From Oceanibaculum nanhaiense (GTDB taxonomy: Bacteria; Pseudomonadota; Alphaproteobacteria; Oceanibaculales; Oceanibaculaceae), in NCBI RefSeq assembly GCF_002148795.1, contig NZ_MPOB01000002.1, positions 310,001-374,000 on the forward strand: a stretch of 64,000 bases of DNA, written 5' to 3'. Below the pieces are notes generated by a model that was given only the letters and a program-made list of their open reading frames with translations, did not search any database and was not told the DNA's origin. A program made the translations under genes and the position numbers. Below, one piece after another: positions 1-64,000 of this stretch; the stretch's first letter is position 1, and each line of letters opens with the position of its first letter.

Positions 1-1
1 C

Positions 2-544
<543 letters not shown>

Positions 545-576
545 TCCCGGTCTTCCGGTCCGGTACGGAAAATGCG

Positions 577-604
577 AGGGCCCGGGCACCGTTCCGGGCC
601 CTTT
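577..604 (+). terminator. Rho-independent terminator after ilvC
   Basis: Perfect 9-bp inverted repeat AGGGCCCGG / CCGGGCCCT (577-585 and 594-602) with an 8-base loop, followed by a short TT run. It lies 33 bases after the ilvC stop codon. The T tract is short but the stem is very GC-rich. Confidence 0.75.
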
Positions 605-711
605 GCCGTTTCCGCATGGCCGGGTTTACTGGACAAAGCCGCGCCCGGCTTTAATTATTGAATGGAATGACGGTAGGCGGCGCCACGGATCGCCGTACCC
701 GGAGATGAGCC

Positions 712-1104
712 ATGTACAAGCAGACCACCCGATCGATCAGCGTTACCGTGCGGCCGGTCTATCTGGAGGACCAGTCCACCCCGTCCGACAATCACTATGT
801 CTGGGCCTATCAGGTGAAGATCGAGAATGAGGGCAGCGAGACGGTGCAGCTGCGCCGCCGCTTCTGGCGCATCACCGACGCGCTGGGACGCACGCAGGAG
901 GTACGCGGCGACGGCGTTGTCGGCGAGCAGCCGGTGCTGCGTCCGGGCGAAAGCTTCGAATATACCAGCGGCACGCCGCTGGCCACGCCATCGGGCATCA
1001 TGGTCGGCGCCTACACGATGGAGGCCGGGGATGGCAGCCATTTCGACATCGACGTGCCGGCCTTCTCCCTGGACAGCCCGCATCAGCCGGTGCGGCTGAA
1101 TTAG
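712..1104 (+). CDS. apaG: ApaG domain protein
   Basis: A 130-residue single-domain protein of the ApaG family, with a fibronectin type III-like beta sandwich. The conserved core [20 protein letters not shown], followed by [21 protein letters not shown] and FEYTSGTPL, matches the family closely and covers the whole length. ApaG was linked genetically to Co/Mg efflux in enteric bacteria, but its biochemical role is not settled. The ATG is preceded by GGAGAT at a good distance. The gene stands alone between the ilvC terminator and folE, so the context adds nothing about its job. Confidence 0.92.
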
Positions 1105-1293
1105 GCCATATACGCAGCGAACCATTCTTCGGTTCATGGGTTACTGAAAAATAAAAGTTTTTCTTCATGTGCGCTTGAAGGGCCGGGACAGGGCGCCATT
1201 TCGAGAGAATGTGAACGAGATGCCGTCTGCCAGCGTGCGTCATAGTGCGACTGCCCCGGCTCTAGCGGCGACCATGACCCGAAAAGGGATGCC

Positions 1294-1983
1294 ATGAACG
1301 AGAACAGCATGAAGCCGCTTCCGGGGGCATCCTCCGGCGCGGGGCCGTCTGGAGATGCCAGCCGGCTGGGGCTCAGCCCGTTATCCTCCGGGGAGGAGCG
1401 GCCGTCTCGCGAAGAGGCGGAGGCGGCGGTGCGCACGCTGCTGCGCTGGAGCGGCGATGACCCGGCGCGGGAAGGACTGCTGGATACGCCGAAGCGCGTC
1501 GCCAAGGCCTATGAGGAATGGTTCGGCGGCTATACGGTCGATCCGGTCGAGATGCTGAAGCGCACCTTCGACGAGACCGATGGCTATGACGAGATGGTGC
1601 TGCTGCGCGATATCCGCTTCGTGTCGCATTGCGAACATCACATGGCCCCCATCGTCGGTCGCGCCCATGTCGCCTATCTGCCGCTGAACCGCGTCGTCGG
1701 AATCTCCAAGCTGGCCCGCGTGGTGAACGCCTATGCCAGGCGCCTGCAGATCCAGGAGCGGCTGACCGCGCAGATCGCCAACACCATCAACGATGTGCTG
1801 GAGCCCAAGGGGGTGGCGGTGGTGATCGAGGCCGAGCATGGCTGCATGACCTCACGCGGGGTGAACACCCATGGCACCACGATGGTCACCAGCCGGATGC
1901 TGGGTGCCTTCCGCGACGATGCCAGCACGCGCCGCGAGTTCCTGACGATGATCGGCAATCCGCACAGCGCCGTCGCGCTGTAA
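1294..1983 (+). CDS. folE: GTP cyclohydrolase I
   Basis: First enzyme of tetrahydrofolate synthesis: it opens GTP to 7,8-dihydroneopterin triphosphate. The 229-residue protein has a variable, Ser/Gly-rich N-terminus of about 38 residues, then the full tunnelling-fold domain. The motif SHCEHHMAP gives Cys113, His115 and His116, and [10 protein letters not shown] gives His182 and Cys184, so the zinc site and catalytic histidines are intact. The start ATG follows AAGGGATG. folA and thyA, the other folate-cycle genes, lie 6-8 kb away on the other strand. A strong terminator follows. Confidence 0.97.
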
Positions 1984-2005
1984 ACGCGCTGACCGCATAA
2001 CGAAA

Positions 2006-2037
2006 AAAGGCCCCGCCGGAGCGGGGCCTTTCTTTTT
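2006..2037 (+). terminator. Terminator after folE
   Basis: Inverted repeat AAAGGCCCCG / CGGGGCCTTT (2006-2015 and 2022-2031), 6-base loop, then CTTTTT. The A-rich left flank means it can also work on the minus strand for degP, whose stop is at 2052. Confidence 0.88.
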
Positions 2038-2051
2038 GTGGAGGAGGGGGA

Positions 2052-3566
2052 TCAGCCCTCGATGCGCACCGCGACGAAGCGCATCTCGCCCTTGCGGTTG
2101 ACCAGCAGCAGCACCGACTTGCGGCCGGCCTTCTGCGCGGCCTGCACCTTCTCGACGAGTTCGGCCGGGCTGTTCACCTCTTCCTGGCTGACCTCGACGA
2201 CCATGTCGCCGGGCTGGATCGCCTTTTCCGCCGCCGGGCTGTTCGGCTTCACCTCGGTGACCAGAACGCCCTTGGCGTTGTCGGCCAGGCCGAAGCGCTG
2301 CTTCAGTTCCGGCGTGACCGAGGTGAGGCTGAGGCCGAGCGAGTCCACCGTGCGATCGACGGCACTGGAATCCGCCGGCTTGGTCGGGTCCAGCAGGCCG
2401 GCCTCTTCAGCTTCCTCCAGCTCGCCGACCTTGATCTGCACGGTCACCTTCTTGCCGTCGCGCCACAGCTCGACCGGCACATCCTCATTGATCCGCGTGG
2501 CCGCCACGATGCGCGGCAGGCGGCGCATGTCGGGGACATCCTTGCCGTCGAACTTCAGCACGATATCGCCGGCCTTGATGCCGCCCTTGGCGGCCGGGCC
2601 GGTCTCGGTGACGCTGGCGATCAGGGCGCCGCGCGCCTTGTCGAGGCCCAGGCTCTCGGCGATCTCGTCGGTCACCATCTGGATGCGCACGCCGAGCCAG
2701 CCGCGGCGGGTGCGGCCATGTTCCTTCAGCTGCTCGATGACCGGCTTGGCCAGCGCCGACGGCACGGCGAAGCCGATGCCGATGGACCCGCCGGAGGGCG
2801 AATAGATGGCGGTGTTGATGCCGACCACCTCGCCGTCCATGTTGAACATCGGACCGCCCGAATTGCCGCGGTTGATCGAGGCATCGGTCTGCAGGAAATC
2901 GTCATACGGGCCGGCATTGATGTCACGCGCGCGGGCCGAGACGATGCCGGCGGTGACCGTGCCGCCCAGGCCGAACGGGTTGCCGATGGCCAGCACCCAG
3001 TCGCCGACGCGGCTCTTGTCGCTGTCGCCCCAGCCCACGGCGGTCAGCTTGTAATCGCCCGGATTGATCTTCAGCAGGGCAAGGTCGGTTTTCGGGTCGC
3101 GGCCGACGATCTCCGCATCGAATTCGGTATCGTCATGCAGCCGGATCGACACCTTGTCGGCATCGGCGATGACATGGTTGTTCGTCACGATGAAGCCGGC
3201 GGTGTCGATGACGAAGCCGGACCCCAGGGAGGTCGCGCGGCGCGGCTGGTTCGGCCGCTGCTGACGGTCGAAGAAGTCGCGGAAGAACTCCTCGAACGGC
3301 GATCCGGGAGGGAATTGCGGCATCTCCGGCATCTCTTGCGGAGAGGACTGCACGGTTTGCGTCGTGGAGACATTGACGACCGCCGGCAACAGCTTCTCGG
3401 CCATGTCGGCGAAGCTGTCGGGCGCCGGACGGGCGAGGGCGGGTACGGCCTGTACCAGCACCGCAAGGGCCAGCAGGGCCGCGGAAAACCGGCTTGCGGC
3501 AAGGCGACGGGAAGAACCGCCGGGTTGCCCGCTTGTACCGGAAAGGAACGCCAGACGATTGCTCAT
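2052..3566 (-). CDS. degP: DegP/HtrA family periplasmic serine protease
   Basis: Periplasmic serine protease and chaperone of the Do family that degrades misfolded envelope proteins. With the ATG at 3566 (RBS AGAGAAGG) it is 504 residues: an N-terminal signal segment ending near VPALARPAP (about 46), a trypsin-like domain with His131 (TNNHVIA), Asp161 (TDLALLK) and Ser236 in GNSGGP, then two PDZ domains (about 300-390 and 410-500). A Gln/Pro-rich loop (75-110) is the LA loop of DegP-type proteins. A longer in-frame start upstream (3683) lacks signal-peptide logic and is less likely. It is the last gene of the hflK-hflC-DUF2065-degP block, a common alphaproteobacterial arrangement, with a 238-base gap that may carry its own promoter. 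Confidence 0.95.
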   Translation of the reverse strand: MSNRLAFLSGTSGQPGGSSRRLAASRFSAALLALAVLVQAVPALARPAPDSFADMAEKLLPAVVNVSTTQTVQSSPQEMPEMPQFPPGSPFEEFFRDFFDRQQRPNQPRRATSLGSGFVIDTAGFIVTNNHVIADADKVSIRLHDDTEFDAEIVGRDPKTDLALLKINPGDYKLTAVGWGDSDKSRVGDWVLAIGNPFGLGGTVTAGIVSARARDINAGPYDDFLQTDASINRGNSGGPMFNMDGEVVGINTAIYSPSGGSIGIGFAVPSALAKPVIEQLKEHGRTRRGWLGVRIQMVTDEIAESLGLDKARGALIASVTETGPAAKGGIKAGDIVLKFDGKDVPDMRRLPRIVAATRINEDVPVELWRDGKKVTVQIKVGELEEAEEAGLLDPTKPADSSAVDRTVDSLGLSLTSVTPELKQRFGLADNAKGVLVTEVKPNSPAAEKAIQPGDMVVEVSQEEVNSPAELVEKVQAAQKAGRKSVLLLVNRKGEMRFVAVRIEG

Positions 3567-3804
3567 GGGAGGCCTTCTCTTGTCCTTCATCACAGGAAAG
3601 TCGGGAACCCGGTCACGGCAGGGATCGTTCCTCACCTGACCGGAATGCCCGATAGCGAATCGACGCATCGGAGAACGTCGCATGCCTGCTATTCAGCTTT
3701 TCACATATGGTCAAATTAAGACATACCCCAATCCGTTCTGGGCATTTGTGGGGCCAATTGCGGCAGGGCCGCTTTATACACTGCCATTTTAGCCCGGCCG
3801 GCAC

Positions 3805-3990
3805 CTAGCCGCGTATCCACCAGGTCAGCAGAACGCCCACGGTCGCGGCCAGCAATCCGGCCAGCCGCAGGGTTGCGGGCGGCTGTGCTGCGGCGACGCG
3901 CATCATCGCCTGCATGCCGCCGGGGAACAGGGCGTAGAGCATCCCTTCCAGGGCGATCATGAGGGCAAGTGCCGTCAGCAGGTCCGTCAC
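3805..3990 (-). CDS. DUF2065 (YjeT-like) small membrane protein
   Basis: A small protein with two predicted transmembrane segments (LLTALALMIALEGMLYALF and LRLAGLLAATVGVLLTWWI) separated by a short basic loop, the DUF2065/YjeT layout. Using the GTG at 3990, preceded by GAGGTG, the product is 61 residues, the usual family length. An upstream ATG at 4044 would add 18 basic residues and is less likely. The gene sits directly downstream of hflC, as in many proteobacteria, which suggests a link to the HflKC complex. Its function is unknown. Confidence 0.82.
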   Translation of the reverse strand: MTDLLTALALMIALEGMLYALFPGGMQAMMRVAAAQPPATLRLAGLLAATVGVLLTWWIRG

Positions 3991-4069
3991 ACCGGCACCT
4001 CGATATCCTTCAATAAAAATGGCGCGACGGGGCCGGAAAGCCACCGCCGCGCCAGAATTTCGTCCATCG

Positions 4070-4957
4070 TCAGCGTGGCGAGGTTACGACCGCGCCATTC
4101 ATGTTGTTGAAGTAGCGCATGAAATCGCTGTTCGGGGAGAGCACCATGGTGGTGCCGTCCTGGCCCAGCGACTCGCGATAGGCTTCCATGCTGCGGTAGA
4201 AGGAGAAGAACTGCGGGTCCTGGCCAAAGGCCTGCGAATAGATGTTGATCGCCTCGGCATCGCCTTCGCCTCGGGTGACCTGCGCCTCGCGGGCCGCATT
4301 GGCAACGATGACCACGCGCTGACGCTCGGCATCGGCCCGGATCTGCTGGCCAAGCTCGAAGCCCTCGGCGCGGGCTTCCTTCGCCTCGCGTTCGCGCTCC
4401 GAGCGCATGCGGTTGTAAATCGCCTGGCTGGTCTGCTCGGGATAATCGGCCCGGCGTACCCGTACATCGACGATCTCCAGGCCCAGCCGTTCGACCGACT
4501 TGTTCACCTCGACGGTCATCTCGTCGATGATGGCCTCACGCTTCACCGACAGGATGTCGGCCAGCGTGGCGTTACCCAGCGACCGGCGCAGCGCCGAGTT
4601 GATGATCGCGGTCAGCCTCTGGCGGGCGCCGAACTCGTTGCCCACCGACTGGTAGAACAGCAGCGGGTCGGTAATGCGGAAGCGGGCATAGCTGTCCACA
4701 TCGAGACGCTTCTGATCGACCAGGATGACCTGCTGGCGTGGCGGGTCGAGATCGAGCACGCGCAGTTCATAGCGCTGCAGGTTCTGGATGAAGGGCAGCT
4801 TCACATTCAGCCCTGGCTCACTCACGACGCGCTTGGGTTCGCCGAACTGCAGCACCAGGACCTGTTCGGTCTGATGCACGGTGAACAGCGCGCTGGAGGC
4901 GACGATACCGGCGACAACGATCAGGCCGCCCAGGATCGCAAGCAATTTGCGTGGCAT
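4070..4957 (-). CDS. hflC: HflC, SPFH/prohibitin-domain protease modulator
   Basis: Partner of HflK in the membrane complex that encloses and modulates the FtsH protease. The 295-residue protein has one N-terminal transmembrane helix (about 5-25), the SPFH/PHB domain (FTVHQTEQVLVLQFGEPKR onward), and a charged coiled-coil (about 170-245) rich in RSEREREAKEARAEG-type heptads. The C-terminal end is hydrophobic and matches the HflC cap. It starts 11 bases after the hflK stop, so the two are co-transcribed and probably made in stoichiometric amounts. Confidence 0.96.
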   Translation of the reverse strand: MPRKLLAILGGLIVVAGIVASSALFTVHQTEQVLVLQFGEPKRVVSEPGLNVKLPFIQNLQRYELRVLDLDPPRQQVILVDQKRLDVDSYARFRITDPLLFYQSVGNEFGARQRLTAIINSALRRSLGNATLADILSVKREAIIDEMTVEVNKSVERLGLEIVDVRVRRADYPEQTSQAIYNRMRSEREREAKEARAEGFELGQQIRADAERQRVVIVANAAREAQVTRGEGDAEAINIYSQAFGQDPQFFSFYRSMEAYRESLGQDGTTMVLSPNSDFMRYFNNMNGAVVTSPR

Positions 4958-4968
4958 GGCGTCCTCCC

Positions 4969-6150
4969 TTAATTCCGGTTCGCCGACGGGGCGGCAGTTG
5001 TGCTGCCCTGGCTATCGCCCTGGCCGACACGTTTCTGAATCTCCGGCAGCGGCAGGTAGGGCACGACGCCCGAACTCCCGCCCTTGTCGTCGATGATGAC
5101 CTTCTGCACGTTGCCCAGAACCTGCTGCATGGTTTCGATATAGATGCGCTGCTGGGTCACGTCGGGCGATTTGGCATAGGCCTCATAGACCGACAGGAAA
5201 CGCTGCGCGTCACCCTGGGCGCGGTTGACGATTTCCTCGCGGTAGGCGCGGGCCTCCTGGATCAGACGTTCCGCCTCACCACGGGCGCGCGGCACCATGT
5301 CGTTGCGGAAGGCCTCGGCCTCGTTGCGCACACGTTCCTTGTCGGCGCGGGCGCGCTGCACCTCGTTGAAGGCATCGATCACCGGGGAAGGCGGATCGAC
5401 CGCCAGCAGCTGGATCTGCCGCACCTCGACGCCGGACTGGTATTCGTCCAGCAGGCGCTGGGTGTTCTCCGTGGCGCGCACCTCGATGACCTGTCGGCCT
5501 TCGGTCAGCGCGACCTGGATCGGTGTCTGGCCGATGATCTCGCGCATCACGCTTTCCGCCACCGCTTTCACGGTGAGGTCGGGGTTACGCAGCTTGAACA
5601 GGAACTGCCCGGCATCCTTGATGCGCCAGAACACGACGAAGTCGATATCGACGATGTTCTCGTCGCCGGTCAGCATCAGGCTTTCCTCGGCATCGTCGCG
5701 GCTGACGCCGGCGCGGCCCGATGAATCGCCGGCCGAACGGAAGCCGACCTCAATGCGGTTTTCGCGCGTCACATTCGGTGTCAGCACGGATTCGATCGGG
5801 CTGGGCAGATGATAATTCAGGCCCGGCCCGGTGGTACGGGTCCATTCGCCGAAGCGCAGGACCACGCCCTGCTCGTCCGGCTGCACACGATAGAAGCCGC
5901 TGGCGCCCCACAGCGCGACGGCCACCAGCAGAATCAGGATGATGCCCTTGGCGTTGCCGAAGCCGCCGGGCATCATGGTCTTGAACCTCTCCTGACCCTT
6001 CTTGATCAATTCCTCGATATTGGGTGGCTGTGGGCCGCCACCGCCGCCGCCGCCACCCGGGCGTCCCCAAGGACTGCCGCCATTACCGCCGCTTCCACTA
6101 CCCCAAGGGCCGCCACCCTGGCCGCCCCCCTGATTGCTATTCCAAGGCAT
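4969..6150 (-). CDS. hflK: HflK, SPFH/prohibitin-domain protease modulator
   Basis: The larger subunit of the HflKC complex around FtsH. The first 40 residues are extremely glycine-rich (GGGQGGGPWGSG, then a run of eight Gly), which is usual for HflK. A single transmembrane helix follows (about 69-87), then the SPFH domain starting at VQPDEQGVVLRFGEWTRTTG and a long coiled-coil with AEAFRNDMVPRARGEAERLIQ-type repeats. The length (393) is normal. Upstream is a SulP transporter rather than folA or thyA, which more often flank hflK in alphaproteobacteria. Confidence 0.96.
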   Translation of the reverse strand: MPWNSNQGGGQGGGPWGSGSGGNGGSPWGRPGGGGGGGGPQPPNIEELIKKGQERFKTMMPGGFGNAKGIILILLVAVALWGASGFYRVQPDEQGVVLRFGEWTRTTGPGLNYHLPSPIESVLTPNVTRENRIEVGFRSAGDSSGRAGVSRDDAEESLMLTGDENIVDIDFVVFWRIKDAGQFLFKLRNPDLTVKAVAESVMREIIGQTPIQVALTEGRQVIEVRATENTQRLLDEYQSGVEVRQIQLLAVDPPSPVIDAFNEVQRARADKERVRNEAEAFRNDMVPRARGEAERLIQEARAYREEIVNRAQGDAQRFLSVYEAYAKSPDVTQQRIYIETMQQVLGNVQKVIIDDKGGSSGVVPYLPLPEIQKRVGQGDSQGSTTAAPSANRN

Positions 6151-6334
6151 TCTTGTTTCCCTGCCTGGCCTGTTTTTCCTTTGTCGCGCCCGCCATCCTT
6201 ACGCGATCCGACCAGGCGTTTCCAGAGAAAGGCACCGGCAGGCCGCACGGGTGGCGCCGCGACCCTCCGGATATTGGCCGAAAGCGCAGGTTTTCAATGC
6301 GTTTCGGTAAAAGGCGGGCGTGTTTAGCGTCCGT

Positions 6335-8065
6335 TTAGTCCTGGGTGATGAGTGTGCGGGCGGTCGCCACGGCGCTGCGGTAGTCTGGTGCGAGAAGCGG
6401 CGCGCCCGTCCCGCCATGCGTCAGCCCCATGCGGGTCATGATCTCGGCCGGTTGCGGCTGCAGGCCGGACAGGATGACGATGGTGCCCTGGGACCTGCAG
6501 CGTTTCAGGAAGTTCTCCAGCGTGTCGGCGCCGCTGGCATCGATCATCGGCACATGGCGTAGCCGCAGGATGAAGATTTTGGGGCTGACGCCGATACGCT
6601 CCAGCACGCTGGCCAGCACATCGGTCAGCTGGCCGGTCGCGCCGAAGAACAGCGGCCCGCGAATCTGGAACACCTCGACGCCGGGCGGCAAATCCTCGCG
6701 CGCATTGCTGTCCTCGTCCTCATCCCCGTCATCATGCTGGGGAAGCGGGTTCACGCCACCCTGTATCTCGACCGCCTCGGCCATGCGCACCATGAACAGG
6801 ATGGCGGCCAGCACGATGCCGACCTGGATCGCCACGGTCAGGTCCACCATCACGGTCAGCCCGAAGGTCAGCAGCAGCACCACGCGGTCGCCGCGCGGCG
6901 CCTTCATCAGATGGCGGAAGCGTTCGACCTCGCTCATGTTCCAGGCGACGATGACCAGCACGGCGGCGAGGCAGGCCAGCGGCACATAGATCATCAGCGG
7001 CGCCAGGGCGATCATGAACAGCAGCAGGAAGCCGGCATGCAGAATGCCGGCAACCGGCGTGCGCGCGCCGGCCCGGATGTTGGTGGCGGTGCGGGCGATG
7101 GCCCCTGTTGCCGGCAGGCCGCCGAACAGCGCCGAGCCCAGATTGGCCAGTCCCTGCGCCACCAGCTCGCAGTTGGAGCGGTGCCGCCGCCCGGTCATGC
7201 CGTCGGCCACCATCGCCGACAGCAGCGATTCGATGCCGGCCAGCAGCGCGATGGTGAAGGCGTCGGGCAGCAGGACGCGGATGCGCTCCAGCGTCACCTC
7301 GGGCAGGCTGGGGCTGGGCAGCATGTTGGGGATGGTGCCGAAGCGGCTGCCGATGGTTTCCACCGGCAGGCCGGCGGCCAGGGCCAGAAGCGTGCCCGCC
7401 AGCACGCCGATCAGGAAGCCCGGCCAGCGCGGTCGCCAGCGTTTCAGCCCGATGATGAGCGCCAGCGTCAGCCCGGCGATGCCGATGGCGGCGGGATTCA
7501 CGGTCGCGAGATTGCTGAGATAGGCCGACCATTGATGCAGGAAATCGGCCGGCAGCTTGTCGATCTCCAGCCCCAGCAGATCGCGCACCTGGCTGGAGAA
7601 GATGATGACGGCGATGCCCGCGGTGAAGCCGGTCACCACCGGCTGCGGCACATATTTGATGTAGGTGCCGAAGCGCAGCAGGCCGAAGGCCAGCAGCATG
7701 AACCCGGCCATGATGGTGGCGATCAGCAGCCCGTCATAGCCGTGCCGGTCGATGATGTTGAACACCACCACGACGAAGGCGCCGGTCGGCCCGCCGATCT
7801 GGAACCGGCTGCCGCCAAATGCCGAGATAATGAAGCCGGCGATGACGGCGGTGAACAACCCGCGTTCCGGGGTGGTGCCGCTGGCGATCGCCAGCGCCAT
7901 GGCCAGCGGCAAGGCGACGATGGCGACGGTCAGGCCGGCGATGGCGTCGTGCCGGAGATCCCCCAGCCCGTAGCCCTCGCGCAGCGCTGTCACCAGCTTG
8001 GGCACGAACAGGTGCCGGTTTCTATGCGGTGCGGCGGGTGGCTGCGCCGGGGGCTGGTGCGCCAT
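6335..8065 (-). CDS. SulP-family anion transporter with STAS domain
   Basis: A 576-residue inner-membrane transporter of the SulP/SLC26 family. About 12-14 hydrophobic segments (residues 25-430) include the family signature near PVVTGFTAGIAVIIF and the GLVNL-like substrate region. A cytosolic STAS domain follows (about 450-560: GVEVFQIRGPLFFGATGQL to VPMIDASGADTLENFLKRC). Relatives carry sulfate, bicarbonate or dicarboxylates; the substrate here cannot be read from sequence. A DDGDEDEDSN acidic linker between the two parts is unusually long. It interrupts the usual folA-hflK neighbourhood, so it may have been inserted. Confidence 0.93.
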   Translation of the reverse strand: MAHQPPAQPPAAPHRNRHLFVPKLVTALREGYGLGDLRHDAIAGLTVAIVALPLAMALAIASGTTPERGLFTAVIAGFIISAFGGSRFQIGGPTGAFVVVVFNIIDRHGYDGLLIATIMAGFMLLAFGLLRFGTYIKYVPQPVVTGFTAGIAVIIFSSQVRDLLGLEIDKLPADFLHQWSAYLSNLATVNPAAIGIAGLTLALIIGLKRWRPRWPGFLIGVLAGTLLALAAGLPVETIGSRFGTIPNMLPSPSLPEVTLERIRVLLPDAFTIALLAGIESLLSAMVADGMTGRRHRSNCELVAQGLANLGSALFGGLPATGAIARTATNIRAGARTPVAGILHAGFLLLFMIALAPLMIYVPLACLAAVLVIVAWNMSEVERFRHLMKAPRGDRVVLLLTFGLTVMVDLTVAIQVGIVLAAILFMVRMAEAVEIQGGVNPLPQHDDGDEDEDSNAREDLPPGVEVFQIRGPLFFGATGQLTDVLASVLERIGVSPKIFILRLRHVPMIDASGADTLENFLKRCRSQGTIVILSGLQPQPAEIMTRMGLTHGGTGAPLLAPDYRSAVATARTLITQD

Positions 8066-8092
8066 GTCGAGGGCGGCTTTCGGAAAGGGTCG

Positions 8093-8614
8093 CTATGCCC
8101 CCACACGATGCAGGGTTATGAAACAGTAGGACAGGCCGGAGGCTTCATCCAACACAGGATTCGTGCGGGCAGCCTCGCGCCAGGCGCGGGGCTCGATCTC
8201 CGGGAAGTACGCGTCGCCCGCGATCTCCGCGTCGATCTCGGTGAGATATAGCCGGTCGATCCGGGGCAGCGCCTGGGCGTAGATCTCCGCGCCGCCGATC
8301 ACCATCACCTCTTCGGCACCGGTCTCGCGCGCCAGCGTCGCGGCCAGGTCGAGGGCGGTGTCGATATCGCGCACGACATGCACGCCCTCGGCCGCCCCCT
8401 TGGCTGCAAAATCGGGATCGCGGGTCACCACGATGTTGGGGCGGCCGGGCAGCGGTTTGCCGATGGACTGAAAGGTCTTGCGGCCCATCACCACCGGCTT
8501 GCCCAGCGTCATGGCCTTGAAGAATTTCAGGTCGCCGGGCAGCCGCCAGGGCAGGCCATTGCCCTGGCCGATCACCCGGTTGCGCGCCAGGGCGGCAATG
8601 GCGGAGAAGATCAT
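8093..8614 (-). CDS. folA: Dihydrofolate reductase
   Basis: Reduces dihydrofolate to tetrahydrofolate with NADPH, recycling the cofactor oxidised by ThyA. The 173-residue protein is full length. Visible motifs are the N-terminal strand MIFSAIAALARNRVIGQGN, the Met20-loop LPWRLPGDL with the catalytic acid Asp28, the NADPH loop VVMGRKTFQSIGKPLPGR and VIGGAEIYAQALP. It lies only 4 bases after brnA, so it may be transcribed from the brnT promoter as well as its own. The brn pair separates it from thyA, with which it is usually paired. Confidence 0.96.
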   Translation of the reverse strand: MIFSAIAALARNRVIGQGNGLPWRLPGDLKFFKAMTLGKPVVMGRKTFQSIGKPLPGRPNIVVTRDPDFAAKGAAEGVHVVRDIDTALDLAATLARETGAEEVMVIGGAEIYAQALPRIDRLYLTEIDAEIAGDAYFPEIEPRAWREAARTNPVLDEASGLSYCFITLHRVGA

Positions 8615-8618
8615 CGGG

Positions 8619-8939
8619 TCAGCCGGTCTTGCGGGATTTCTGCGCCTCGATATAGGCGCGCAGCACGGCGTTGATCCGCGTCTGGTAGCCGCGTCCCTGG
8701 GCCTTGAAAAAATCGACTACGTCCTGATCGAGGCGGATGGAGATCGCCGCTTTTTCCTGCGGCCAGAGCAGCCGCGCCTTGGCGAACCACTCCTTGTCCA
8801 GCAGGGGGGCGGCGTCGGGGTCTTCCGCGACCGCCTTCTCGATATCCTCGTCGGTCAGCGCATCGACCCGCGCCCAGTCGGTCATGCCGCCCTTGCGGTC
8901 ACCGAGCTTGCGTCGCGTGATGGTATCGCTTTTCCTCAT
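8619..8939 (-). CDS. brnA: BrnA-family antitoxin
   Basis: DNA-binding antitoxin for the BrnT ribonuclease. The 106-residue protein has the family core TDWARVDALTDEDIEKAV in the toxin-binding N-terminal half and a C-terminal ribbon-helix-helix domain from AAISIRLDQDVVDFFKAQG to TRINAVLRAYIEAQ. The chosen start overlaps the brnT stop by 41 bases; an internal ATG at 8885 would abolish the overlap but shorten the N-terminus compared with relatives. In the known type II pair, BrnA binds BrnT and represses the shared promoter. Confidence 0.88.
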   Translation of the reverse strand: MRKSDTITRRKLGDRKGGMTDWARVDALTDEDIEKAVAEDPDAAPLLDKEWFAKARLLWPQEKAAISIRLDQDVVDFFKAQGRGYQTRINAVLRAYIEAQKSRKTG

Positions 8940-9177
8940 TTTTCCTTGCGCGCCGGGCCGAAATCAGCCGGCGCACCTCTCCTCTCTCCGTAAAGACGAC
9001 GGTTATCAACCGTCCGTCCAATTGACCGACCGCAACGAAACGCTGTTCGCCATGCTGCTTCTGGGTACTGGGCCAGCACAGCACGAAATTGGCGAAAATG
9101 TCGGTCGCATCGATAAAGTCGATGCCATGTTTCTTAAGATTGCCGAGGCGCTTTTCCTCGTGCCACTCGAACTGCAT
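8899..9177 (-). CDS. brnT: BrnT-family ribonuclease toxin
   Basis: Type II toxin of the BrnT family, a small RelE-fold ribonuclease that blocks translation. The 92-residue protein starts at the ATG at 9177, with GGAG upstream. It shows the family opening FEWHEEKRLGNLKKHGIDF, the middle QRFVAVGQLDGRLITVVFTERG and the basic end RRLISARRARKNEEKRYH, which carries the conserved Arg and Tyr of the active site. It is the first gene of the pair, the usual order. The pair sits between thyA and folA, a chromosomal site rather than a plasmid. Confidence 0.9.
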   Translation of the reverse strand: MQFEWHEEKRLGNLKKHGIDFIDATDIFANFVLCWPSTQKQHGEQRFVAVGQLDGRLITVVFTERGEVRRLISARRARKNEEKRYHHATQAR

Positions 9178-9268
9178 CAAGATTACTCCGGAGAATTTGC
9201 GTCATCTTTCTGCATCCCTGTTCACGTTGTGACCTCTGGTGCGGCCTTTAGTTTGCCGCTTGCCAAGA

Positions 9269-9296
9269 TGTATATACAATCGTATCTTTTTGTCAA
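9269..9296 (-). promoter_or_regulatory. Predicted brnTA promoter with palindromic operator
   Basis: On the minus strand a perfect TTGACA (9296-9291) is followed after 16 bases by TATACA (9274-9269). A 10-bp perfect palindrome TGTATATACA (9269-9278) overlaps the -10 box, a fitting site for BrnA autorepression. It lies about 90 bases before the brnT start. Box matches are by eye. Confidence 0.6.
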
Positions 9297-9301
9297 CCCC
9301 C

Positions 9302-10096
9302 TCACACCGCCACCGGGGCCTTGATGTGCGGGTGGGCCTGGTAGTTCTCCAGCGTGAAATCCTCATAGACGAAGTCGAACAGGCTGCCGACATCCGGGTT
9401 CAGCCGCATGGTGGGCAGCGGATAGGGCGTGCGGGTCAGCTGCAGATCGGCCTGTTCCACATGGTTGGCATAGAGATGCGCGTCGCCGAAGCTGTGGATG
9501 AATTCGCCCGGCTTCAGACCGGTCACCTGCGCCACCATCAGCGTCAGCAGCGCGTAGGAGGCGATGTTGAATGGCACGCCCAGGAAGATGTCGGCGGAAC
9601 GCTGGTAGAGCTGGCAGGACAGTTTGCCGTCCGCCACATAGAACTGGAACAGGCAATGGCAGGGTGGCAGCGCCATGCGGCCGACATCGGCGACGTTCCA
9701 GGCGCTGACGATCAGGCGGCGGGAATCTGGGTTGGTCCTGATCTGCTCGATGAGCTGGCCGATCTGGTCGATGCTGCCGCCATCCGGTGTCGGCCAGGAG
9801 CGCCACTGATGGCCATAGACCGGCCCCAGCTCGCCCTTCTCATCGGCCCAGTCGTCCCAGATCGACACGCCGTTGCGCTTTAGATAGGCGATGTTGGTGT
9901 CGCCCTGCAGGAACCACAGCAGCTCGTGGATGATCGACTTCACATGCAGCTTCTTGGTGGTGACCAGCGGGAAGCCCTCGGCCAGGTCGAAGCGCATCTG
10001 GTAGCCGAACACGCTGTAGGTGCCGGTGCCGGTGCGGTCGGCCTTGTAGGTGCCGGTCTGGCGGACATGGCGCAGGAGATCGAGATAGGCTTGCAT
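9302..10096 (-). CDS. thyA: Thymidylate synthase
   Basis: Makes dTMP from dUMP using methylene-tetrahydrofolate. The 264-residue protein is the short, E. coli-like form. It has the N-terminal phosphate-binding [16 protein letters not shown], the catalytic Cys146 in [12 protein letters not shown], the dUMP-binding [18 protein letters not shown], and the HLYANHVEQ segment. The end PVAV is the usual ThyA C-terminus that closes over the active site. The brnT promoter begins just downstream of its stop, so the gene ends its own transcript or reads into brn. Confidence 0.97.
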
Positions 10097-10311
10097 GGCA
10101 GTGTCTTGGGCGGTGTCTTGCGTGTTGCGGATCGGCGAACGCTATATCTTGTGGTGGAGCCTATCACAGCCCCAACAAAAAGTAAGTGCTAACCCCTTTC
10201 GTTCCGCCCCTGGAATACCTATTATCTAGGCGTCGGGAAACCGGCTATGGGGATAAACCTTTCGTGGAATAAGCATTACGGACCCGGGGGCGGTACCCGG
10301 CGCCTCCACCA

Positions 10312-10361
10312 GTTTCTAAGATGCGCCCGTTTGTAACACAGGCAAGCCGGCGCATCCCTCT
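10312..10361 (+). other. Intervening segment of the tmRNA precursor
   Basis: Fifty bases between the CCA end of the acceptor piece and the 5' GGGGGCG of the coding piece. In permuted tmRNAs this segment is removed, leaving two RNAs held by pairing. It contains GATGCGCC / GGCGCATC (10320-10327 and 10349-10356), an 8-bp hairpin stem that could present the processing sites. Confidence 0.75.
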
Positions 10362-10446
10362 GGGGGCGAAATAGGATCGACGTGTGTAGTAAAGACGTAA
10401 GTTTCTCCCGGCATGGTACCACCGTTATCGGGCCAAGCTAGTAGTT

Positions 10447-10485
10447 GCGAATGACAACTCCAAGCAGGTCGCCCTCGCCGCCTAA
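10447..10485 (+). other. tmRNA proteolysis-tag reading frame
   Basis: Twelve codons and TAA encode ANDNSKQVALAA. The first codon GCG follows GTAGTT, the normal resume-codon context, and the trapped ribosome adds one Ala before it. The A-N-D-N start is the SspB-binding end and the terminal VALAA is the ClpX/ClpA-recognised end. It is not an independent gene. Confidence 0.92.
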
Positions 10486-10686
10486 GTGCGGTTCTGGGTA
10501 ACCACCCTTAAGTCCTTATCTTGCTAAGGTAGGGCGCGGTTCGGAGGGCACCGGGCAACAGAAGCCCTCCACTTACTTTCGTTGCCGCATGGCCCCATTC
10601 CCGATCTTGGTGCCGAGCGTGCTGGCCGCAATCCGCCGGCCGGCCCTTTCGGGCAGGCGGGCGATACAACCGGGCGATATCGACAG

Positions 10687-11247
10687 GTGCAGGATCAGTT
10701 GAGATACGACAGGCTGGTTGAGGAGGCGCTGCGCAGCGTCGTCCGGACCGCGCTGACAGAGGCCGCGACCAACGGCCTGCCGGGCGATCATCATTTTTAC
10801 ATCACCTTCAAGACGCATCTGGCCGGCGTGGATATTCCCGCCTTTCTGCGCCAGAAGTACGAGGACGAGATGACCATCGTCCTGCAGCACCAATATTGGG
10901 GGCTGAAGGTGATGGAGGAGCGCTTCGAGGTGCTGCTCAGCTTCAACGATGTGCATGAGAAGCTGTCGATCCCGTTTGCCGCCATCACCGGTTTCGTCGA
11001 TCCGTCGGTGAAGTTCGGCCTGCAGTTCCAGGTGGCGACTGACGCCGAGCAACAGCCGAGCGCGCCGGAAGGCGTCGCCGCTTTCACGCCTGCTGGCACA
11101 CACGCTGGTGCCCCCGCTGGCACACCCGCCGGGACGCCAAATGGGCGGGCCGAGGGCGATGCGCCGGATGATGCCGAGGCTGCCGCTTCCGCCGAGACGG
11201 AGAATGGCGCCAACGTGGTGACGCTGGATAAATTCCGCAAGAAATAG
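10687..11247 (+). CDS. sspB: SspB-type ClpXP adaptor
   Basis: Adaptor that binds ssrA-tagged proteins and delivers them to ClpXP. From the GTG at 10687 the protein is 186 residues; the longer frame from TTG 10582 would begin right at the tmRNA end and adds unrelated sequence. The alphaproteobacterial SspB core is clear: LRYDRLVEEALRSVVRTAL, DHHFYITFKTHLAGVDIP, DEMTIVLQHQYWGLKV and VDPSVKFGLQF. The linker (about 120-170) is Ala/Thr/Pro/Gly-rich with short repeats (AGAPAGTPAGTP). The end NVVTLDKFRKK is the ClpX-binding tail. Its position about 100 bases after ssrA places the tag and its adaptor together. Confidence 0.93.
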   Translation: MQDQLRYDRLVEEALRSVVRTALTEAATNGLPGDHHFYITFKTHLAGVDIPAFLRQKYEDEMTIVLQHQYWGLKVMEERFEVLLSFNDVHEKLSIPFAAITGFVDPSVKFGLQFQVATDAEQQPSAPEGVAAFTPAGTHAGAPAGTPAGTPNGRAEGDAPDDAEAAASAETENGANVVTLDKFRKK

Positions 11248-11281
11248 CCGGCGCCGTTCCTACGGAGTTCCGGCGCAGTTC

Positions 11282-13321
11282 CTACTGGGCTGCAACCGCC
11301 TGGTCGGCCAGCCTGCCGGTCAGTTCCTGCAGATGATCGAAGCGCTGGCTATAGCTGCCCACGCCAAGCGTCGCCGAGCGCAGCTCGATGATGAGGTCGT
11401 GGATTTCCGCCTGCGGCATGAAGCACTGCACCTCGTCCCAGCCCGGCCAGCCGGCGCGCGAATCATAGCCCAGAATCTGCCCGCGCCGCCCGGTGATGAG
11501 GCGCTGCACCTTTGAAGTGAACTCGTTCGGCACCGCAATGGCGACCGCCAGGATCGGCTCCAGCAGCACCGGATCGCATTTCGCCATGCCCTCCGCCATC
11601 GCCTGCCGCGCCGCCAGCTTGAAGGCCATGTCTGAACTGTCCACGCTGTGGAACTGGCCGTCCTGCAGCGTCACCTGGAAATCGACCACCGGATAGCCCA
11701 GCGGCCCATGCGGCATGAACTCGCGCACCCCTTCCTCGACCGAGGGGATGTACTGGCGCGGAATGGCGCCGCCGACGATCTTGTCCACGAACTGGAAGCC
11801 CGATCCGCGCGGCAGCGGCTGGATGGCGATCTTCACGTCGGCGAACTGGCCATGGCCGCCGCTCTGCTTCTTGTGCCGCGCATGCTGTTCGGTCTTGCGG
11901 CGGATGGTTTCCTTGTAGGGTACCTGCGGGCGGGCCAGCGTCACTTCCAGATTATACTTGCTCTTCAGCCGGTCGGCGGCGATCTGCAGATGGATGTCGC
12001 CCTGGCCGGACAGCAGCAGCTCGCCGGTATCCGCGTCATGCCGGGTGGTCAGCGACAGGTCTTCCTCCACCAGCTTCGCGAGCGCGCCCGACAGCTTCAC
12101 CTCGTCATTACGGTTGGCGGCGTGCAGCGCCATGGCATAGACCGGGGCCAGCGGTTCCGGCCAGGCCGGGTCGTCGGTCATCCTGTCGGCCGGGGTCAAA
12201 GCGTCGCCGGTGGCGACCGGCTCCATCTTGCCCATCGCCACCACATCGCCGGGGCCGGCTTCGGATATCTTCGCGAGGTTCGATCCCAGCAGATGATAGA
12301 GGCCGCTGATGCGCGCCTGGCCGTGCGGGCCGGTCAGCATCTGCCCGTCCTTCACGCCACCGCGCCAGATCCGGGCCAGCGACAGCTTGCCGGTATGAGC
12401 AAGGTGCAGCGTCTTGAACACCTGCAGCAGCGGTTCGCCCTCCGGCGGGATCGCCTTGCGCCCGGCGGTATGGGCCGCGTCCGACACTTCGTGCCGCAGC
12501 GCCTTCAGCAGGCGGTGGACGCCGTGATTCTTCTCCGCCGCACCGAGAAACACCGGCACGATCAGGTCGGATTGCAGATCCTTCGCCAGCGTGCGGTAGA
12601 TGTCGTTGGTTTCCGGCACCATGTCTTCCAGCAGCTGTTCCAGCAGCCCATCGTCGAAATCGGCCAGTGCCTCCAGCATTTCGCCGCGCGCCTCCTGCTC
12701 GCGCGGGCGGGACTCGTCGGGAATCTGGATCAGGTCGGACGGCTGGCCCGGCTTGTAGCGGTAGGCCCGCTCGCTCGCCAAATCGACATAGCCGGTCACG
12801 CGCTCGCCCTCGCGGATCGGCACCTGGCGCAGCACCAGCGGCCGCCGGGAATGCGCCTGCAGGGCCGCCAGCAACTCGCGCACCCGGCCCACCGCCTCGT
12901 CCATGCGGTTCACGAACAGCAGGTGCGGGATATCCTCGTCATCCAGATATTTCAGGATCGGCGCGACAGTCAGCGCGCGTGCCGGGTCGGCCTCGCACAC
13001 CACCACCGCGACATCGGCCACCTGCAGCGCGTTGCGGTAATCCTGCGCGAATTCGATGGAGCCGGGGCAGTCCACGAACACCCAGGCTTCGTCCATATAG
13101 CGGGCATGCGCGATGTTGGGTTCGACGCTCATCTGCCGGGCGCGCGCCTCGGGCGAGGCGTCGCCGGTGCTGTTGCCATCCTTCACGCTGCCCTGCCGGG
13201 GGATGGCGCCGCAGGCGGAGAGCAGGCTTTCCAGCAGGGACGTCTTGCCGCTGAGATAAGGGCCCACCAGCACGGCGCAGCGCGGCGTGTCGATGGGCGT
13301 GCGCTCGGTTCTTGCGTTCAT
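11282..13321 (-). CDS. EF-G-like translational GTPase (paralog of FusA)
   Basis: A 679-residue protein with the whole EF-G domain plan but with changed GTPase motifs. The ATG at 13321 has an excellent RBS (GGGAGGTG). G1 is GPYLSGKT (20-27) instead of AHIDAGKT, G3 is DCPG (84-87) instead of DTPG, and G4 is NRMD (138-141) instead of NKCD. Domain IV (from about 450: RPQVPYKETIRRKTE, then GHGQFADVKI) is present, ending with the domain V repeat. These proteins are common in alphaproteobacteria beside a genuine EF-G; their role is not established. It is not part of a ribosomal operon here. A function as the main elongation factor is unlikely. Confidence 0.9.
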   Translation of the reverse strand: MNARTERTPIDTPRCAVLVGPYLSGKTSLLESLLSACGAIPRQGSVKDGNSTGDASPEARARQMSVEPNIAHARYMDEAWVFVDCPGSIEFAQDYRNALQVADVAVVVCEADPARALTVAPILKYLDDEDIPHLLFVNRMDEAVGRVRELLAALQAHSRRPLVLRQVPIREGERVTGYVDLASERAYRYKPGQPSDLIQIPDESRPREQEARGEMLEALADFDDGLLEQLLEDMVPETNDIYRTLAKDLQSDLIVPVFLGAAEKNHGVHRLLKALRHEVSDAAHTAGRKAIPPEGEPLLQVFKTLHLAHTGKLSLARIWRGGVKDGQMLTGPHGQARISGLYHLLGSNLAKISEAGPGDVVAMGKMEPVATGDALTPADRMTDDPAWPEPLAPVYAMALHAANRNDEVKLSGALAKLVEEDLSLTTRHDADTGELLLSGQGDIHLQIAADRLKSKYNLEVTLARPQVPYKETIRRKTEQHARHKKQSGGHGQFADVKIAIQPLPRGSGFQFVDKIVGGAIPRQYIPSVEEGVREFMPHGPLGYPVVDFQVTLQDGQFHSVDSSDMAFKLAARQAMAEGMAKCDPVLLEPILAVAIAVPNEFTSKVQRLITGRRGQILGYDSRAGWPGWDEVQCFMPQAEIHDLIIELRSATLGVGSYSQRFDHLQELTGRLADQAVAAQ

Positions 13322-13480
13322 GGCCACCTCCCTTGGCAGATGCTTCCTTGGCAAATGCAGGCGGCCCGCTGTCTCCGCTATCCCGGGGCGCCCCGGATGA
13401 TGCGGAGCGGGGACGCTTCTTATGCAGCGTCCATGTCAGCAGGCCGGGGGAGGGGATGCAAGAAAGAAAATAAGAAAAAT

Positions 13481-14341
13481 CTAATTAGACGATAGCCGGG
13501 CAAGGCAGGCGGCCAGCCCCTCGCGGTAGGTCGGGCAGGCGAGGCTGATGCCGAGGTCGCGCTTGATCCGGTCGTTGCGGACGCGCTTGGATTCCGAATA
13601 GAAGGCGCGCCCCATTGCACCGAGATCGGCCTGCTCCAGCGGGATTTCCGGCGGTGGTTCGACGCCCAGCAGGCGGCTGGCCTCCAGCACGACATCGGAT
13701 GATGCGGCCGGCTCGTCATCCGCCAGATTGTAGATCGCCCCCGGCGCGGGCCGGGCCATCGAGGCGGCCAGTACCTGGGCGATATCCTCGACATGGATGC
13801 GGTTGAAGACCTGCCCCGGCTTTACGATACGCTTCGCCGTGCCGGCACGCAGCTGGTCGATGGCGCTGCGTCCCGGCCCGTAGATGCCGGACAGGCGGAA
13901 GATGTGCAGCGGCAGACCCAGCGCCTGCCACTCGGCCTCCGCCGTCACCCGCGTCTTGCCGGACGGGGTGGAGGGGTTGAGCGGGCTGTCCTCATCCACC
14001 CAGGCGCCACCGGTGTCGCCATAGACCCCGGTGGTCGAGAGGTAGCCGACCCAGGCAAGGTCAGGCAGCACCCTCAGCGCGTCGCCATGCGCGGCCACCA
14101 CCGGGTCGTGGCCGTCGCGCGGCGGCACCGAGGACAGGATATGGGTGACACCCGCCAGCGCCATGCCGGCATCCGGCAGCGGGAAGGGATATGCCGTGAT
14201 GCCGCGCGCCTGCATTGCCGCGCGCTTGGCGTCATCGCGGGCGGTGCCGGCGATCTTCCAGCCCTGCGGCAGCAGCTTCGCGGCGAGCCATTCGGCTGAA
14301 TAGCCGAAGCCGAAGCAGAACAGGAAGCTGGGCCTTGTCAT
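13481..14341 (-). CDS. SDR-family NAD(P)-dependent epimerase/dehydratase-like protein
   Basis: A 286-residue extended-SDR protein. The Rossmann motif is modified to CFGFGYSAEWLA near residue 9, the active-site region reads LSTTGVYGDTGG, and the usual Tyr-x-x-x-Lys is replaced by a region around SGKTRVTAEAEW, so catalysis may be lost or altered. The stretch FRLSGIYGPGRSAIDQLRAG and FNRIHVEDIAQVL is typical of the YeeZ-type subgroup. It begins immediately after the stop of the upstream cupin gene, so the two are translationally coupled. Substrate unknown. Confidence 0.85.
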   Translation of the reverse strand: MTRPSFLFCFGFGYSAEWLAAKLLPQGWKIAGTARDDAKRAAMQARGITAYPFPLPDAGMALAGVTHILSSVPPRDGHDPVVAAHGDALRVLPDLAWVGYLSTTGVYGDTGGAWVDEDSPLNPSTPSGKTRVTAEAEWQALGLPLHIFRLSGIYGPGRSAIDQLRAGTAKRIVKPGQVFNRIHVEDIAQVLAASMARPAPGAIYNLADDEPAASSDVVLEASRLLGVEPPPEIPLEQADLGAMGRAFYSESKRVRNDRIKRDLGISLACPTYREGLAACLARLSSN

Positions 14342-14791
14342 CTATCGGCCCGACGGCCGCGGAAGCGGCCGCCAGTCCGGCGGCGCCATCTCGAAGCCGG
14401 CAAAGTCGAAGGCCGGCGCCACGGTACAGGCGACCAGCGTCCAGTGCCCCAGGCTCTCAGCGGTCTGCCAGCAGTTCGGCGGCACCACGAGGTGCGGGCG
14501 GTGGCCGGCCAGCACATCATTGCCCAGATGATGCGCCTCGGCATCGTGGCCGTTCGGCGACAGCGTCAGCACCAGCGGCGCACCGGCCTGGAAATGCCAG
14601 ATTTCGGTGGCGTCGGTGACGCGGTGCCAGGCCGAGAACTCGCCGGCCTTCAGCAGATAGTGGATGCAGGTCAGGGCGCCGCGCGAGCCGTCCGCGGGGT
14701 TGTCGCGGAAGGTCTCGCGGAAATAGCCGCCCTCCGGATGGGGCTCCAGCCCCAGATGCCGGATGATGGCGTCGGCGTCGCGATCCTGCAT
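14342..14791 (-). CDS. Cupin_5 (DUF985) family protein
   Basis: A 149-residue single-cupin protein. The opening LGLEPHPEGGYFRETFRD, then SAWHRVTDATEIWHFQAG and LVVPPNCWQTAESLGHWTL, match the cupin_5 family, found in bacteria and plants with no firm function. The His/Glu pattern HRV...EIWHF suggests a metal site. Its TAG stop abuts the ATG of the SDR gene, and it follows a GST gene on the same strand, so the three may form an operon. Confidence 0.9.
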   Translation of the reverse strand: MQDRDADAIIRHLGLEPHPEGGYFRETFRDNPADGSRGALTCIHYLLKAGEFSAWHRVTDATEIWHFQAGAPLVLTLSPNGHDAEAHHLGNDVLAGHRPHLVVPPNCWQTAESLGHWTLVACTVAPAFDFAGFEMAPPDWRPLPRPSGR

Positions 14792-14803
14792 CCTTATCTC
14801 CCC

Positions 14804-15415
14804 TTACTGCGGCGGGACGGTCGCCTGCATGGACGGGCGGGCGGCAAAGCCCTCATACCATTTGGCGAGCTTCGGACGGGAGCCGCGCCAGTTATCGTCG
14901 GCAAAGCGGAAATCCATATAGCCCAGCGCGCAGCCGACCGCGATCTGGCCGATGGTGATCGGGCCGTCCAGATCGGCGGCCTCCTTCTCCAGCATGTCCA
15001 GCGCGCTCGCGACCTTGCCCTTCTGGCCGGCGAGCCAGGCATCCCAGCGCAGCTCCTGCGGCCGCATGAAGCCCTCATAGCGCGCCAGCAGTGCCGCATC
15101 CAGCAGCCCGTCAGCGATGGCGTGCTGGCGCAGTGCCACCCAGCGTGCCTTGCCCTTGGCCGGGTAGAATTTCCCGCCGGCATGTTCGGCATCGAGATAT
15201 TCGCAGATCACCGGCGAATCGAAGAGCGTCATGCCATCGTCGGTGGTTAGCGCCGGCACCTTGCCGATGGGATTGTCGGCATAGAGCGATTCGTTGCGCT
15301 CGATCGGGCTGGCGGCAGTCTTGTCCTTCTCGATCTTGCCGTCGATGCCGGCCTCGATGGCCAGCACCATGACCTTGCGCACATAGGGCGAGGTGGTGGA
15401 ATAACGCAGCTTCAT
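14804..15415 (-). CDS. Glutathione S-transferase family protein
   Basis: A 203-residue two-domain GST. The ATG at 15415 follows GGAGGAG; in-frame sequence further upstream overlaps gloB and is not coding. The thioredoxin-like N-terminus begins MKLRYSTTSPYVRKVMVLA, with Ser at the catalytic position and the cis-Pro of NPIGKVPAL, then DSPVICEYLD for glutathione binding. The all-helical C-terminal domain includes ITIGQIAVGCALGYMDFRF, whose usual Asp N-cap is replaced. It sits 25 bases after gloB, another glutathione-dependent enzyme. The substrate cannot be predicted. Confidence 0.92.
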   Translation of the reverse strand: MKLRYSTTSPYVRKVMVLAIEAGIDGKIEKDKTAASPIERNESLYADNPIGKVPALTTDDGMTLFDSPVICEYLDAEHAGGKFYPAKGKARWVALRQHAIADGLLDAALLARYEGFMRPQELRWDAWLAGQKGKVASALDMLEKEAADLDGPITIGQIAVGCALGYMDFRFADDNWRGSRPKLAKWYEGFAARPSMQATVPPQ

Positions 15416-15440
15416 GGGGACTCCTCCTGGGTGATGTTCG

Positions 15441-16211
15441 TTAGAAATTATCTTTACGCTTCCTGACCTCGGCGAACACGGAAACCGGGTCCGCCCCGGC
15501 AAGGCCGACGGCAGCGGCCACGCCCGTGTCGTCGGCGCGCAGGAACGGGTTGGTCGCAACCTCCTCGCCGAGCAGCGAGGGCACGGTCGGCTGGCCTGCC
15601 GCGCGCAGCCGGTCGATCTCTGCCGCGCGTGCCTTTAAATTCGCGTTCTTCGGATCGACGGTCAGCGCGAAACGGGCGTTGGACTGGGTGTATTCATGCG
15701 CGCAATAGACAAGCGTATCGGCGGGCAAGGTCCGGAACTTGCCAAGCGAGGCCCACATCTGCGCGGGCGTGCCCTCGAACAGCCGGCCGCAGCCGAGTGC
15801 GAACAGCGTGTCGCCGCAGAATAGCGCCTTGCTGTCGGCGAAGTGATAGGCGATATGGCCGCGCGTGTGGCCCGGCACGTCGAACACCAGCGCCTCCTCC
15901 CCGCCGAAGCGGTAGCGGTCGCCCTCGCCGACCTCGACATCGATGCCGGGGATGCGCGCGGCATCGGCGCGCGGCCCGACGATGGTGCAGCCGGTCGCCT
16001 GTTTCAGCGCCAGATTGCCGCCGGTATGGTCGGCATGGTGATGGGTGTTCAGGATGTGCGTCAGCCGCCAGCCCTTCTGCTCCAGCGCCGCCAGCACCGG
16101 CGGCGCCAAGGCGGGATCGACCACGGCGGTCTCGCCGGTCGCGGCGGCATGGACGAGATAGACGTAATTGTCGCTGAGGACTGGAATCTGGTGAACGATC
16201 AGTTGCGCCAT
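15441..16211 (-). CDS. gloB: Hydroxyacylglutathione hydrolase (glyoxalase II)
   Basis: Hydrolyses S-lactoylglutathione to lactate and glutathione in methylglyoxal detoxification. With the ATG at 16211 (RBS GGGAGGGAG) it is 256 residues. The metallo-beta-lactamase motif THHHADHTGGN, then the ligands in DVPGHTRGHIAYH, FCGDTLFALGCGRLFEG and CAHEYTQSNARFA are all intact. The C-terminal glutathione-binding domain ends with NPFLRADD and VFAEVRKRKDNF, as in typical GloB. A methyltransferase gene lies divergently upstream, a pairing common in alphaproteobacteria. Confidence 0.96.
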   Translation of the reverse strand: MAQLIVHQIPVLSDNYVYLVHAAATGETAVVDPALAPPVLAALEQKGWRLTHILNTHHHADHTGGNLALKQATGCTIVGPRADAARIPGIDVEVGEGDRYRFGGEEALVFDVPGHTRGHIAYHFADSKALFCGDTLFALGCGRLFEGTPAQMWASLGKFRTLPADTLVYCAHEYTQSNARFALTVDPKNANLKARAAEIDRLRAAGQPTVPSLLGEEVATNPFLRADDTGVAAAVGLAGADPVSVFAEVRKRKDNF

Positions 16212-16346
16212 CGCTGTCTCCCTCCCCATATCCGGTTTGTGTTAACGTTTATGGGGCGGGACAGTAGCACCCGCTCCGCCGCGCGCCAACGTCCAGCAGG
16301 GCATGGCAGCCAAGGGGTGGGCAGATAAAGACAGGACGAAGCGGTC

Positions 16347-17114
16347 ATGTATGACGATGTCGTCGATCTGCGCGATTTCTACGCCAGCAGCCTGGGCCAG
16401 ATGGCGCGCCGGATGCTGCGCCGGCAGATGCGTCAGATATGGCCGGATGTGCGCGGCCAGTCCTTCCTCGGCATTGGCTACACGCTGCCCTATCTGCGTC
16501 CGTTCCGGGAGGAGGCCTCGCGCACCATCGCCCTGATGCCGGCCGGGCAGGGCATCATGCACTGGCCGCGCGAGGGGCCCAACGTCACCCTGCTGGCCGA
16601 TGAGGCTGATCTGCCGCTGCCCGATGCCTCGATGGACCGGGTGCTGCTGGTGCATGCGCTGGAAAGCACGGAGCATCTGCGCGGGCTGATGGACGAAATC
16701 TGGCGGGTGATGGCCGGCAACGGGCGGCTGCTGGTGGTCGCGCCGCACCGCCGCAGCCTGTGGTCGATGCGTGACAGCACGCCGTTCGGCCATGGCCAGC
16801 CCTACAGCGCCGGGCAGATCCAGAAGCTGCTGCGCGACTGCCGCTTCACGCCCATCGAGCGGGCGCATGCGCTGTTCGCGCCGCCGCTGCGCTCGCGCTT
16901 GCTGCTGCGCTCCTCGGCCAGCTTCGAGCGGATCGGCCAGCGCTGGTTTCCGCATCTGGGCGGGGTGGTGATGGTGGAGGCGGCCAAGCAGGTCTATGCC
17001 ACCACTGGCCGGCGCGAGCCGGCGCGCCGCCGGCTGCTGATCCCGATGCCCAGGCCCGCCCCGCAGGGCATCCCCGCCGGCGCGCGGGTGCTGCGCGATA
17101 TGGGCGAGGGATAG
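16347..17114 (+). CDS. Class I SAM-dependent methyltransferase-like protein
   Basis: A 255-residue protein of the methyltransferase_11 type. The SAM-binding loop is weak (SFLGIGYTLPYLRPF instead of a clear Glu-x-Gly-x-Gly-x-Gly), but the post-I acidic region and motif DASMDRVLLVHALESTEHL followed by EIWRVMAGNGRLLVVAPHR are typical. The C-terminal part is basic and may contact a membrane or nucleic acid. It is divergent from gloB with 135 bases between. The substrate is unknown; activity is likely but not certain because of the altered glycine loop. Confidence 0.85.
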   Translation: MYDDVVDLRDFYASSLGQMARRMLRRQMRQIWPDVRGQSFLGIGYTLPYLRPFREEASRTIALMPAGQGIMHWPREGPNVTLLADEADLPLPDASMDRVLLVHALESTEHLRGLMDEIWRVMAGNGRLLVVAPHRRSLWSMRDSTPFGHGQPYSAGQIQKLLRDCRFTPIERAHALFAPPLRSRLLLRSSASFERIGQRWFPHLGGVVMVEAAKQVYATTGRREPARRRLLIPMPRPAPQGIPAGARVLRDMGEG

Positions 17115-17137
17115 GGCAAGGGTGAGGGACAAAAGAA

Positions 17138-17164
17138 AACCCTCTCCCGCAAGGGGAGAGGGTT
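17138..17164. terminator. Bidirectional terminator between methyltransferase and pntB
   Basis: Hairpin AACCCTCTCCC / GGGAGAGGGTT (17138-17148 and 17154-17164) with a 5-base loop, A-rich on the left flank and moderately AT on the right. It separates two convergent genes. Confidence 0.75.
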
Positions 17165-17184
17165 AGAAATAGAGGGCGGATGCC

Positions 17185-18585
17185 TTACAGCTGTTCCAGC
17201 GCCTTCACCACCTGCTCGCACATCGCCTTGGCGTCGCCGAACAGCATCATGGTGTTGTCGCGGAAGAACAGCTCGTTCTCCACGCCGGCATAGCCGGACG
17301 CCATCGAGCGCTTGATGAACAGCACGGTCTTGGCCTTGTCCACCTCGAGGATCGGCATGCCGTAGATCGGGCTGGCCGGGTCGGTCTTGGCCGCCGGGTT
17401 GGTCACGTCATTGGCGCCGATCACGAAGGCGACGTCGGTGGAGGCGAAATCGCGGTTGATCTCCTCCAGCTCGAACACCTCGTCATAGGGCACATTGGCC
17501 TCGGCCAGCAGCACGTTCATATGGCCCGGCATGCGGCCCGCCACCGGATGGATGGCGTAGCGCACCTTCACCCCTTCATGCTTCAGGATGTCGGCCATCT
17601 CGCGCAGCGCGTGCTGCGCCTGGGCGACCGCCATGCCATAGCCCGGCACGATCACCACCGAGGCGGCGTTCTTCATGATGAAGGCCGCATCGTCGGCGCT
17701 GCCCGCCTTCACGCTGCGGTCGCCGGCCGGCCCGCCGGCGGCAGCCGCCGCCGTCTCGCCGCCGAAGCCGCCGAGGATGACGTTGAAGATCGAGCGGTTC
17801 ATCCCCTTGCACATGATGTAGCTGAGGATGGCGCCCGAGGCGCCGACCAGCGCGCCGGTGACGATCAGCAGGCTGTTCTGCAGGGTGAAGCCGATGCCTG
17901 CCGCCGCCCAGCCGGAATAGGAATTCAGCATGGAGATGACGACCGGCATGTCGGCGCCGCCGATCGGCAGGATCAGCAGCAATCCCAGCAGCAGGCCAAC
18001 GGCGACGATCAGCCAGAACACGGTGGTGGACTGGGTGATGCACAGCACGATCACCAGCACCACAAGCGCAATGCCGAGCGCCGCGTTCAGCGGGTGCTGC
18101 ATCGGGAAGATCAGCGGCTTGCCGGTAACCAGCCCCTGCAGCTTGCCGAAGGCGATGACCGAGCCGGTGAAGGTGATGGCGCCGATGGCCACGCCCAGGC
18201 TCATCTCGATCAGGCTGCCGACGGCGATGTTGCCGGCGACGCCGATGCCATAGGATTCCGGGCTGTAGAACGCGGCCGCGGCGACGAACACGGCGGCCAG
18301 GCCGACCAGGCTGTGGAAGGCGGCCACCAGCTGCGGCAGCGCCGTCATCTGGATCTTATAGGCGATCAGCGTGCCGATGGCGCCGCCGATCACGATGCCG
18401 GCCAGGATCATGCCGTAGGACAGCACGTCTGGCAGGGCCAGGGTGGTGAGGATGGCAATGGCCATGCCGGCCATGCCGAAGATGTTGCCCTGCCGGCTGG
18501 TGACCGGCGAGGACAGGCCGCGCAGCGCCATGATGAAACAGATGCTGGCGACGAGGTAGAGCAGGGCTGCGTAGGTTGCGCTCAT
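17185..18585 (-). CDS. pntB: NAD(P) transhydrogenase, beta subunit
   Basis: Membrane and NADP-binding subunit of the proton-translocating transhydrogenase, which uses the proton gradient to make NADPH from NADH. The 466-residue protein has about nine transmembrane helices (1-270), then the dIII Rossmann-like domain with VVIVPGYGMAVAQAQHALRE, YAIHPVAGRMPGHMNVLLAEA and FVIGANDVTNPAAKTDPASP. All are strictly conserved in the family. The gene is third in a pntAa-pntAb-pntB operon. Confidence 0.97.
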   Translation of the reverse strand: MSATYAALLYLVASICFIMALRGLSSPVTSRQGNIFGMAGMAIAILTTLALPDVLSYGMILAGIVIGGAIGTLIAYKIQMTALPQLVAAFHSLVGLAAVFVAAAAFYSPESYGIGVAGNIAVGSLIEMSLGVAIGAITFTGSVIAFGKLQGLVTGKPLIFPMQHPLNAALGIALVVLVIVLCITQSTTVFWLIVAVGLLLGLLLILPIGGADMPVVISMLNSYSGWAAAGIGFTLQNSLLIVTGALVGASGAILSYIMCKGMNRSIFNVILGGFGGETAAAAAGGPAGDRSVKAGSADDAAFIMKNAASVVIVPGYGMAVAQAQHALREMADILKHEGVKVRYAIHPVAGRMPGHMNVLLAEANVPYDEVFELEEINRDFASTDVAFVIGANDVTNPAAKTDPASPIYGMPILEVDKAKTVLFIKRSMASGYAGVENELFFRDNTMMLFGDAKAMCEQVVKALEQL

Positions 18586-18601
18586 GGACTCTGTCTCCGC
18601 C

Positions 18602-19015
18602 TTACTTCTGCTTTTTCTTGAACATGGCCAGCATGCGCTGGGTGACGATGAACCCGCCGAAGATGTTGACCGAGGCCAGCACCACCGCGAGGAAGCCCAT
18701 CGCCTTGGCGAAATTCATCTCGACCGGGCCAGCGGCGATCAGCGCGCCGACGATGATTACCGAGGATACCGCGTTGGTGACCGCCATCAGCGGCGAGTGC
18801 AGTGCCGGGGTGACCCGCCAGACCACGTAATAGCCGACGAAGCAGGCCAGCACGAAGATGGTCAGCAGGAACACGAAATTGGTGCCGTCCTGGCTCTGCG
18901 CGCCGATGGCGGTGATGCGCGTCGCCTCGTTGGCCAGCAGGGCTGCCCGGTCGGCGAGATCGGAGGCGGAAGTGGCGAGTTCCGCCGCCTTATCGATGAA
19001 TGTTTTCTGATCCAT
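18602..19015 (-). CDS. pntAb: NAD(P) transhydrogenase, alpha-2 subunit
   Basis: Small membrane subunit of the three-subunit transhydrogenase. From the ATG at 19015 (RBS GGAGAGA) it is 137 residues, with three or four helices: [20 protein letters not shown], a central segment from [21 protein letters not shown] and the C-terminal [20 protein letters not shown] split alpha subunit is the usual form in alphaproteobacteria, whereas E. coli has one fused PntA. It overlaps no other gene and is 16 bases from pntB. Confidence 0.95.
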
Positions 19016-19034
19016 GATGTCTGTCTCTCCGCTC

Positions 19035-20183
19035 TCAGGCCGCCTTGAAGGCCGGATGCACGATCTGGCCATCCTGGGTGACCAGCGTGCCCTTCACGAT
19101 CTCGTCCTCCAGGTCGATCTTCAGCGCCTTCGTTTCCTTGTCGATCAGCAGGGTGACGAAGTTCAGCAAATTCTTGGCATAGAGCGCGCTGGCATCGACC
19201 GGCAGCCGGCCCGGCACGTTCAGATGGCCGACGATGGTCACGCCATGCTTCTGCACCACCTTGCCCGGTTCGGAGGCTTCGCAATTGCCGCCCTGTTCGA
19301 CCGCCAGATCGACGATGACCGAGCCCGGCTTCATCGACTTCACCATCGCCTCGGTGATGAGGGTGGGCGCCTTGCGGCCGGGGATCAGCGCGGTGCAGAT
19401 CGCGATATCCTGCTTCTTCAGGGTCTCGGCGATCAGCGCGGCCTGCTGCTTCTTATACTCGTCGCTCATTTCCTTGGCGTAGCCGCCGGCGGTCTCGGCC
19501 TGCTTGGCTTCCTCGCTGTCCACCATGACGAAGGTGGCGCCCAGACTCTCGACCTGTTCCTTGGTGGCGGCGCGCACGTCGGTGGCGCTGACGATGGCGC
19601 CCAGACGCCGGGCCGTGGCGATGGCCTGCAGCCCGGCGACGCCGACGCCCATGATCATCACGCGGGCCGGCGGGATGGTGCCGGCCGCCGTCATCATCAT
19701 CGGGAAGGCGCGGCCGAATTCGGCTGCGGCATCCAGCACCGACTTGTAGCCGGCGAGATTCGACTGGCTGGACAGCACGTCCATCGACTGCGCGCGGGTA
19801 ATGCGCGGCACGAATTCCATGCCGAAGGTGGCGACCTTGCGGGCCGCCAACTGGTCCAGCAGCGGCCTGTCGTTATAGGCGTTCAGGATGCACAGCAGGA
19901 CAGCGCCTTCCTTCAGCAGCGCGACCTCGTCGGTCTTGTCGTCGCTGCCGGTCGGGCGCTGCACCTTGAGCACGATATCGGCCTTTTCCAGCGCCGATTT
20001 GGTGTCCTTGGCGATGGTGGCGCCAGCGGCCTTGTAGGCGTCGTCGGTCATGGCGGCGGCCTGGCCGGCGCCTTTCTCGACCACCACATCGAGGCCGAGA
20101 TCGATCAGTTTCTTCACCGTGTCCGGCGAGGCGGCGACACGCGTCTCGCCCGGCCGGCGTTCCTTCGGAATGGCGACGATCAT
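19035..20183 (-). CDS. pntAa: NAD(P) transhydrogenase, alpha-1 subunit (NAD-binding)
   Basis: Soluble NAD(H)-binding dI subunit. The 382-residue protein is related to alanine dehydrogenase: [20 protein letters not shown] at the start, [20 protein letters not shown], the dinucleotide fold [21 protein letters not shown] and the mobile loop before IVSATDVR. It is the first gene of the operon; its upstream 200-base gap must contain the promoter, but I could not identify convincing boxes. Confidence 0.97.
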
Positions 20184-20401
20184 TCCCTTTTGTCCTTTTC
20201 GCGAATGCCCCTGGTTGGCCGTTAAGGCCTTTCATCAGCACAATGAACGGAAGGGGGCGCTTTGTGAAGGCCCGGGTACTTATTAGTTTACCTTATTGCC
20301 ACCCCGACAATAGTTCGGTTGACACGGACCGGCGCCAGGGTGTGACTACGACATCCTGACTGACATATCGACCTTTCGGTAAAAGGCAAGGCGGCGAGCG
20401 C

Positions 20402-21142
20402 ATGTCCGCATCAGACGAAAAATCCGTTCCCTTCACGATGGGGGGCGCGCTGTTCGGCGCGCGCACCATGATTCCGCTGGTGCTGAGCGCCACGGTGTTC
20501 GGCGCGGTCTATGGCGTGCTGGCCCGCGATGCCGGCCTCAGCCTCGCCGAGACAGTGCTGATGAGCGCCACGGTGTTCGCCGGTGCCTCGCAGCTGATCG
20601 CCATCCAGCTCTGGGCCGCCCCGCTGCCGGTGCTGCCGATCCTGATCGCCACGCTGGCGGTGAATTCCCGCATGCTGCTGATGGGCGCTTCCATGCGGCC
20701 CTGGTTCATCCACATCACGGCGAAGCAGGCCTATGGCTCCTTCTTCTTCCTGACCGATGGCAACTGGGCGATGGCGATGAAGGAATATTTCAACGGCTAT
20801 CGCGATGCCGCCTTCCTGCTGGGCAGCGGGCTGGCACTCTATGTCGGCTGGGTGGCGTCGGCCGCCATCGGCTATGGCATGGGCGGGATGGTTGGCGATC
20901 CGCGCGTGTTCGGGCTGGACGTGCTGCTGCCGATCTTCTTCGGCTCGCTGCTGGCGGCGATGTGGAAGGGCAGGGGTGACCTGCTGCCCTGGGGCGTGGC
21001 GGCGGCGGTCGCCATCCTGGCCTCGCAGTTCCTGCCGGGGCACTGGTACATTCTGGTGGGTGGATTCGTCGGCTCGCTGACCGGTCTCGTGCGCTACAGG
21101 CAGCCGATGGGTGGTGGGGCGGGAGGCAGCCGTGTCGCTTGA
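20402..21142 (+). CDS. azlC: AzlC family branched-chain amino acid exporter, large subunit
   Basis: A 246-residue inner-membrane protein with about seven transmembrane segments. The start FTMGGALFGARTMIPLVLSA, the motif SATVFAGASQLIAIQLW and NSRMLLMGASMRPWF are diagnostic of AzlC/YgaZ. With AzlD it exports branched-chain amino acids or analogues. It overlaps azlD by 11 bases, so the two are translationally coupled. Strand and spacing show independence from the divergent pnt operon. Confidence 0.93.
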   Translation: MSASDEKSVPFTMGGALFGARTMIPLVLSATVFGAVYGVLARDAGLSLAETVLMSATVFAGASQLIAIQLWAAPLPVLPILIATLAVNSRMLLMGASMRPWFIHITAKQAYGSFFFLTDGNWAMAMKEYFNGYRDAAFLLGSGLALYVGWVASAAIGYGMGGMVGDPRVFGLDVLLPIFFGSLLAAMWKGRGDLLPWGVAAAVAILASQFLPGHWYILVGGFVGSLTGLVRYRQPMGGGAGGSRVA

Positions 21143-21440
21143 TCCGCTGTCGCTCTACACCATCCTCGGCATGGCGCTGATCACCTATGGCACGCGCGCC
21201 GGTGGCTTCTGGCTGATGCGCTTTGTGACGCTGTCCGGCCGGGTCGAGGCCTGGCTGAAGAGCATCCCCGGCGCGGTCATCGCCGCCGTGGTGGCGCCGG
21301 CGGTCTGGAAAGGCGGCTGGATCGAGCTGACCGGCCTGGCGCTGGCCGTCATCGCCATCCGGCTGACCAAGCAGGAGCTGGCCGCCATCCTGATCGGCAT
21401 CGGCACGGTGGCGGCGCTGCGCCAGTTCTTTCCAGGCTGA
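21132..21440 (+). CDS. azlD: AzlD family branched-chain amino acid exporter, small subunit
   Basis: A 102-residue, four-helix membrane protein with TYGTRAGGFWLMRF near the start, the conserved ITYxTR-type AzlD motif, and KSIPGAVIAAVVAP. The GTG at 21132 is preceded by GGGAGG and gives the normal length; a longer start at 21111 is less likely. Translation is coupled to azlC by the overlap. Confidence 0.9.
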   Translation: MSLDPLSLYTILGMALITYGTRAGGFWLMRFVTLSGRVEAWLKSIPGAVIAAVVAPAVWKGGWIELTGLALAVIAIRLTKQELAAILIGIGTVAALRQFFPG

Positions 21441-21457
21441 GGGGGAGCGGAAACCGG

Positions 21458-22747
21458 TCAGTTCGGCAGGCTGGCGACCGAGACGATGGCGTCCGGCGGT
21501 ACCGGCACGCAGGCCATCTTCTTGGTTTTCAGCGTCTCGCAGGCGCGGCGCGCCTCCTTCTCCGACAGGCCCAGCAGGCGGGCGCGGTAGAGCGGCTTCT
21601 GGTCGGGGCGGGCACGCTCGATGAACAGCTGCGCGCTTTGCAGCAGCTTCGGCGCCAGCTTCTGGGCGCTGGTCAGCGCGGCACGGGCCGGACCTTCCTG
21701 GGAGAAGGCGCCAACCTGCACGCCCCACAGGTCGCGGGCGGCGGCGAGGTCGGAGGCGTCGCCCTGGGCCAGCGCCTCTTCCTCGGCCAGCTTGGTGGTG
21801 CCGGCATCGGCCATGGCGACCGGCGGCGTATCGTCGAGGCGCGGCTTGCGGGAGGGCAGCGGTACGGCGCTGGCGACGCGAATCTGGTCGATCTCGGTGA
21901 AGCTCGCCTCCAGCAGATCCATCATGTGCTCGTCGCGGGAGGCCGCGCTCTGGCCGCCGAACACCACACCGATAAGGCGGTGCTGGCCGCGCTTGGCCGA
22001 GGCCACGAGGTTGAAGCCCGACGCGCGGATATAGCCGGTCTTGATGCCGTCCGTGCCCTCCAGATTGCCCAGCAGCCGGTTGTGGTTCACATAGGTGCGG
22101 CCGCCATAGGTGAAGGACCGCACCTTGAACAGATCGTAATATTGCGGGTAGTCGCGCATCATCCGGACGGCGAGCTGCGCCATGTCGCGCGCGGTGCTGA
22201 CCTGGCCGCGATTGGGCAGGCCCGAGGCGTTGCGGAAACTGGTGTTCTTCATGCCGATCCGCTGCGCGCGCTCGGTCATCATCTGCGCGAACTTGATTTC
22301 GGTGCCGCCCTGCGCCTCGGCGAGCACCACGGCGATGTCGTTGGCCGAACGGGTGATGAGCGCATAGATCGCGTCGCGGACCTTGATCGTCTTGCCGGCG
22401 GGCAGGCCAAGCTTCGAGGGCGGCATGCCGGCGGCGCGCTTGGAGACCGGCAGGTGCTGGTCGAGCTTCAGCTTGCCGCTCTCCAGCGCCTCGAAGGTCA
22501 TGTACAGCGTCATCATCTTGGTGAGTGAGGCGGGATAGCGCCGCGCATCGGCATGGCGTTCGAACAGGACCTTGCCGGTGCTGTAGTCGATCACCAGGGC
22601 GGCGTAGCGGGTGGCCTGGGCCTCGGCGCCCAGCGGGGCGGCCACGGCAACAGCCAGAGCCATCGCGAACATCAAGGGCATGAGGATAAGGCGCGCGATG
22701 CCGCACGCCTGCTTACCGTTCCGGCCCTGCGGAAAAAGCCCCCTCAT
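21458..22747 (-). CDS. D-alanyl-D-alanine carboxypeptidase (PBP5-type) with SPOR domain
   Basis: Penicillin-binding protein that trims the terminal D-Ala of peptidoglycan peptides. The 429-residue product has a signal peptide (to about 44, ending GAEAQA), a catalytic domain with Ser74-Leu-Thr-Lys77, Ser134-Ala-Asn136 and Lys236-Thr-Gly238, and a C-terminal SPOR domain (about 345-425, starting WGVQVGAFSQEGPARAAL), which binds denuded glycan at the septum. The SPOR domain replaces the amphipathic anchor of E. coli PBP5 and suggests a division-site role. It lies convergent with azlD. Confidence 0.95.
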   Translation of the reverse strand: MRGLFPQGRNGKQACGIARLILMPLMFAMALAVAVAAPLGAEAQATRYAALVIDYSTGKVLFERHADARRYPASLTKMMTLYMTFEALESGKLKLDQHLPVSKRAAGMPPSKLGLPAGKTIKVRDAIYALITRSANDIAVVLAEAQGGTEIKFAQMMTERAQRIGMKNTSFRNASGLPNRGQVSTARDMAQLAVRMMRDYPQYYDLFKVRSFTYGGRTYVNHNRLLGNLEGTDGIKTGYIRASGFNLVASAKRGQHRLIGVVFGGQSAASRDEHMMDLLEASFTEIDQIRVASAVPLPSRKPRLDDTPPVAMADAGTTKLAEEEALAQGDASDLAAARDLWGVQVGAFSQEGPARAALTSAQKLAPKLLQSAQLFIERARPDQKPLYRARLLGLSEKEARRACETLKTKKMACVPVPPDAIVSVASLPN

Positions 22748-22910
22748 TGCCTGCCCCCTCGATGTCGAATTCTAGCCTGAATATGCCCCAATCCAGCCTT
22801 ACGTTAATGTTGATTTTAGGATTTGTCCATAATCCATTGAATCAAATGTAAGTTTTGTTTCCCGGTGTTCCGGTATGCGGGGCGCGGTAATATCCTACTC
22901 CCCACGGCCC

Positions 22911-23672
22911 CTACTCTTCGCGGACCACGCTGAAGCGCTTCTGGGCGATATCCGGCAACAACCCGTCGAGCCACGGACCGTCCGGCAGCCGTGAGGCCAG
23001 CTCGGTCAGGTTGGTGTTCCACCATTCGCGCTGTTCGCGCACCTCGTCATAATCGTAGCGCGCGGTGTGCCAGACCTTCTCGCGCCGTAGATAAATCGAG
23101 ATATCGACCGGGAAGCCGACATTGGAGGCGCTGACCCGCGTGGAATCGAAGGAGAGGTAGGCGATGTTGAGCGCCGTGCGCATCGGTTTGTCGAAGCTGA
23201 GTGCGCGATCGAGGATCGGCTTGCCATAGCCAGTCGCCCCGATGGAGAGATAGGGTGTGCGCGTCTCAATCTCGATCCAGTTGCCTTCGGGATAGACTAG
23301 GAACATCGAGGGTTCGGTATCGGGGCCCAGCTGGCCGCCGATAATGGCGTGCAGGTTGAAGGACAGGTCGGATATCTGCAGCGCCTCGCGGTCCTCCTCG
23401 GCGACGCGGCGCAATGCCTTGGCGTAGGCCATCACCGCCTCCAGCATGCCGCGGAAGCCCTCCGGCCGCGTCTCGACCATGTCGCGCTTCAGATAGGCCA
23501 GCGTCTTGTCGCGCAGGGAGCGCAGGCCCGAGGTCATGATCACGAACTGCGCGCCGGGCGGGCCGAGCAGCACCTGCTTCTTTGCCTGGGAGACCTCCGT
23601 GCCGCTGGTGATGCGGCCGTCCGACAGGGCGATCAGCCCGTCCTCGATGGCGATGCCAAGGCAATAGGTCAC
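22911..23672 (-). CDS. Anbu, proteasome-type peptidase
   Basis: Bacterial proteasome homologue of the Anbu (HslV-related) family. The 253-residue protein begins MTYCLGIAIEDGLIALSDGR; removal of Met would expose Thr2 as the N-terminal nucleophile, and Asp18 and the Lys at about 32-33 (QAKKQVLL) match the catalytic set. FVIMTSGLRSLRDKTLAYLK, NLHAIIGGQLG and YLSIGATGYGKPILDRAL are also typical. In many genomes Anbu sits with an ATP-grasp protein, an alpha-E protein and a transglutaminase; none is in this window, so it is solitary. It assembles into a helical or ring oligomer without a known ATPase. Confidence 0.92.
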   Translation of the reverse strand: MTYCLGIAIEDGLIALSDGRITSGTEVSQAKKQVLLGPPGAQFVIMTSGLRSLRDKTLAYLKRDMVETRPEGFRGMLEAVMAYAKALRRVAEEDREALQISDLSFNLHAIIGGQLGPDTEPSMFLVYPEGNWIEIETRTPYLSIGATGYGKPILDRALSFDKPMRTALNIAYLSFDSTRVSASNVGFPVDISIYLRREKVWHTARYDYDEVREQREWWNTNLTELASRLPDGPWLDGLLPDIAQKRFSVVREE

Positions 23673-23795
23673 TTATGATTTCTCTCTTCATCCGTGGACG
23701 GCCTGCGCTGCCGTCCGGGGCAGCATAAGCCGTCCCGACCCGCTGCAGGAAGCCCGGAAACACAGTGCCGTGTGTCTCTCGTACGAATTTTATGT

Positions 23796-23804
23796 TGCAC
23801 TGCA
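23796..23804. promoter_or_regulatory. Second PhaR-like half site upstream of the phasin promoter
   Basis: TGCACTGCA, a 9-bp palindrome (TGCA-C-TGCA), 10 bases before the phasin -35 box. TGC/GCA-rich sites of this kind accompany phasin genes controlled by PhaR. Shorter and weaker than the main operator. Confidence 0.45.
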
Positions 23805-23814
23805 CAAAAAATCA

Positions 23815-23843
23815 TTGACAAAAAACCAGCGTTTCCTAAATTA
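23815..23843 (+). promoter_or_regulatory. Predicted phasin promoter
   Basis: Perfect TTGACA (23815-23820), 17-base spacer, then AAATTA (23838-23843). It lies about 108 bases before the phasin ATG and immediately before the operator palindrome. Confidence 0.65.
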
Positions 23844-23850
23844 ACAGGCA

Positions 23851-23865
23851 TGCTGCATTGCAGCA
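23851..23865. promoter_or_regulatory. PhaR-type operator
   Basis: TGCTGCATTGCAGCA: perfect 7-bp arms with one central base, containing CTGC-N3-GCAG, the motif reported for the polyhydroxyalkanoate regulator PhaR of Paracoccus and Rhodobacter. It sits at the expected transcription start, where a bound repressor would block initiation. PhaR itself is not in the window. Confidence 0.65.
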
Positions 23866-23950
23866 ATTCGCTTAGTCCGGCGCACAGCGCTGGCGCCCGG
23901 GCCAATGCTCGGGGAGAGAGCAACCATAAAAGATTTTGGAGAAGCACACC

Positions 23951-24487
23951 ATGACCACCGCCAAGAAAACTGCCGCTCCCCAGGAAACCCTGAAGCAGGT
24001 CGAGACCATGGTCGCCGCCAGCAAGGAGGCGATGGAAACCATGGTGAAGACCAGTGGCGACGCCGCCAACAAGGGCTATGAGCAGGCTGTCACCATGACC
24101 AAGGAGCAGATCGCCAAGCAGAGCGAGGCGTTCTTCAAATCCTATGACGGGCTGTCCGAGCTGAACCGCGCCAATCTGGACGCGGTGAACGCCAGCGGCA
24201 CCATCATGACCAAGGGCGTCGAGGAAATCGGCAAGGCCTGGTTCGGCTTCACCCAGTCGAGCCTGGAGCAGGCCGCCGGCACGATGCAGGCGCTGATGGG
24301 CTGCAAGACGCTGCGCGACGTGATGGAGCTGCAGAACGGCTTCGCCAAGACCAGCTTCGACCAGACCATCGCCGAGACCGCCAAGCTGTCGGAAATGTCG
24401 GTAAAGGTCGCCAATGACGCCGTCGAGCCGATCAAGGCCCGCGTGAACAGCAGCGTCGAATTCTTCCTGAAGCCGGTCGCCGCCTAA
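23951..24487 (+). CDS. Phasin family protein
   Basis: A 178-residue amphipathic coiled-coil protein of the phasin (PF09361) type that coats polyhydroxyalkanoate granules. The ATG at 23951 follows TTGGAGAA. The sequence is rich in Lys, Glu, Met and Ala, with KQVETMVAASKEAMETMV and MKGVEEIGKAW-like stretches; LRDVMELQNGFAKTSFDQ and the end SSVEFFLKPVAA are conserved phasin features. The promoter and PhaR-type operator upstream support a role in PHA storage, though no PHA synthase is in the window. Some phasins bind DNA or act as chaperones. Confidence 0.92.
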   Translation: MTTAKKTAAPQETLKQVETMVAASKEAMETMVKTSGDAANKGYEQAVTMTKEQIAKQSEAFFKSYDGLSELNRANLDAVNASGTIMTKGVEEIGKAWFGFTQSSLEQAAGTMQALMGCKTLRDVMELQNGFAKTSFDQTIAETAKLSEMSVKVANDAVEPIKARVNSSVEFFLKPVAA

Positions 24488-24542
24488 CCGCGATCAGCCA
24501 TATCCGGCGCGGCGGGCACCCCCCGGCCCGCCCGCCCCTAAG

Positions 24543-24570
24543 AAGCCCGGCCCCTTGCCGGGCTTTTTTT
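24543..24570 (+). terminator. Terminator after the phasin gene
   Basis: AAGCCCGG / CCGGGCTT stem (24543-24550 and 24558-24565), 7-base loop, followed by TTTTT. A textbook intrinsic terminator. Confidence 0.9.
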
Positions 24571-24622
24571 GTGCCGCACCAAAGAGGGCCCCGGATGCCT
24601 GCCGGACGGCGGCAGCCGTTAC

Positions 24623-24666
24623 GGATACAAGGGGGATACAAGGGGGATGCAGGGGGGACACAAGGT
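24623..24666 (+). repeat. Four tandem 11-bp repeats
   Basis: Units GGATACAAGGG, GGATACAAGGG, GGATGCAGGGG and GGACACAAGGT follow one another without gaps. The first two are identical; the last two differ at a few bases. The period is close to one DNA helical turn. It lies 175 bases before clpS in non-coding DNA. Confidence 0.8.
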
Positions 24667-24841
24667 CGCACACAGGGACAAATGCATGCCGGGGGCGGAC
24701 GGAATCGAATTTCAAGAGGGGGGTGCCGAGAGAAATCCGGGCAAAGCCCCTTTGCGAAGGGCCACCCAATGCCTATCATTACAAACAGTGGATGCGCCGG
24801 TATCCGCCGGCGCGACGAACGTTAGGTCGAGACGATCACGC

Positions 24842-25168
24842 ATGAGCGGTCAGCAGCCCATCGGCGGCACGGGAACGGGCACGGGCGTCGTCCTGAAGAC
24901 GAAGCCAAAAACCAAGAAGCCGTCGCTCTACAAGGTCCTGATGCTGAATGACGACTACACGCCGATGGAGTTCGTCGTGCATGTGCTGGAGCGTTTCTTC
25001 CAGAAGTCGCGGGAAGAGGCGACGCGTATCATGTTGCATGTTCATCATCGCGGTGTCGGCATCTGTGGCGTGTTCACCTATGAGGTGGCCGAAACCAAGG
25101 TCACCCAGGTGATGGATTTCGCGCGCCAGAACCAGCATCCTCTGCAATGCACGTTGGAAAAGGAATAG
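24842..25168 (+). CDS. clpS: ClpS, adaptor of ClpAP for N-degron substrates
   Basis: Binds ClpA and presents proteins with destabilising N-terminal residues. The 108-residue protein has a flexible Gly/Thr/Lys-rich N-terminus (1-27), then [18 protein letters not shown] with the substrate-amine ligands Asn36, Asp37 and Asp38, and [24 protein letters not shown] with the pocket His68. The start ATG lacks a strong RBS. The gene lies 6 bases before clpA, so they form an operon. Confidence 0.96.
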
Positions 25169-25174
25169 CTCCAC

Positions 25175-27511
25175 ATGCTGTCCCGCAATCTGGAAAAGAC
25201 CTTGCATCGTGCGCTCGATTTCGCCAACGAACGGCGGCACGAATATGCCACGCTGGAACATCTCCTGCTGGCGCTGACGGAGGATCAGGACTCGCTGGCC
25301 GTGCTGAAGGCCTGCGGCGTCGATCTCGACAAGCTGCGCGCCGACCTGGTCGGCTACATCGATACCGACCTCGCCAATCTTGCCACCCCGCGCGAGGAGG
25401 ATGCGAAGCCGACCGCCGGTTTCCAGCGCGTCGTCCAGCGCGCCGTCATCCATGTGCAGTCCTCCGGCCGCGCCGAGGTGACCGGCGCCAACGTGCTGGT
25501 GGCGCTGTTCTCCGAGCGTGAGAGCCACGCCGTCTATTTCCTGCAGGAGCAGGAGATGAGCCGCTTCGACGCGGTGAACTACATCTCCCACGGCATCGCC
25601 AAGGTGCCGAAGCGCGGCGAGCCGCGCCCGGTGCAGGGCGCCGATGAGGAGAAGGAGCCCCAGGCTGAGAAGCCGGCTGGCACCGCCAGCATGGGCGGCG
25701 CCCGGCAGAAGGGCAACGAGGCGCTGGATAATTACTGCATTAACCTGAACAAGAAGGCGCAGGCCGGCAAGATCGATCCGCTGATCGGCCGTGCCGCCGA
25801 GGTTGAGCGCACCATCCAGATCCTGTGCCGGCGCACCAAGAACAACCCGCTCTATGTCGGCGATCCCGGCGTCGGCAAGACCGCCATCGCCGAGGGGCTG
25901 GCGCGCCGTATCGTGCAGGAGGAGGTGCCCGACGTGCTGAAGCCGGCGGTCATCTTCCAGCTCGACATGGGCGCGCTGCTGGCCGGTACGCGCTATCGCG
26001 GCGATTTCGAGGAGCGGCTGAAGGCGGTGATGAACGAGATCGAGGCGCATCCCAACGCCATCCTGTTCATCGACGAGATCCACACGGTGATCGGCGCCGG
26101 CGCCACCTCGGGCGGGGCGATGGACGCGTCCAACCTGTTGAAGCCGGCGCTGGCTTCGGGCGCGCTGCGCTGCATCGGATCGACCACCTACAAGGAATAT
26201 CGCAGCTATTTCGAGAAGGACCGGGCGCTGGTCCGGCGCTTCCAGAAGATCGATGTGAACGAACCGTCGATCGAGGATGCGGTGAAGATCCTGACGGGGC
26301 TGAAGCCCTATTACGAGGAGCATCACCATGTCCGCTACACCGCCGAGGCGATCAAGGCGGCGGTCGATCTGTCGGCCAAGTATATTTCCGACCGCAAGCT
26401 GCCGGACAAGGCCATCGACGTGATCGACGAGGTGGGCGCGGCGCAGATGCTGGTGCCGGCCTCGAAGCGGCGTAAGACCATCGGCGTGAAGGAGGTCGAG
26501 GCCGTTGTGGCCAAGATCGCCCGCATCCCGCCGAAGAGCGTCTCGACCGACGACCGCACGGTGCTGAAGAATCTGGAGCGCGACCTGAAGAATGTCGTGT
26601 TCGGCCAGGACAAGGCCATCGAGGCGCTGGCGAGTGCGATCAAGCTGTCGCGCGCCGGGCTGCGCGAGCCGGAAAAGCCGATCGGCTCCTACCTGTTCAG
26701 TGGCCCGACCGGCGTCGGCAAGACCGAGGTGGCACGCCAGCTGGCGGCGATTCTCGGTGTCGAGATCACCCGCTTCGACATGTCGGAATATATGGAGCGC
26801 CATACGGTCAGCCGGCTGATCGGCGCGCCGCCGGGCTATGTCGGCTTCGACCAGGGCGGGCTGCTGACCGATGCCATCGACCAGCATCCGCATCAGGTGC
26901 TGCTGCTCGACGAGATCGAGAAGGCGCATCCCGACCTCTACAACATCCTGCTGCAGATCATGGATTACGGGAAGCTGACCGACCATAACGGCAAGACGGT
27001 CGATTTCCGCAATGTCATCCTCATCATGACCACCAATGCCGGCGCTGCCGACATGGCGAAGCCGGCCATCGGCTTCGGCAGTGCGACACGGGTCGGCGAG
27101 GATGAGGAGGCGATCAACCGCATGTTCACGCCGGAATTCCGCAACCGGCTGGACGCCATTGTACCGTTCGCCCATCTGACGCCGGAGATCATCGACCGGG
27201 TGGTGGACAAGTTCGTCATCCAGATGGAAGTGCAGCTGGCCGACCGCGGTGTGACCATCGAGCTGACCGACCCGGCGCGCAAATGGCTGGCCCAGAAGGG
27301 CTATGACCAGGCCTATGGTGCCCGGCCACTGTCGCGCGTCATCCAGACCAACATCAAGCAGCCGCTGGCCGAGGAATTGCTGTTCGGCAAGCTGGCCAAG
27401 GGCGGCACGGTGCTGGTGACGGTGAAGGACGGCAAGCTGGTGCTGACATATCCCGATGCGCCGGGCGGTACGCCCGGCCGCCGCAAGCGCGAGCCGGCCC
27501 TGGCAGACTGA
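25175..27511 (+). CDS. clpA: ClpA, ATPase subunit of the ClpAP protease
   Basis: Unfoldase that threads substrates into ClpP. The 778-residue protein has the Clp_N repeats (1-145), an acidic linker (150-185), the D1 AAA+ module with Walker A GDPGVGKT (229-236) and Walker [15 protein letters not shown], and the D2 module with [22 protein letters not shown] and the arginine-finger region. The ClpP-contacting IGF loop is present in [11 protein letters not shown]. The end KREPALAD is a typical variable tail. Translation may be coupled to clpS. Confidence 0.97.
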
Positions 27512-27530
27512 CGGCTGACGGATAAGGGTG

Positions 27531-27568
27531 GGGCGGCGGCCGTTAGCGGCCGCGCCGCCCGCCGTTTT
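27531..27568. terminator. Terminator between clpA and the PAS gene
   Basis: Long GC stem: GGGCGGCGGCCG (27531-27542) pairs with CGGCC and GCCGCCC (27547-27560, two bases bulged), loop TTAG, then a TTTT run at 27565-27568. Its right arm overlaps the last codons of the convergent PAS gene. Confidence 0.65.
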
Positions 27569-28061
27569 CCGGCTGATCGGCGAAAGCGTTGCCGCCCAGC
27601 AGCATGTTCACGTCCTGGCCGTTTTCCGACAGCGGCAGCACAAGGCGCTGATATGGCCAGCGGCGGCCTGTCGCATCGAGGAAGCGCCGTTCTGCCGCGA
27701 CGGGGCGCTTCTCGGTGGCGCAGCGCGCATAATCGGCCACAATCGTCTCATGAAACGGCCGGTTCTCGAAATCGTCGAGATAATGGCCAGTGGGGTCGCT
27801 GCCGTTGCGCTCCACGATGCCGGTGCCGACCAGCCGGTAGCGGAAGCGGTGCGGCATCGTGCCGCCGGTCAGCGGCTCGACATCGACCAGATAGAGGAAA
27901 GGCAGCAGCCGGGGAATATCCAGCGGATCGATATCGGCGCGTGCGGGGAGCGGGCGATCCCGGGCGCGGCTTTTCCAGTAAGCAAGCAAGGGTTGCAGGA
28001 CGGGGGCCAGAATCGAAGGTTCCGGATCGACGATCTGACCATCCGTGGGTAGCCCCGTCAT
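27543..28061 (-). CDS. PAS_5-type domain protein 1
   Basis: A 172-residue protein with a single PAS fold of the PAS_5 type, common in Rhodospirillales. The conserved order is ARADIDPLDIPRLLPFLYLV, then HRFRYRLVGTGIVERNGSDP, YLDDFENRPFHETIV, and the end YQRLVLPLSENGQDVNMLLG. There is no kinase, GGDEF or other output domain, so it may bind a small ligand and act through a partner, or be a stand-alone sensor. A second PAS_5 gene starts divergently 208 bases away and a TTAA-N7-TTAA motif lies between. Function unknown. Confidence 0.85.
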   Translation of the reverse strand: MTGLPTDGQIVDPEPSILAPVLQPLLAYWKSRARDRPLPARADIDPLDIPRLLPFLYLVDVEPLTGGTMPHRFRYRLVGTGIVERNGSDPTGHYLDDFENRPFHETIVADYARCATEKRPVAAERRFLDATGRRWPYQRLVLPLSENGQDVNMLLGGNAFADQPENGGRRGR

Positions 28062-28116
28062 CCGTCTTCCTTTGCGCTGGGCATCGTGTTTGGGGCTTTT
28101 GAATATCAGCCAAACG

Positions 28117-28133
28117 TTAAAATCAGATTAACC
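28117..28133. promoter_or_regulatory. CtrA-like binding motif between divergent PAS genes
   Basis: TTAAAATCAGATTAACC: TTAA, 7 bases, TTAA followed by CC, a full match to the alphaproteobacterial CtrA consensus TTAA-N7-TTAAC. It is 56 bases upstream of PAS gene 1 and 137 bases upstream of PAS gene 2, so it could serve either. Confidence 0.6.
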
Positions 28134-28269
28134 AAAAGTAAGGATTGCTGCTAACAGATATGGGGAGTCCTGTTTTCTATTTATGCCCTCTATGGTTGAA
28201 ATTCATTGCTGCCGCAGACTGCGCGCACATACAATGATGTGCCGTTTCTTTTACAGGCGATTTCACCAG

Positions 28270-28857
28270 ATGAGTGACCGTTCGTCAGACAATCCAAAGC
28301 GGCACTGGGAGCGCCCGGAAACCGAAGACATCGCGACAGCGGAGCAGTTCGCCGCCTTCATCGCGGATGACCGGCTGCAACGGCTGTTCGCCTACTGGCA
28401 GGGCAAGCGCAACGGGCGTCCGATGCCGGCGCGATCCGACATCGACCCGACGGAGATTCCCTGGGCGCTGCCACAGATATTCCTGGTCGATTACACACCC
28501 GAGAGTGGGTTTCGCTACCGGCTCTCTGGCACCGAACTGTCCTCGATCTACGGGCACAGCAACCTGAAGGGCATGACCCTGGAAGATATCCTCGGGCCGG
28601 AGGGAGCGGCAGTCGTCACCGGCCGCTGGCTGCCGCTGGTGGAGCAGAAGCAGGTGCTGTGCATGAAGGGCGTGGTCTATCTGCCGACCGACCGCACCGC
28701 CATTGGCGAACGGCTGATGCTGCCGCTGGCGGATGTGGCCGATGGGCCGGTGACCGGGCTGCTGGGCATGACAATCTGCGAATGGCACAAGGGAGAGGTG
28801 GCGGAGGAGCTTAAGCTATCCCGCGTGAAGACTCTCTCTGTTAGCATGATTCCCTGA
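28270..28857 (+). CDS. PAS_5-type domain protein 2
   Basis: A 195-residue PAS_5 protein, paralogous to its divergent neighbour. The shared pattern is visible: AFIADDRLQRLFAYWQGKRN, ARSDIDPTEIPWALPQIFLV, FRYRLSGTELSSIYGHSNLKG, and GERLMLPLADVADGPVTGLLG. The start at 28270 has no strong RBS; a longer frame from 28183 adds a Cys/Arg-rich segment unlike PAS_5 relatives. As with protein 1 there is no output domain. An amidase gene starts 31 bases after its stop. Confidence 0.84.
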   Translation: MSDRSSDNPKRHWERPETEDIATAEQFAAFIADDRLQRLFAYWQGKRNGRPMPARSDIDPTEIPWALPQIFLVDYTPESGFRYRLSGTELSSIYGHSNLKGMTLEDILGPEGAAVVTGRWLPLVEQKQVLCMKGVVYLPTDRTAIGERLMLPLADVADGPVTGLLGMTICEWHKGEVAEELKLSRVKTLSVSMIP

Positions 28858-28888
28858 TCTTCTTTCGCCAACCGAACGGACCCCGATC

Positions 28889-30289
28889 ATGGAACTCTGG
28901 CAGCTTGACGCGACCGATCTCGCGCGTCTCATCCGCACCGGCCGCGCTTCCGCCCGCGAGGCCACGCAATCGGTTCTGAAACGGCTGCACGCGGTCAATC
29001 CGGCGATCAATGCGGTGGTCCGGGTGCTGGAGGAAGAGGCCCTGGCCGCCGCCGATGCCGCCGATGCGAAACAGGCGCGCGGCGAGGCGCTGGGCCCGCT
29101 GCACGGCGTGCCGGTCACCACCAAGGTGAATGTCGATCAGGCCGGACTGCCGACCGACAATGGCGTGGTGCCCTTGAAGGATTTCATCGCCGAGCATGAC
29201 AGCCCGGTGGTCGCCAATCTGAAGCGTGCCGGCGCCATCATCGTCGGGCGCACCAACGCACCGGCCTTCTCCATGCGGATCTTCACCGACAACGCGCTGC
29301 ATGGGCGCACGCTGAACCCGCTCGACCCCGCGGTGACGCCGGGCGGCTCCAGCGGCGGTGCGGGGGCGGCGACGGCGACCGGCATTGGCGCCATCGCGCA
29401 TGGCAATGATATCGGCGGGTCGGTGCGGATTCCCGCCACCTGCAACGGCGTGGTGGGATTGCGCGTCGGCTATGGCAGGATTCCCGCCTTCAACCTCAGC
29501 GCACCCGGTGGCCGTCCGCCCGGTGCCGTCATCATGGCGGTGCAGGGGCCGCACACCCGCACCGTGCGCGATGCCAGGCTGGCGCTGGCGGTGATGGCCG
29601 AGGGCGACCGCCGCGACTGGCGCTGGAACGATGTGCCGATGCGCGGGCCGGACCCGGCGCGGCCGATCCGGGTCGCCATCGTGCCGGAGGTGCCGGGCGG
29701 CACCAGCCATCCCGCCCAGGTCGAGGCGGTGCGCCAGGCCGGCCGGCATCTGGCCGCCGCCGGCTATGCGGTGGAGGAGGTGCTGCCGCCGGACATCGCG
29801 CGCGCCATTGAGCTGTGGCACATCATCTGCGTGACCGATGTGTTTGGTAGCCTGTGGCCGGCGATGCAGAAGATGGGCGATCCCGACGGCATCGCCGCCA
29901 TGGAAGCCTGGCTGTCGCTGCACAAGCCGGCCGACCTCGAAACCTATATCGCGGCGATGACCGAGCGCGAGGCGCTGGCGCTGCGCTGGATGCAGTTCTT
30001 CGAGGCCTACCCGCTGGTCATCATGCCGGTGCTGTGCGGCCTGCCGCCGAAGCAGGGTGCCGATGTCACGAAGGATGGCCAGGCGGAGGTGCTGGACAAT
30101 ATGCGCGCCGCGCTGATCGCGCCGCTGCTGGGCATTCCGGGTCTTGCCGTCCCGGTCGGGAAGCATGGCGGTTTGCGTACCGGCGTGCAGATCATGGCGA
30201 TGCGCAACCGCGAGGATATCTGCCTCGATGCCGGTGAGGTGATCGAGGCCGCCGAGGGCATCGTCACGCCGGTCGATCCACGGGGCTGA
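28889..30289 (+). CDS. Amidase-signature family enzyme
   Basis: A 466-residue Ser-Ser-Lys amidase. The catalytic Lys79 is in GVPVTTKVNVDQAG, the cis-serine in PGGSSGGAGAATATG (154-155) and the nucleophile Ser178 in HGNDIGGSVRIPA. Sequence features resemble the GatA/indoleacetamide-hydrolase branch, but it lacks gatB or gatC neighbours and is therefore a stand-alone hydrolase. The substrate amide is not predictable. It is 2 bases from the phosphopantetheinyl transferase gene, so they are co-transcribed. Confidence 0.92.
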   Translation: MELWQLDATDLARLIRTGRASAREATQSVLKRLHAVNPAINAVVRVLEEEALAAADAADAKQARGEALGPLHGVPVTTKVNVDQAGLPTDNGVVPLKDFIAEHDSPVVANLKRAGAIIVGRTNAPAFSMRIFTDNALHGRTLNPLDPAVTPGGSSGGAGAATATGIGAIAHGNDIGGSVRIPATCNGVVGLRVGYGRIPAFNLSAPGGRPPGAVIMAVQGPHTRTVRDARLALAVMAEGDRRDWRWNDVPMRGPDPARPIRVAIVPEVPGGTSHPAQVEAVRQAGRHLAAAGYAVEEVLPPDIARAIELWHIICVTDVFGSLWPAMQKMGDPDGIAAMEAWLSLHKPADLETYIAAMTEREALALRWMQFFEAYPLVIMPVLCGLPPKQGADVTKDGQAEVLDNMRAALIAPLLGIPGLAVPVGKHGGLRTGVQIMAMRNREDICLDAGEVIEAAEGIVTPVDPRG

Positions 30290-30291
30290 GC

Positions 30292-31035
30292 ATGACGCCG
30301 GACACCGCGCTGGTGCGCTGGCTGCCGGTCGCCAGCATCGCCGAGGCCGATTGGCCGCACCTGTCGGCGTTGCTGCCGGCCGAGGAGCAGGCCCGTGCGG
30401 AGCGCTTCCATTTCCGGCGCGACTGGGAAAGCTACACCGCCGCCCATGCGCTGCTGCGCGGCGCGCTCACCTTGCTGGCGGCGGAGGCCGGGCTGCGCGT
30501 GGCACCAGCGGACTGGCGCTTTTCCATCGGCGATCACGGCAAGCCGGAACCTGTGCTGCCTGCGGGCGTGCCGCCCTTCCGGGTAAATCTGTCCCATACC
30601 CGCGGGCTGGCCGCCGTGGCGGTGGCGCTGGACCGTGAGATCGGCGTGGATGTGGAATGGCTGGACCGCACCAACCTGACCATCGATCTGGCTGACCGCT
30701 TCTTCGCCCCGGCGGAATGCGCGCAGCTCGTCGGGCTGGAGGCGGAAGCGGAGAAGGAGGCGCTGTTCGCCTTCTGGACGCTGAAGGAGGCCTATATCAA
30801 GGCGGTCGGCATGGGCCTCGCGCTGCCGCTGGGCGCCTTCGCCTATACGCTCGATCCGCTGTCCATCGCCTTCGATGACCGCATCCAGGACGATCCTGAT
30901 AGCTGGTATTTCCAGCGCCTGCGCCCTACGCAAGGGCATGTGCTGGGGCTGGCGCTGCGGCATGAGGCGCCAGAGCGCGCCATGCTCGACGCTGCTCCCG
31001 CCGGGCTTGCCGCACTTTTGCGGCTGGCGGGGTAG
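30292..31035 (+). CDS. 4'-phosphopantetheinyl transferase (Sfp type)
   Basis: Transfers the phosphopantetheine arm of CoA to carrier-protein domains. The 247-residue length is that of the Sfp/Gsp type. Motifs are FRVNLSHTRG (96-105), EIGVDVEWLDR with Mg-binding Asp120, and FWTLKEAYIKAVGMGL with the catalytic Lys165, Glu166 and Lys170. No polyketide or nonribosomal synthase is in the window, so its carrier protein is encoded elsewhere. Confidence 0.94.
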   Translation: MTPDTALVRWLPVASIAEADWPHLSALLPAEEQARAERFHFRRDWESYTAAHALLRGALTLLAAEAGLRVAPADWRFSIGDHGKPEPVLPAGVPPFRVNLSHTRGLAAVAVALDREIGVDVEWLDRTNLTIDLADRFFAPAECAQLVGLEAEAEKEALFAFWTLKEAYIKAVGMGLALPLGAFAYTLDPLSIAFDDRIQDDPDSWYFQRLRPTQGHVLGLALRHEAPERAMLDAAPAGLAALLRLAG

Positions 31036-31038
31036 ACG

Positions 31039-31890
31039 TCAGGCCATGACCGGCGGGCCGGGCAGGATTTCCCTTATATAGGGCAGGATGCCGCGCTGCC
31101 GGTCCCATTGCTTCGGATAGCCCAGCGACACTTCCTCGAAGCGGGTGCCGTCGATCCAGTCGGTGCGGCGGACATGCAGATGGCCCGACACCGCAACCTT
31201 CGCATTGAAGCGGGTATGCCAGTCCTCGGTCCGGCGCGTGCCGCACCAGGGGATGAAGCGCGGGATGCGCGGGATATGCACCAGATCGCGGCGCAGCGGG
31301 TAATGGTTCACCAGCACCGTGGGCGCGCCGTCCAGCGCCATCAGCCGGGCTTCGGCATCGTCGCAGCGCGCCTGGCACCAGGCCTCCCGCGAGGGGTAGG
31401 GGGCTGGGTTCAGCAGCATTTCGTCGGCGCAGACGGCCCCGCCTTCGCGCGCCCAGGCGATCACCTGATCGCGCGGCAGATCGTCCGGCCGGAAGCTGTA
31501 ATCGTAGAGCAGGAAGAGAGGGGCTATGACGCAGGGGCCGCCCGGCCCGGTCCAGAGCGGATAAGCGTCCTCCGGCGTGACAATGCCATGCTCCCTGGCG
31601 AGATCGACAATCGCATTGTATTTCGCTTCGCCGGCCAGCGGGGCGTTGCTCTGGCTGTCGCCATTGGGGCCGTTCTCCGGCACGGTCCAGAGTTCGTGAT
31701 TGCCCGGCACCCAGATCACCCTGGCGAAGCGCTCGGCCGTCAGCGCGAAAATCTCGCGCAGATGGTCCAGCCGCTCGGCAATGTCGCCGGCCAGAATTAG
31801 CCAGTCCTCCGGCGCGTATGGCAGGTTGGCCATCGCCTCGCGGTTCACCGGATTGGCCAGATGCAGGTCGCTGATTGCCAGCAGTTTCAT
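31039..31890 (-). CDS. Calcineurin-like metallophosphoesterase
   Basis: A 283-residue phosphoesterase. The five metal-binding blocks are visible: AISDLHLA (Asp8, His10), LILAGDIAE (Asp36), WVPGNHELW (Asn64, His65), VNHYPLRR, and VSGHLHVRR. The insert between blocks III and IV is larger than in small phosphodiesterases. It is convergent with the phosphopantetheinyl transferase gene with only 3 bases between them. Substrate unknown. Confidence 0.92.
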   Translation of the reverse strand: MKLLAISDLHLANPVNREAMANLPYAPEDWLILAGDIAERLDHLREIFALTAERFARVIWVPGNHELWTVPENGPNGDSQSNAPLAGEAKYNAIVDLAREHGIVTPEDAYPLWTGPGGPCVIAPLFLLYDYSFRPDDLPRDQVIAWAREGGAVCADEMLLNPAPYPSREAWCQARCDDAEARLMALDGAPTVLVNHYPLRRDLVHIPRIPRFIPWCGTRRTEDWHTRFNAKVAVSGHLHVRRTDWIDGTRFEEVSLGYPKQWDRQRGILPYIREILPGPPVMA

Positions 31891-32081
31891 AGGCCAAGCT
31901 TTACAGCAAGCCGGCGCTTATGCCAAAGACATGGCTTCCCCTGCATGAGGGCATGACAACTTCTCTTGAAGTCCGGCGCAGGAGATATATAAATTTTATC
32001 CTAAAGGTCATAAGAATGGCCTGATATAGGAAAACCCTTGGATCCGCTACGGATTCTCATCAGGACGGCAGCTGACAGAAT

Positions 32082-32294
32082 ATGAAGAAACCCACTATCG
32101 GCGTTGGTGACTGTTTCGGTCAGGTCGATGGCTATGGCCGCCTGGTTTCCTGGTCGGTCGAGCAGGTGATCGACCATCACGGCATCCTGCATGCCTGCAT
32201 CGCCTCGGTTAACGATCCCAGCCGGCGCAAGACCGTCGCCTTGTCCGTGCTGCTGCGCGATGGCAGCTATATGCGTCAGGAAGCCCTGCACTGA
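32082..32294 (+). CDS. Small hypothetical protein
   Basis: A possible 70-residue protein beginning MKKPTIGVGDCFGQVDGYGR, with SWSVEQVIDHHGILHACIA and VALSVLLRDGSYMRQEALH. Composition is normal for a soluble protein and the pattern of hydrophobic residues suggests a small beta-rich domain. The RBS is weak (GGACGGCAGC region). I recognise no family. It stands alone between the phosphoesterase and an ArsR-type regulator. Confidence 0.5.
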   Translation: MKKPTIGVGDCFGQVDGYGRLVSWSVEQVIDHHGILHACIASVNDPSRRKTVALSVLLRDGSYMRQEALH

Positions 32295-32388
32295 CTTTCC
32301 GGGAACGGCCCTCCAGAAGATAGTTCATCCCAGGCCGAACTGTCGGCCTCTCCTCCATGCTAGTCTGAAAGGCAGCAGGGAGGGTGTC

Positions 32389-33090
32389 ATGTACACGAAC
32401 CGTATCGCCGAAATTGGCCTGTTGGTGGGAGAGCCCGCCCGCGCCGCCATGCTGATGGCGCTGATGGATGGGCGCGCGCTGACCGCGGGCGAGCTGGCCG
32501 GTGCCGCCGGGGTGACGCCGCAGAGTGCCAGCGCGCATCTCGCCCGGCTGGTCGAGGCCGGGATGCTGGCGATGGAACGCCAGGGCCGGCATCGCTATCA
32601 CCGGCTGGCTTCGCCGGAGGTGGCGCGGCTGCTGGAAACCGTCATGCAGGTGGCGACCCTTGCCCCCGCCCCTGCGCGCCGCCCGGTAACCGGCCCGCGC
32701 GATGCTGCGATGCGCCGGGCACGCACCTGCTACGATCATATGGCTGGCGCGCTGGGTGTGGCGCTGGCCGATGCGCTGCAGGCAAATGGCCATGTCGAGC
32801 TGGATGACGGCGTCGGTCTGGTGACGCCCGCCGGCCTGGATTTCCTGCACGGGCTGGGGCTGCCGGCGGACAGCCTCTCCGCTGGCCGGGGAAGTGCCCG
32901 TCCGTTCTGCAAGCCCTGCCTCGACTGGAGCGAACGCCGCCCGCATCTGGCAGGGAGACTGGGTGCGGCGCTGTGCAGCCATTTCCTGGACACCCATCTG
33001 GTCCGCCGTGTCGGCGGCAGCCGGGCGCTGGAGATCACGCCGGCGGGGCAGGCCTTTCTGCGCGACCGCTTCGATATCCGTACGCTTTAA
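32389..33090 (+). CDS. ArsR-type winged-helix transcriptional regulator
   Basis: A 233-residue regulator. The ArsR-like winged helix occupies about 1-85 (RIAEIGLLVGEPARAAMLMA, then ELAGAAGVTPQSASAHLARL and RQGRHRYHRL). The C-terminal extension carries FCKPCLDWSERRPHLAGRLGAALC, a Cys-containing signature of a subgroup found next to small-molecule stress genes. The start ATG follows GGGAGGG. Nearby genes encode an MgtC-like membrane protein and a tungstate transporter; no link to metal resistance genes is visible. Inducer unknown. Confidence 0.87.
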   Translation: MYTNRIAEIGLLVGEPARAAMLMALMDGRALTAGELAGAAGVTPQSASAHLARLVEAGMLAMERQGRHRYHRLASPEVARLLETVMQVATLAPAPARRPVTGPRDAAMRRARTCYDHMAGALGVALADALQANGHVELDDGVGLVTPAGLDFLHGLGLPADSLSAGRGSARPFCKPCLDWSERRPHLAGRLGAALCSHFLDTHLVRRVGGSRALEITPAGQAFLRDRFDIRTL

Positions 33091-34349
33091 CCGGCAGCGA
33101 ATCCGGCCCACCAGCCAGCCCACCAAAATGTCGCGCCCCAGGCGGCGAGCGCGATCAGCATCAGGCCCGGCAGCACGCCGGCGGCGAAGCGGCGGTTGCC
33201 GGCGAGCCAGGCCAGCGCCGCCTTGCTGACGGTGTTGGTCGTGAAGCCCAGCAGGATCGGCAGCGCCGCATCCTCGGCGGGCAGATGTCCGGCGGCCACC
33301 TGCGTGGCGACCATGATGGCGGCGGAATGGGCATCGGCGAAGCCGGCCAGCGTCGCCGCCACCAGAATACCGGTATGGCCGAACATGTCGCGCAGCACGG
33401 CGGCGGCCAGGATGATCGCCGCCAGCCCTGCCGCGAATCCCAGGATCGCCTTCGGGTCGAAGGCCCGGCCCGGCTGGGTGTCGGCGGGGGCGGTATCGGC
33501 AAGGGCGCGGCGAATGAAGACCACCCCATAGACCAGCGCTACGGCTCCACCGGCAAGAATGGCCGGCAGCAAGGGGCGCAGCGCCTGCAGGCTTGTCGCC
33601 GCCAGCACGGTCGCCAGCAGGGCGATGGTGGCGACACTGGACAGCACGGCGCCGGCGATGGCCGGGCGCAGCAGGGTGGGGTCGCGGCGGGCCCGGTTGC
33701 CCATTGCGCCGATGGTCGCGGTGCTGGAGGCGAAGCCGCCTACCAGCCCGGCCAGCGGCAGGCCGGCGCGCGGCCCTAACAGGCGGATGGCGATATAGCC
33801 CAGGCCGCTGACCGCCATCAGCAGCACGACCAGCAGCCAGAGCTTGTGCGGGTTCAGGGCGCCATAGGGGCCGACCGGGCGGTCTGGCAGGACCGGCAGC
33901 ACGATCAGCGTCACCGCCGCGAACAGCAGCGCGTCGCGGATTTCCTGTGCCGTCAGCACGGTGCCGACGAAGCGGTGCAACTGCCCGCGCGCGGCCAGCA
34001 GGATGGCGACGGCCACGCCCAGCCCTGCCGCCAGCGCCGGCCGCTCCGCTGCGAGGCCGCCCAGCAGCACGGTCAGCACCAGCGCAACCTCGGTGGTGAG
34101 GCCGGGATCCTCCTCCCGCCCGCGCCAATAGGCCGCCGCCGCAAGCACCGCGATGCCCAGTGCCGCCGCCGCAAGCAACGGGCCGCCACCGACCAGCATC
34201 GCCGTGGCGCCGGCAAGCGCGGCGATGGAAAAGGTGCGGATGCCGGCCGGCGCACGCCCGGGGCCGGTGCCCTTGCGGCGTTCGCGTTCAGCGCCGATCA
34301 GCAGACCGATGCCGAGCGCCACGGCGAGATCAAGGATCGTGTCGTCCAT
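33087..34349 (-). CDS. MgtC/SapB and DUF4010 membrane protein
   Basis: A 420-residue integral membrane protein. Its N-terminus resembles MgtC/SapB (LAVALGIGLLIGAERERRKG, GIRTFSIAALAGATAMLVGG), and the rest is a DUF4010 domain with GLVGGFASSTATIGAMGNRAR and GFADAHSAAIMVATQVAAGHL. About 12 hydrophobic segments are visible. MgtC proteins relate to low-Mg growth, but this long fusion form is different and its function is unknown. Its stop overlaps the regulator stop by 4 bases; it is divergent from tupB across 188 bases. Confidence 0.88.
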   Translation of the reverse strand: MDDTILDLAVALGIGLLIGAERERRKGTGPGRAPAGIRTFSIAALAGATAMLVGGGPLLAAAALGIAVLAAAAYWRGREEDPGLTTEVALVLTVLLGGLAAERPALAAGLGVAVAILLAARGQLHRFVGTVLTAQEIRDALLFAAVTLIVLPVLPDRPVGPYGALNPHKLWLLVVLLMAVSGLGYIAIRLLGPRAGLPLAGLVGGFASSTATIGAMGNRARRDPTLLRPAIAGAVLSSVATIALLATVLAATSLQALRPLLPAILAGGAVALVYGVVFIRRALADTAPADTQPGRAFDPKAILGFAAGLAAIILAAAVLRDMFGHTGILVAATLAGFADAHSAAIMVATQVAAGHLPAEDAALPILLGFTTNTVSKAALAWLAGNRRFAAGVLPGLMLIALAAWGATFWWAGWWAGFAAG

Positions 34350-34445
34350 GGCCGGTTCCGTTTCCTCTCCATCTTCCGCGCCAGTCTGGAATGCGCAGGC
34401 CCGGGTAGCCAGCGCTTTCCGGCCGTCACTGGAATGTGCTAAATA

Positions 34446-34483
34446 GTGTAATTTTATGTGTTAATTTCATATGTGTGGAATTT
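34446..34483. repeat. Three GTGT-AATTT direct repeats upstream of tupB
   Basis: GTGTAATTT (34446-34454), GTGTTAATTT (34458-34467) and GTGTGGAATTT (34473-34483) lie in an AT-rich patch between the divergent MgtC-like gene and tupB. A CATAAT box follows at 34496-34501. They could be binding sites for a metal-oxyanion regulator. Confidence 0.45.
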
Positions 34484-34537
34484 TCGTTCTTCCTGCATAA
34501 TCTGGCGGAGAATCGGAAAGCGATATTCAGGGGAGCG

Positions 34538-35242
34538 ATGTTCGAGTTTTTCAGCGCCTTCAAGACGGCCTTCGCGCTGATCGCCGGCTTCGACAGCGAG
34601 CTGCTGCACATCGTGGCGCTGTCGCTGTCGGTCAGCCTGTCGGCGGTCGCTATCGCCGCGCTGATCGGCCTGCCGCTGGGGGCGGCGGTCGCGCTGTGGC
34701 GCTTTCCCGGGCGCGGCGCGGTCATCGTCGTGCTGAACGCCTGCATGGGCCTGCCGCCGGTGGTGGTTGGCCTGGTGGTCTATCTCATGCTGTCGCGCGC
34801 CGGGCCGCTGGGCGAGCTGGGGCTGCTGTTTACGCCGCAGGCGATGGTGGTGGCGCAGACCATCCTGGTGCTGCCGATCATCGCCGCGCTGACCCGCCAG
34901 ACCATCGAGGATCTGTGGGCGGAATATCGCGAGCAGCTGACCTCGCTGGGCGTCACGCCGCTGCGCGCCATCCCGACCCTGCTGTGGGACGGCCGCTTTA
35001 GCCTGCTGACCGCGGTGCTGGCCGGCCTGGGCCGGGCGGCGGCGGAGGTCGGCGCCATCCTGATCGTCGGCGGCAATATCGACGGAGTCACCCGCACCAT
35101 GACCACCGCCATCGCGCTGGAGACCGCCAAGGGCGATCTCGCGCTGGCGCTGGGCCTCGGCATTGTGCTGATCCTGATCATCGCGGCGATCAACGGGGCC
35201 GCCTTCGGGATCGGCGAAGCGGCCCGCCGGCGGACCGGGTGA
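34538..35242 (+). CDS. tupB: Tungstate ABC transporter, permease subunit
   Basis: A 234-residue permease with about five or six helices. The ATG at 34538 follows GGGGAGC; a longer upstream frame runs through the promoter region. The EAA loop is EQLTSLGVTPLRAIPTLLWDG, and AALIGLPLGAAVALWRFPG and AEVGAILIVGGNIDGVTRTM are typical of the TupB family. It overlaps tupC by 4 bases. The gene order B-C-A differs from the more common tupA-B-C. Confidence 0.92.
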   Translation: MFEFFSAFKTAFALIAGFDSELLHIVALSLSVSLSAVAIAALIGLPLGAAVALWRFPGRGAVIVVLNACMGLPPVVVGLVVYLMLSRAGPLGELGLLFTPQAMVVAQTILVLPIIAALTRQTIEDLWAEYREQLTSLGVTPLRAIPTLLWDGRFSLLTAVLAGLGRAAAEVGAILIVGGNIDGVTRTMTTAIALETAKGDLALALGLGIVLILIIAAINGAAFGIGEAARRRTG

Positions 35243-35976
35243 GGGCGGTCATGCATGGCACGGTGAAACCCACGATCCTGCCGCTGCGGCTCGACGGCGT
35301 CTGCTTCGACGTCGGCGGCAAGCGGCTGATCGACAGCATCGACCTGACGCTGGAAGCCGGTATCCGCAGCTTCGTCATCGGGCCGAACGGGGCCGGCAAG
35401 AGCCTGCTGCTCCGGCTCTGCCACGGGCTGATTCAGCCGACGGCGGGTCGCGTGCACTGGTCCGGCGAGAGCAATGTTCGTCGGCGGCAGGCGATGGTGT
35501 TCCAGCGCCCGGTGCTGCTGCGCCGCTCGGTGCTGGCCAACATGGTCTATGCCTTGTCGGTCGCGGGCATGGCGCGGGCGGGGCGCAAGGAATCGGCCAT
35601 GGCGGCGCTGGAACGGTTCGGCCTGGAGTCGCTGGCGGACAGCCCGGCCCGCGTGCTGTCGGGCGGCGAGCAGCAGCGCCTGGCGCTGGCCCGCGCCTGG
35701 ATATTGCAGCCGGAGGTGCTGTTCCTCGACGAGCCGACCTCGGCGCTGGATGTGCGGGGCATCCGCGAGGTTGAGGAGGCGCTGACTCATTTCCACGAAA
35801 CCGGCACCAAGATCGTCATGACCAGCCACGATCTGGGGCAGGCGCGGCGGCAGGCCGACGAGATCGTGTTCCTGCATCACGGCAGGCTGGTCGAGATAAC
35901 GCCCGCCGAGCGGTTCTTCCGGGAACCGCAGAGCGCGGAGGCCCGCGCCTTCATCAGGGGCGAGCTTCTCTGGTGA
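35239..35976 (+). CDS. tupC: Tungstate ABC transporter, ATP-binding subunit
   Basis: A 245-residue ABC ATPase. Walker A GPNGAGKS (48-55), Q-loop VFQRPVLLRRSVLAN, signature LSGGEQQR (140-147), Walker B LFLDEP (161-166) and switch His in MTSHDLGQARRQADE are all intact. Start is GTG overlapping the tupB stop; an ATG four codons later is an alternative. With TupB it forms the transport core for tungstate. Confidence 0.92.
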   Translation: MRAVMHGTVKPTILPLRLDGVCFDVGGKRLIDSIDLTLEAGIRSFVIGPNGAGKSLLLRLCHGLIQPTAGRVHWSGESNVRRRQAMVFQRPVLLRRSVLANMVYALSVAGMARAGRKESAMAALERFGLESLADSPARVLSGGEQQRLALARAWILQPEVLFLDEPTSALDVRGIREVEEALTHFHETGTKIVMTSHDLGQARRQADEIVFLHHGRLVEITPAERFFREPQSAEARAFIRGELLW

Positions 35977-36008
35977 GAATTCGAAATCCATAAACAGGAG
36001 GATAAGCA

Positions 36009-36854
36009 ATGAACAGGTTTAGCAGGTTCCTCGCCGTCGCGGCGCTGGCCGTGCCGGTGGCCCTGGGGGCAGCGGTCGGTTCGGCACAGGCCCAGGACAG
36101 GTTCATCACCGTGGCCTCGACCACCTCGACCGAGAATTCGGGGCTGTTCAAGCACATCCTGCCGCTGTTCAAGGCGAAGACCGGCATCGATGTCCGGGTG
36201 ATTGCCCAGGGCACCGGCCAGGCGCTGGATACCGGGCGGCGCGGCGATGCCGACGTGGTGTTCGTGCACGCCCCGGCGGCGGAGAAGAAATTCGTGGCCG
36301 AGGGCCATGGCGTCGAGCGGTTCGAGGTCATGTATAACGACTTCGTCATCGTCGGGCCGAACAGCGATCCGGCTGGCGTTAAGGGCATGAAGGACGCCCC
36401 GGCCTCGCTGGCGAAGATCGCCGCCGCCAAGGCCACCTTCGCCTCGCGCGGTGACGATTCCGGCACCCACAAGGCGGAGCTGCGGCTGTGGAAGGAAGCC
36501 GGCGTGGATGTGAAGGCCGCTGGCGGCAGCTGGTACCGCGAGCTGGGCTCCGGCATGGGCGCCACGCTGAACACCGCGGCGCAGATGCCGGCCTATGCGC
36601 TGACCGACCGCGCCACCTGGATCAGCTTCCAGAATCGCGGGGATCTGGAAATCAGCGTCGAGGGCGATGCCAAGCTGTTCAACCAGTATGGCGTCATCCT
36701 GGTCAGCCCGGAAAAGCACAAGCATGTGAAGAAGGCGGAAGGCCAGGCCTTCATCGACTGGCTGGTGTCCGGGGAAGGCCAGAAGGCGATTGCCGACTAC
36801 AAGCTGAACGGCCAGCCTCTGTTCTTCCCGAACGCGAAGAAGGCCAGCGGTTAG
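36009..36854 (+). CDS. tupA: Tungstate-binding periplasmic protein
   Basis: Substrate-binding protein of the Tup system. The 281-residue protein has a signal peptide (to about 28, AQA then QD) and the diagnostic loop VASTTSTENSGL (36-46), whose Thr/Ser residues bind the oxyanion in TupA. DVRVIAQGTGQALDTGRRGD and ASRGDDSGTHKAEL supply the remaining contacts. The RBS AGGAGG is strong, probably giving more protein than tupBC. Tungstate serves formate dehydrogenases or aldehyde oxidoreductases; none is in the window. Confidence 0.94.
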   Translation: MNRFSRFLAVAALAVPVALGAAVGSAQAQDRFITVASTTSTENSGLFKHILPLFKAKTGIDVRVIAQGTGQALDTGRRGDADVVFVHAPAAEKKFVAEGHGVERFEVMYNDFVIVGPNSDPAGVKGMKDAPASLAKIAAAKATFASRGDDSGTHKAELRLWKEAGVDVKAAGGSWYRELGSGMGATLNTAAQMPAYALTDRATWISFQNRGDLEISVEGDAKLFNQYGVILVSPEKHKHVKKAEGQAFIDWLVSGEGQKAIADYKLNGQPLFFPNAKKASG

Positions 36855-37969
36855 GACCGATAGACCGCCAGGAACTGCGCGCGCTGCCGGCCGGCCTCGT
36901 CCAGCAGGGACAGTCGGTCGCCATCGATCTGCCAGCGCGCCGTATCCTTCAGCGCTTTCATCAGTGCCGCTTCATGGCTCATCGCCGGTTCCGGGCAGGC
37001 CATGCGGGTAGCGATCCCTTCGCCGAAGCGCAGCTTGTCGCCTTCCAGCCGGTAGCCGCCGGCGATCTGGTTGCAGCCGGCATTGGCGGCATAGCGCGCC
37101 GGCTCCGGCAGCAGCAGCAGATGCGGCTCGCGCCCGCCTTCCGCCGGGGCCACCGGCGCGCCCTCCAGCGCGATCAGCCGCCAGTATCCATTGGTCAGCG
37201 TGTTGGAGGCGGGTACGCCCGGGTCGCAGGCGCGCTCGGTCGAAAGCCGGTCGAAGCGCTGCACCAGGATGGTCGGCTGGCTGCCGGGGCCGTCCATACG
37301 AGAGCGCTGGACAATGGCGCCCTTGAATTCCACCGTCAGCGGCGCGGCCCCTTTCGGCCGGGCGGCGAGGTAGGCGCGTTCCAGCGCCAGATACTCGCCC
37401 TCCATCGCCACCGGATAGGAATTGCCGGTGCGGCATTCGGTCAGGCGCGGCGCATCGGCCATGTAGGTGAAGGCGCCGCGCAGCGGCAGCACCGGCTCCG
37501 GCGGTGGCGCGTCGAGCTGTCGGGTCAGCTCATAGGGCAGGGTGGAGGCAATGGGCTGGCCGCTGCGGTCGAGCAGGCGCAGCGTGCCGCTGCCGCGGAT
37601 TTCCAGGCGCAGCACTTCCGGCGTTCCAGCCTCGCCGCTGCCTAGCACCAGCGTGTGGCGCGCCGGATCGGCATGCCAGCGGCCGATGCTCTCTTCGCTC
37701 AGATTGCGCTCCAGATAGGTCCGGCGCAGCGCATAGCTCTGGTCCGAACGCAGGGTGAGCTCGTGCCGGATGCCGGGACAGTCGGCGCAGGGCAGCACGC
37801 CGGCATAGCTGCCCGGCAGGCTGAGGCCGTTCGCCGCGACATAACTGGCCGGCATGGCGGGCGGGGTCATCGGGCCATCGGCGGGTCGCGGGTCCGTCGC
37901 GCAGGCGGCGAGCGTCAGGCCAAGGGCCAGACCAAGGGAGGGGATGGACAGGCTGAGGACAGGACGCAT
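36851..37969 (-). CDS. Lipoprotein with NlpE-like and META domains
   Basis: A 372-residue predicted lipoprotein from the ATG at 37969 (RBS GGGAGG). The lipobox LAAC puts the lipid on Cys23. The first domain resembles NlpE (YAGVLPCADCPGIRHELTL, a CxxC motif), and the C-terminal META/HslJ domain runs from GYWRLIALEGAP through RYAANAGCNQIAGGY to RMACPEPAM. A middle region (about 170-250) is COG3650-like. Such proteins may sense envelope stress or copper. It overlaps the convergent tupA stop by 4 bases. Confidence 0.88.
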   Translation of the reverse strand: MRPVLSLSIPSLGLALGLTLAACATDPRPADGPMTPPAMPASYVAANGLSLPGSYAGVLPCADCPGIRHELTLRSDQSYALRRTYLERNLSEESIGRWHADPARHTLVLGSGEAGTPEVLRLEIRGSGTLRLLDRSGQPIASTLPYELTRQLDAPPPEPVLPLRGAFTYMADAPRLTECRTGNSYPVAMEGEYLALERAYLAARPKGAAPLTVEFKGAIVQRSRMDGPGSQPTILVQRFDRLSTERACDPGVPASNTLTNGYWRLIALEGAPVAPAEGGREPHLLLLPEPARYAANAGCNQIAGGYRLEGDKLRFGEGIATRMACPEPAMSHEAALMKALKDTARWQIDGDRLSLLDEAGRQRAQFLAVYRS

Positions 37970-38072
37970 CGGAACCTCCCGGGACGGTGACGGCAATGGC
38001 AGGGAACGCCTGCCAGAAACGGCGACGGCCCGCCGGTGGTTCCGGCGGGCCGTCAGGGCGATGCGCATTTGA

Positions 38073-38570
38073 TCAGGCCGGCTTGACGGCAATCTTCTTC
38101 GCCTGCTTCGCGGCCTCGGCTGAACGCGGAATGGCGATCTTCAGCACGCCATTCTCGAACTTCGCCTCGATCTTGTCTTCGTCGGGCTCGAAGGGCAGGG
38201 CGAAGCGGCGCATGTAGGTGCCGTAGGAGCGCTCGACCAGATGGTAGTGCTTCTTCTCGTCCTTCTCTTCCTTTTCCGCCTTGTGCTCCGCCTTCAAGGT
38301 CAGGATGCCGTCATCGAGATCGACATCAATGTCCTTCTCGTCGATGCCCGGCAACTCGGCCGTGATTTCGAGGCCCTTCTTGGTTTCGGAGACATTCACC
38401 TTGGGCGATAGCATGCCGGTGCCGCTGAAGCCGGCGGGCAGGCTTATGCCGCGCGAGAAATCCTCGAACAGGCGGTCCATATCGCGGCGCATGGCGGTGA
38501 AGGGATCGCTGGCGGCGCCCTGCGTCACGTCAGTGGTGCGGCCAAAGGGAAGCAGTGATTTGATGCTCAT
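38073..38570 (-). CDS. Small heat shock protein Hsp20 family
   Basis: A 165-residue alpha-crystallin chaperone from the ATG at 38570 (RBS GAGGTA). N-terminal arm with MRRDMDRLFEDFSRG, then the alpha-crystallin core KVNVSETKKGLEITAELPGI, the Glu/Lys-rich loop HKAEKEEKDEKKHYHLVERS and the C-terminal NGVLKIAIPRSAE, whose I-x-I/V motif anchors oligomers. A FNR/FixK-like site lies about 100 bases upstream, and a CTTG-type heat-shock promoter may overlap it. Confidence 0.95.
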   Translation of the reverse strand: MSIKSLLPFGRTTDVTQGAASDPFTAMRRDMDRLFEDFSRGISLPAGFSGTGMLSPKVNVSETKKGLEITAELPGIDEKDIDVDLDDGILTLKAEHKAEKEEKDEKKHYHLVERSYGTYMRRFALPFEPDEDKIEAKFENGVLKIAIPRSAEAAKQAKKIAVKPA

Positions 38571-38668
38571 GGCATTACCTCGCATAACGGGATGCGTGTG
38601 GAATACCTGCCGGCCCATCCGGCAGGATGGCCACGCATGGAGACTATGCCTCTGATAAAGGTGCGGCA

Positions 38669-38682
38669 TTGACCTGAATCAA
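38669..38682. promoter_or_regulatory. FNR/FixK-like anaerobox upstream of hsp20
   Basis: TTGACCTGAATCAA: TTGAC-N4-ATCAA, one base from the perfect TTGAT-N4-ATCAA site of the CRP/FNR family. It is 99-112 bases before the hsp20 start. It suggests microaerobic or nitric-oxide control. Confidence 0.55.
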
Positions 38683-38750
38683 GAACCGCCCGGCCCAGGG
38701 TTGGGCAGTATGGGCGCAGGGCGGTCTGGAATGGTCTCTCGCTTGGACGT

Positions 38751-39260
38751 TTATTTCTGCTCGACCGGCGCGAAGACGGTGTCCAGCTCGATGCTCTCCA
38801 CATCCTCCGGTCGGGCGAAGGGGGAAGGCGCCGGTTCGCCGGGCGTGCGCGGGCGGCCGATCTCCTCGAAGAACAGGTCGAGCCCGCCCGGCATGATGGT
38901 CCAGAACATTTTCAGGTCCTTGGTGCCGGTGTTCATGATCTTGTGGCGGCGGAAGGAGCCCAGCAGGATCGCCGTGCCGGGACGAATCGGATGCGGCACC
39001 CCGTCCAGTTCCACCGTGCCCTCGCCCTCGTAGAAGAACAGGATCTCGGTGTGGTCGGGATGCTGATGGTCGCGGATGAAGCAGCCGGGTGCGATGGACT
39101 GCACGCCGGTGGAGAAGGGCAGGCCCGGCACGTTGCGCTGGGAGAATTTAACCTCGCCATAGCCGTTGGCCGGCACCGGCTGCCACCAGCTCGGCCCCTC
39201 GTCGGGCTGTACCACCACCGCGAAATTCCGGGTCGCTTCCTCGTGCTTCAGCGCGGTCAT
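38751..39260 (-). CDS. Cupin-domain protein
   Basis: A 169-residue single cupin. The metal-binding motif lies in FIRDHQHPDHTEILFFYEGE (His/His/Glu) and the second in LLGSFRRHKIMNTG. The N-terminus (NFAVVVQPDEGPSWWQPVPA) and the acidic C-terminus are outside the barrel. Family members are oxygenase-, isomerase- or regulator-like and the role here cannot be fixed. A TetR-like palindrome 42-57 bases upstream suggests ligand-responsive control. Its stop is about 180 bases from hsp20 on the same strand. Confidence 0.87.
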   Translation of the reverse strand: MTALKHEEATRNFAVVVQPDEGPSWWQPVPANGYGEVKFSQRNVPGLPFSTGVQSIAPGCFIRDHQHPDHTEILFFYEGEGTVELDGVPHPIRPGTAILLGSFRRHKIMNTGTKDLKMFWTIMPGGLDLFFEEIGRPRTPGEPAPSPFARPEDVESIELDTVFAPVEQK

Positions 39261-39301
39261 CGCTTGTCCCTTTCCGTTCGCCAGACCTGTATTTCCCGAT
39301 A

Positions 39302-39317
39302 CTGACAGATCGGTCAG
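39302..39317. promoter_or_regulatory. TetR-like operator upstream of the cupin gene
   Basis: CTGACAGATCGGTCAG: a 16-base dyad with two mismatched bases, resembling the CTGACCGATCGGTCAG type of TetR-family operators. No TetR gene is nearby. Confidence 0.4.
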
Positions 39318-39349
39318 GGGCCGCCAAGGGCTTCACCGGGAGCCGATAA

Positions 39350-39363
39350 CTGACCTATGTCAA
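39350..39363. promoter_or_regulatory. CRP/FNR-like dyad between cupin and GGDEF/EAL-like genes
   Basis: CTGACCTATGTCAA, TGAC-N4-GTCA with 5-base half sites differing from the FNR consensus at two positions. It is 90 bases before the cupin start and about 190 before the divergent gene. Confidence 0.35.
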
Positions 39364-39417
39364 AGCAATTAATATCAATAATCAAATGTCATTATTTGTA
39401 ATGAATGCCGGACGATC

Positions 39418-39432
39418 TTAAAGGTCCATTAA
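39418..39432. promoter_or_regulatory. CtrA-like motif upstream of the GGDEF/EAL-like gene
   Basis: TTAAAGGTCCATTAA: TTAA, 7 bases, TTAA. It is 120 bases before the start at 39552. A single further TTAA lies at about 39443. Confidence 0.5.
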
Positions 39433-39551
39433 GCCAGCAAGGTTAATCTCCTCGTCATAACCGGCGAACGCGCCCTCAGTTCCCAACGCCCGCGAGGCGC
39501 AGGGAACCGCACATAAAACAGGCCGAAAAAAAAGCCATGCAAGGAACCGCC

Positions 39552-40982
39552 ATGCAAGAGACAAACCTTCCGGACCGGGTCAAAGGATTCGTCGGGAAAA
39601 TCTTCGGTGCCGCCGAGGTCGCGAAGGCCGCAAGTGGGCAACCGCTGACACGCCCGCGGGTGGCGGTCGGCACTGCTGCGGTACCCGAGAGCTATGGCAG
39701 CCGGGAAGATTTCCTGCGGAAGCTGACCGATGTGCTGCAGCAGCACAAGGCGGCCGCCGTCGGGCGGGTGCATCTGTTCGACCTGGAAAAGATCAAGGAG
39801 AAGCTGGGCGGCCAGTGGGAGGATCATCGGGCGCGGGTGCTCGATCTGACCCAGAAGGTGCTCGGCCGCCATCTGCAGGGCGGCGATGTGTACTGCCCGG
39901 TCGCGGGGGATTCCTTTGTCGTGGTGTTCGCTGCCTCGAGCCCCGAGCATGCGCAGGTTCTGCTGATGAAGGTGGCTCTGGAGATCGAGCAGCAGCTGTT
40001 CGGCGAGGTCGATAAGCCGGTCGCCGCGATCCAGGTGACCTGCACCTCGGTGGATGACGACGTGGTGTTCGCGCAAGAGAGCATGGAGTCGGTGTTCGAG
40101 CGCATCGGTGTGATGCTGGATGCGACGCTGCCGGCGGCACAGCCGGTTGCGAAGGCCAATGTCAATCCGCTGATGGAAAAGCGCGGGCAGCGGGAATCCG
40201 TTGATCTGCTGATCGACCGCCACCTGCCCGAGACGATCGTGACCGAAGAGGATATAGACTTCCTGTACACGCCATACTGGGACGTGAAGGCGGAGGCGCT
40301 GTCGATCTGGCAATGCGCCGCCGTGCTGAAGGAGGGCAGCCTGCCGGACATCGTCGGGTATGATGTGCTGGGCCGCAATCCCGATTCCGAGGATATCGCC
40401 TGGCTGGACAGCCTGCGGCTGGTCAGCGCCTGTGGCACGCTGATCGAGATGTTGGCGAAGAACTTTACGGTCTTCGTTTCCGCCAATATCCATTTCGAAA
40501 CACTGGCCAACCGCCGCAACCTGGCGACGCTCATCAAGATTCTCGATCGCCTGCCGGGCCATGCGCACAAATTCCTGGTGCTCAGCATCGCCGGTGCGCC
40601 GGCCGGTGTGCCGCAAAGCCGGATTGCCGATTTCGTCAATCTGCTGCGCCCGCGCTGCCGGGCGGTGCTGCTGCAGACCGAGCTTGGCACGACGGAAGTC
40701 GCCACATATTCCGGCGTTGGCCTGCATGGCCTCAGCCTGCGGGTCCCGCCGGATTCCTGCTACGACACCCGCTTCGAGGCGAAGCTGGCGGGCCTGTCGG
40801 CGGAGTGCCGCAAGGCGCGCCTGATTCTCGCCGTGAACGGGCTGAACGGCGAAAGCCTGGTGCGCAGTGCCGTCAATGGCGGGGCGCGTTATATCGCCGG
40901 CGCGGTCGTCGGCGGCCGCGTGGCGAAGCCGCGCAACGTCGCGCGATACACGCTGGACGAGGTGCTCTCGAACGCCGCCTGA
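39552..40982 (+). CDS. Degenerate GGDEF/EAL-like signalling protein
   Basis: A 476-residue protein without a recognised catalytic set. The second of two close ATGs (39552) is preceded by AAGGAA and is preferred. Residues 55-155 look like a GGDEF fold whose signature GGDEF has become AGDSF (118-122) within PVAGDSFVVVF. From about 235 the sequence resembles the degenerate EAL-like domain of alphaproteobacteria: LYTPYWDVKAEALSIWQCAAV and FVSANIHFETLANRRNLATL. The literal tripeptide EAL (248-250) is not in a normal EAL context, and the metal-binding residues are not evident. It is likely a c-di-GMP effector or structural partner rather than an enzyme. The upstream region has a CtrA-like motif. 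Confidence 0.7.
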   Translation: MQETNLPDRVKGFVGKIFGAAEVAKAASGQPLTRPRVAVGTAAVPESYGSREDFLRKLTDVLQQHKAAAVGRVHLFDLEKIKEKLGGQWEDHRARVLDLTQKVLGRHLQGGDVYCPVAGDSFVVVFAASSPEHAQVLLMKVALEIEQQLFGEVDKPVAAIQVTCTSVDDDVVFAQESMESVFERIGVMLDATLPAAQPVAKANVNPLMEKRGQRESVDLLIDRHLPETIVTEEDIDFLYTPYWDVKAEALSIWQCAAVLKEGSLPDIVGYDVLGRNPDSEDIAWLDSLRLVSACGTLIEMLAKNFTVFVSANIHFETLANRRNLATLIKILDRLPGHAHKFLVLSIAGAPAGVPQSRIADFVNLLRPRCRAVLLQTELGTTEVATYSGVGLHGLSLRVPPDSCYDTRFEAKLAGLSAECRKARLILAVNGLNGESLVRSAVNGGARYIAGAVVGGRVAKPRNVARYTLDEVLSNAA

Positions 40983-41107
40983 TCCATCCCGCCTGTTGCC
41001 TATCGCATGGCTGCCCAGCCGCCGCTGATCGCACTCTGGGGTTACGCGATCCCGGCGATGGCGGCATGCTGGCGTCCTGACAGGGCAACAACAGGGATGG
41101 GCAGGCA

Positions 41108-42580
41108 ATGACCCGACGGATTTTCACCGCCACGCTGGGCACCGAGACCAACACATTCTCCTCGCTGCCGACCGGCATGAAGATGTTCGAGGATACCTGC
41201 CTCTACCGCAATGCCAGCTATGGCGACAAGCCGCCGATGTTCGGCGCGCCGCTGGTGGTCTGGCGCCGCCGGGCGGAGGAACGCGGCTGGGATGTGACCG
41301 AGGGGCTGTGCGCCTTCGCCATGCCGGCGGGCAAGACGGTGGCGCGTGTCTATCGCCAGTTCCGTGACGAAATCCTGGCCGATATCAAGGCGGCAATGCC
41401 GGTCGATGCCGTGTTGCTGTCGCTGCATGGTGCGATGGTGGCCGAGGAGCATGACGACGCTGAAGGCCAGCTGATCGAGGCGGTGCGCAAGCTGGTCGGC
41501 CCGGACGTGGCCATCGGGGTGGAACTGGACCTGCATGCCAATGTCGGCCTGCGCATGCTGGAGAACGCCACGGTCATCGTGCTGTTCAAGGAATATCCGC
41601 ATATCGATATTCCGGAGCGCGCGGAAGAGGTCTTCACCCTGATCGCCGACCATCTGGACGGCAAGACCAAGCCGGTGATGGGCTGGTTCGACTGCAAGAC
41701 CATCGGCGTGTTCCACACCACGCGGCCGCCGATGCGCGGCTTCGTGGACCGCATGGCGGCGCTGGAGGGCAAGGACGGCATCCTGTCGGTCTCCGCGATC
41801 CACGGCTTCCCCTGGGCCGATGTGCCGGACATGGGCAGCAAGATGCTGGTCATATCCGATGGCGACCGCGCCAAGGCCAATGCGTTGGCGGAAAAGCTGG
41901 GCCGGGAATTCTATGCCTTCCGCGAAGAAGCACAGCCCGCCTATACCACGCTGGATCAGGCGATGGCGCGGGCGGCCAGCCACAACCAGCCGAAGCCGCT
42001 GGTGCTGGCCGATGTCTCCGACAATGCCGGCGGCGGGGCGGCCAGCGATTCCACCTTCGTGCTGGAAGCGATGCTGAAGAAGGGCATCCGCGATGCCGCC
42101 ATCGGCATGTTCTGGGATCCGATGGCGGTGCGCGTCGCCTTCGAGGTCGGCGTGGGGGCGGAAACCGACATCCGCCTCGGCGGCAAGCTGGGTGCGTCCT
42201 CCGGCCAGCCGCTCGATCTGCGGGTGAAGGTGCTGGCCCTGCTGGAGGATGCGACGGTGCAGTTCGGCGGTGCCCGCAAGGGCCATCAGAAGGTCGGCGA
42301 CATGGCGGCGCTGGAAGCGGATGGCATCGTGATCGTGGTGAACACGCTGCGCACGCAATGTTCCAGCGCCGATTGCTTCACCAATCTCGGTGTCGATCCG
42401 GCGTCAAAGAAGGTCGTGGTGGTGAAGTCGATGCAGCATTTCCATGCCGCCTATGCGCCGCTGGCCTCCGACGTGCTCTATGTCGCGTCACCCGGCGCGC
42501 TGATGCCGGATTTCACCAAGCTGGACTACAAGAAGGCGCCGCGCGATCAGTGGCCGCTGGTGCCGGCCCCGCTGGGCTGA
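41108..42580 (+). CDS. M81 family metallopeptidase (MlrC-like)
   Basis: A 490-residue protein of the MlrC/M81 family (DUF1485 plus MlrC_C). Named for microcystin degradation but widespread and of varied function. The motifs TLGTETNTFSSLPTGMK, LLSLHGAMVAEEHDDAEGQ (zinc ligands), GVELDLHANVG, and in the second domain LADVSDNAGGGAASDSTFVL are present. It has no signal peptide, so it is cytoplasmic. It overlaps the convergent GH17 gene by 34 bases. Confidence 0.9.
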   Translation: MTRRIFTATLGTETNTFSSLPTGMKMFEDTCLYRNASYGDKPPMFGAPLVVWRRRAEERGWDVTEGLCAFAMPAGKTVARVYRQFRDEILADIKAAMPVDAVLLSLHGAMVAEEHDDAEGQLIEAVRKLVGPDVAIGVELDLHANVGLRMLENATVIVLFKEYPHIDIPERAEEVFTLIADHLDGKTKPVMGWFDCKTIGVFHTTRPPMRGFVDRMAALEGKDGILSVSAIHGFPWADVPDMGSKMLVISDGDRAKANALAEKLGREFYAFREEAQPAYTTLDQAMARAASHNQPKPLVLADVSDNAGGGAASDSTFVLEAMLKKGIRDAAIGMFWDPMAVRVAFEVGVGAETDIRLGGKLGASSGQPLDLRVKVLALLEDATVQFGGARKGHQKVGDMAALEADGIVIVVNTLRTQCSSADCFTNLGVDPASKKVVVVKSMQHFHAAYAPLASDVLYVASPGALMPDFTKLDYKKAPRDQWPLVPAPLG

Positions 42581-44169
42581 GGCAGGATAACGGGCGGCTG
42601 CTTCGCGCGCAGCCGCACCGCCAGCACCGGCAGGGCCAGCAACAGGCTGGAGGCGCACCACAGCAACGCCTGCGCGTTGTGCGGGCCTTCGCGGACGGCA
42701 ATGAACAGGGCGCAGGGGAGGATGGCAAGGGCGAGGCCGACCTCCTCGTCCCGGATCGTCTGCGGCAGGCCGCGGAGCAGGGCCAGCAACGCGAACCCGG
42801 CCGCCGGCAGCAGGGCAAAGGAAGACGGGAAGTCGCGGTAGCGCGGGTCGAACACCAGCCCCAGGCACATCGCCAGCACGAAACCCAGCGCCAGCAGCCG
42901 CACCGGGCTGACAAGCCGTTCCGTTCGGCCTGCGGTCCGGCCCTCGACAGCACGCGCGAGAGCCGTTGCCAGCACCAGCATGGCGCCCAGCGACAGCAGC
43001 CACAGCCCGCCGCCCGCCGCCCATTCGAACGGCATGCGGCTCATCTCAACGACATAACGCGCCTGCATCACCAGCAGCGTACCGGACGCCGCGCCGGCCA
43101 GCGTCAGCGCCGCCCAGCCGGCGGGCGTGCCCGGCGCCTCTCGGCGGAGGGCGGCGAAGCCCAGCGGCAGCAGGCCGAACAGCAGCGACCCGGTGAGCCA
43201 GAGCTTCCAGCCCGGCAGTTCCGCGACCGGGCCGGTCAACGGGAATTTCGCCGCGCGGCCCACATCGTACAGGCCCCAATGGCCGCCGACCGTGCCTTCA
43301 TTGGCGCGCTTCCAGGGCTGGTCGAACGCCTCGATCAGATTGTAGTCGATGCCTTGCGCATCCACGGCGGTCACGAAGCCGCGCAGGAAGGCCGCCTGAT
43401 TGACCAGGCCGGGCACCGCGCCCTCGCGCTGGCGGCCGGCGCTGGGCCAGCCGGTCTCGCCGATCAGCAGCGTGACCCCCGGCATCTGCGTCTCGACGTA
43501 GCGGTAGATATCCATGATGTGGGCGACGGCGGTGTCGATGCCGACCGGCTCGTCCTCCCAATAGGGCAGGATATGGATGGTGGCGAAATCGACCTCGTCG
43601 AGCAGCGGCTTGTGGCGCAGCCAGAACTCCCAGACATCGGCATAGGTTACCGGCACCTGCGAGCGCTGCCGCACCCAGCGGATGGTCTCGGCCAGCTTCT
43701 CGCGCGGCAGCTCGCCGCGCAGCATCACCTCATTGCCGACGACAATGGCACGCACCGTGTTGGGGTGCGCGTTGGCAAGATCCACCGCCTTTTCCATCTG
43801 CAGCCTGTTCTTGTCGGCCTGGCTGCCGATCCACACGCCGAGCAGCACCTCCAGCCCGTGGCGCGCGGCGATCTCCGGCACCTTGTCGAGGCCCTGATCG
43901 ACGGCGTAGGTGCGCACGCAGCGGGTGTTGCTGGCCAGTGCGGCGAAATCCTCGTCGATCTGCCATTCCGGGATGATGATGCCTTCCTGGAAGGGCGACT
44001 GGCCCTCGCGGAACGGCGCATAGGAGACGCAGGCGAACTTGCCGCCACTCACATCCGGCAGGGCCACCGGAACGCCCTGGGCGATCCAGTGGCCGATGCC
44101 GAGGAGGGTGGCCAGCACCAGCAGCGCCAGCCCGGCGGATTTGCGCCCCGGCATCTTCCCCAAGCTCAT
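42547..44169 (-). CDS. Membrane GH17 (beta-1,3-glucanosyltransferase-like) protein
   Basis: A 540-residue protein. An N-terminal membrane anchor (11-28) is followed by a GH17-like periplasmic domain with the two catalytic glutamates Glu147 (VVGNEVMLRG) and Glu238 (LLIGETGWPSAG), then seven predicted transmembrane helices (about 310-530). GH17 domains cut or transfer beta-1,3-glucan. It starts with an ATG overlapping the upstream gene's stop (ATGA), so expression is coupled to the GH17-GT2 protein. It probably modifies, branches or closes the glucan made by its partner. Confidence 0.82.
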   Translation of the reverse strand: MSLGKMPGRKSAGLALLVLATLLGIGHWIAQGVPVALPDVSGGKFACVSYAPFREGQSPFQEGIIIPEWQIDEDFAALASNTRCVRTYAVDQGLDKVPEIAARHGLEVLLGVWIGSQADKNRLQMEKAVDLANAHPNTVRAIVVGNEVMLRGELPREKLAETIRWVRQRSQVPVTYADVWEFWLRHKPLLDEVDFATIHILPYWEDEPVGIDTAVAHIMDIYRYVETQMPGVTLLIGETGWPSAGRQREGAVPGLVNQAAFLRGFVTAVDAQGIDYNLIEAFDQPWKRANEGTVGGHWGLYDVGRAAKFPLTGPVAELPGWKLWLTGSLLFGLLPLGFAALRREAPGTPAGWAALTLAGAASGTLLVMQARYVVEMSRMPFEWAAGGGLWLLSLGAMLVLATALARAVEGRTAGRTERLVSPVRLLALGFVLAMCLGLVFDPRYRDFPSSFALLPAAGFALLALLRGLPQTIRDEEVGLALAILPCALFIAVREGPHNAQALLWCASSLLLALPVLAVRLRAKQPPVILPQPSGAGTSGH

Positions 44170-46784
44170 TTCGCCTGCTGGTTCGCCGGTGTCTTGCCCG
44201 TGCTGGTCCAGGGCAGCATCTCGATCAGCGCGCGGTAGGGGGCGACATTGATGAAGGACATGCCCAGCGCCGCCCAATAGGGCAGGGACAGCACGCCCAG
44301 CATCGCCAGCCACAGCCGTTCCTCAAGCTGGTTGAAGTGGTTGGTCAGCAGCATGGCCGCCATCGCGCCCAGCAGCAGGACCAGCATCAGCGCTTCCTCG
44401 CGGACCTGGCCGACCACCTGCACCCAGGCCGGGCGGTTCTCCAGCTTCGGCGTGCGCAGGAACGGCCGGCCGGAGGTGAAGATGCCGGTCAGCATCGCCT
44501 TGGCGACCATGTGGCCGAGCGCCAGACCGCCCAGCGCGGCGCCCAGATTCTCCGCGAAGGAGCAGGGCACGCGCAGCTTGTAAAGCCACAGCGAGCGCAG
44601 CACCTTGAAGATGAACACCGACAGCGCCGGCACGACGAAGGCGGCGGACGGGAATTCCAGGATCTTCGGGAAGGCGATCATCATGCCGGTCCAGAAGATC
44701 GCGGCGACGGTGAAGACCATGCCCAGCGCGTCGGCGAACCAGGGCGCCCAGCCGCTGATGAAGTGGTAGCGCTGCGCGTTGGTCAGCTTGGTCACGCCCG
44801 GCTTCAGCAGGCTGCGCCAGTGCCGCTTCAGGATCTGCACCGAGCCATAGGCCCAGCGGAAGCGCTGCGTCTTGTAGGCGTCCAGCGAATCCGGCATGAC
44901 GCCCTTGCCGTAGGAGCGCGCATCATAGACCGACTGCCAGCCTTCCTGGAACAGCCGCAGGCCCAGTTCCGCATCCTCGGTGATGCACCATTCGGCCCAG
45001 CCGCCGACAGCCTCCAGCGCCGATTTGCGTACCATGGTCATGGTGCCGTGCTGGATGATCGCGTTGTCGTCGTTACGCTGCACCATGCCGATCTTGAAGA
45101 AGCCGGCATATTCCCAGTAGCAGGCCTTCTTGAAGCCGCTTTCTTCCTGGTCGTAATAATCCTGCGGCGCCTGCACCAGGCCGACGGCAGGATCCTGGAA
45201 ATGCGGCACCATGTTGTTCAGCCAGTCGGGCGTCACGATGTAGTCGCTGTCGATGACGGCCACCACCTCGGCATCGGCGGCGGTTTCCTTCATGGCGAAA
45301 TTCAGGGCGCCCGCCTTGAAGCCCGGCCAGGGGCAAAGATGGAAGAAGCGGAACCGGTCGCCCAGCGCGTCGCAATGGATCTCGACCGGGCGCCAGACCG
45401 CCTCGTCCTTGGTGTTGTTGTCGATCACCAGCACTTCGAAATTCGGATAATCGAGCTTGGCCAGCGCGTTCAGCGTCTGCTTCAGCATCTCCGGCGGCTC
45501 GTTGTAGCACGGCACATGGATCGACACCTTGGGCAGGCGCGTCATGTCGGTGCTGGCGATGCGCGGTAGCGGCACCCGGCGGTTCTTGCGCCAGATCACG
45601 TCGATCAGCTCGACCATGTCGCCGGCGACGGCGGTGAACAGCAGCACCTGCAGCATGATGAGCACGGCCCAGGCGGCGATCTCGCCGGCGCCCAGATAGC
45701 GCATGGCCGGGATCAGCATGGCCAGCGTCAGCGCCGTGCCGGCAGCCTGGAAGGTGGCAGCGAAGACGATACGGCCGGGCAGCCTCAGCTCGGAGCGCGC
45801 CCGCAGATAGACGATGGTTGGAATCAGGCCAAGCACGACCGCGATGGCGGCCCAGAGCGGCCAGTCGGCCAGTTCGGACACGGAATCCTTCCAGGTGAAT
45901 TTCGCCTGGCGGTCGGCGTCGTACAGGCCCCAATAGGCGCCGACGATGCCTTCCTCGCCGATCTTCCAGGGCTGGTCGAACGCCTCGATGATGTAGTAGT
46001 CGAACTGGTGGATGCGCGCGACATTCACCCATTCGCGGATGAAACGCGCCTGGTTGACGAGCGAGGCCTCGGCCGCGCCCACCTTCTTGCCGGCGCTCGG
46101 CCAGCCCACCTCGGTGATGACGATCGGCTTGTTGGGATACAGCTCGCGCAGCTTGGCATAGCGCTGCAGCGTGTCCTCAATGGCCATCTCGACCGGCACG
46201 CCTTCCCAGTAGGGCAGCAGCTGCACGGCGATGAAATCGACCGCCTCGACCAGCTCGGGATGCTTGTGCCAGATATGCCAGGGCTCCGCCGTGGAGACGC
46301 GCACCGAGGCGTTCATCTGCACCTGGCGGATGAAATCGATCATCTTCGGCACGGTCACTTCGGCGCGCAGCAGCGCCTCGTTGCCGACGATGACGCGGGA
46401 TACGTTGCGGTTCTGCCGGACGATGCCGATCAGGTCGGCGATCTCGCGCTTGTTGCGCGCCTCGTCGCTGCCGATCCAGGCGCCGGGCATGACGCGCAGG
46501 CCGAATTCGCGGGCCATCGCCGGGATGCGGTCATGGCCATCGCTGGTCGTGTAGGTGCGGATGCCCGAGGTCTCTTTCGAGACCAGCTCCAGGTCGCGGC
46601 GGATTTCCTCCGCCGACGGGCCCTTGGTCAGCGGTCCCTGGTCGCGCCGGTAGGGGCTGAAGGACATGCCGGCGATGACGCCGTCGGTATTCACGGCCGA
46701 GCGCGGCCAGTAAATGGCGCCCCAGACCGCGACGTTCGCCAGAATAACAAGCCCGACGATCAGCAGATTCGACCAACGCAACAT
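44166..46784 (-). CDS. GH17-GT2 fusion, NdvB-like beta-glucan synthase
   Basis: An 872-residue membrane protein with two enzymatic modules. Residues 1-27 are a membrane anchor; a periplasmic GH17 domain carries Glu136 (VIVGNEALLR) and Glu225 (VITEVGWPSAG); transmembrane helices follow (about 310-390); then a processive GT2 domain with the DSD motif (512-514), TED (602-604) and QRFRW (640-644), and three or more C-terminal helices. This layout matches NdvB of Pseudomonas aeruginosa and Bradyrhizobium, which make cyclic beta-1,3/1,6-glucans. The ATG at 46784 begins the membrane anchor and has a weak RBS; a longer frame upstream has no support. It is coupled with the GH17 gene downstream. Confidence 0.88.
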   Translation of the reverse strand: MLRWSNLLIVGLVILANVAVWGAIYWPRSAVNTDGVIAGMSFSPYRRDQGPLTKGPSAEEIRRDLELVSKETSGIRTYTTSDGHDRIPAMAREFGLRVMPGAWIGSDEARNKREIADLIGIVRQNRNVSRVIVGNEALLRAEVTVPKMIDFIRQVQMNASVRVSTAEPWHIWHKHPELVEAVDFIAVQLLPYWEGVPVEMAIEDTLQRYAKLRELYPNKPIVITEVGWPSAGKKVGAAEASLVNQARFIREWVNVARIHQFDYYIIEAFDQPWKIGEEGIVGAYWGLYDADRQAKFTWKDSVSELADWPLWAAIAVVLGLIPTIVYLRARSELRLPGRIVFAATFQAAGTALTLAMLIPAMRYLGAGEIAAWAVLIMLQVLLFTAVAGDMVELIDVIWRKNRRVPLPRIASTDMTRLPKVSIHVPCYNEPPEMLKQTLNALAKLDYPNFEVLVIDNNTKDEAVWRPVEIHCDALGDRFRFFHLCPWPGFKAGALNFAMKETAADAEVVAVIDSDYIVTPDWLNNMVPHFQDPAVGLVQAPQDYYDQEESGFKKACYWEYAGFFKIGMVQRNDDNAIIQHGTMTMVRKSALEAVGGWAEWCITEDAELGLRLFQEGWQSVYDARSYGKGVMPDSLDAYKTQRFRWAYGSVQILKRHWRSLLKPGVTKLTNAQRYHFISGWAPWFADALGMVFTVAAIFWTGMMIAFPKILEFPSAAFVVPALSVFIFKVLRSLWLYKLRVPCSFAENLGAALGGLALGHMVAKAMLTGIFTSGRPFLRTPKLENRPAWVQVVGQVREEALMLVLLLGAMAAMLLTNHFNQLEERLWLAMLGVLSLPYWAALGMSFINVAPYRALIEMLPWTSTGKTPANQQAK

Positions 46785-47312
46785 GATAAATGCCGTTTCA
46801 ATGTCAGAAAGCTTCCCGATTCGACATAACAGCATGACGAAGAATACGGCCACCGAAGGGCGGACGATCCGGCCATTGGCCCAGCAATGGCCATATTTCT
46901 GGCTGTATGCCTTGGAAACGGGAGCGCTTTCACCCACCGGGAGGCTTGTTTGAGCCGATCCGCTAGCCTCGACTTGCAGGAGGGCTGGGGGTCTCTGACG
47001 ACCCGACGCCATCAAATATAGCGATGCCTAATCGTTCGTTCAAGTCTTTATCGATTCTCGGCGCCTGTAAGGTTATTTCAGTAAATATCAATTATTTACA
47101 TATAACTGATAGTATAAATAATTGCGATGTCATGTTATTTCTGAGTATAGGAATTCGGGAGATGCGGCCGGCGGCCGGACACGGGGGGCAGCCGAAAAAT
47201 CAATCGATCTCGCACCTGCGGAAAAACGCCTCGGGCGATGCCTGATTGCTGGCGATAAGCGATTCTTTTTAGAGACTTATTCGGGCCGCGGGCCGGCGGC
47301 GGCGCGATTGTT
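46785..47312. other. Intergenic region upstream of the glucan operon
   Basis: No gene is supported over 528 bases. The part at 47030-47150 is clearly AT-richer than the genome and contains a perfect 10-bp inverted repeat (47089-47124). The rest is of normal composition. It is the likely promoter region of the glucan operon, whose start is at 46784. Confidence 0.55.
47089..47124. repeat. AT-rich 10-bp inverted repeat
   Basis: CAATTATTTA (47089-47098) and TAAATAATTG (47115-47124) are perfect complements with a 16-base spacer. It lies about 305 bases before the GH17-GT2 start. It could be a binding site or the end of the PAS transcript; there is no T-run terminator pattern. Confidence 0.6.
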
Positions 47313-48182
47313 TTATTCCGGCAGCCAATTATCTGTGCGCACGCCCACAAGCAGCCGGTCCGGCCGGTTGCCGTCGGTCGAGAAGGGCAGCAGCAGGCGG
47401 GTGTAATGGCGGCGCGAGCCATCGACGGTGGCGATCACCCGGTGATAGGCCGGCACGCCGGTCATCCGCACGGTGTTGTAGTCTGTCGCCACCGACTCCC
47501 GATAGATCGGAATAGGGAAATCGTGCAGCGCGCGGCCAGAGAAATTGCGGTTATTGAACAGCGTCACGCGGCTGCCATAGACACTGACGTGGAAATTCAT
47601 CGGATTCTCCGATGAGGCATCAATCAGATGCACAAAGCCAAGCATTCCAATGTCGGCAATGAATTTCGGATCGATGTCTGAAAGAAGCGGCAGTCCATGG
47701 CGCCGCCCGCTCGCCTGCTGGGCCTGACGCCAAATCTGCAGCAGGTTTTCCATGCCCAGGCTGTCGGATGTCGAAACCTCATCCACCGGCATCGGCATGC
47801 GGTAGATGAAATTTCCCCTGTCATCTTCCGCTGTGGCTGGTCTTGCGCTGCGGTTGCCGCCGTACAGAGCTTTCAACCCCATTGTGGAACTTGCCATGGG
47901 ACGTTGTGCAAGGCGGCTGCGGCGATAGGCGGAAAGATCGACGACCTTATGGCTTTTGATATGGCCTCCGCCACGGCGGAAATGTTCTTGGTCAAGGACG
48001 ACCAGACGCTCACGGAAGAACGCGGCGTCCTCAGCCGAGAGCAGGGCTGAACTCGCCCGCAAAGCGCCAATTGCACTGCTGGCGCTAGCCAGTTTGTTCT
48101 GTGCCAAGAACAAATTAGCCATATTCAACAGGTCGTGACAGCGCCGTAGGTTGCCATCGATGAACGGCTGCGATGTCGTCAT
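47313..48182 (-). CDS. PAS_5-type domain protein 3, with N-terminal extension
   Basis: A 289-residue protein from the ATG at 48182 (RBS GGGGAG). The first 130 residues are helical and variable (LRRCHDLLNMANLFLAQNK, then KVVDLSAYRRSRLAQRP), and the C-terminal half is a PAS_5 domain: LPLLSDIDPKFIADIGMLGF, VSVYGSRVTLFNNRNFSGR and YTRLLLPFSTDGNRPDRLL. It is related to the two PAS_5 proteins near 28 kb. No output domain follows. It may sense a ligand and interact with the adjacent GNAT-like product. Confidence 0.8.
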   Translation of the reverse strand: MTTSQPFIDGNLRRCHDLLNMANLFLAQNKLASASSAIGALRASSALLSAEDAAFFRERLVVLDQEHFRRGGGHIKSHKVVDLSAYRRSRLAQRPMASSTMGLKALYGGNRSARPATAEDDRGNFIYRMPMPVDEVSTSDSLGMENLLQIWRQAQQASGRRHGLPLLSDIDPKFIADIGMLGFVHLIDASSENPMNFHVSVYGSRVTLFNNRNFSGRALHDFPIPIYRESVATDYNTVRMTGVPAYHRVIATVDGSRRHYTRLLLPFSTDGNRPDRLLVGVRTDNWLPE

Positions 48183-48392
48183 GAGGTCTCCCCACCCCAA
48201 ACAGCCAATAAATCAATTATTACACTAAAGTAGAATTACTGAACAATTTTCAATAGGCAACTGTAAAATGCATACCATATGACGCGCCTGAATGTGGTTC
48301 AGCGCGTCAGGCTGTGATCGGCAAATCCGCCGGAAACGCGGACAGGCGGCCATCCTTTCTAGATGACCGCTCTTTCCATCCCCCTCGAATCC

Positions 48393-49118
48393 TTAGGCCG
48401 CGCTTGCAGCGGTTGCGGCGGGCTCGAGCGTAGCCGGCTGTACCCATTCAGAGAACTGCTTCAGAATTTCAGGGCGCGTAATCCAGCCCATGTAAACCGT
48501 TTCATTTTGATTGGTTACAGGGAAATAGCCGTCAATACAGATGTCCATGTGCGGGTAGCCGTAGGCTTTGAGCGGTAAACCGCGATCCGCGATGTGCTTC
48601 AGAACAGCACCGCAATGCCAATCGACATCGAAATGCCGCATGGACAGTGCCCGTGTCAGGCGGGGCAGGGTGCCAGCCAGCCCGTACCCGCGCCAGTCGG
48701 GATGGACCCACAAGCCGCCATGATGGCCAACGCGGCCGTTAATGTGCGGCACGTCCTCAGGCAGTACGATGTTGAGTGGCTGGCGAACCAGGACCGGCTT
48801 GAGATCGTACCAAAGACGGAAAGACCTTTTGAGGCCAATATAGTCATCCGTGATGAACAGACGGTTGGCGATGCAGGCGACCGTCTGTCCCTCATGCCGC
48901 AACCGCAGCCAGAAGCTGTTGCCCGGATGCAGGTGACTCTCCGACGGATCGAAGGTCGGGTTCAGCAAGGACATCTTCGGTGCCGATCGCATCACATCGG
49001 CCCAGCCTGCCATGTCGGTTTCGACCGTCAGCTCCAGCCCCATCCGGTCAAGTTCGTCGAGATAGAGGCTGATGACGGCTTGAATATTGTCATAGTCCTG
49101 CGAAGTCAAAGCGCGCAT
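48393..49118 (-). CDS. GNAT-like hypothetical protein
   Basis: A 241-residue protein of uncertain family. The segment VGHHGGLWVHPDWRGYGLAG resembles the acetyl-CoA binding motif A (Arg/Gly-x-x-Gly) of GNAT acetyltransferases. Other parts (NSFWLRLRHEGQTVACIANR, LKRSFRLWYDLKPVLV) are consistent with a GNAT fold but not diagnostic. It sits 210 bases before PAS protein 3 on the same strand. Substrate and role unknown. Confidence 0.6.
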   Translation of the reverse strand: MRALTSQDYDNIQAVISLYLDELDRMGLELTVETDMAGWADVMRSAPKMSLLNPTFDPSESHLHPGNSFWLRLRHEGQTVACIANRLFITDDYIGLKRSFRLWYDLKPVLVRQPLNIVLPEDVPHINGRVGHHGGLWVHPDWRGYGLAGTLPRLTRALSMRHFDVDWHCGAVLKHIADRGLPLKAYGYPHMDICIDGYFPVTNQNETVYMGWITRPEILKQFSEWVQPATLEPAATAASAA

Positions 49119-49288
49119 ATGGTCCTCCTGTGCCGTAAGCCTGCGGAATGCAGGCCAGCGACCATTAGAAGGACTCTTTGCGCTTCGCTTCTAGGGTGGA
49201 TGTGCCCCCAGGCGAACTTTTCAATTCTCGATTGAATAAGCGCGGTTGAATGCAGACCTGAACGGATCGCGCCTAGGCCTTGCGATCA

Positions 49289-50227
49289 TTATGAAACTAC
49301 TTCATCGGGGATTTCTGGCTCTGTTTCCGCGTTGCGGATCGCCGGCAGGTGCAGCAGCAGGGCGGCGGCAACAAACACCGAGGAGAAGGTGCCGATCAGG
49401 ATGCCCCAGACCAGTGCCACGGTGAAATTCAGCAGCGTGCTGGTGGCGAAGAACAGCAGCGGCAGGATCGCCACCAGCGTCGTGCCGGAGGTCAGGATGG
49501 TGCGCGACAGCGTCTGGTTGATGCTGAGATTGATAAGCTCCGCCATCGGCAGCTTCTTGTGCTTGCGCAAGGCCTCGCGGATGCGGTCGAACACCACCAC
49601 CGTGTCGTTGATCGAATAGCCGGCCAGGGTCAGAAGGGCGGCGATGGCCGTCAGGTTGAATTCCAGCCCGGTGACCGACAGCAGCCCCAGCGTGACGATC
49701 ACGTCATGCGCGGTGGCGATCATCGCGGCCACGCCGAACTGCCATTCGAAGCGGAACCAGACATAGAGCGCGATGCCCAGGATGGCGAGAGCGGTGGCCA
49801 GCGCGCCATCGCGGAACAGCTCGGCACTCACACGCGGGCCGACCAGTTCGGTGCGGCGGAACTCGTAGCCCTCGCCCAACGCGGCGCGGATGCGTGGGGC
49901 GGCTTGTGCGGTCTCGTCGGTGCCCAGCTGGCCGCTGTCGAGGCGGATCAGCGCCTCGGTCGGCTTGCCGAACTGCTGCACCTCGGCGGCGCCGAGGCCG
50001 GCCTCGGCCAGGCGGCCGCGCAGGGCGGCGGGGTCGATGGGCTGGGCGGACTGGATCTCGACCAGCATGCCACCCTTGAAGTCGATGCCGAGATTCAGGC
50101 CGTTGATCGCCAGCGACCCGAGGGTCGCCACGACCAGCAGCAGGGAAAACGCATAGGCGGCGAAACGATAGCGTACGAAATCGATGGCCGTATTGTCCGG
50201 CAACAGCCGGATGGGCAGGAAACGCAT
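49289..50227 (-). CDS. secF: Protein translocase subunit SecF
   Basis: RND-like membrane protein that works with SecD to drive protein export. The 312-residue protein has six helices and the motifs LGIDFKGGMLVEIQ, GPRVSAELFRDGALAT, LAGYSINDTVVVFDRIREAL and NQTLSRTILTSGTTLV. SecF length is normal. secD and yajC are not adjacent in this window, where they would normally lie directly upstream; the next 580 bases on the minus strand hold only one doubtful ORF. Confidence 0.94.
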   Translation of the reverse strand: MRFLPIRLLPDNTAIDFVRYRFAAYAFSLLLVVATLGSLAINGLNLGIDFKGGMLVEIQSAQPIDPAALRGRLAEAGLGAAEVQQFGKPTEALIRLDSGQLGTDETAQAAPRIRAALGEGYEFRRTELVGPRVSAELFRDGALATALAILGIALYVWFRFEWQFGVAAMIATAHDVIVTLGLLSVTGLEFNLTAIAALLTLAGYSINDTVVVFDRIREALRKHKKLPMAELINLSINQTLSRTILTSGTTLVAILPLLFFATSTLLNFTVALVWGILIGTFSSVFVAAALLLHLPAIRNAETEPEIPDEVVS

Positions 50228-50806
50228 GAATGGAGCCTCCGGGCAGGCGGCCGCTTGTTTCGGGCGCGTGCCGTGATTGTTCGGGAACGTCCGGCCCCTG
50301 TCGGAGACAGGGCCGGCGGCGGATCACGAAAGGAGGCGCGGAGGACCGGTCGGCCGGTGCCGGTCTGGTGTCTGGCTGGCCGGACGATAGAAATTGGCGG
50401 CGGAAAGCCGCGCTGGCGCCGGCCTCTGCGAGACGGAAATCACTGCGCCCGACAGGAAGCGCGCGTCATCGTCGCCGGCGGCGGGGGCGTTCTCGGCCAG
50501 CCGATGCTGTACCTGCCGGAAATCCTCGGCCAGAACATGGCCGGTCGGGCCGAAGGTGCCGCCGCCCAGCTCCAGAATGGCTGTCTGCGGGGCAAGGGCA
50601 ATTGTCTGTTGCTGGGCCGGCGGGTGCGCGATCCCCAGCAACAGCCCGGCCAGCACCGCAAGCGCCAGGACGGCGCGCAGCAGGGAAACGGGCAGTGTTG
50701 GAGAGGAAGCGGTCAACCGGATCGTCCAGTCACACCGGGCTCATAACGCCACATTGGCGCAGCGCCACCGGTCACCGCCGATAGATGCGCCTTCGCGGGA
50801 TGAGCG
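50228..50806. other. Region between secF and thiE
   Basis: A gap of 579 bases with one doubtful small ORF (50324-50716) and no clear promoter, terminator or repeat. It contains no secD remnant that I can recognise. Confidence 0.5.
50324..50716 (-). CDS. Possible small secreted protein
   Basis: A 130-codon frame whose only start is TTG without a good RBS. The N-terminus has a hydrophobic stretch (RAVLALAVLAGLLLGIA) like a signal peptide or anchor, then a Gln/Ala-rich part and a Pro/Arg-rich tail. No family is recognised. It fills most of the gap between secF and thiE and may be coding, but the opposite strand also has open frames. Confidence 0.3.
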   Translation of the reverse strand: MTASSPTLPVSLLRAVLALAVLAGLLLGIAHPPAQQQTIALAPQTAILELGGGTFGPTGHVLAEDFRQVQHRLAENAPAAGDDDARFLSGAVISVSQRPAPARLSAANFYRPASQTPDRHRPTGPPRLLS

Positions 50807-51433
50807 TCAAGAGGAGGCCCTTCCCAGCGCCGCGAGCAAGGCCCGCACTTCCGCCGCCGGATCCTCCGCGCGCATCACCCCGCCCATGCTGGCGACGGCG
50901 TCGGCGCCGGCCTTGATGCAGGGGCCGGCATTGTCGGCATCGATGCCGGCCAGCGCCACGATGGGAATTTGCAGCCGCGCGGCCGCCTTGCGCAGCCCCT
51001 CGATGCCCAGCGCCGGCCCATAGCCGGGCTTGCTGGCGCTGGCGAAGATCGGGCTCAGGGTCACATAGTCGGCCCCGGTATCCAGCGCCTTTTCTATCTC
51101 GTCCAGACTGTGCGCGGATTTGCCGATCAGGGCAGCCGGTCCCAGCGCGGCGCGGGCCGCCAGGGCGGAGCCGTCCGCCGGCAGGTGCAGCCCGGCCCTC
51201 AGCGCCTTCGCTGCCGCGACATCGCTGTTGATTGACAGGGTGGCGCCGCTGGCCGAGGTCAACGCCGATATCTGGCGCGCGAGATCCAGCAGCGCGTCCG
51301 GCGGCAGGTCCTTCTCGCGCAGCATGACCCAGCGGCAGCCCCCCTCCAGCGCTGCCGCCACGGTCTCGATCAGCGGGCGGGGGTTCTGCGTCCGGTCGGT
51401 GATCAGCAGCAGCGGCGCGGGAAGCGGCCTCAA
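50807..51433 (-). CDS. thiE: Thiamine phosphate synthase
   Basis: Joins HMP-diphosphate and thiazole phosphate to thiamine phosphate. The 208-residue TIM barrel shows [10 protein letters not shown] at the start, [12 protein letters not shown], the segment [37 protein letters not shown] and [14 protein letters not shown], characteristic of ThiE/TenI. It overlaps thiG by 4 bases, the end of the thiO-thiS-thiG-thiE operon. A TenI-like role cannot be excluded. Confidence 0.9.
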
Positions 51434-52221
51434 GAGCCGATCATGCCGAGCTGCGGGCTCGACGCCTCGGCATAGCCCTTGCGCGGGATACGCCCGGCGC
51501 GGCGCGCGGCGCGGCCGGCGGCCACGGCGTCGCGCATGGCGGCCGCCATCAGCACCGGGTTGCGCGCCTTGGAGATGGCGGTGTTCAGCAGCACCGCGTC
51601 GGCGCCGATCTCCATCGCGCGGGCGGCGTCGGAGGCGGTGCCGATACCGGCATCGACGATTACCGGCACGGTGGAGCGGTTACACACCATCTCCAGATTA
51701 TACGGGTTCACCAGCCCCATGCCGGAGCCGATGGGCGAGGCCAGCGGCATGACGGCGGCGCAGCCAACATCGGCCAGCTTCTGGCAGACCACCGGATCGT
51801 CGGTGCAGTAGGGCAGCACGATGAAGCCGTCCTTCACCAGCTCCTCCGCCGCCTCGACCAGCTGCGCGACGTCGGGGTACAGTGTCTCGCGGTCGCCGAT
51901 CAGTTCCAGCTTCACCCAGTCGGTGCCGACCGCTTCGCGCCCCAGCTGCGCGGTCAGCACGGCGTCGCGTACGGTGCCGCAACCCGCCGTGTTGGGCAGC
52001 AGGTGGCAGCGGTCCTTCAGCACGTCCCACAGATTTTCGGCATGGGATTCGGTGCTGACCCGGCGGATCGACACGGTGACGATCTCCGCCGCGCTGGCCG
52101 TCAGCGCATCCAGCATGACCTGGCGGTTGGGGTAGCCCGCCGTGCCGATCAGCAGGCGAGAACCGAAGCTCTTGCCAGCCAGCGTGAAGGGGTCTTTCGC
52201 GGCGTTCTGTATAGCGTTCAT
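51430..52221 (-). CDS. thiG: Thiazole synthase
   Basis: Forms the thiazole ring from deoxyxylulose phosphate, dehydroglycine and ThiS thiocarboxylate. The 263-residue TIM barrel has [36 protein letters not shown] with the catalytic Lys, [36 protein letters not shown] and [20 protein letters not shown]. All are conserved. It starts 4 bases after thiS. Confidence 0.96.
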
Positions 52222-52225
52222 GCTC

Positions 52226-52465
52226 TCACCCGCCCTGGAAGGGCTGTACGATCTCTATATCATCATTGGCGCTGACCGGAGTCGCCGCCCAGTCGCTGCG
52301 TTTCACGACCTTCTGGTTCGCCGCCACGGCGATGCCGGGCCGGCTGGCATCGATGCCCCGCTCGGCCAGCAGGGCGGCGATGGTCGTTGCCATCGTGCCG
52401 TAAGCTTTACCGTTCAGGCGGATCGGAACAACGGTCTTGCTGTCGCTCATCGCACTCATACTCAT
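52226..52465 (-). CDS. thiS: ThiS sulfur carrier protein
   Basis: A 79-residue ubiquitin-like protein whose C-terminal Gly-Gly (VQPFQGG) is adenylated and thiocarboxylated to deliver sulfur to ThiG. Start ATG overlaps the thiO stop (ATGA), which supports it; an internal ATG at 52450 is possible. The N-terminus is slightly longer than typical 66-residue ThiS. Confidence 0.93.
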
Positions 52466-53631
52466 TCTGCGGCAATCTCGGACGTTGCCGCTGACTTAGC
52501 GGCGAAGCGCGCCAGCGTAAAGGGGGCGGCTTCGGAAAGTGTCCTGCCGGTCAGGATCTGCCGGGCGATGGCGTCGGCGGTGATCGGCGCCAGCAGGATG
52601 CCGTTGCGGTGGTGGCCGGTCGCCACCAGCAGCCCGTCGAGCCCGCTCTCGCCCAGGATCGGCGCGTCGTCGCGGCTGGTCGGGCGGAACCCCACCCACA
52701 TCTCCTCGATCGGCAGTTCCTCAATGGCGGGGACCGCCCGCCAGGCGGCGTCCAGCAGCGCCAGCACGCCACCCGCCGTCATGTGCGGGTCATAGCCCTT
52801 TTCCTCGACGGTGGCGCCGACGATCAGGCGGCCATCGGCGCGCGGCACCAGATAGATTTTCGGTGCCCACAATACGGATGTGGCCAGCGGCGCTTTCGGG
52901 TCCATGCGCAGGCTCAGCATCTGGCCTTTCACCGGGCGCACCGGCGGCAGCGCGATGTCGGGCAGGCCGGGGATGTCGCGCGACCAGGAGCCGGCGGCCA
53001 GCACCACGATATCGGCCCTGTGGAGATTGTCGCCGATCCTAACGCCGACAGCGCGGCCGGCCTCGGTCTCGATGCCGGTGACCGGGCTGTTCTCGTGCAG
53101 CACCCCGCCTGCCTTCGCGAAGGCCGCCTGCAGTGCCGCGGCCAGCTTGCGGTTCTCGACCTGATGGTCATCGGGCGCCCAGACGGCACCGGTGATGCCG
53201 GGCCGCAGATAGGGCTCGCGCTTCCGGGCCTCGGCGCCGCTCAGCCAGTCGACGGCGAGGCCAAGGTCGCGCTGGAATTCGTAGGTGAAGCGCAGCTGCT
53301 CCGCCTCGTCGCGATTGGTGGCGGCGACCAGCGTGCCGGTCTCGCGATATTCGACATCGATGCCCGACGCCGCGTTCAGCTCGGCGGCGAAGCCGGGCCA
53401 CAGCTTCTGGCTGGCCAGCGTCAGCGGCAGCAGGGATTCCTCGCCGGGCTCGGTTTCGGCATTGGCGGCCAGCATGCCGGCGGCGGCCCAGCTGGCGCCG
53501 CGCCCGGCCTGGCCGCGCTCGAACACGGAAACGCGGCAACCGGCCTGAGCCAGCCGCCAGCCGATGCCAAGGCCGCAGACGCCGGCACCGATGATGGCGA
53601 CGGATGGTTTGCCGGGTAGTTTAGGTGACAT
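52462..53631 (-). CDS. thiO: Glycine oxidase
   Basis: FAD enzyme that oxidises glycine to dehydroglycine for thiazole synthesis. The 389-residue protein has the dinucleotide motif AIIGAGVCGLGIGWRLAQAG, ASWAAAGMLAANAETE and the C-terminal TGHHRNGILLAPITADAIA, typical of ThiO rather than other DAO enzymes. It is the first gene of the thi operon, 6-9 bases after the TPP riboswitch, whose 3' end overlaps its RBS AGGGAG. Confidence 0.94.
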   Translation of the reverse strand: MSPKLPGKPSVAIIGAGVCGLGIGWRLAQAGCRVSVFERGQAGRGASWAAAGMLAANAETEPGEESLLPLTLASQKLWPGFAAELNAASGIDVEYRETGTLVAATNRDEAEQLRFTYEFQRDLGLAVDWLSGAEARKREPYLRPGITGAVWAPDDHQVENRKLAAALQAAFAKAGGVLHENSPVTGIETEAGRAVGVRIGDNLHRADIVVLAAGSWSRDIPGLPDIALPPVRPVKGQMLSLRMDPKAPLATSVLWAPKIYLVPRADGRLIVGATVEEKGYDPHMTAGGVLALLDAAWRAVPAIEELPIEEMWVGFRPTSRDDAPILGESGLDGLLVATGHHRNGILLAPITADAIARQILTGRTLSEAAPFTLARFAAKSAATSEIAAE

Positions 53632-53637
53632 GGTAAC

Positions 53638-53724
53638 GCTCCCTTCGCTGGCATGATCCAGATCAGGTTCAATGGGTATGTTCTCAGCCGGATCGGCTCA
53701 TCCCGCCCCGGCACCCCAGCTACA
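53638..53724 (-). promoter_or_regulatory. TPP riboswitch
   Basis: Read on the minus strand: GGGGTGCCGGGGCGGGATG, CTGAGAACATACCC, GAACCTGATCTGGATCATGC, AGCGAAGGGAG. These are the universal THI-element blocks in order. The terminal AAGGGAG is also the thiO RBS, so TPP binding probably blocks translation initiation rather than acting by a terminator. Confidence 0.95.
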
Positions 53725-53756
53725 CTATGCCATGTAATGGTTCTGCCATGAAATGC

Positions 53757-53784
53757 AACGGCGGGGCCGGAGCCCCGCCGTTTT
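53757..53784. terminator. Terminator downstream of the histidine kinase
   Basis: Perfect 11-bp stem AACGGCGGGGC / GCCCCGCCGTT (53757-53767 and 53772-53782) with a CGGA loop. T-rich on the plus side (TTTT), weaker on the minus side. It separates the kinase transcript from the thi operon. Confidence 0.75.
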
Positions 53785-53812
53785 CACATGCTCCGTATAG
53801 AGGTCGCACTGA

Positions 53813-55135
53813 TCAGGGCAATGGCAGGCGGATGGTGGCGATGGTGCCCTGGCCGGGGGCGCTGGTCAGGGTGAATTCGCCGCCATGTAGTTCGACCAGC
53901 CGGCGGGCGAGCGGCAGGCCGATGCCGATGCCGTCATGCTGCCGCACCATCGCGTTGTCGAACTGCACGAAGGGGGTCATCGCTTCGGCCAGCCGGTCCT
54001 CCGGGATGCCGGGGCCGGTATCGGCGATGCGGATCGCCAGCCAGTGCGATTCCTCGATGTCGGCGGAAAGTGTGATCTGCCCGCCGGCCGGGGTGTGGCG
54101 CAGCGCGTTGGATAGCAGTTGGTCCAGAATCTGCTGCAGGCGGGCGCAGTCACACAGCAGCCGGGGCAGGTTCTCCGCGACCCTGGAGGTCAGTGTCACC
54201 CCGCGTTGCGCGGCTGCCGCGCCATGGCTTTGCAGGCAATCCGCCAGCGTCTCCCGGACATCGACATCGGTTTTGACGAGCGTCAGCATGCCGGCCTCGG
54301 CCTGCGAGACATCGAGAATCTTGGTGATGATCTGCAGCGCGCGGGTGCCGCTGTCGTGGATGTCGTTGATGTAATCCTTGTGCTTCGGGTTGCCGATCGG
54401 CCCCAGCACCTCGCTGCGCAGCATGTCGGAAAAGCCGATCACGGCGTTCATCGGCGTGCGCAGATGGTGGCTGAGCTGCGCCAGGGTCTGCCATTTATTG
54501 TGTTGCGCCAGCGCCAGTTCCTGGCGGGTGGCTTCCAGCCTCCGGTGTTCCCGGTCCAGTTCGTTTTCCAGCCGCAGCGTCTGGAGCAGCCGGCGGCTGT
54601 AGAACACCGAGATCACCGCCAGCATGATGGCGTAAAAAAGCACCTGCCCGCCCATCGCCAGATAGACCGGTTGCTTCAGCAGCAGCAGGCAGGCGGCAAG
54701 CGGCAGGGTGGCGCCCAGCAGATAGCCCAGATAGGCCGGCTGATACCAGCACAGGGCGGTGATGGCGCCGGCGGTCATGCCGGCGATCATGAAGCCGGCG
54801 AAGGCGAAATCCTCGACGCCGCCAACCGGCAGCAGCAGCACCGGCAGGCAGCCCCAGCTGAGGCCGCTCAGCACCGCGCCCGCGGTGAAGACATGCAGTT
54901 TCCGGCGGGCCGGCCAGGCTGATTTGCGCAGCCAGTGCGACAGCAAAAGCCGTGAGATGGCAAGGGCCGTCATGCCGGCGATCCAGGCCAGTTCGGTCGC
55001 CGCCGGCAGCGTATCCCACAACACGAAGAGGGAGAGCAGGGCGACGACGAGGTTGGTGAGGATCGTCGCCCGATTCCGCAACAGCCCGTCCGCCTGCTGC
55101 GGGGCGATATCCGGCACCGTTTCGTGGCTAAACAA
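53813..55135 (-). CDS. Membrane sensor histidine kinase
   Basis: A 440-residue kinase with six predicted transmembrane helices and almost no periplasmic loop (about 25-185), then a coiled-coil, the HisKA domain with His223 in LSHHLRTPMNAVIGF, the N box, and the ATPase motifs RIADTGPGIPEDRL and GIGIGLPLARRLVELHGG. It senses a membrane or intramembrane signal. No response regulator is adjacent, so it is an orphan kinase; a partner in the CtrA pathway is possible but unproven. Confidence 0.93.
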   Translation of the reverse strand: MFSHETVPDIAPQQADGLLRNRATILTNLVVALLSLFVLWDTLPAATELAWIAGMTALAISRLLLSHWLRKSAWPARRKLHVFTAGAVLSGLSWGCLPVLLLPVGGVEDFAFAGFMIAGMTAGAITALCWYQPAYLGYLLGATLPLAACLLLLKQPVYLAMGGQVLFYAIMLAVISVFYSRRLLQTLRLENELDREHRRLEATRQELALAQHNKWQTLAQLSHHLRTPMNAVIGFSDMLRSEVLGPIGNPKHKDYINDIHDSGTRALQIITKILDVSQAEAGMLTLVKTDVDVRETLADCLQSHGAAAAQRGVTLTSRVAENLPRLLCDCARLQQILDQLLSNALRHTPAGGQITLSADIEESHWLAIRIADTGPGIPEDRLAEAMTPFVQFDNAMVRQHDGIGIGLPLARRLVELHGGEFTLTSAPGQGTIATIRLPLP

Positions 55136-55238
55136 CTGATGCGTTCCTCGGGGCTGTCGCGTCGCGTTTGTCGGCGGGTAAGGCCTATGGAAATTAAAAG
55201 GTAATCATTGAGGGTTTGTTAAAACGCCCGCACGGCAG

Positions 55239-55264
55239 CAGCGGGGCCGAAGCCCCGCTGTTTA
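55239..55264. terminator. Terminator downstream of the chemoreceptor
   Basis: 9-bp stem CAGCGGGGC / GCCCCGCTG (55239-55247 and 55252-55260) with a CGAA loop, then TTTATT on the plus side. It separates the chemoreceptor from the kinase. The minus-side T tract is poor. Confidence 0.65.
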
Positions 55265-55289
55265 TTAATCCCATCGAAATCGGCCTGCC

Positions 55290-57077
55290 TCAAGCAGTGC
55301 GGATGCGGTTCAGGAAATTGCCCATCTCATTGCGCAGCTGGGCCGCCGTACGGGACAATTCCTGGGCGCTGTCGAGCACCTGGCTGGCCGCCGTCCCACC
55401 CTCGGATGCCGCCTGGCTGACCTGGACGATGGCGCCGGAAACCTCCTGCGTGCCGGCCGAGGCCTGTTGTACATTGCGGGAAATTTCCTGCGTCGCCGCG
55501 TCCTGCTGCTCCACCGCCGAGGCGATGGTGGCGGCGATTTCGCGGCTTTCGCCGATCACCTGTGCGATTTCCTTGATGGCACCGACGGTGCGCTGGGTAC
55601 CGCCCTGCACCTCGCCGATCTGGTGGGTGATCTCCTCGGTTGCCCGCGCAGTCTGGCTGGCCAGGTTCTTCACTTCCGAGGCCACAACCGCGAAGCCCTT
55701 GCCGGCCTCGCCTGCACGTGCCGCCTCGATGGTGGCATTCAGCGCCAGCAGGTTGGTCTGCTCGGCGATGGCCTGGATCAGGCTGACCACCTCGCCGATC
55801 TTCTGGGTGGCGGCCACCAGCCCCTCGGCGGTTGCCTGGGTCTGGGTGGCGGTGCCGACGGCGCGGTCGGCGACCTGGGAGGATTGCGTGACCTGGCTGC
55901 CGATTTCGCGGACCGAGGCCGCCAGCTCCTCGCAGGCCGTGGCCACGGTCTCGACATTGGCGCTGGCCTCGTTCGCGGCGGCTGCCACGGTGCTGGCCTG
56001 GGCGTTGGTTTCCTCCAGGCTGGCATTCAGGGTCTGTGCTGCCGCCTCAAGCTCCGTCGCCGCCGCCGAGACGATGCCGACGATGCTGCCGACGCTCTGC
56101 TCGAAACTGTCGGCCAGCGCGATCATCGCCTGCTTCTTCTCCGCTTCGGCACGTGCCTCGCGCTCGACCTGTTCCGCCTCCAGCCGCTTGATCTCGATGG
56201 TGCGCTGCTTGAAGGTCTGGAAGGCGAGGCCGACCTGGCCCACCTCGTCACGGCTGCGCACCTGGACATCGACGGTGGTATCGCCTTCGGCGAGTTTCAG
56301 CAGCGCATGGACGACCTGGGCCAGCGGCCGGGTGATCTGGCCGCGCACCAGCCAGGCCGAGATGCCGAAGCCCAGCATCGCGCCGACCAGCGACAGCACG
56401 ATCATCATCTGCAGCGCGAACTGCTCATGCGCATAGGCGGTTTCCATCGACTGGGCGGTGAAGCTGTCCAGCTTGTTGATCAGGGCGACGAACTGCTTGT
56501 GCAGGATCTCCTCACTGGCCAGCACACCGGCCAGCATGCCCTCGGCCTGCTCGGTACGGCCCTCGCGGATCGCCGTGGTGATCGCGCGAACCTGGTCCGA
56601 CAGGATGATGAAATTCTTGTCGATGGCTTCCAGATCGTGCAGGGCGGTGCTGTATTCCTCGACTTCCGCCGCATTCTTGGCATTGGCGATGGCCTGTTTC
56701 GCCAGATCTTCGGCCGATCGGATTTCCTGATAGACCCGCGGAGTCAGATCTTCCAGCGCGGTGATCGCCGCCCGCAGGCTGTTCTCATTGGCATCGGACC
56801 GCAGGCCTCCGAGGCGGGTCACCCGCTCCACTAACACCGCCTGCTCCAGCTGATGTTCGGAAACCTTGTGAACCATCGCGGTCAGCGGCATGTCATTGCG
56901 CACCACCGACTGCATTTCCTCGCCGATCAGTGAAAGCTGCCAGACGGCGGTGCCGCCGACAGCGAAAGTGAAAGCAACGCAGAGGCCGACGATGGCCATC
57001 AGCTTCTGCATGACGGAGAGGCTGCGGCCGCTCCGCTCAGTGCGGGCCGGGCTGCCCGCCAGGACGATGTCGCTCAT
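55290..57077 (-). CDS. Methyl-accepting chemotaxis protein
   Basis: A 595-residue chemoreceptor. TM1 at about 26-48, a periplasmic helical bundle (49-220), TM2 at about 222-245, HAMP (240-295), and the signalling domain with the conserved hairpin tip [21 protein letters not shown]. The C-terminus lacks a CheR-binding pentapeptide. No che or flagellar genes are adjacent. CtrA-like motifs lie about 95-210 bases upstream. Confidence 0.95.
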
Positions 57078-57167
57078 AGGAGGATTCCCTTTCGGAATTC
57101 AGATCACATTGAAACGAATTTTCGGTGTTATTTCGAAAATTTCATGACGAATGATCTGCGATATTTC

Positions 57168-57183
57168 TTAAGTTAAGATTAAC
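57168..57183. promoter_or_regulatory. CtrA-like motif A upstream of the chemoreceptor
   Basis: TTAAGTTAAGATTAAC: TTAA-N7-TTAAC, a perfect match to the CtrA consensus, 91-106 bases before the chemoreceptor start. Confidence 0.6.
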
Positions 57184-57238
57184 GTAATCCAAGAATTATT
57201 CTAAAAAATCAAATACGCGTTCATTCTTCTTGTTGTTG

Positions 57239-57256
57239 GGTTAATCAATTTTAACC
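57239..57256. promoter_or_regulatory. Palindromic GGTTAA/TTAACC dyad
   Basis: GGTTAATCAATTTTAACC: perfect 6-bp arms around 6 bases. Similar to a CtrA site but the half-sites are one base closer. Confidence 0.4.
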
Positions 57257-57270
57257 ACTCGAAGTATTGG

Positions 57271-57285
57271 TTAAAGCTTAATTAA
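57271..57285. promoter_or_regulatory. CtrA-like motif B upstream of the chemoreceptor
   Basis: TTAAAGCTTAATTAA; read on the minus strand it is TTAATTAAGCTTTAAC, again TTAA-N7-TTAAC. It is about 200 bases from the chemoreceptor start and 140 from the epimerase start. Confidence 0.55.
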
Positions 57286-57424
57286 GGACTCGCCTTCGGT
57301 GGGACTTAGACGAATGGGGTCTGGAGGCTTCTGAGGTGAGTCGGTTGCCCTGCAGGTGGGTAATGACGTTAGATACGCGCGCCCGCTGCCCGTGGATCAC
57401 CCGGAGCGAAAAGGAGAAGGCGGC

Positions 57425-58414
57425 ATGAGCGTGCTGGTCACCGGCGTTGCCGGCTTCATCGGCTTCCATCTGGCGGCGGCGCTGCTGCGCGCCGGGCAGC
57501 GCGTGGTCGGCATCGACAATCTGAACGATTATTACGACCCGGCGCTGAAGCGCGCCCGGTTGGATGCATTACCGGAAGGCGATTTCCGCTTCATCGAGGC
57601 CGATCTGGCGGAGGCGGAGACCGTGCGCGCGGCGCTGGCCGGCGAGGGAAGGTTCGACGCCATCGTGAATCTGGCGGCGCAGGCCGGCGTGCGCTATTCG
57701 CTGGAACACCCGCAAGCCTATGTGCGCAGCAACATCCAGGGCTTCCTGACCGTGCTGGAACTGGCCCGGCATCATGAAGGGCCAGATGGCGGACCGGCGC
57801 ATCTGGTCTATGCCAGCTCTTCCTCGGTCTATGGCGCGAACCGCAAGCTGCCCTTCGCGGTGGGCGACCCGACCGACCGGCCGGTCTCCTTCTATGGTGC
57901 GACCAAGAAGGCGAACGAGGCGATGGCCTATTCCTATGCCAGCCTCTATGGCATCCCGGCGACGGGCCTGCGCTTCTTCACCGTCTATGGGCCGTGGGGC
58001 CGGCCCGACATGGCGCCATACCTGTTCGCCGATGCGATCTTCGCCGGCCGGCCGATCAAGCTGTTCAACCGCGGCGAGATGGCGCGCGACTTCAGCTATA
58101 TCGACGATGTGATCGCCGGCGTCATGGCCGCCATCGACCGCCCGCCGGCAGCGGACGAGGCGGGGGTGCGTCACAAACTCTATAATCTCGGCAACAGCCG
58201 ACAGGAGCCGCTGCGTCGCTTCCTGTCGGTGATGGAGCAGGCCGCCGGGCGCACGGCGATGATCGAGGAACTGCCGATGCAGGCCGGCGACGTGACCGCG
58301 ACCCATGCCGATATCGAGGCGAGCCGCCGTGACCTCGGCTATGACCCGGCCACGCCCATCGATGAGGGCGTGCCGCGCTTCATCGACTGGTTCCGCCGGT
58401 ACAGGGGGCTATGA
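57425..58414 (+). CDS. UDP-glucuronate 4-epimerase-like SDR
   Basis: A 329-residue NAD-dependent epimerase. ATG at 57425 follows GGAGAAGG. The Rossmann motif GVAGFIGFHLAAALL, the diagnostic GIDNLNDYYDPALKRARL, SSSSVYGANRKLPF, the catalytic Tyr-x-x-x-Lys in FYGATKKANEAMAYSY, and RFFTVYGPWGRPDMAPYLF resemble UDP-GlcA 4-epimerases that feed galacturonate into surface polysaccharides. Other sugar nucleotides are possible. A bidirectional terminator follows. Confidence 0.9.
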   Translation: MSVLVTGVAGFIGFHLAAALLRAGQRVVGIDNLNDYYDPALKRARLDALPEGDFRFIEADLAEAETVRAALAGEGRFDAIVNLAAQAGVRYSLEHPQAYVRSNIQGFLTVLELARHHEGPDGGPAHLVYASSSSVYGANRKLPFAVGDPTDRPVSFYGATKKANEAMAYSYASLYGIPATGLRFFTVYGPWGRPDMAPYLFADAIFAGRPIKLFNRGEMARDFSYIDDVIAGVMAAIDRPPAADEAGVRHKLYNLGNSRQEPLRRFLSVMEQAAGRTAMIEELPMQAGDVTATHADIEASRRDLGYDPATPIDEGVPRFIDWFRRYRGL

Positions 58415-58417
58415 AAA

Positions 58418-58443
58418 AGGCCGGCGGGTCGCCCCGCCGGCCT
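58418..58443. terminator. Terminator between epimerase and aminotransferase
   Basis: Perfect 11-bp stem AGGCCGGCGGG / CCCGCCGGCCT (58418-58428 and 58433-58443), TCGC loop, flanked by A-rich and T-rich sequence on either side, so it can serve both convergent genes. Confidence 0.85.
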
Positions 58444-58468
58444 GTTCTTCTTGGTATGCCGCCCGCGC

Positions 58469-59803
58469 TCAGTGCAGGGTCTTCAGCACATCGCCCAGCG
58501 TGCCGAACATCTCGTCGATGTGGCTCTTCTCCAGGATCAGCGGCGGGGAGAGCGCGATGATGTCGCCGGTGGTGCGGATCAGCAGCCCCTTCTCATAGGC
58601 CTTGCCGAACGCCTCCATGGCGCGCGCCGTCGGCTTGCCGGGGATGCCTTCCAGCTCGATGCCGGCGATGATGCCGAGATTGCGCAGGTCGGTGACCGGG
58701 CCGACGCCCTTCAGCGAATGCACGGCGTCCTCCCAGTAGGGCGCCAGCTCGGCGGCGCGCTCGAACAGCCCTTCTTCCTTATAGACGTCGAGCGTGGCGA
58801 GGCCGGCGGCGGCGGCCAGCGGATGGCCGGAATAGGTGTAGCCGTGGAACAGCTCGATGGTGCCTTCGGGCGCATTGTCCATGAAGGTGTCGTAGATGCC
58901 CTGCTTGGCGAATACAGCACCCATCGGCACGCAGCCGTTGGTCAGCCCCTTGGCGGTGGTGATGAGGTCCGGCTTCACGCCGAAATGCTCGGTGGCGAAG
59001 CTGGAGCCGAGACGGCCGAAGCCGGTGATGACCTCGTCGAAGATCAGCAGGATGCCGTGCTTGTCGCAGATGCTGCGCAGCTTCTGCAGATAGCCCTTCG
59101 GCGGGATCAGCACGCCGGTCGAGCCGGCCACCGGCTCGACGATGACGGCGGCGATGTTGGAGGCGTCATGCAGCGTGACCAGCCGCTCCAGCTCGTCGGC
59201 CAGATGCCCGCCCCATTCCGGCTGGCCACGGGTGAAGGCCTGGTTTTCCGGGCTGTGGGTGTGCGGCAGATGATCGACGCCGGGCAGCAGGCTGCCGAAG
59301 AATTTGCGGTTGGAGACGATGCCGCCGACCGAGATGCCGCCGAAGCCGACGCCGTGATAGCCGCGCTCGCGGCCGATCAGCCGGGTCCGTGTGCCTTCGC
59401 CGCGCACCCGGTGATAGGCGATGGCGATCTTCAGCGCGGTATCGACCGATTCCGACCCGCCGCCGGTGAAGAACACCCGGTCATAGCCGGGCAGCATGGT
59501 GGTCAGCCGGCTCGCCAGCTCGAAGGACAGCGGGTGGCCCATCTGGAAGGACGGCGCGTAATCCAGCTTTTCCGCCTGCTTCTGGATCGCCTTCACGATC
59601 TTCTCGCGGCGGTGGCCGGCATTCACGCACCACAGGCCGGCGGTGCCGTCGAGGATGCGGCGGCCATCGGCGGTGGTATAGTGCATGCCCTCGGCCTCGA
59701 CCAGCATGCGCGGGTTCTTCTTGAAGGCCCGGTTCGCGGTGAACGGCATCCAGTAGGATTCGAGGTCGTTCGGACGGGTAATGTCCTGATAGTTGGTGTC
59801 CAT
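58469..59803 (-). CDS. Class III omega-aminotransferase (aspartate aminotransferase family)
   Basis: A 444-residue PLP enzyme from the ATG at 59803. The type is that of beta-alanine/omega-amino acid:pyruvate transaminases: YWMPFTANRAFKKNPRMLVE, GTAGLWCVNAGHRREKIV, FTGGGSESVDTALKIAIAYH, ERGYHGVGFGGISVGG, the PLP Asp region LIFDEVITGFGRLGSSF, and the PLP-binding Lys in DLITTAKGLTNGCVPMGAVF. Substrate may be beta-alanine, putrescine-like amines or taurine. The convergent epimerase is unrelated. Confidence 0.93.
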   Translation of the reverse strand: MDTNYQDITRPNDLESYWMPFTANRAFKKNPRMLVEAEGMHYTTADGRRILDGTAGLWCVNAGHRREKIVKAIQKQAEKLDYAPSFQMGHPLSFELASRLTTMLPGYDRVFFTGGGSESVDTALKIAIAYHRVRGEGTRTRLIGRERGYHGVGFGGISVGGIVSNRKFFGSLLPGVDHLPHTHSPENQAFTRGQPEWGGHLADELERLVTLHDASNIAAVIVEPVAGSTGVLIPPKGYLQKLRSICDKHGILLIFDEVITGFGRLGSSFATEHFGVKPDLITTAKGLTNGCVPMGAVFAKQGIYDTFMDNAPEGTIELFHGYTYSGHPLAAAAGLATLDVYKEEGLFERAAELAPYWEDAVHSLKGVGPVTDLRNLGIIAGIELEGIPGKPTARAMEAFGKAYEKGLLIRTTGDIIALSPPLILEKSHIDEMFGTLGDVLKTLH

Positions 59804-59982
59804 TGCGAGGCAACTCCCTGTCATGCGTAGCCTGTCATGCGCCTTATCTAATCACTACCGCGTCCCTGACCCGCCGGTAAAGGGGTGGGCGGTAAAGTGC
59901 CGCCGATGATCGGGCATGGCAGGCTTGCATCCGCGCAGCGCCCGACCGAGATATGATCGGCACCGTGATCAGGGGAAATACC

Positions 59983-60885
59983 ATGACCGACCGTTCGTAC
60001 TTCCTGCCGCCGCGCCGCCTGCTGCGGATTTCCGGCGAGGATCGCCAGACCTTTCTGCAGGGGCTGGTATCCAACGATGTGGCGAAGGCGACGCCGGACC
60101 GCGCGATCTGGTCGGCGCTGCTGACGGCGCAGGGCAAGTTCCTGCACGATTTCTTCATTACCGAGCATGATGGCGGCTATCTGCTGGATGCGGAGGCCGC
60201 GCGCATCGACGATCTGAAGCGCCGGCTGTCGCTCTACCGTATGCGTGCCAGGGCCGCAATCGAGGCGGTCGAGGGCTGGACGGTCGCCATCGCCTGGGGT
60301 GAAGACACGCTGAAGGCGCTGGATCTGCCGGATGAAGCCGGCGCGGCGGTACCCTTCGGCGGCGGCGTGGCCTTCGCCGATCCGCGCCTGGCCGGGGCGG
60401 GCGCGCGGCTCTACCTGCCCGATGCCGCAGCGCTGGAGGCGGCCGGCTTCACGCCCGGCGATCCGGCGGATTATGACCGGCTGCGGATATCGCTGGGCCT
60501 GCCGGATGGCAGCCGCGACATGCAGGTGGAGAAGGCGATCCTGCTGGAGAACGGCTTTGACGAGCTGCACGGCGTTGACTGGAAGAAGGGCTGCTATGTC
60601 GGCCAGGAGCTGACGGCGCGCACGAAATATCGCGGCCTCATCAAGAAGCGGCTGCTGCCGGTCGGCATCGCGGGGCCGCTGCCCGAGCCGGGTGCGATCA
60701 TCGAAGCCGATGGCCGCGAGGCCGGCGAGATGCGCAGTGCGGTTGATGGGCCGGACTTTTCAGTCGGTCTCGCCCTGCTGCGGCTGGAGGCGCTGGAGAG
60801 CGGTGCCGCGCTGACCATCGGCGAGACGGTGCTGACGCCCTTGATGCCGGACTGGGTTGCGCTGCCGGAGAAGAAATCCGCCTGA
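59983..60885 (+). CDS. ygfZ: Folate-binding YgfZ family protein
   Basis: A 300-residue GcvT-like protein that uses tetrahydrofolate to support Fe-S cluster assembly in certain enzymes (MiaB-type radical SAM). The ATG at 59983 follows AGGGGAA. The family signature is KKGCYVGQELTARTKYRG, and RLLRISGEDRQTFLQGLVSN at the start is typical. The Cys in the signature is essential in relatives and present here. Its name in other genomes is CAF17-like. No other Fe-S genes are near. Confidence 0.93.
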   Translation: MTDRSYFLPPRRLLRISGEDRQTFLQGLVSNDVAKATPDRAIWSALLTAQGKFLHDFFITEHDGGYLLDAEAARIDDLKRRLSLYRMRARAAIEAVEGWTVAIAWGEDTLKALDLPDEAGAAVPFGGGVAFADPRLAGAGARLYLPDAAALEAAGFTPGDPADYDRLRISLGLPDGSRDMQVEKAILLENGFDELHGVDWKKGCYVGQELTARTKYRGLIKKRLLPVGIAGPLPEPGAIIEADGREAGEMRSAVDGPDFSVGLALLRLEALESGAALTIGETVLTPLMPDWVALPEKKSA

Positions 60886-61013
60886 CCCGTATGGTTTTCC
60901 CGTGTGCATGCTTTTCCTGATGCAACGGGGCGTTACGGCAATCGCGATTGACCCATCCTCCCTGCCATGGTGTCTGCTGCCGGTATCGGCACGGATAGCG
61001 GACGGCGAACACA

Positions 61014-61955
61014 GTGACGGCGGCTTCGGACACATCTTCGGTATCTCTCGGGCGCGGGCCGGTCATCGGTGCTGTGATGATGGTGTGTTCCTGCGCGCTG
61101 ATCGCCGCGACCAGCCTGATGGCGAAGGCGCTCGGCCCGCTTGGCAGCGTGGCGCTGGGCATCGAGGGGGCGCCGCTGCATCCGCTGCAGGTGAGCGCCG
61201 GACGCTTCGGCTTCGCCTTCCTGACGCTGCTGCTGATCATGACGGTCTGGCGGCCGCGCTTTCACGGCATCCAATGGGGTACCCACGCCGCGCGCAGCGC
61301 GGTCGGCTGGGCCGGCGTGTCCTGCATGTTCGCCGCCGCCGCGCATATGAACCTGGCCGACGCCATGGCGATCAGCTTCCTCAGCCCGATCTTCACGATG
61401 ATGCTGGCGATCCCCTTCCTGGGGGAGAAGGTCGGCCGCTGGCGCTGGGCGGCGGCGGCGATCGCGCTGGCCGGCGGCATGCTGATCGTGCGGCCGGGCA
61501 CCGATGCCTTCCAGATCGTCGCGCTGGTGGCGCTGTCCGCCGCCTTGCTGATGGGGGCGGAGGCGATCCTCATCAAGCGGCTGACCAGCCGCGAAGCGCC
61601 CTTCCAGATTCTGGTGGTGAATAACGGCATCGGTGCCGCCATCGCGCTGACGGCGGTGCTCTTCGTCTGGCAGCCGCCGGTCCCTGTGCAGTGGGGGGTG
61701 ATGGCAACCATCGGCGTCACCATGCTGTGCGCCCAGATGTTCTTCCTGCAGGCGATGCGCCGCGCCGAGGCCAGCTACGTGATCCCGTTCTATTACGCGA
61801 CGCTGATCTTCGCGACCTTCTATGATTTCGTGGTGTTCGGCGATCTGCCGGCCTGGATCAGCGTGGCCGGCGCCGGCCTCATCGTCGGCGGTGCCCTGCT
61901 GCAGGTCTGGCGCGAGAAGCTGGCCCGCGAGCGCAAGGCTGCAACCAAAGCGTAA
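61014..61955 (+). CDS. EamA/DMT family transporter
   Basis: A 313-residue exporter with ten predicted transmembrane helices in two EamA repeats (about 20-150 and 165-300). Motifs include LHPLQVSAGRFGFAFLTLLL, LADAMAISFLSPIFTMMLAI and RAEASYVIPFYYATLIFATF. Starts with GTG; the upstream bases do not offer a good RBS, so a later start is possible. Substrate is unknown; relatives export amino acids or nucleobases. It is independent of its neighbours. Confidence 0.9.
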   Translation: MTAASDTSSVSLGRGPVIGAVMMVCSCALIAATSLMAKALGPLGSVALGIEGAPLHPLQVSAGRFGFAFLTLLLIMTVWRPRFHGIQWGTHAARSAVGWAGVSCMFAAAAHMNLADAMAISFLSPIFTMMLAIPFLGEKVGRWRWAAAAIALAGGMLIVRPGTDAFQIVALVALSAALLMGAEAILIKRLTSREAPFQILVVNNGIGAAIALTAVLFVWQPPVPVQWGVMATIGVTMLCAQMFFLQAMRRAEASYVIPFYYATLIFATFYDFVVFGDLPAWISVAGAGLIVGGALLQVWREKLARERKAATKA

Positions 61956-62026
61956 CCCTTCCTGTCTTGCGCCGGTGCCAGCTTGCGGCGAAGCTGCCGG
62001 AACCTTCTGCGACCGGATATCCCGCC

Positions 62027-63243
62027 ATGAGTTCGCCGCCCCGCCATTCCGTTCTTGATATCTTCCTCGTCTTTCTGCGGCTGGGCTGCACCTCCTTCGG
62101 CGGGCCGGTCGCGCATATCGGCTATTTCCGTGAGGAGTTCGTCAGCCGCCGGCACTGGCTCGATGAGCAGGCCTATGCCGATCTGGTGGCGCTGGGCCAG
62201 TTCCTGCCGGGGCCGGCCTCCAGCCAGGTCGGCTTCGCCATCGGCACGCTGCTGGGCGGGCGGCTGGGCGGCATCGCTGCCTGGATCGCCTTTACCCTGC
62301 CGTCCGCCCTGCTGATGGCACTGTTCGCCGCCGGCGTGATGGCGCTGGGCGAGACCCGGGCAGACTGGCAGCAGGGCGCGCTGAAGGGGCTGAAGCTGGT
62401 GGCGCTGGCGGTGGTGGCGCAGGCGGTCTGGGGCATGGCGCGGTCGCTGTGCCCGGACCGCGAGCGTGCGACGCTGACGGTGGCGGCGGCCCTGATCGTC
62501 GTGCTCGGAGCGGGGGAGGGGGCCGGGGCGGTGGCGCAGATTGCCGCCATCCTGCTGGGGGCCATTGTCGGTGCGGCGCTGCTGAAGCCCGCCGGCGGCA
62601 ACGGCGTCAGCCCTGTCGTGGCACCCTATGGCCGGGGGTTCGGCTGGCTCTGCCTCGTGCTGTTCTTCACCCTTCTCATCGGTCTGCCGCTGGCGGACCC
62701 GATCATCGACACGCTGTGGTTCTCGGCCTTCGACAGTTTCTTTCGCATCGGCGCGCTGGTGTTCGGCGGCGGCCATGTCGTGCTGCCGCTGTTGCAGGCG
62801 GAGGTGGTCGGTCCGGGCTGGGTCGGGCGGGAAATCTTCATCGCCGGCTATGGCGCGGCGCAGGCGATGCCGGGGCCGCTGTTCACCATCGCCTCCTATC
62901 TCGGCATGATGATGGGCGGCAGCGTCGTGGCCGGCCTGTGCGGCGCGGTGCTGGTGACGCTGGCGATCTTCCTGCCGGCCGGCCTCTTGATGTGGGGGGC
63001 GCTGCCCTTCTGGTCGTCCCTGAGGGCGCATCCGAAGGCGCAATCGGTGCTGATGGGGGTGAACGCCGCCGTGGTCGGGCTGCTGCTGGCCGCACTCTAT
63101 GACCCGGTCTTCACCACCGCCGTCGCCGGCGCGCCCGATCTGGCGGCGGCGCTGGTCTGTTTCGCGGCGCTGCAATTCTGGAAGGCGCCGCCCTGGGCGG
63201 TGGTGGTGCTGGCCGGCCTCGCGGGGGCCGCGCTCTACAGCCT

Positions 63244-63247
<4 letters not shown>
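62027..63247 (+). CDS. chrA: ChrA-type chromate efflux transporter
   Basis: A 406-residue, two-CHR-domain membrane protein from the ATG at 62027. The N-terminal domain has RLGCTSFGGPVAHIGYFREE and LGQFLPGPASSQVGFAIGTLL; the C-terminal has RIGALVFGGGHVVLPLLQAE and QAMPGPLFTIASYLGMMMGG. These are the repeated CHR motifs. The family exports chromate or related oxyanions, though many members have other roles. No chrB regulator is adjacent. Its stop overlaps the convergent amidase stop by 4 bases. Confidence 0.93.

Positions 63248-64000
<753 letters not shown>

Follow-up and report, generated by a model that had tools for sequence, protein, structure and literature searches.

In E. coli, sspB is located behind sspA and away from ssrA, and in the alphaproteobacteria SspB docks on the AANDN end of the tag. 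Caulobacter was the first organism in which a two-piece tmRNA was demonstrated (Keiler et al. 2000, as cited in PMC3985003), and the corresponding source for the alphaproteobacterial SspB is Lessner et al. 2007 (as cited in PMC3985003 and PMC8138137). We analyzed a 64,000-nucleotide stretch of Oceanibaculum nanhaiense DNA, called the window throughout, in which a tmRNA gene had been predicted next to the gene for its own adaptor. The region is very probably a standard alphaproteobacterial trans-translation locus, with the following features.

9302..10096, minus strand: thyA, divergent from ssrA (PF00303, E 3.8e-128).
10193..10573, plus strand: permuted two-piece tmRNA gene ssrA, of the alpha_tmRNA type (RF01849, 274.3 bits; ARAGORN).
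10219..10311, plus strand: acceptor piece, the 3' half of the tRNA-like domain, with an encoded CCA at 10309-10311 (covariance alignment and sequence; the 5' limit, 10219, is the ARAGORN start rather than a mapped mature end).
10312..10361, plus strand: intervening segment with a strong hairpin (fold), predicted to be removed by analogy with the two-piece family.
10362..10573, plus strand: coding piece, opening with GGGGGCG (10362-10368), which pairs with CGCCTCC (10301-10307), G3-U70 included (covariance, sequence).
10447..10485, plus strand: tag reading frame, encoding ANDNSKQVALAA and closing with TAA; the tag is AANDNSKQVALAA once the charged alanine is counted (ARAGORN, sequence).
10574..10686, plus strand: ssrA-sspB spacer, without a consensus promoter or intrinsic terminator, conserved in the genus mainly beside the sspB start.
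10687..11247, plus strand: sspB, an SspB-alpha type ClpXP adaptor of 186 aa with a likely GTG start (TTG 10699 possible; PF04386; PDB 2nys/2qas/2qaz).
11282..13354, minus strand: EF-G-like GTPase gene, convergent with sspB (EFG_IV, GTP_EFTU, EFG_III, EFG_C).

The original prediction was of a permuted two-piece tmRNA, and a low score on a permuted covariance model would have spoken against it. We found that the score is high: a covariance search of the window with the Rfam model alpha_tmRNA (RF01849; curated cut-off, 50 bits) gave a full-length match at 10193-10573, spanning model positions 1-355, with 274.3 bits and an E value of 9.1e-79. ARAGORN predicts a permuted tmRNA at 10219-10576 on the plus strand with the predicted tag, ANDNSKQVALAA, and RF04321, a newer general permuted model, matches 10249-10485 with 147.5 bits. 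The window copy is the single RF01849 match in the genome assembly. Reading of the sequence placed the CCA, the 7-bp stem, and the G3-U70 wobble exactly where they had been predicted. The acceptor 3' strand is CGCCTCC-A-CCA at 10301-10311; CGCCTCCACCA terminates at 10311 and the 5' acceptor strand begins at 10362, and the two strands form seven pairs. The CCA thus precedes the 5' acceptor strand, which is the permuted order of alpha_tmRNA. As expected for that family, the tag frame closes with hydrophobic-Ala-Ala and a stop, and SmpB is encoded in the same genome, by a single-copy gene on another contig (PF01668, E 7e-56, at G000:C4). The 50-nt segment between the two pieces forms a single hairpin in the fold (-21.8 kcal/mol). 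In three congeners, the tmRNA is conserved, its tag is identical to that of the window, and the gene order is the same. The alternative, that the tmRNA is degenerate or matches only by chance, is ruled out by the covariance score, and we give it next to no probability: the match is full length, the tag, CCA, and stem are intact, and the gene is conserved with an identical tag in the three congeners.

The gene 3' of ssrA is sspB. Its product has a single PF04386 domain (E 2.7e-45; 154.6 bits versus a cut-off of 27), and the nearest solved structures are 2nys, from Agrobacterium, and 2qas/2qaz, which we take to be Caulobacter SspB. The start is likely GTG 10687 because the QDxxRYD motif is conserved with the Agrobacterium protein; an in-frame TTG at 10699 is an alternative, and the stop ends at 11247. 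The mechanical start of the open reading frame, TTG 10582, was rejected, as it lies just 9 nt past the tmRNA model and conservation is absent upstream. From the model end at 10573 to GTG 10687 the gap is 113 nt, in line with the predicted distance of about 100 bases. The protein ends in VVTLDKFRKK, a conserved tail that presumably binds ClpX; the strict tail pattern is present in 25 of 38 relatives, and most of the others are off by one or two residues.

Several other features of the window were noted in passing. The match of the EF-G-like GTPase gene to domain 2 is weak. A BrnT toxin and BrnA antitoxin pair lies at 8619-9180 on the minus strand between folA and thyA, and it looks like an insertion because folA directly adjoins thyA in the relative L007. 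There is also a TPP riboswitch at 53621-53728 on the minus strand (68.7 bits).

Judging from the known family, cutting of the ssrA transcript would yield two pieces, acceptor and coding, which would pair into an alanine-charging tRNA-like domain. Together with SmpB on a stalled ribosome, this RNA would append AANDNSKQVALAA. SspB would then bind the AANDN end and deliver the protein to ClpXP, which would read the LAA end, as is established for the family. The sspB mRNA would probably often arise by read-through of the ssrA transcript.

The prediction had also held that the tag and its reader are in one locus and had called for a comparison of this adjacency among relatives. We ran the comparison across the whole class, placing tmRNA and sspB in 228 alphaproteobacterial genomes whose tmRNA match is strong and counting the genes as directly adjacent when sspB lay 0 to 350 nt downstream of ssrA on the same strand. 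We found sspB directly downstream of ssrA in 161 of the 228 genomes and within 10 kb on the same strand in 188. Intervening sequence separates the genes in 27 genomes, with sspB following within 10 kb; sspB is far off or on the other strand in 10, on a different contig in 21, and was not found in 9. When both genes are on one contig (n = 198), they are directly adjacent in 81% of genomes and in the same order within 10 kb in 95%. The median gap from the end of the tmRNA model to the first residue of the SspB profile was 108 nt in one of the two samples and 92 nt in the other. Thus, neither this genome nor Rhodospirillales is special in its adjacency, which is usual across Alphaproteobacteria, and the survey excludes an arrangement peculiar to the genus or order. 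The order is conserved across the surveyed genomes and is therefore a class-wide inherited trait, which probably goes back to an early alphaproteobacterial ancestor. Every checkable detail of the original prediction was correct. We did not find a published statement of ssrA-sspB synteny in the open-access literature, and we claim no priority; the 2007 work of Lessner et al. may mention the neighbourhood.

In six of the surveyed genomes (G007, G125, G206, G160, G216, and G158), 2 to 8 kb separates ssrA from sspB, and some of these have close relatives in which the genes are adjacent. Since tmRNA genes are known integration sites, it is possible that the DNA between the genes in these six genomes consists of islands.

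A promoter and a terminator cleanly separating the two genes would have told against the prediction. Between window positions 10000 and 11400 we saw neither a consensus promoter nor an intrinsic terminator, in a scan that is weak in this high-GC genome (13 terminator-like sites over 20 kb of the window versus 10.3 in shuffles). Among 40 related loci, a terminator-like hairpin is present in the spacer in 3 and absent in 37. Within the genus, the spacer is poorly conserved, save mainly just before the sspB start. Read-through from ssrA into sspB appears plausible from these sequences, and we lean, if only somewhat, toward a true two-gene transcription unit in which tag and reader would both be made from the ssrA promoter. 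Such a unit is suggested by a short same-strand spacer lacking a consensus terminator or promoter and by class-wide conservation, but Rho-dependent ends are invisible to a consensus scan that is itself weak.

The competing explanation is that the adjacency has no functional meaning, the genes being inherited single-copy neighbours with sspB under its own promoter. We judge this a serious contender with a little less than an even chance of being right. It would account for the genomes with intervening sequence and those with the genes apart, in which both genes are kept, for the strong variation of the spacer among close relatives, and for the terminator-like site between the genes in a few lineages. 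However, it does not fit well with the shared order and strand, within 10 kb, seen across many families in 188 of the 198 genomes with both genes on one contig, with the absence of thyA and like neighbours from many related flanks, or with spacers in related loci that are often less than 60 nt. Adjacency is dispensable for function, because in 27 genomes the genes are interrupted by other sequence and in 10 they lie far from each other or on opposite strands. As for the two-gene unit, co-transcription of tag and reader lends itself readily to a test, since the order is conserved and no terminator is obvious.

We read the tags of 123 genomes that have SspB and of 16 that lack it and carry a permuted tmRNA. 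An N-x-N motif is present in 121 of the 123 SspB-bearing genomes (the exceptions are G008 and G098) versus 5 of the 16 without SspB. At the level of genomes, which are not independent, the Fisher p value of the association is 5e-11. Of the 123 tags from SspB-bearing genomes, 102 open with (A)ANDN, and N-x-N is present in 19 of the remaining 21. The divergent tags hold 33 instances of N-x-N, against 12.0 ± 2.8 after shuffling within tags, and none of the other N-N spacings from 1 to 8 shows comparable enrichment. The 11 SspB-less genomes lacking N-x-N belong mainly to two families, with every one of the five members of f43 (ANDD, AKRD, AKSD) and of the five members of f87 (ANES, ANDK), and a single genome from f29, whose three members read ANDN, ANNN, and AKNN. 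An SSU tree did not resolve the losses of SspB in f29 and f87 as separate events: the two join with a support of 47, and f43, which yielded no SSU match, is outside the tree. The five SspB-less genomes that keep N-x-N include three singletons, and since these are singletons, recent loss of SspB or an incomplete assembly is possible in them. The pattern of co-loss agrees with, and supports, N-x-N as the putative adaptor-docking site.

Other tags and tmRNAs also depart from the common form. Families f51, f72, and f127 are without SspB and have a one-piece tmRNA (RF00023) with the tags AEDNF, ADDNF, and ANNDF. A one-piece RF00023 tmRNA rather than a permuted one is seen at loci L100, L101, and L102 (in G074, G156, and G235, genomes placed in the same class), and SspB was not found in these genomes. 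Tags with repeated AANDN (e.g., ANDNVAFVAANDNAVVAVRAAA) were seen at L039, L042, L047, L048, L098, and other loci, several of them in Rickettsiales-titled genomes, and long tags elsewhere among small genomes carry N-x-N in two or three copies.

It is a tentative proposal, which we would put at somewhat under even, that ssrA and sspB are one coevolving transcription unit across Alphaproteobacteria, in which N-x-N is kept by SspB and decays without it and the repeats possibly serve as multiple docking sites. What may hold some modest interest for a specialist is confined to the coevolution of the motif with its adaptor and to the repeated motifs. The class comparison offers sequence evidence, independent of structures, that SspB exerts selection on N-x-N, and the SspB-less genomes with altered tags and the genomes with repeated docking motifs are natural experiments.

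Taken by itself, the locus is ordinary for an alphaproteobacterium and shows nothing of a new kind. Like alpha_tmRNA (RF01849), which it matches over the full length, the window gene is permuted, its encoded CCA coming ahead of the 5' acceptor strand, and it has the G-U wobble in the acceptor stem and the tag in the coding piece; it differs only in detail, in its 50-nt intervening segment and its tag, ANDNSKQVALAA. Like the alphaproteobacterial SspB structures (2qas/2qaz, 2nys), the window protein has one SspB domain that spans the entire conserved core and a C-terminal FRKK tail; its Ala/Pro-rich linker before the tail is longer. In E. coli, ssrA and sspB have the same roles, tagging and delivery to ClpXP, but the tmRNA is in one piece and the tag is AANDENYALAA.
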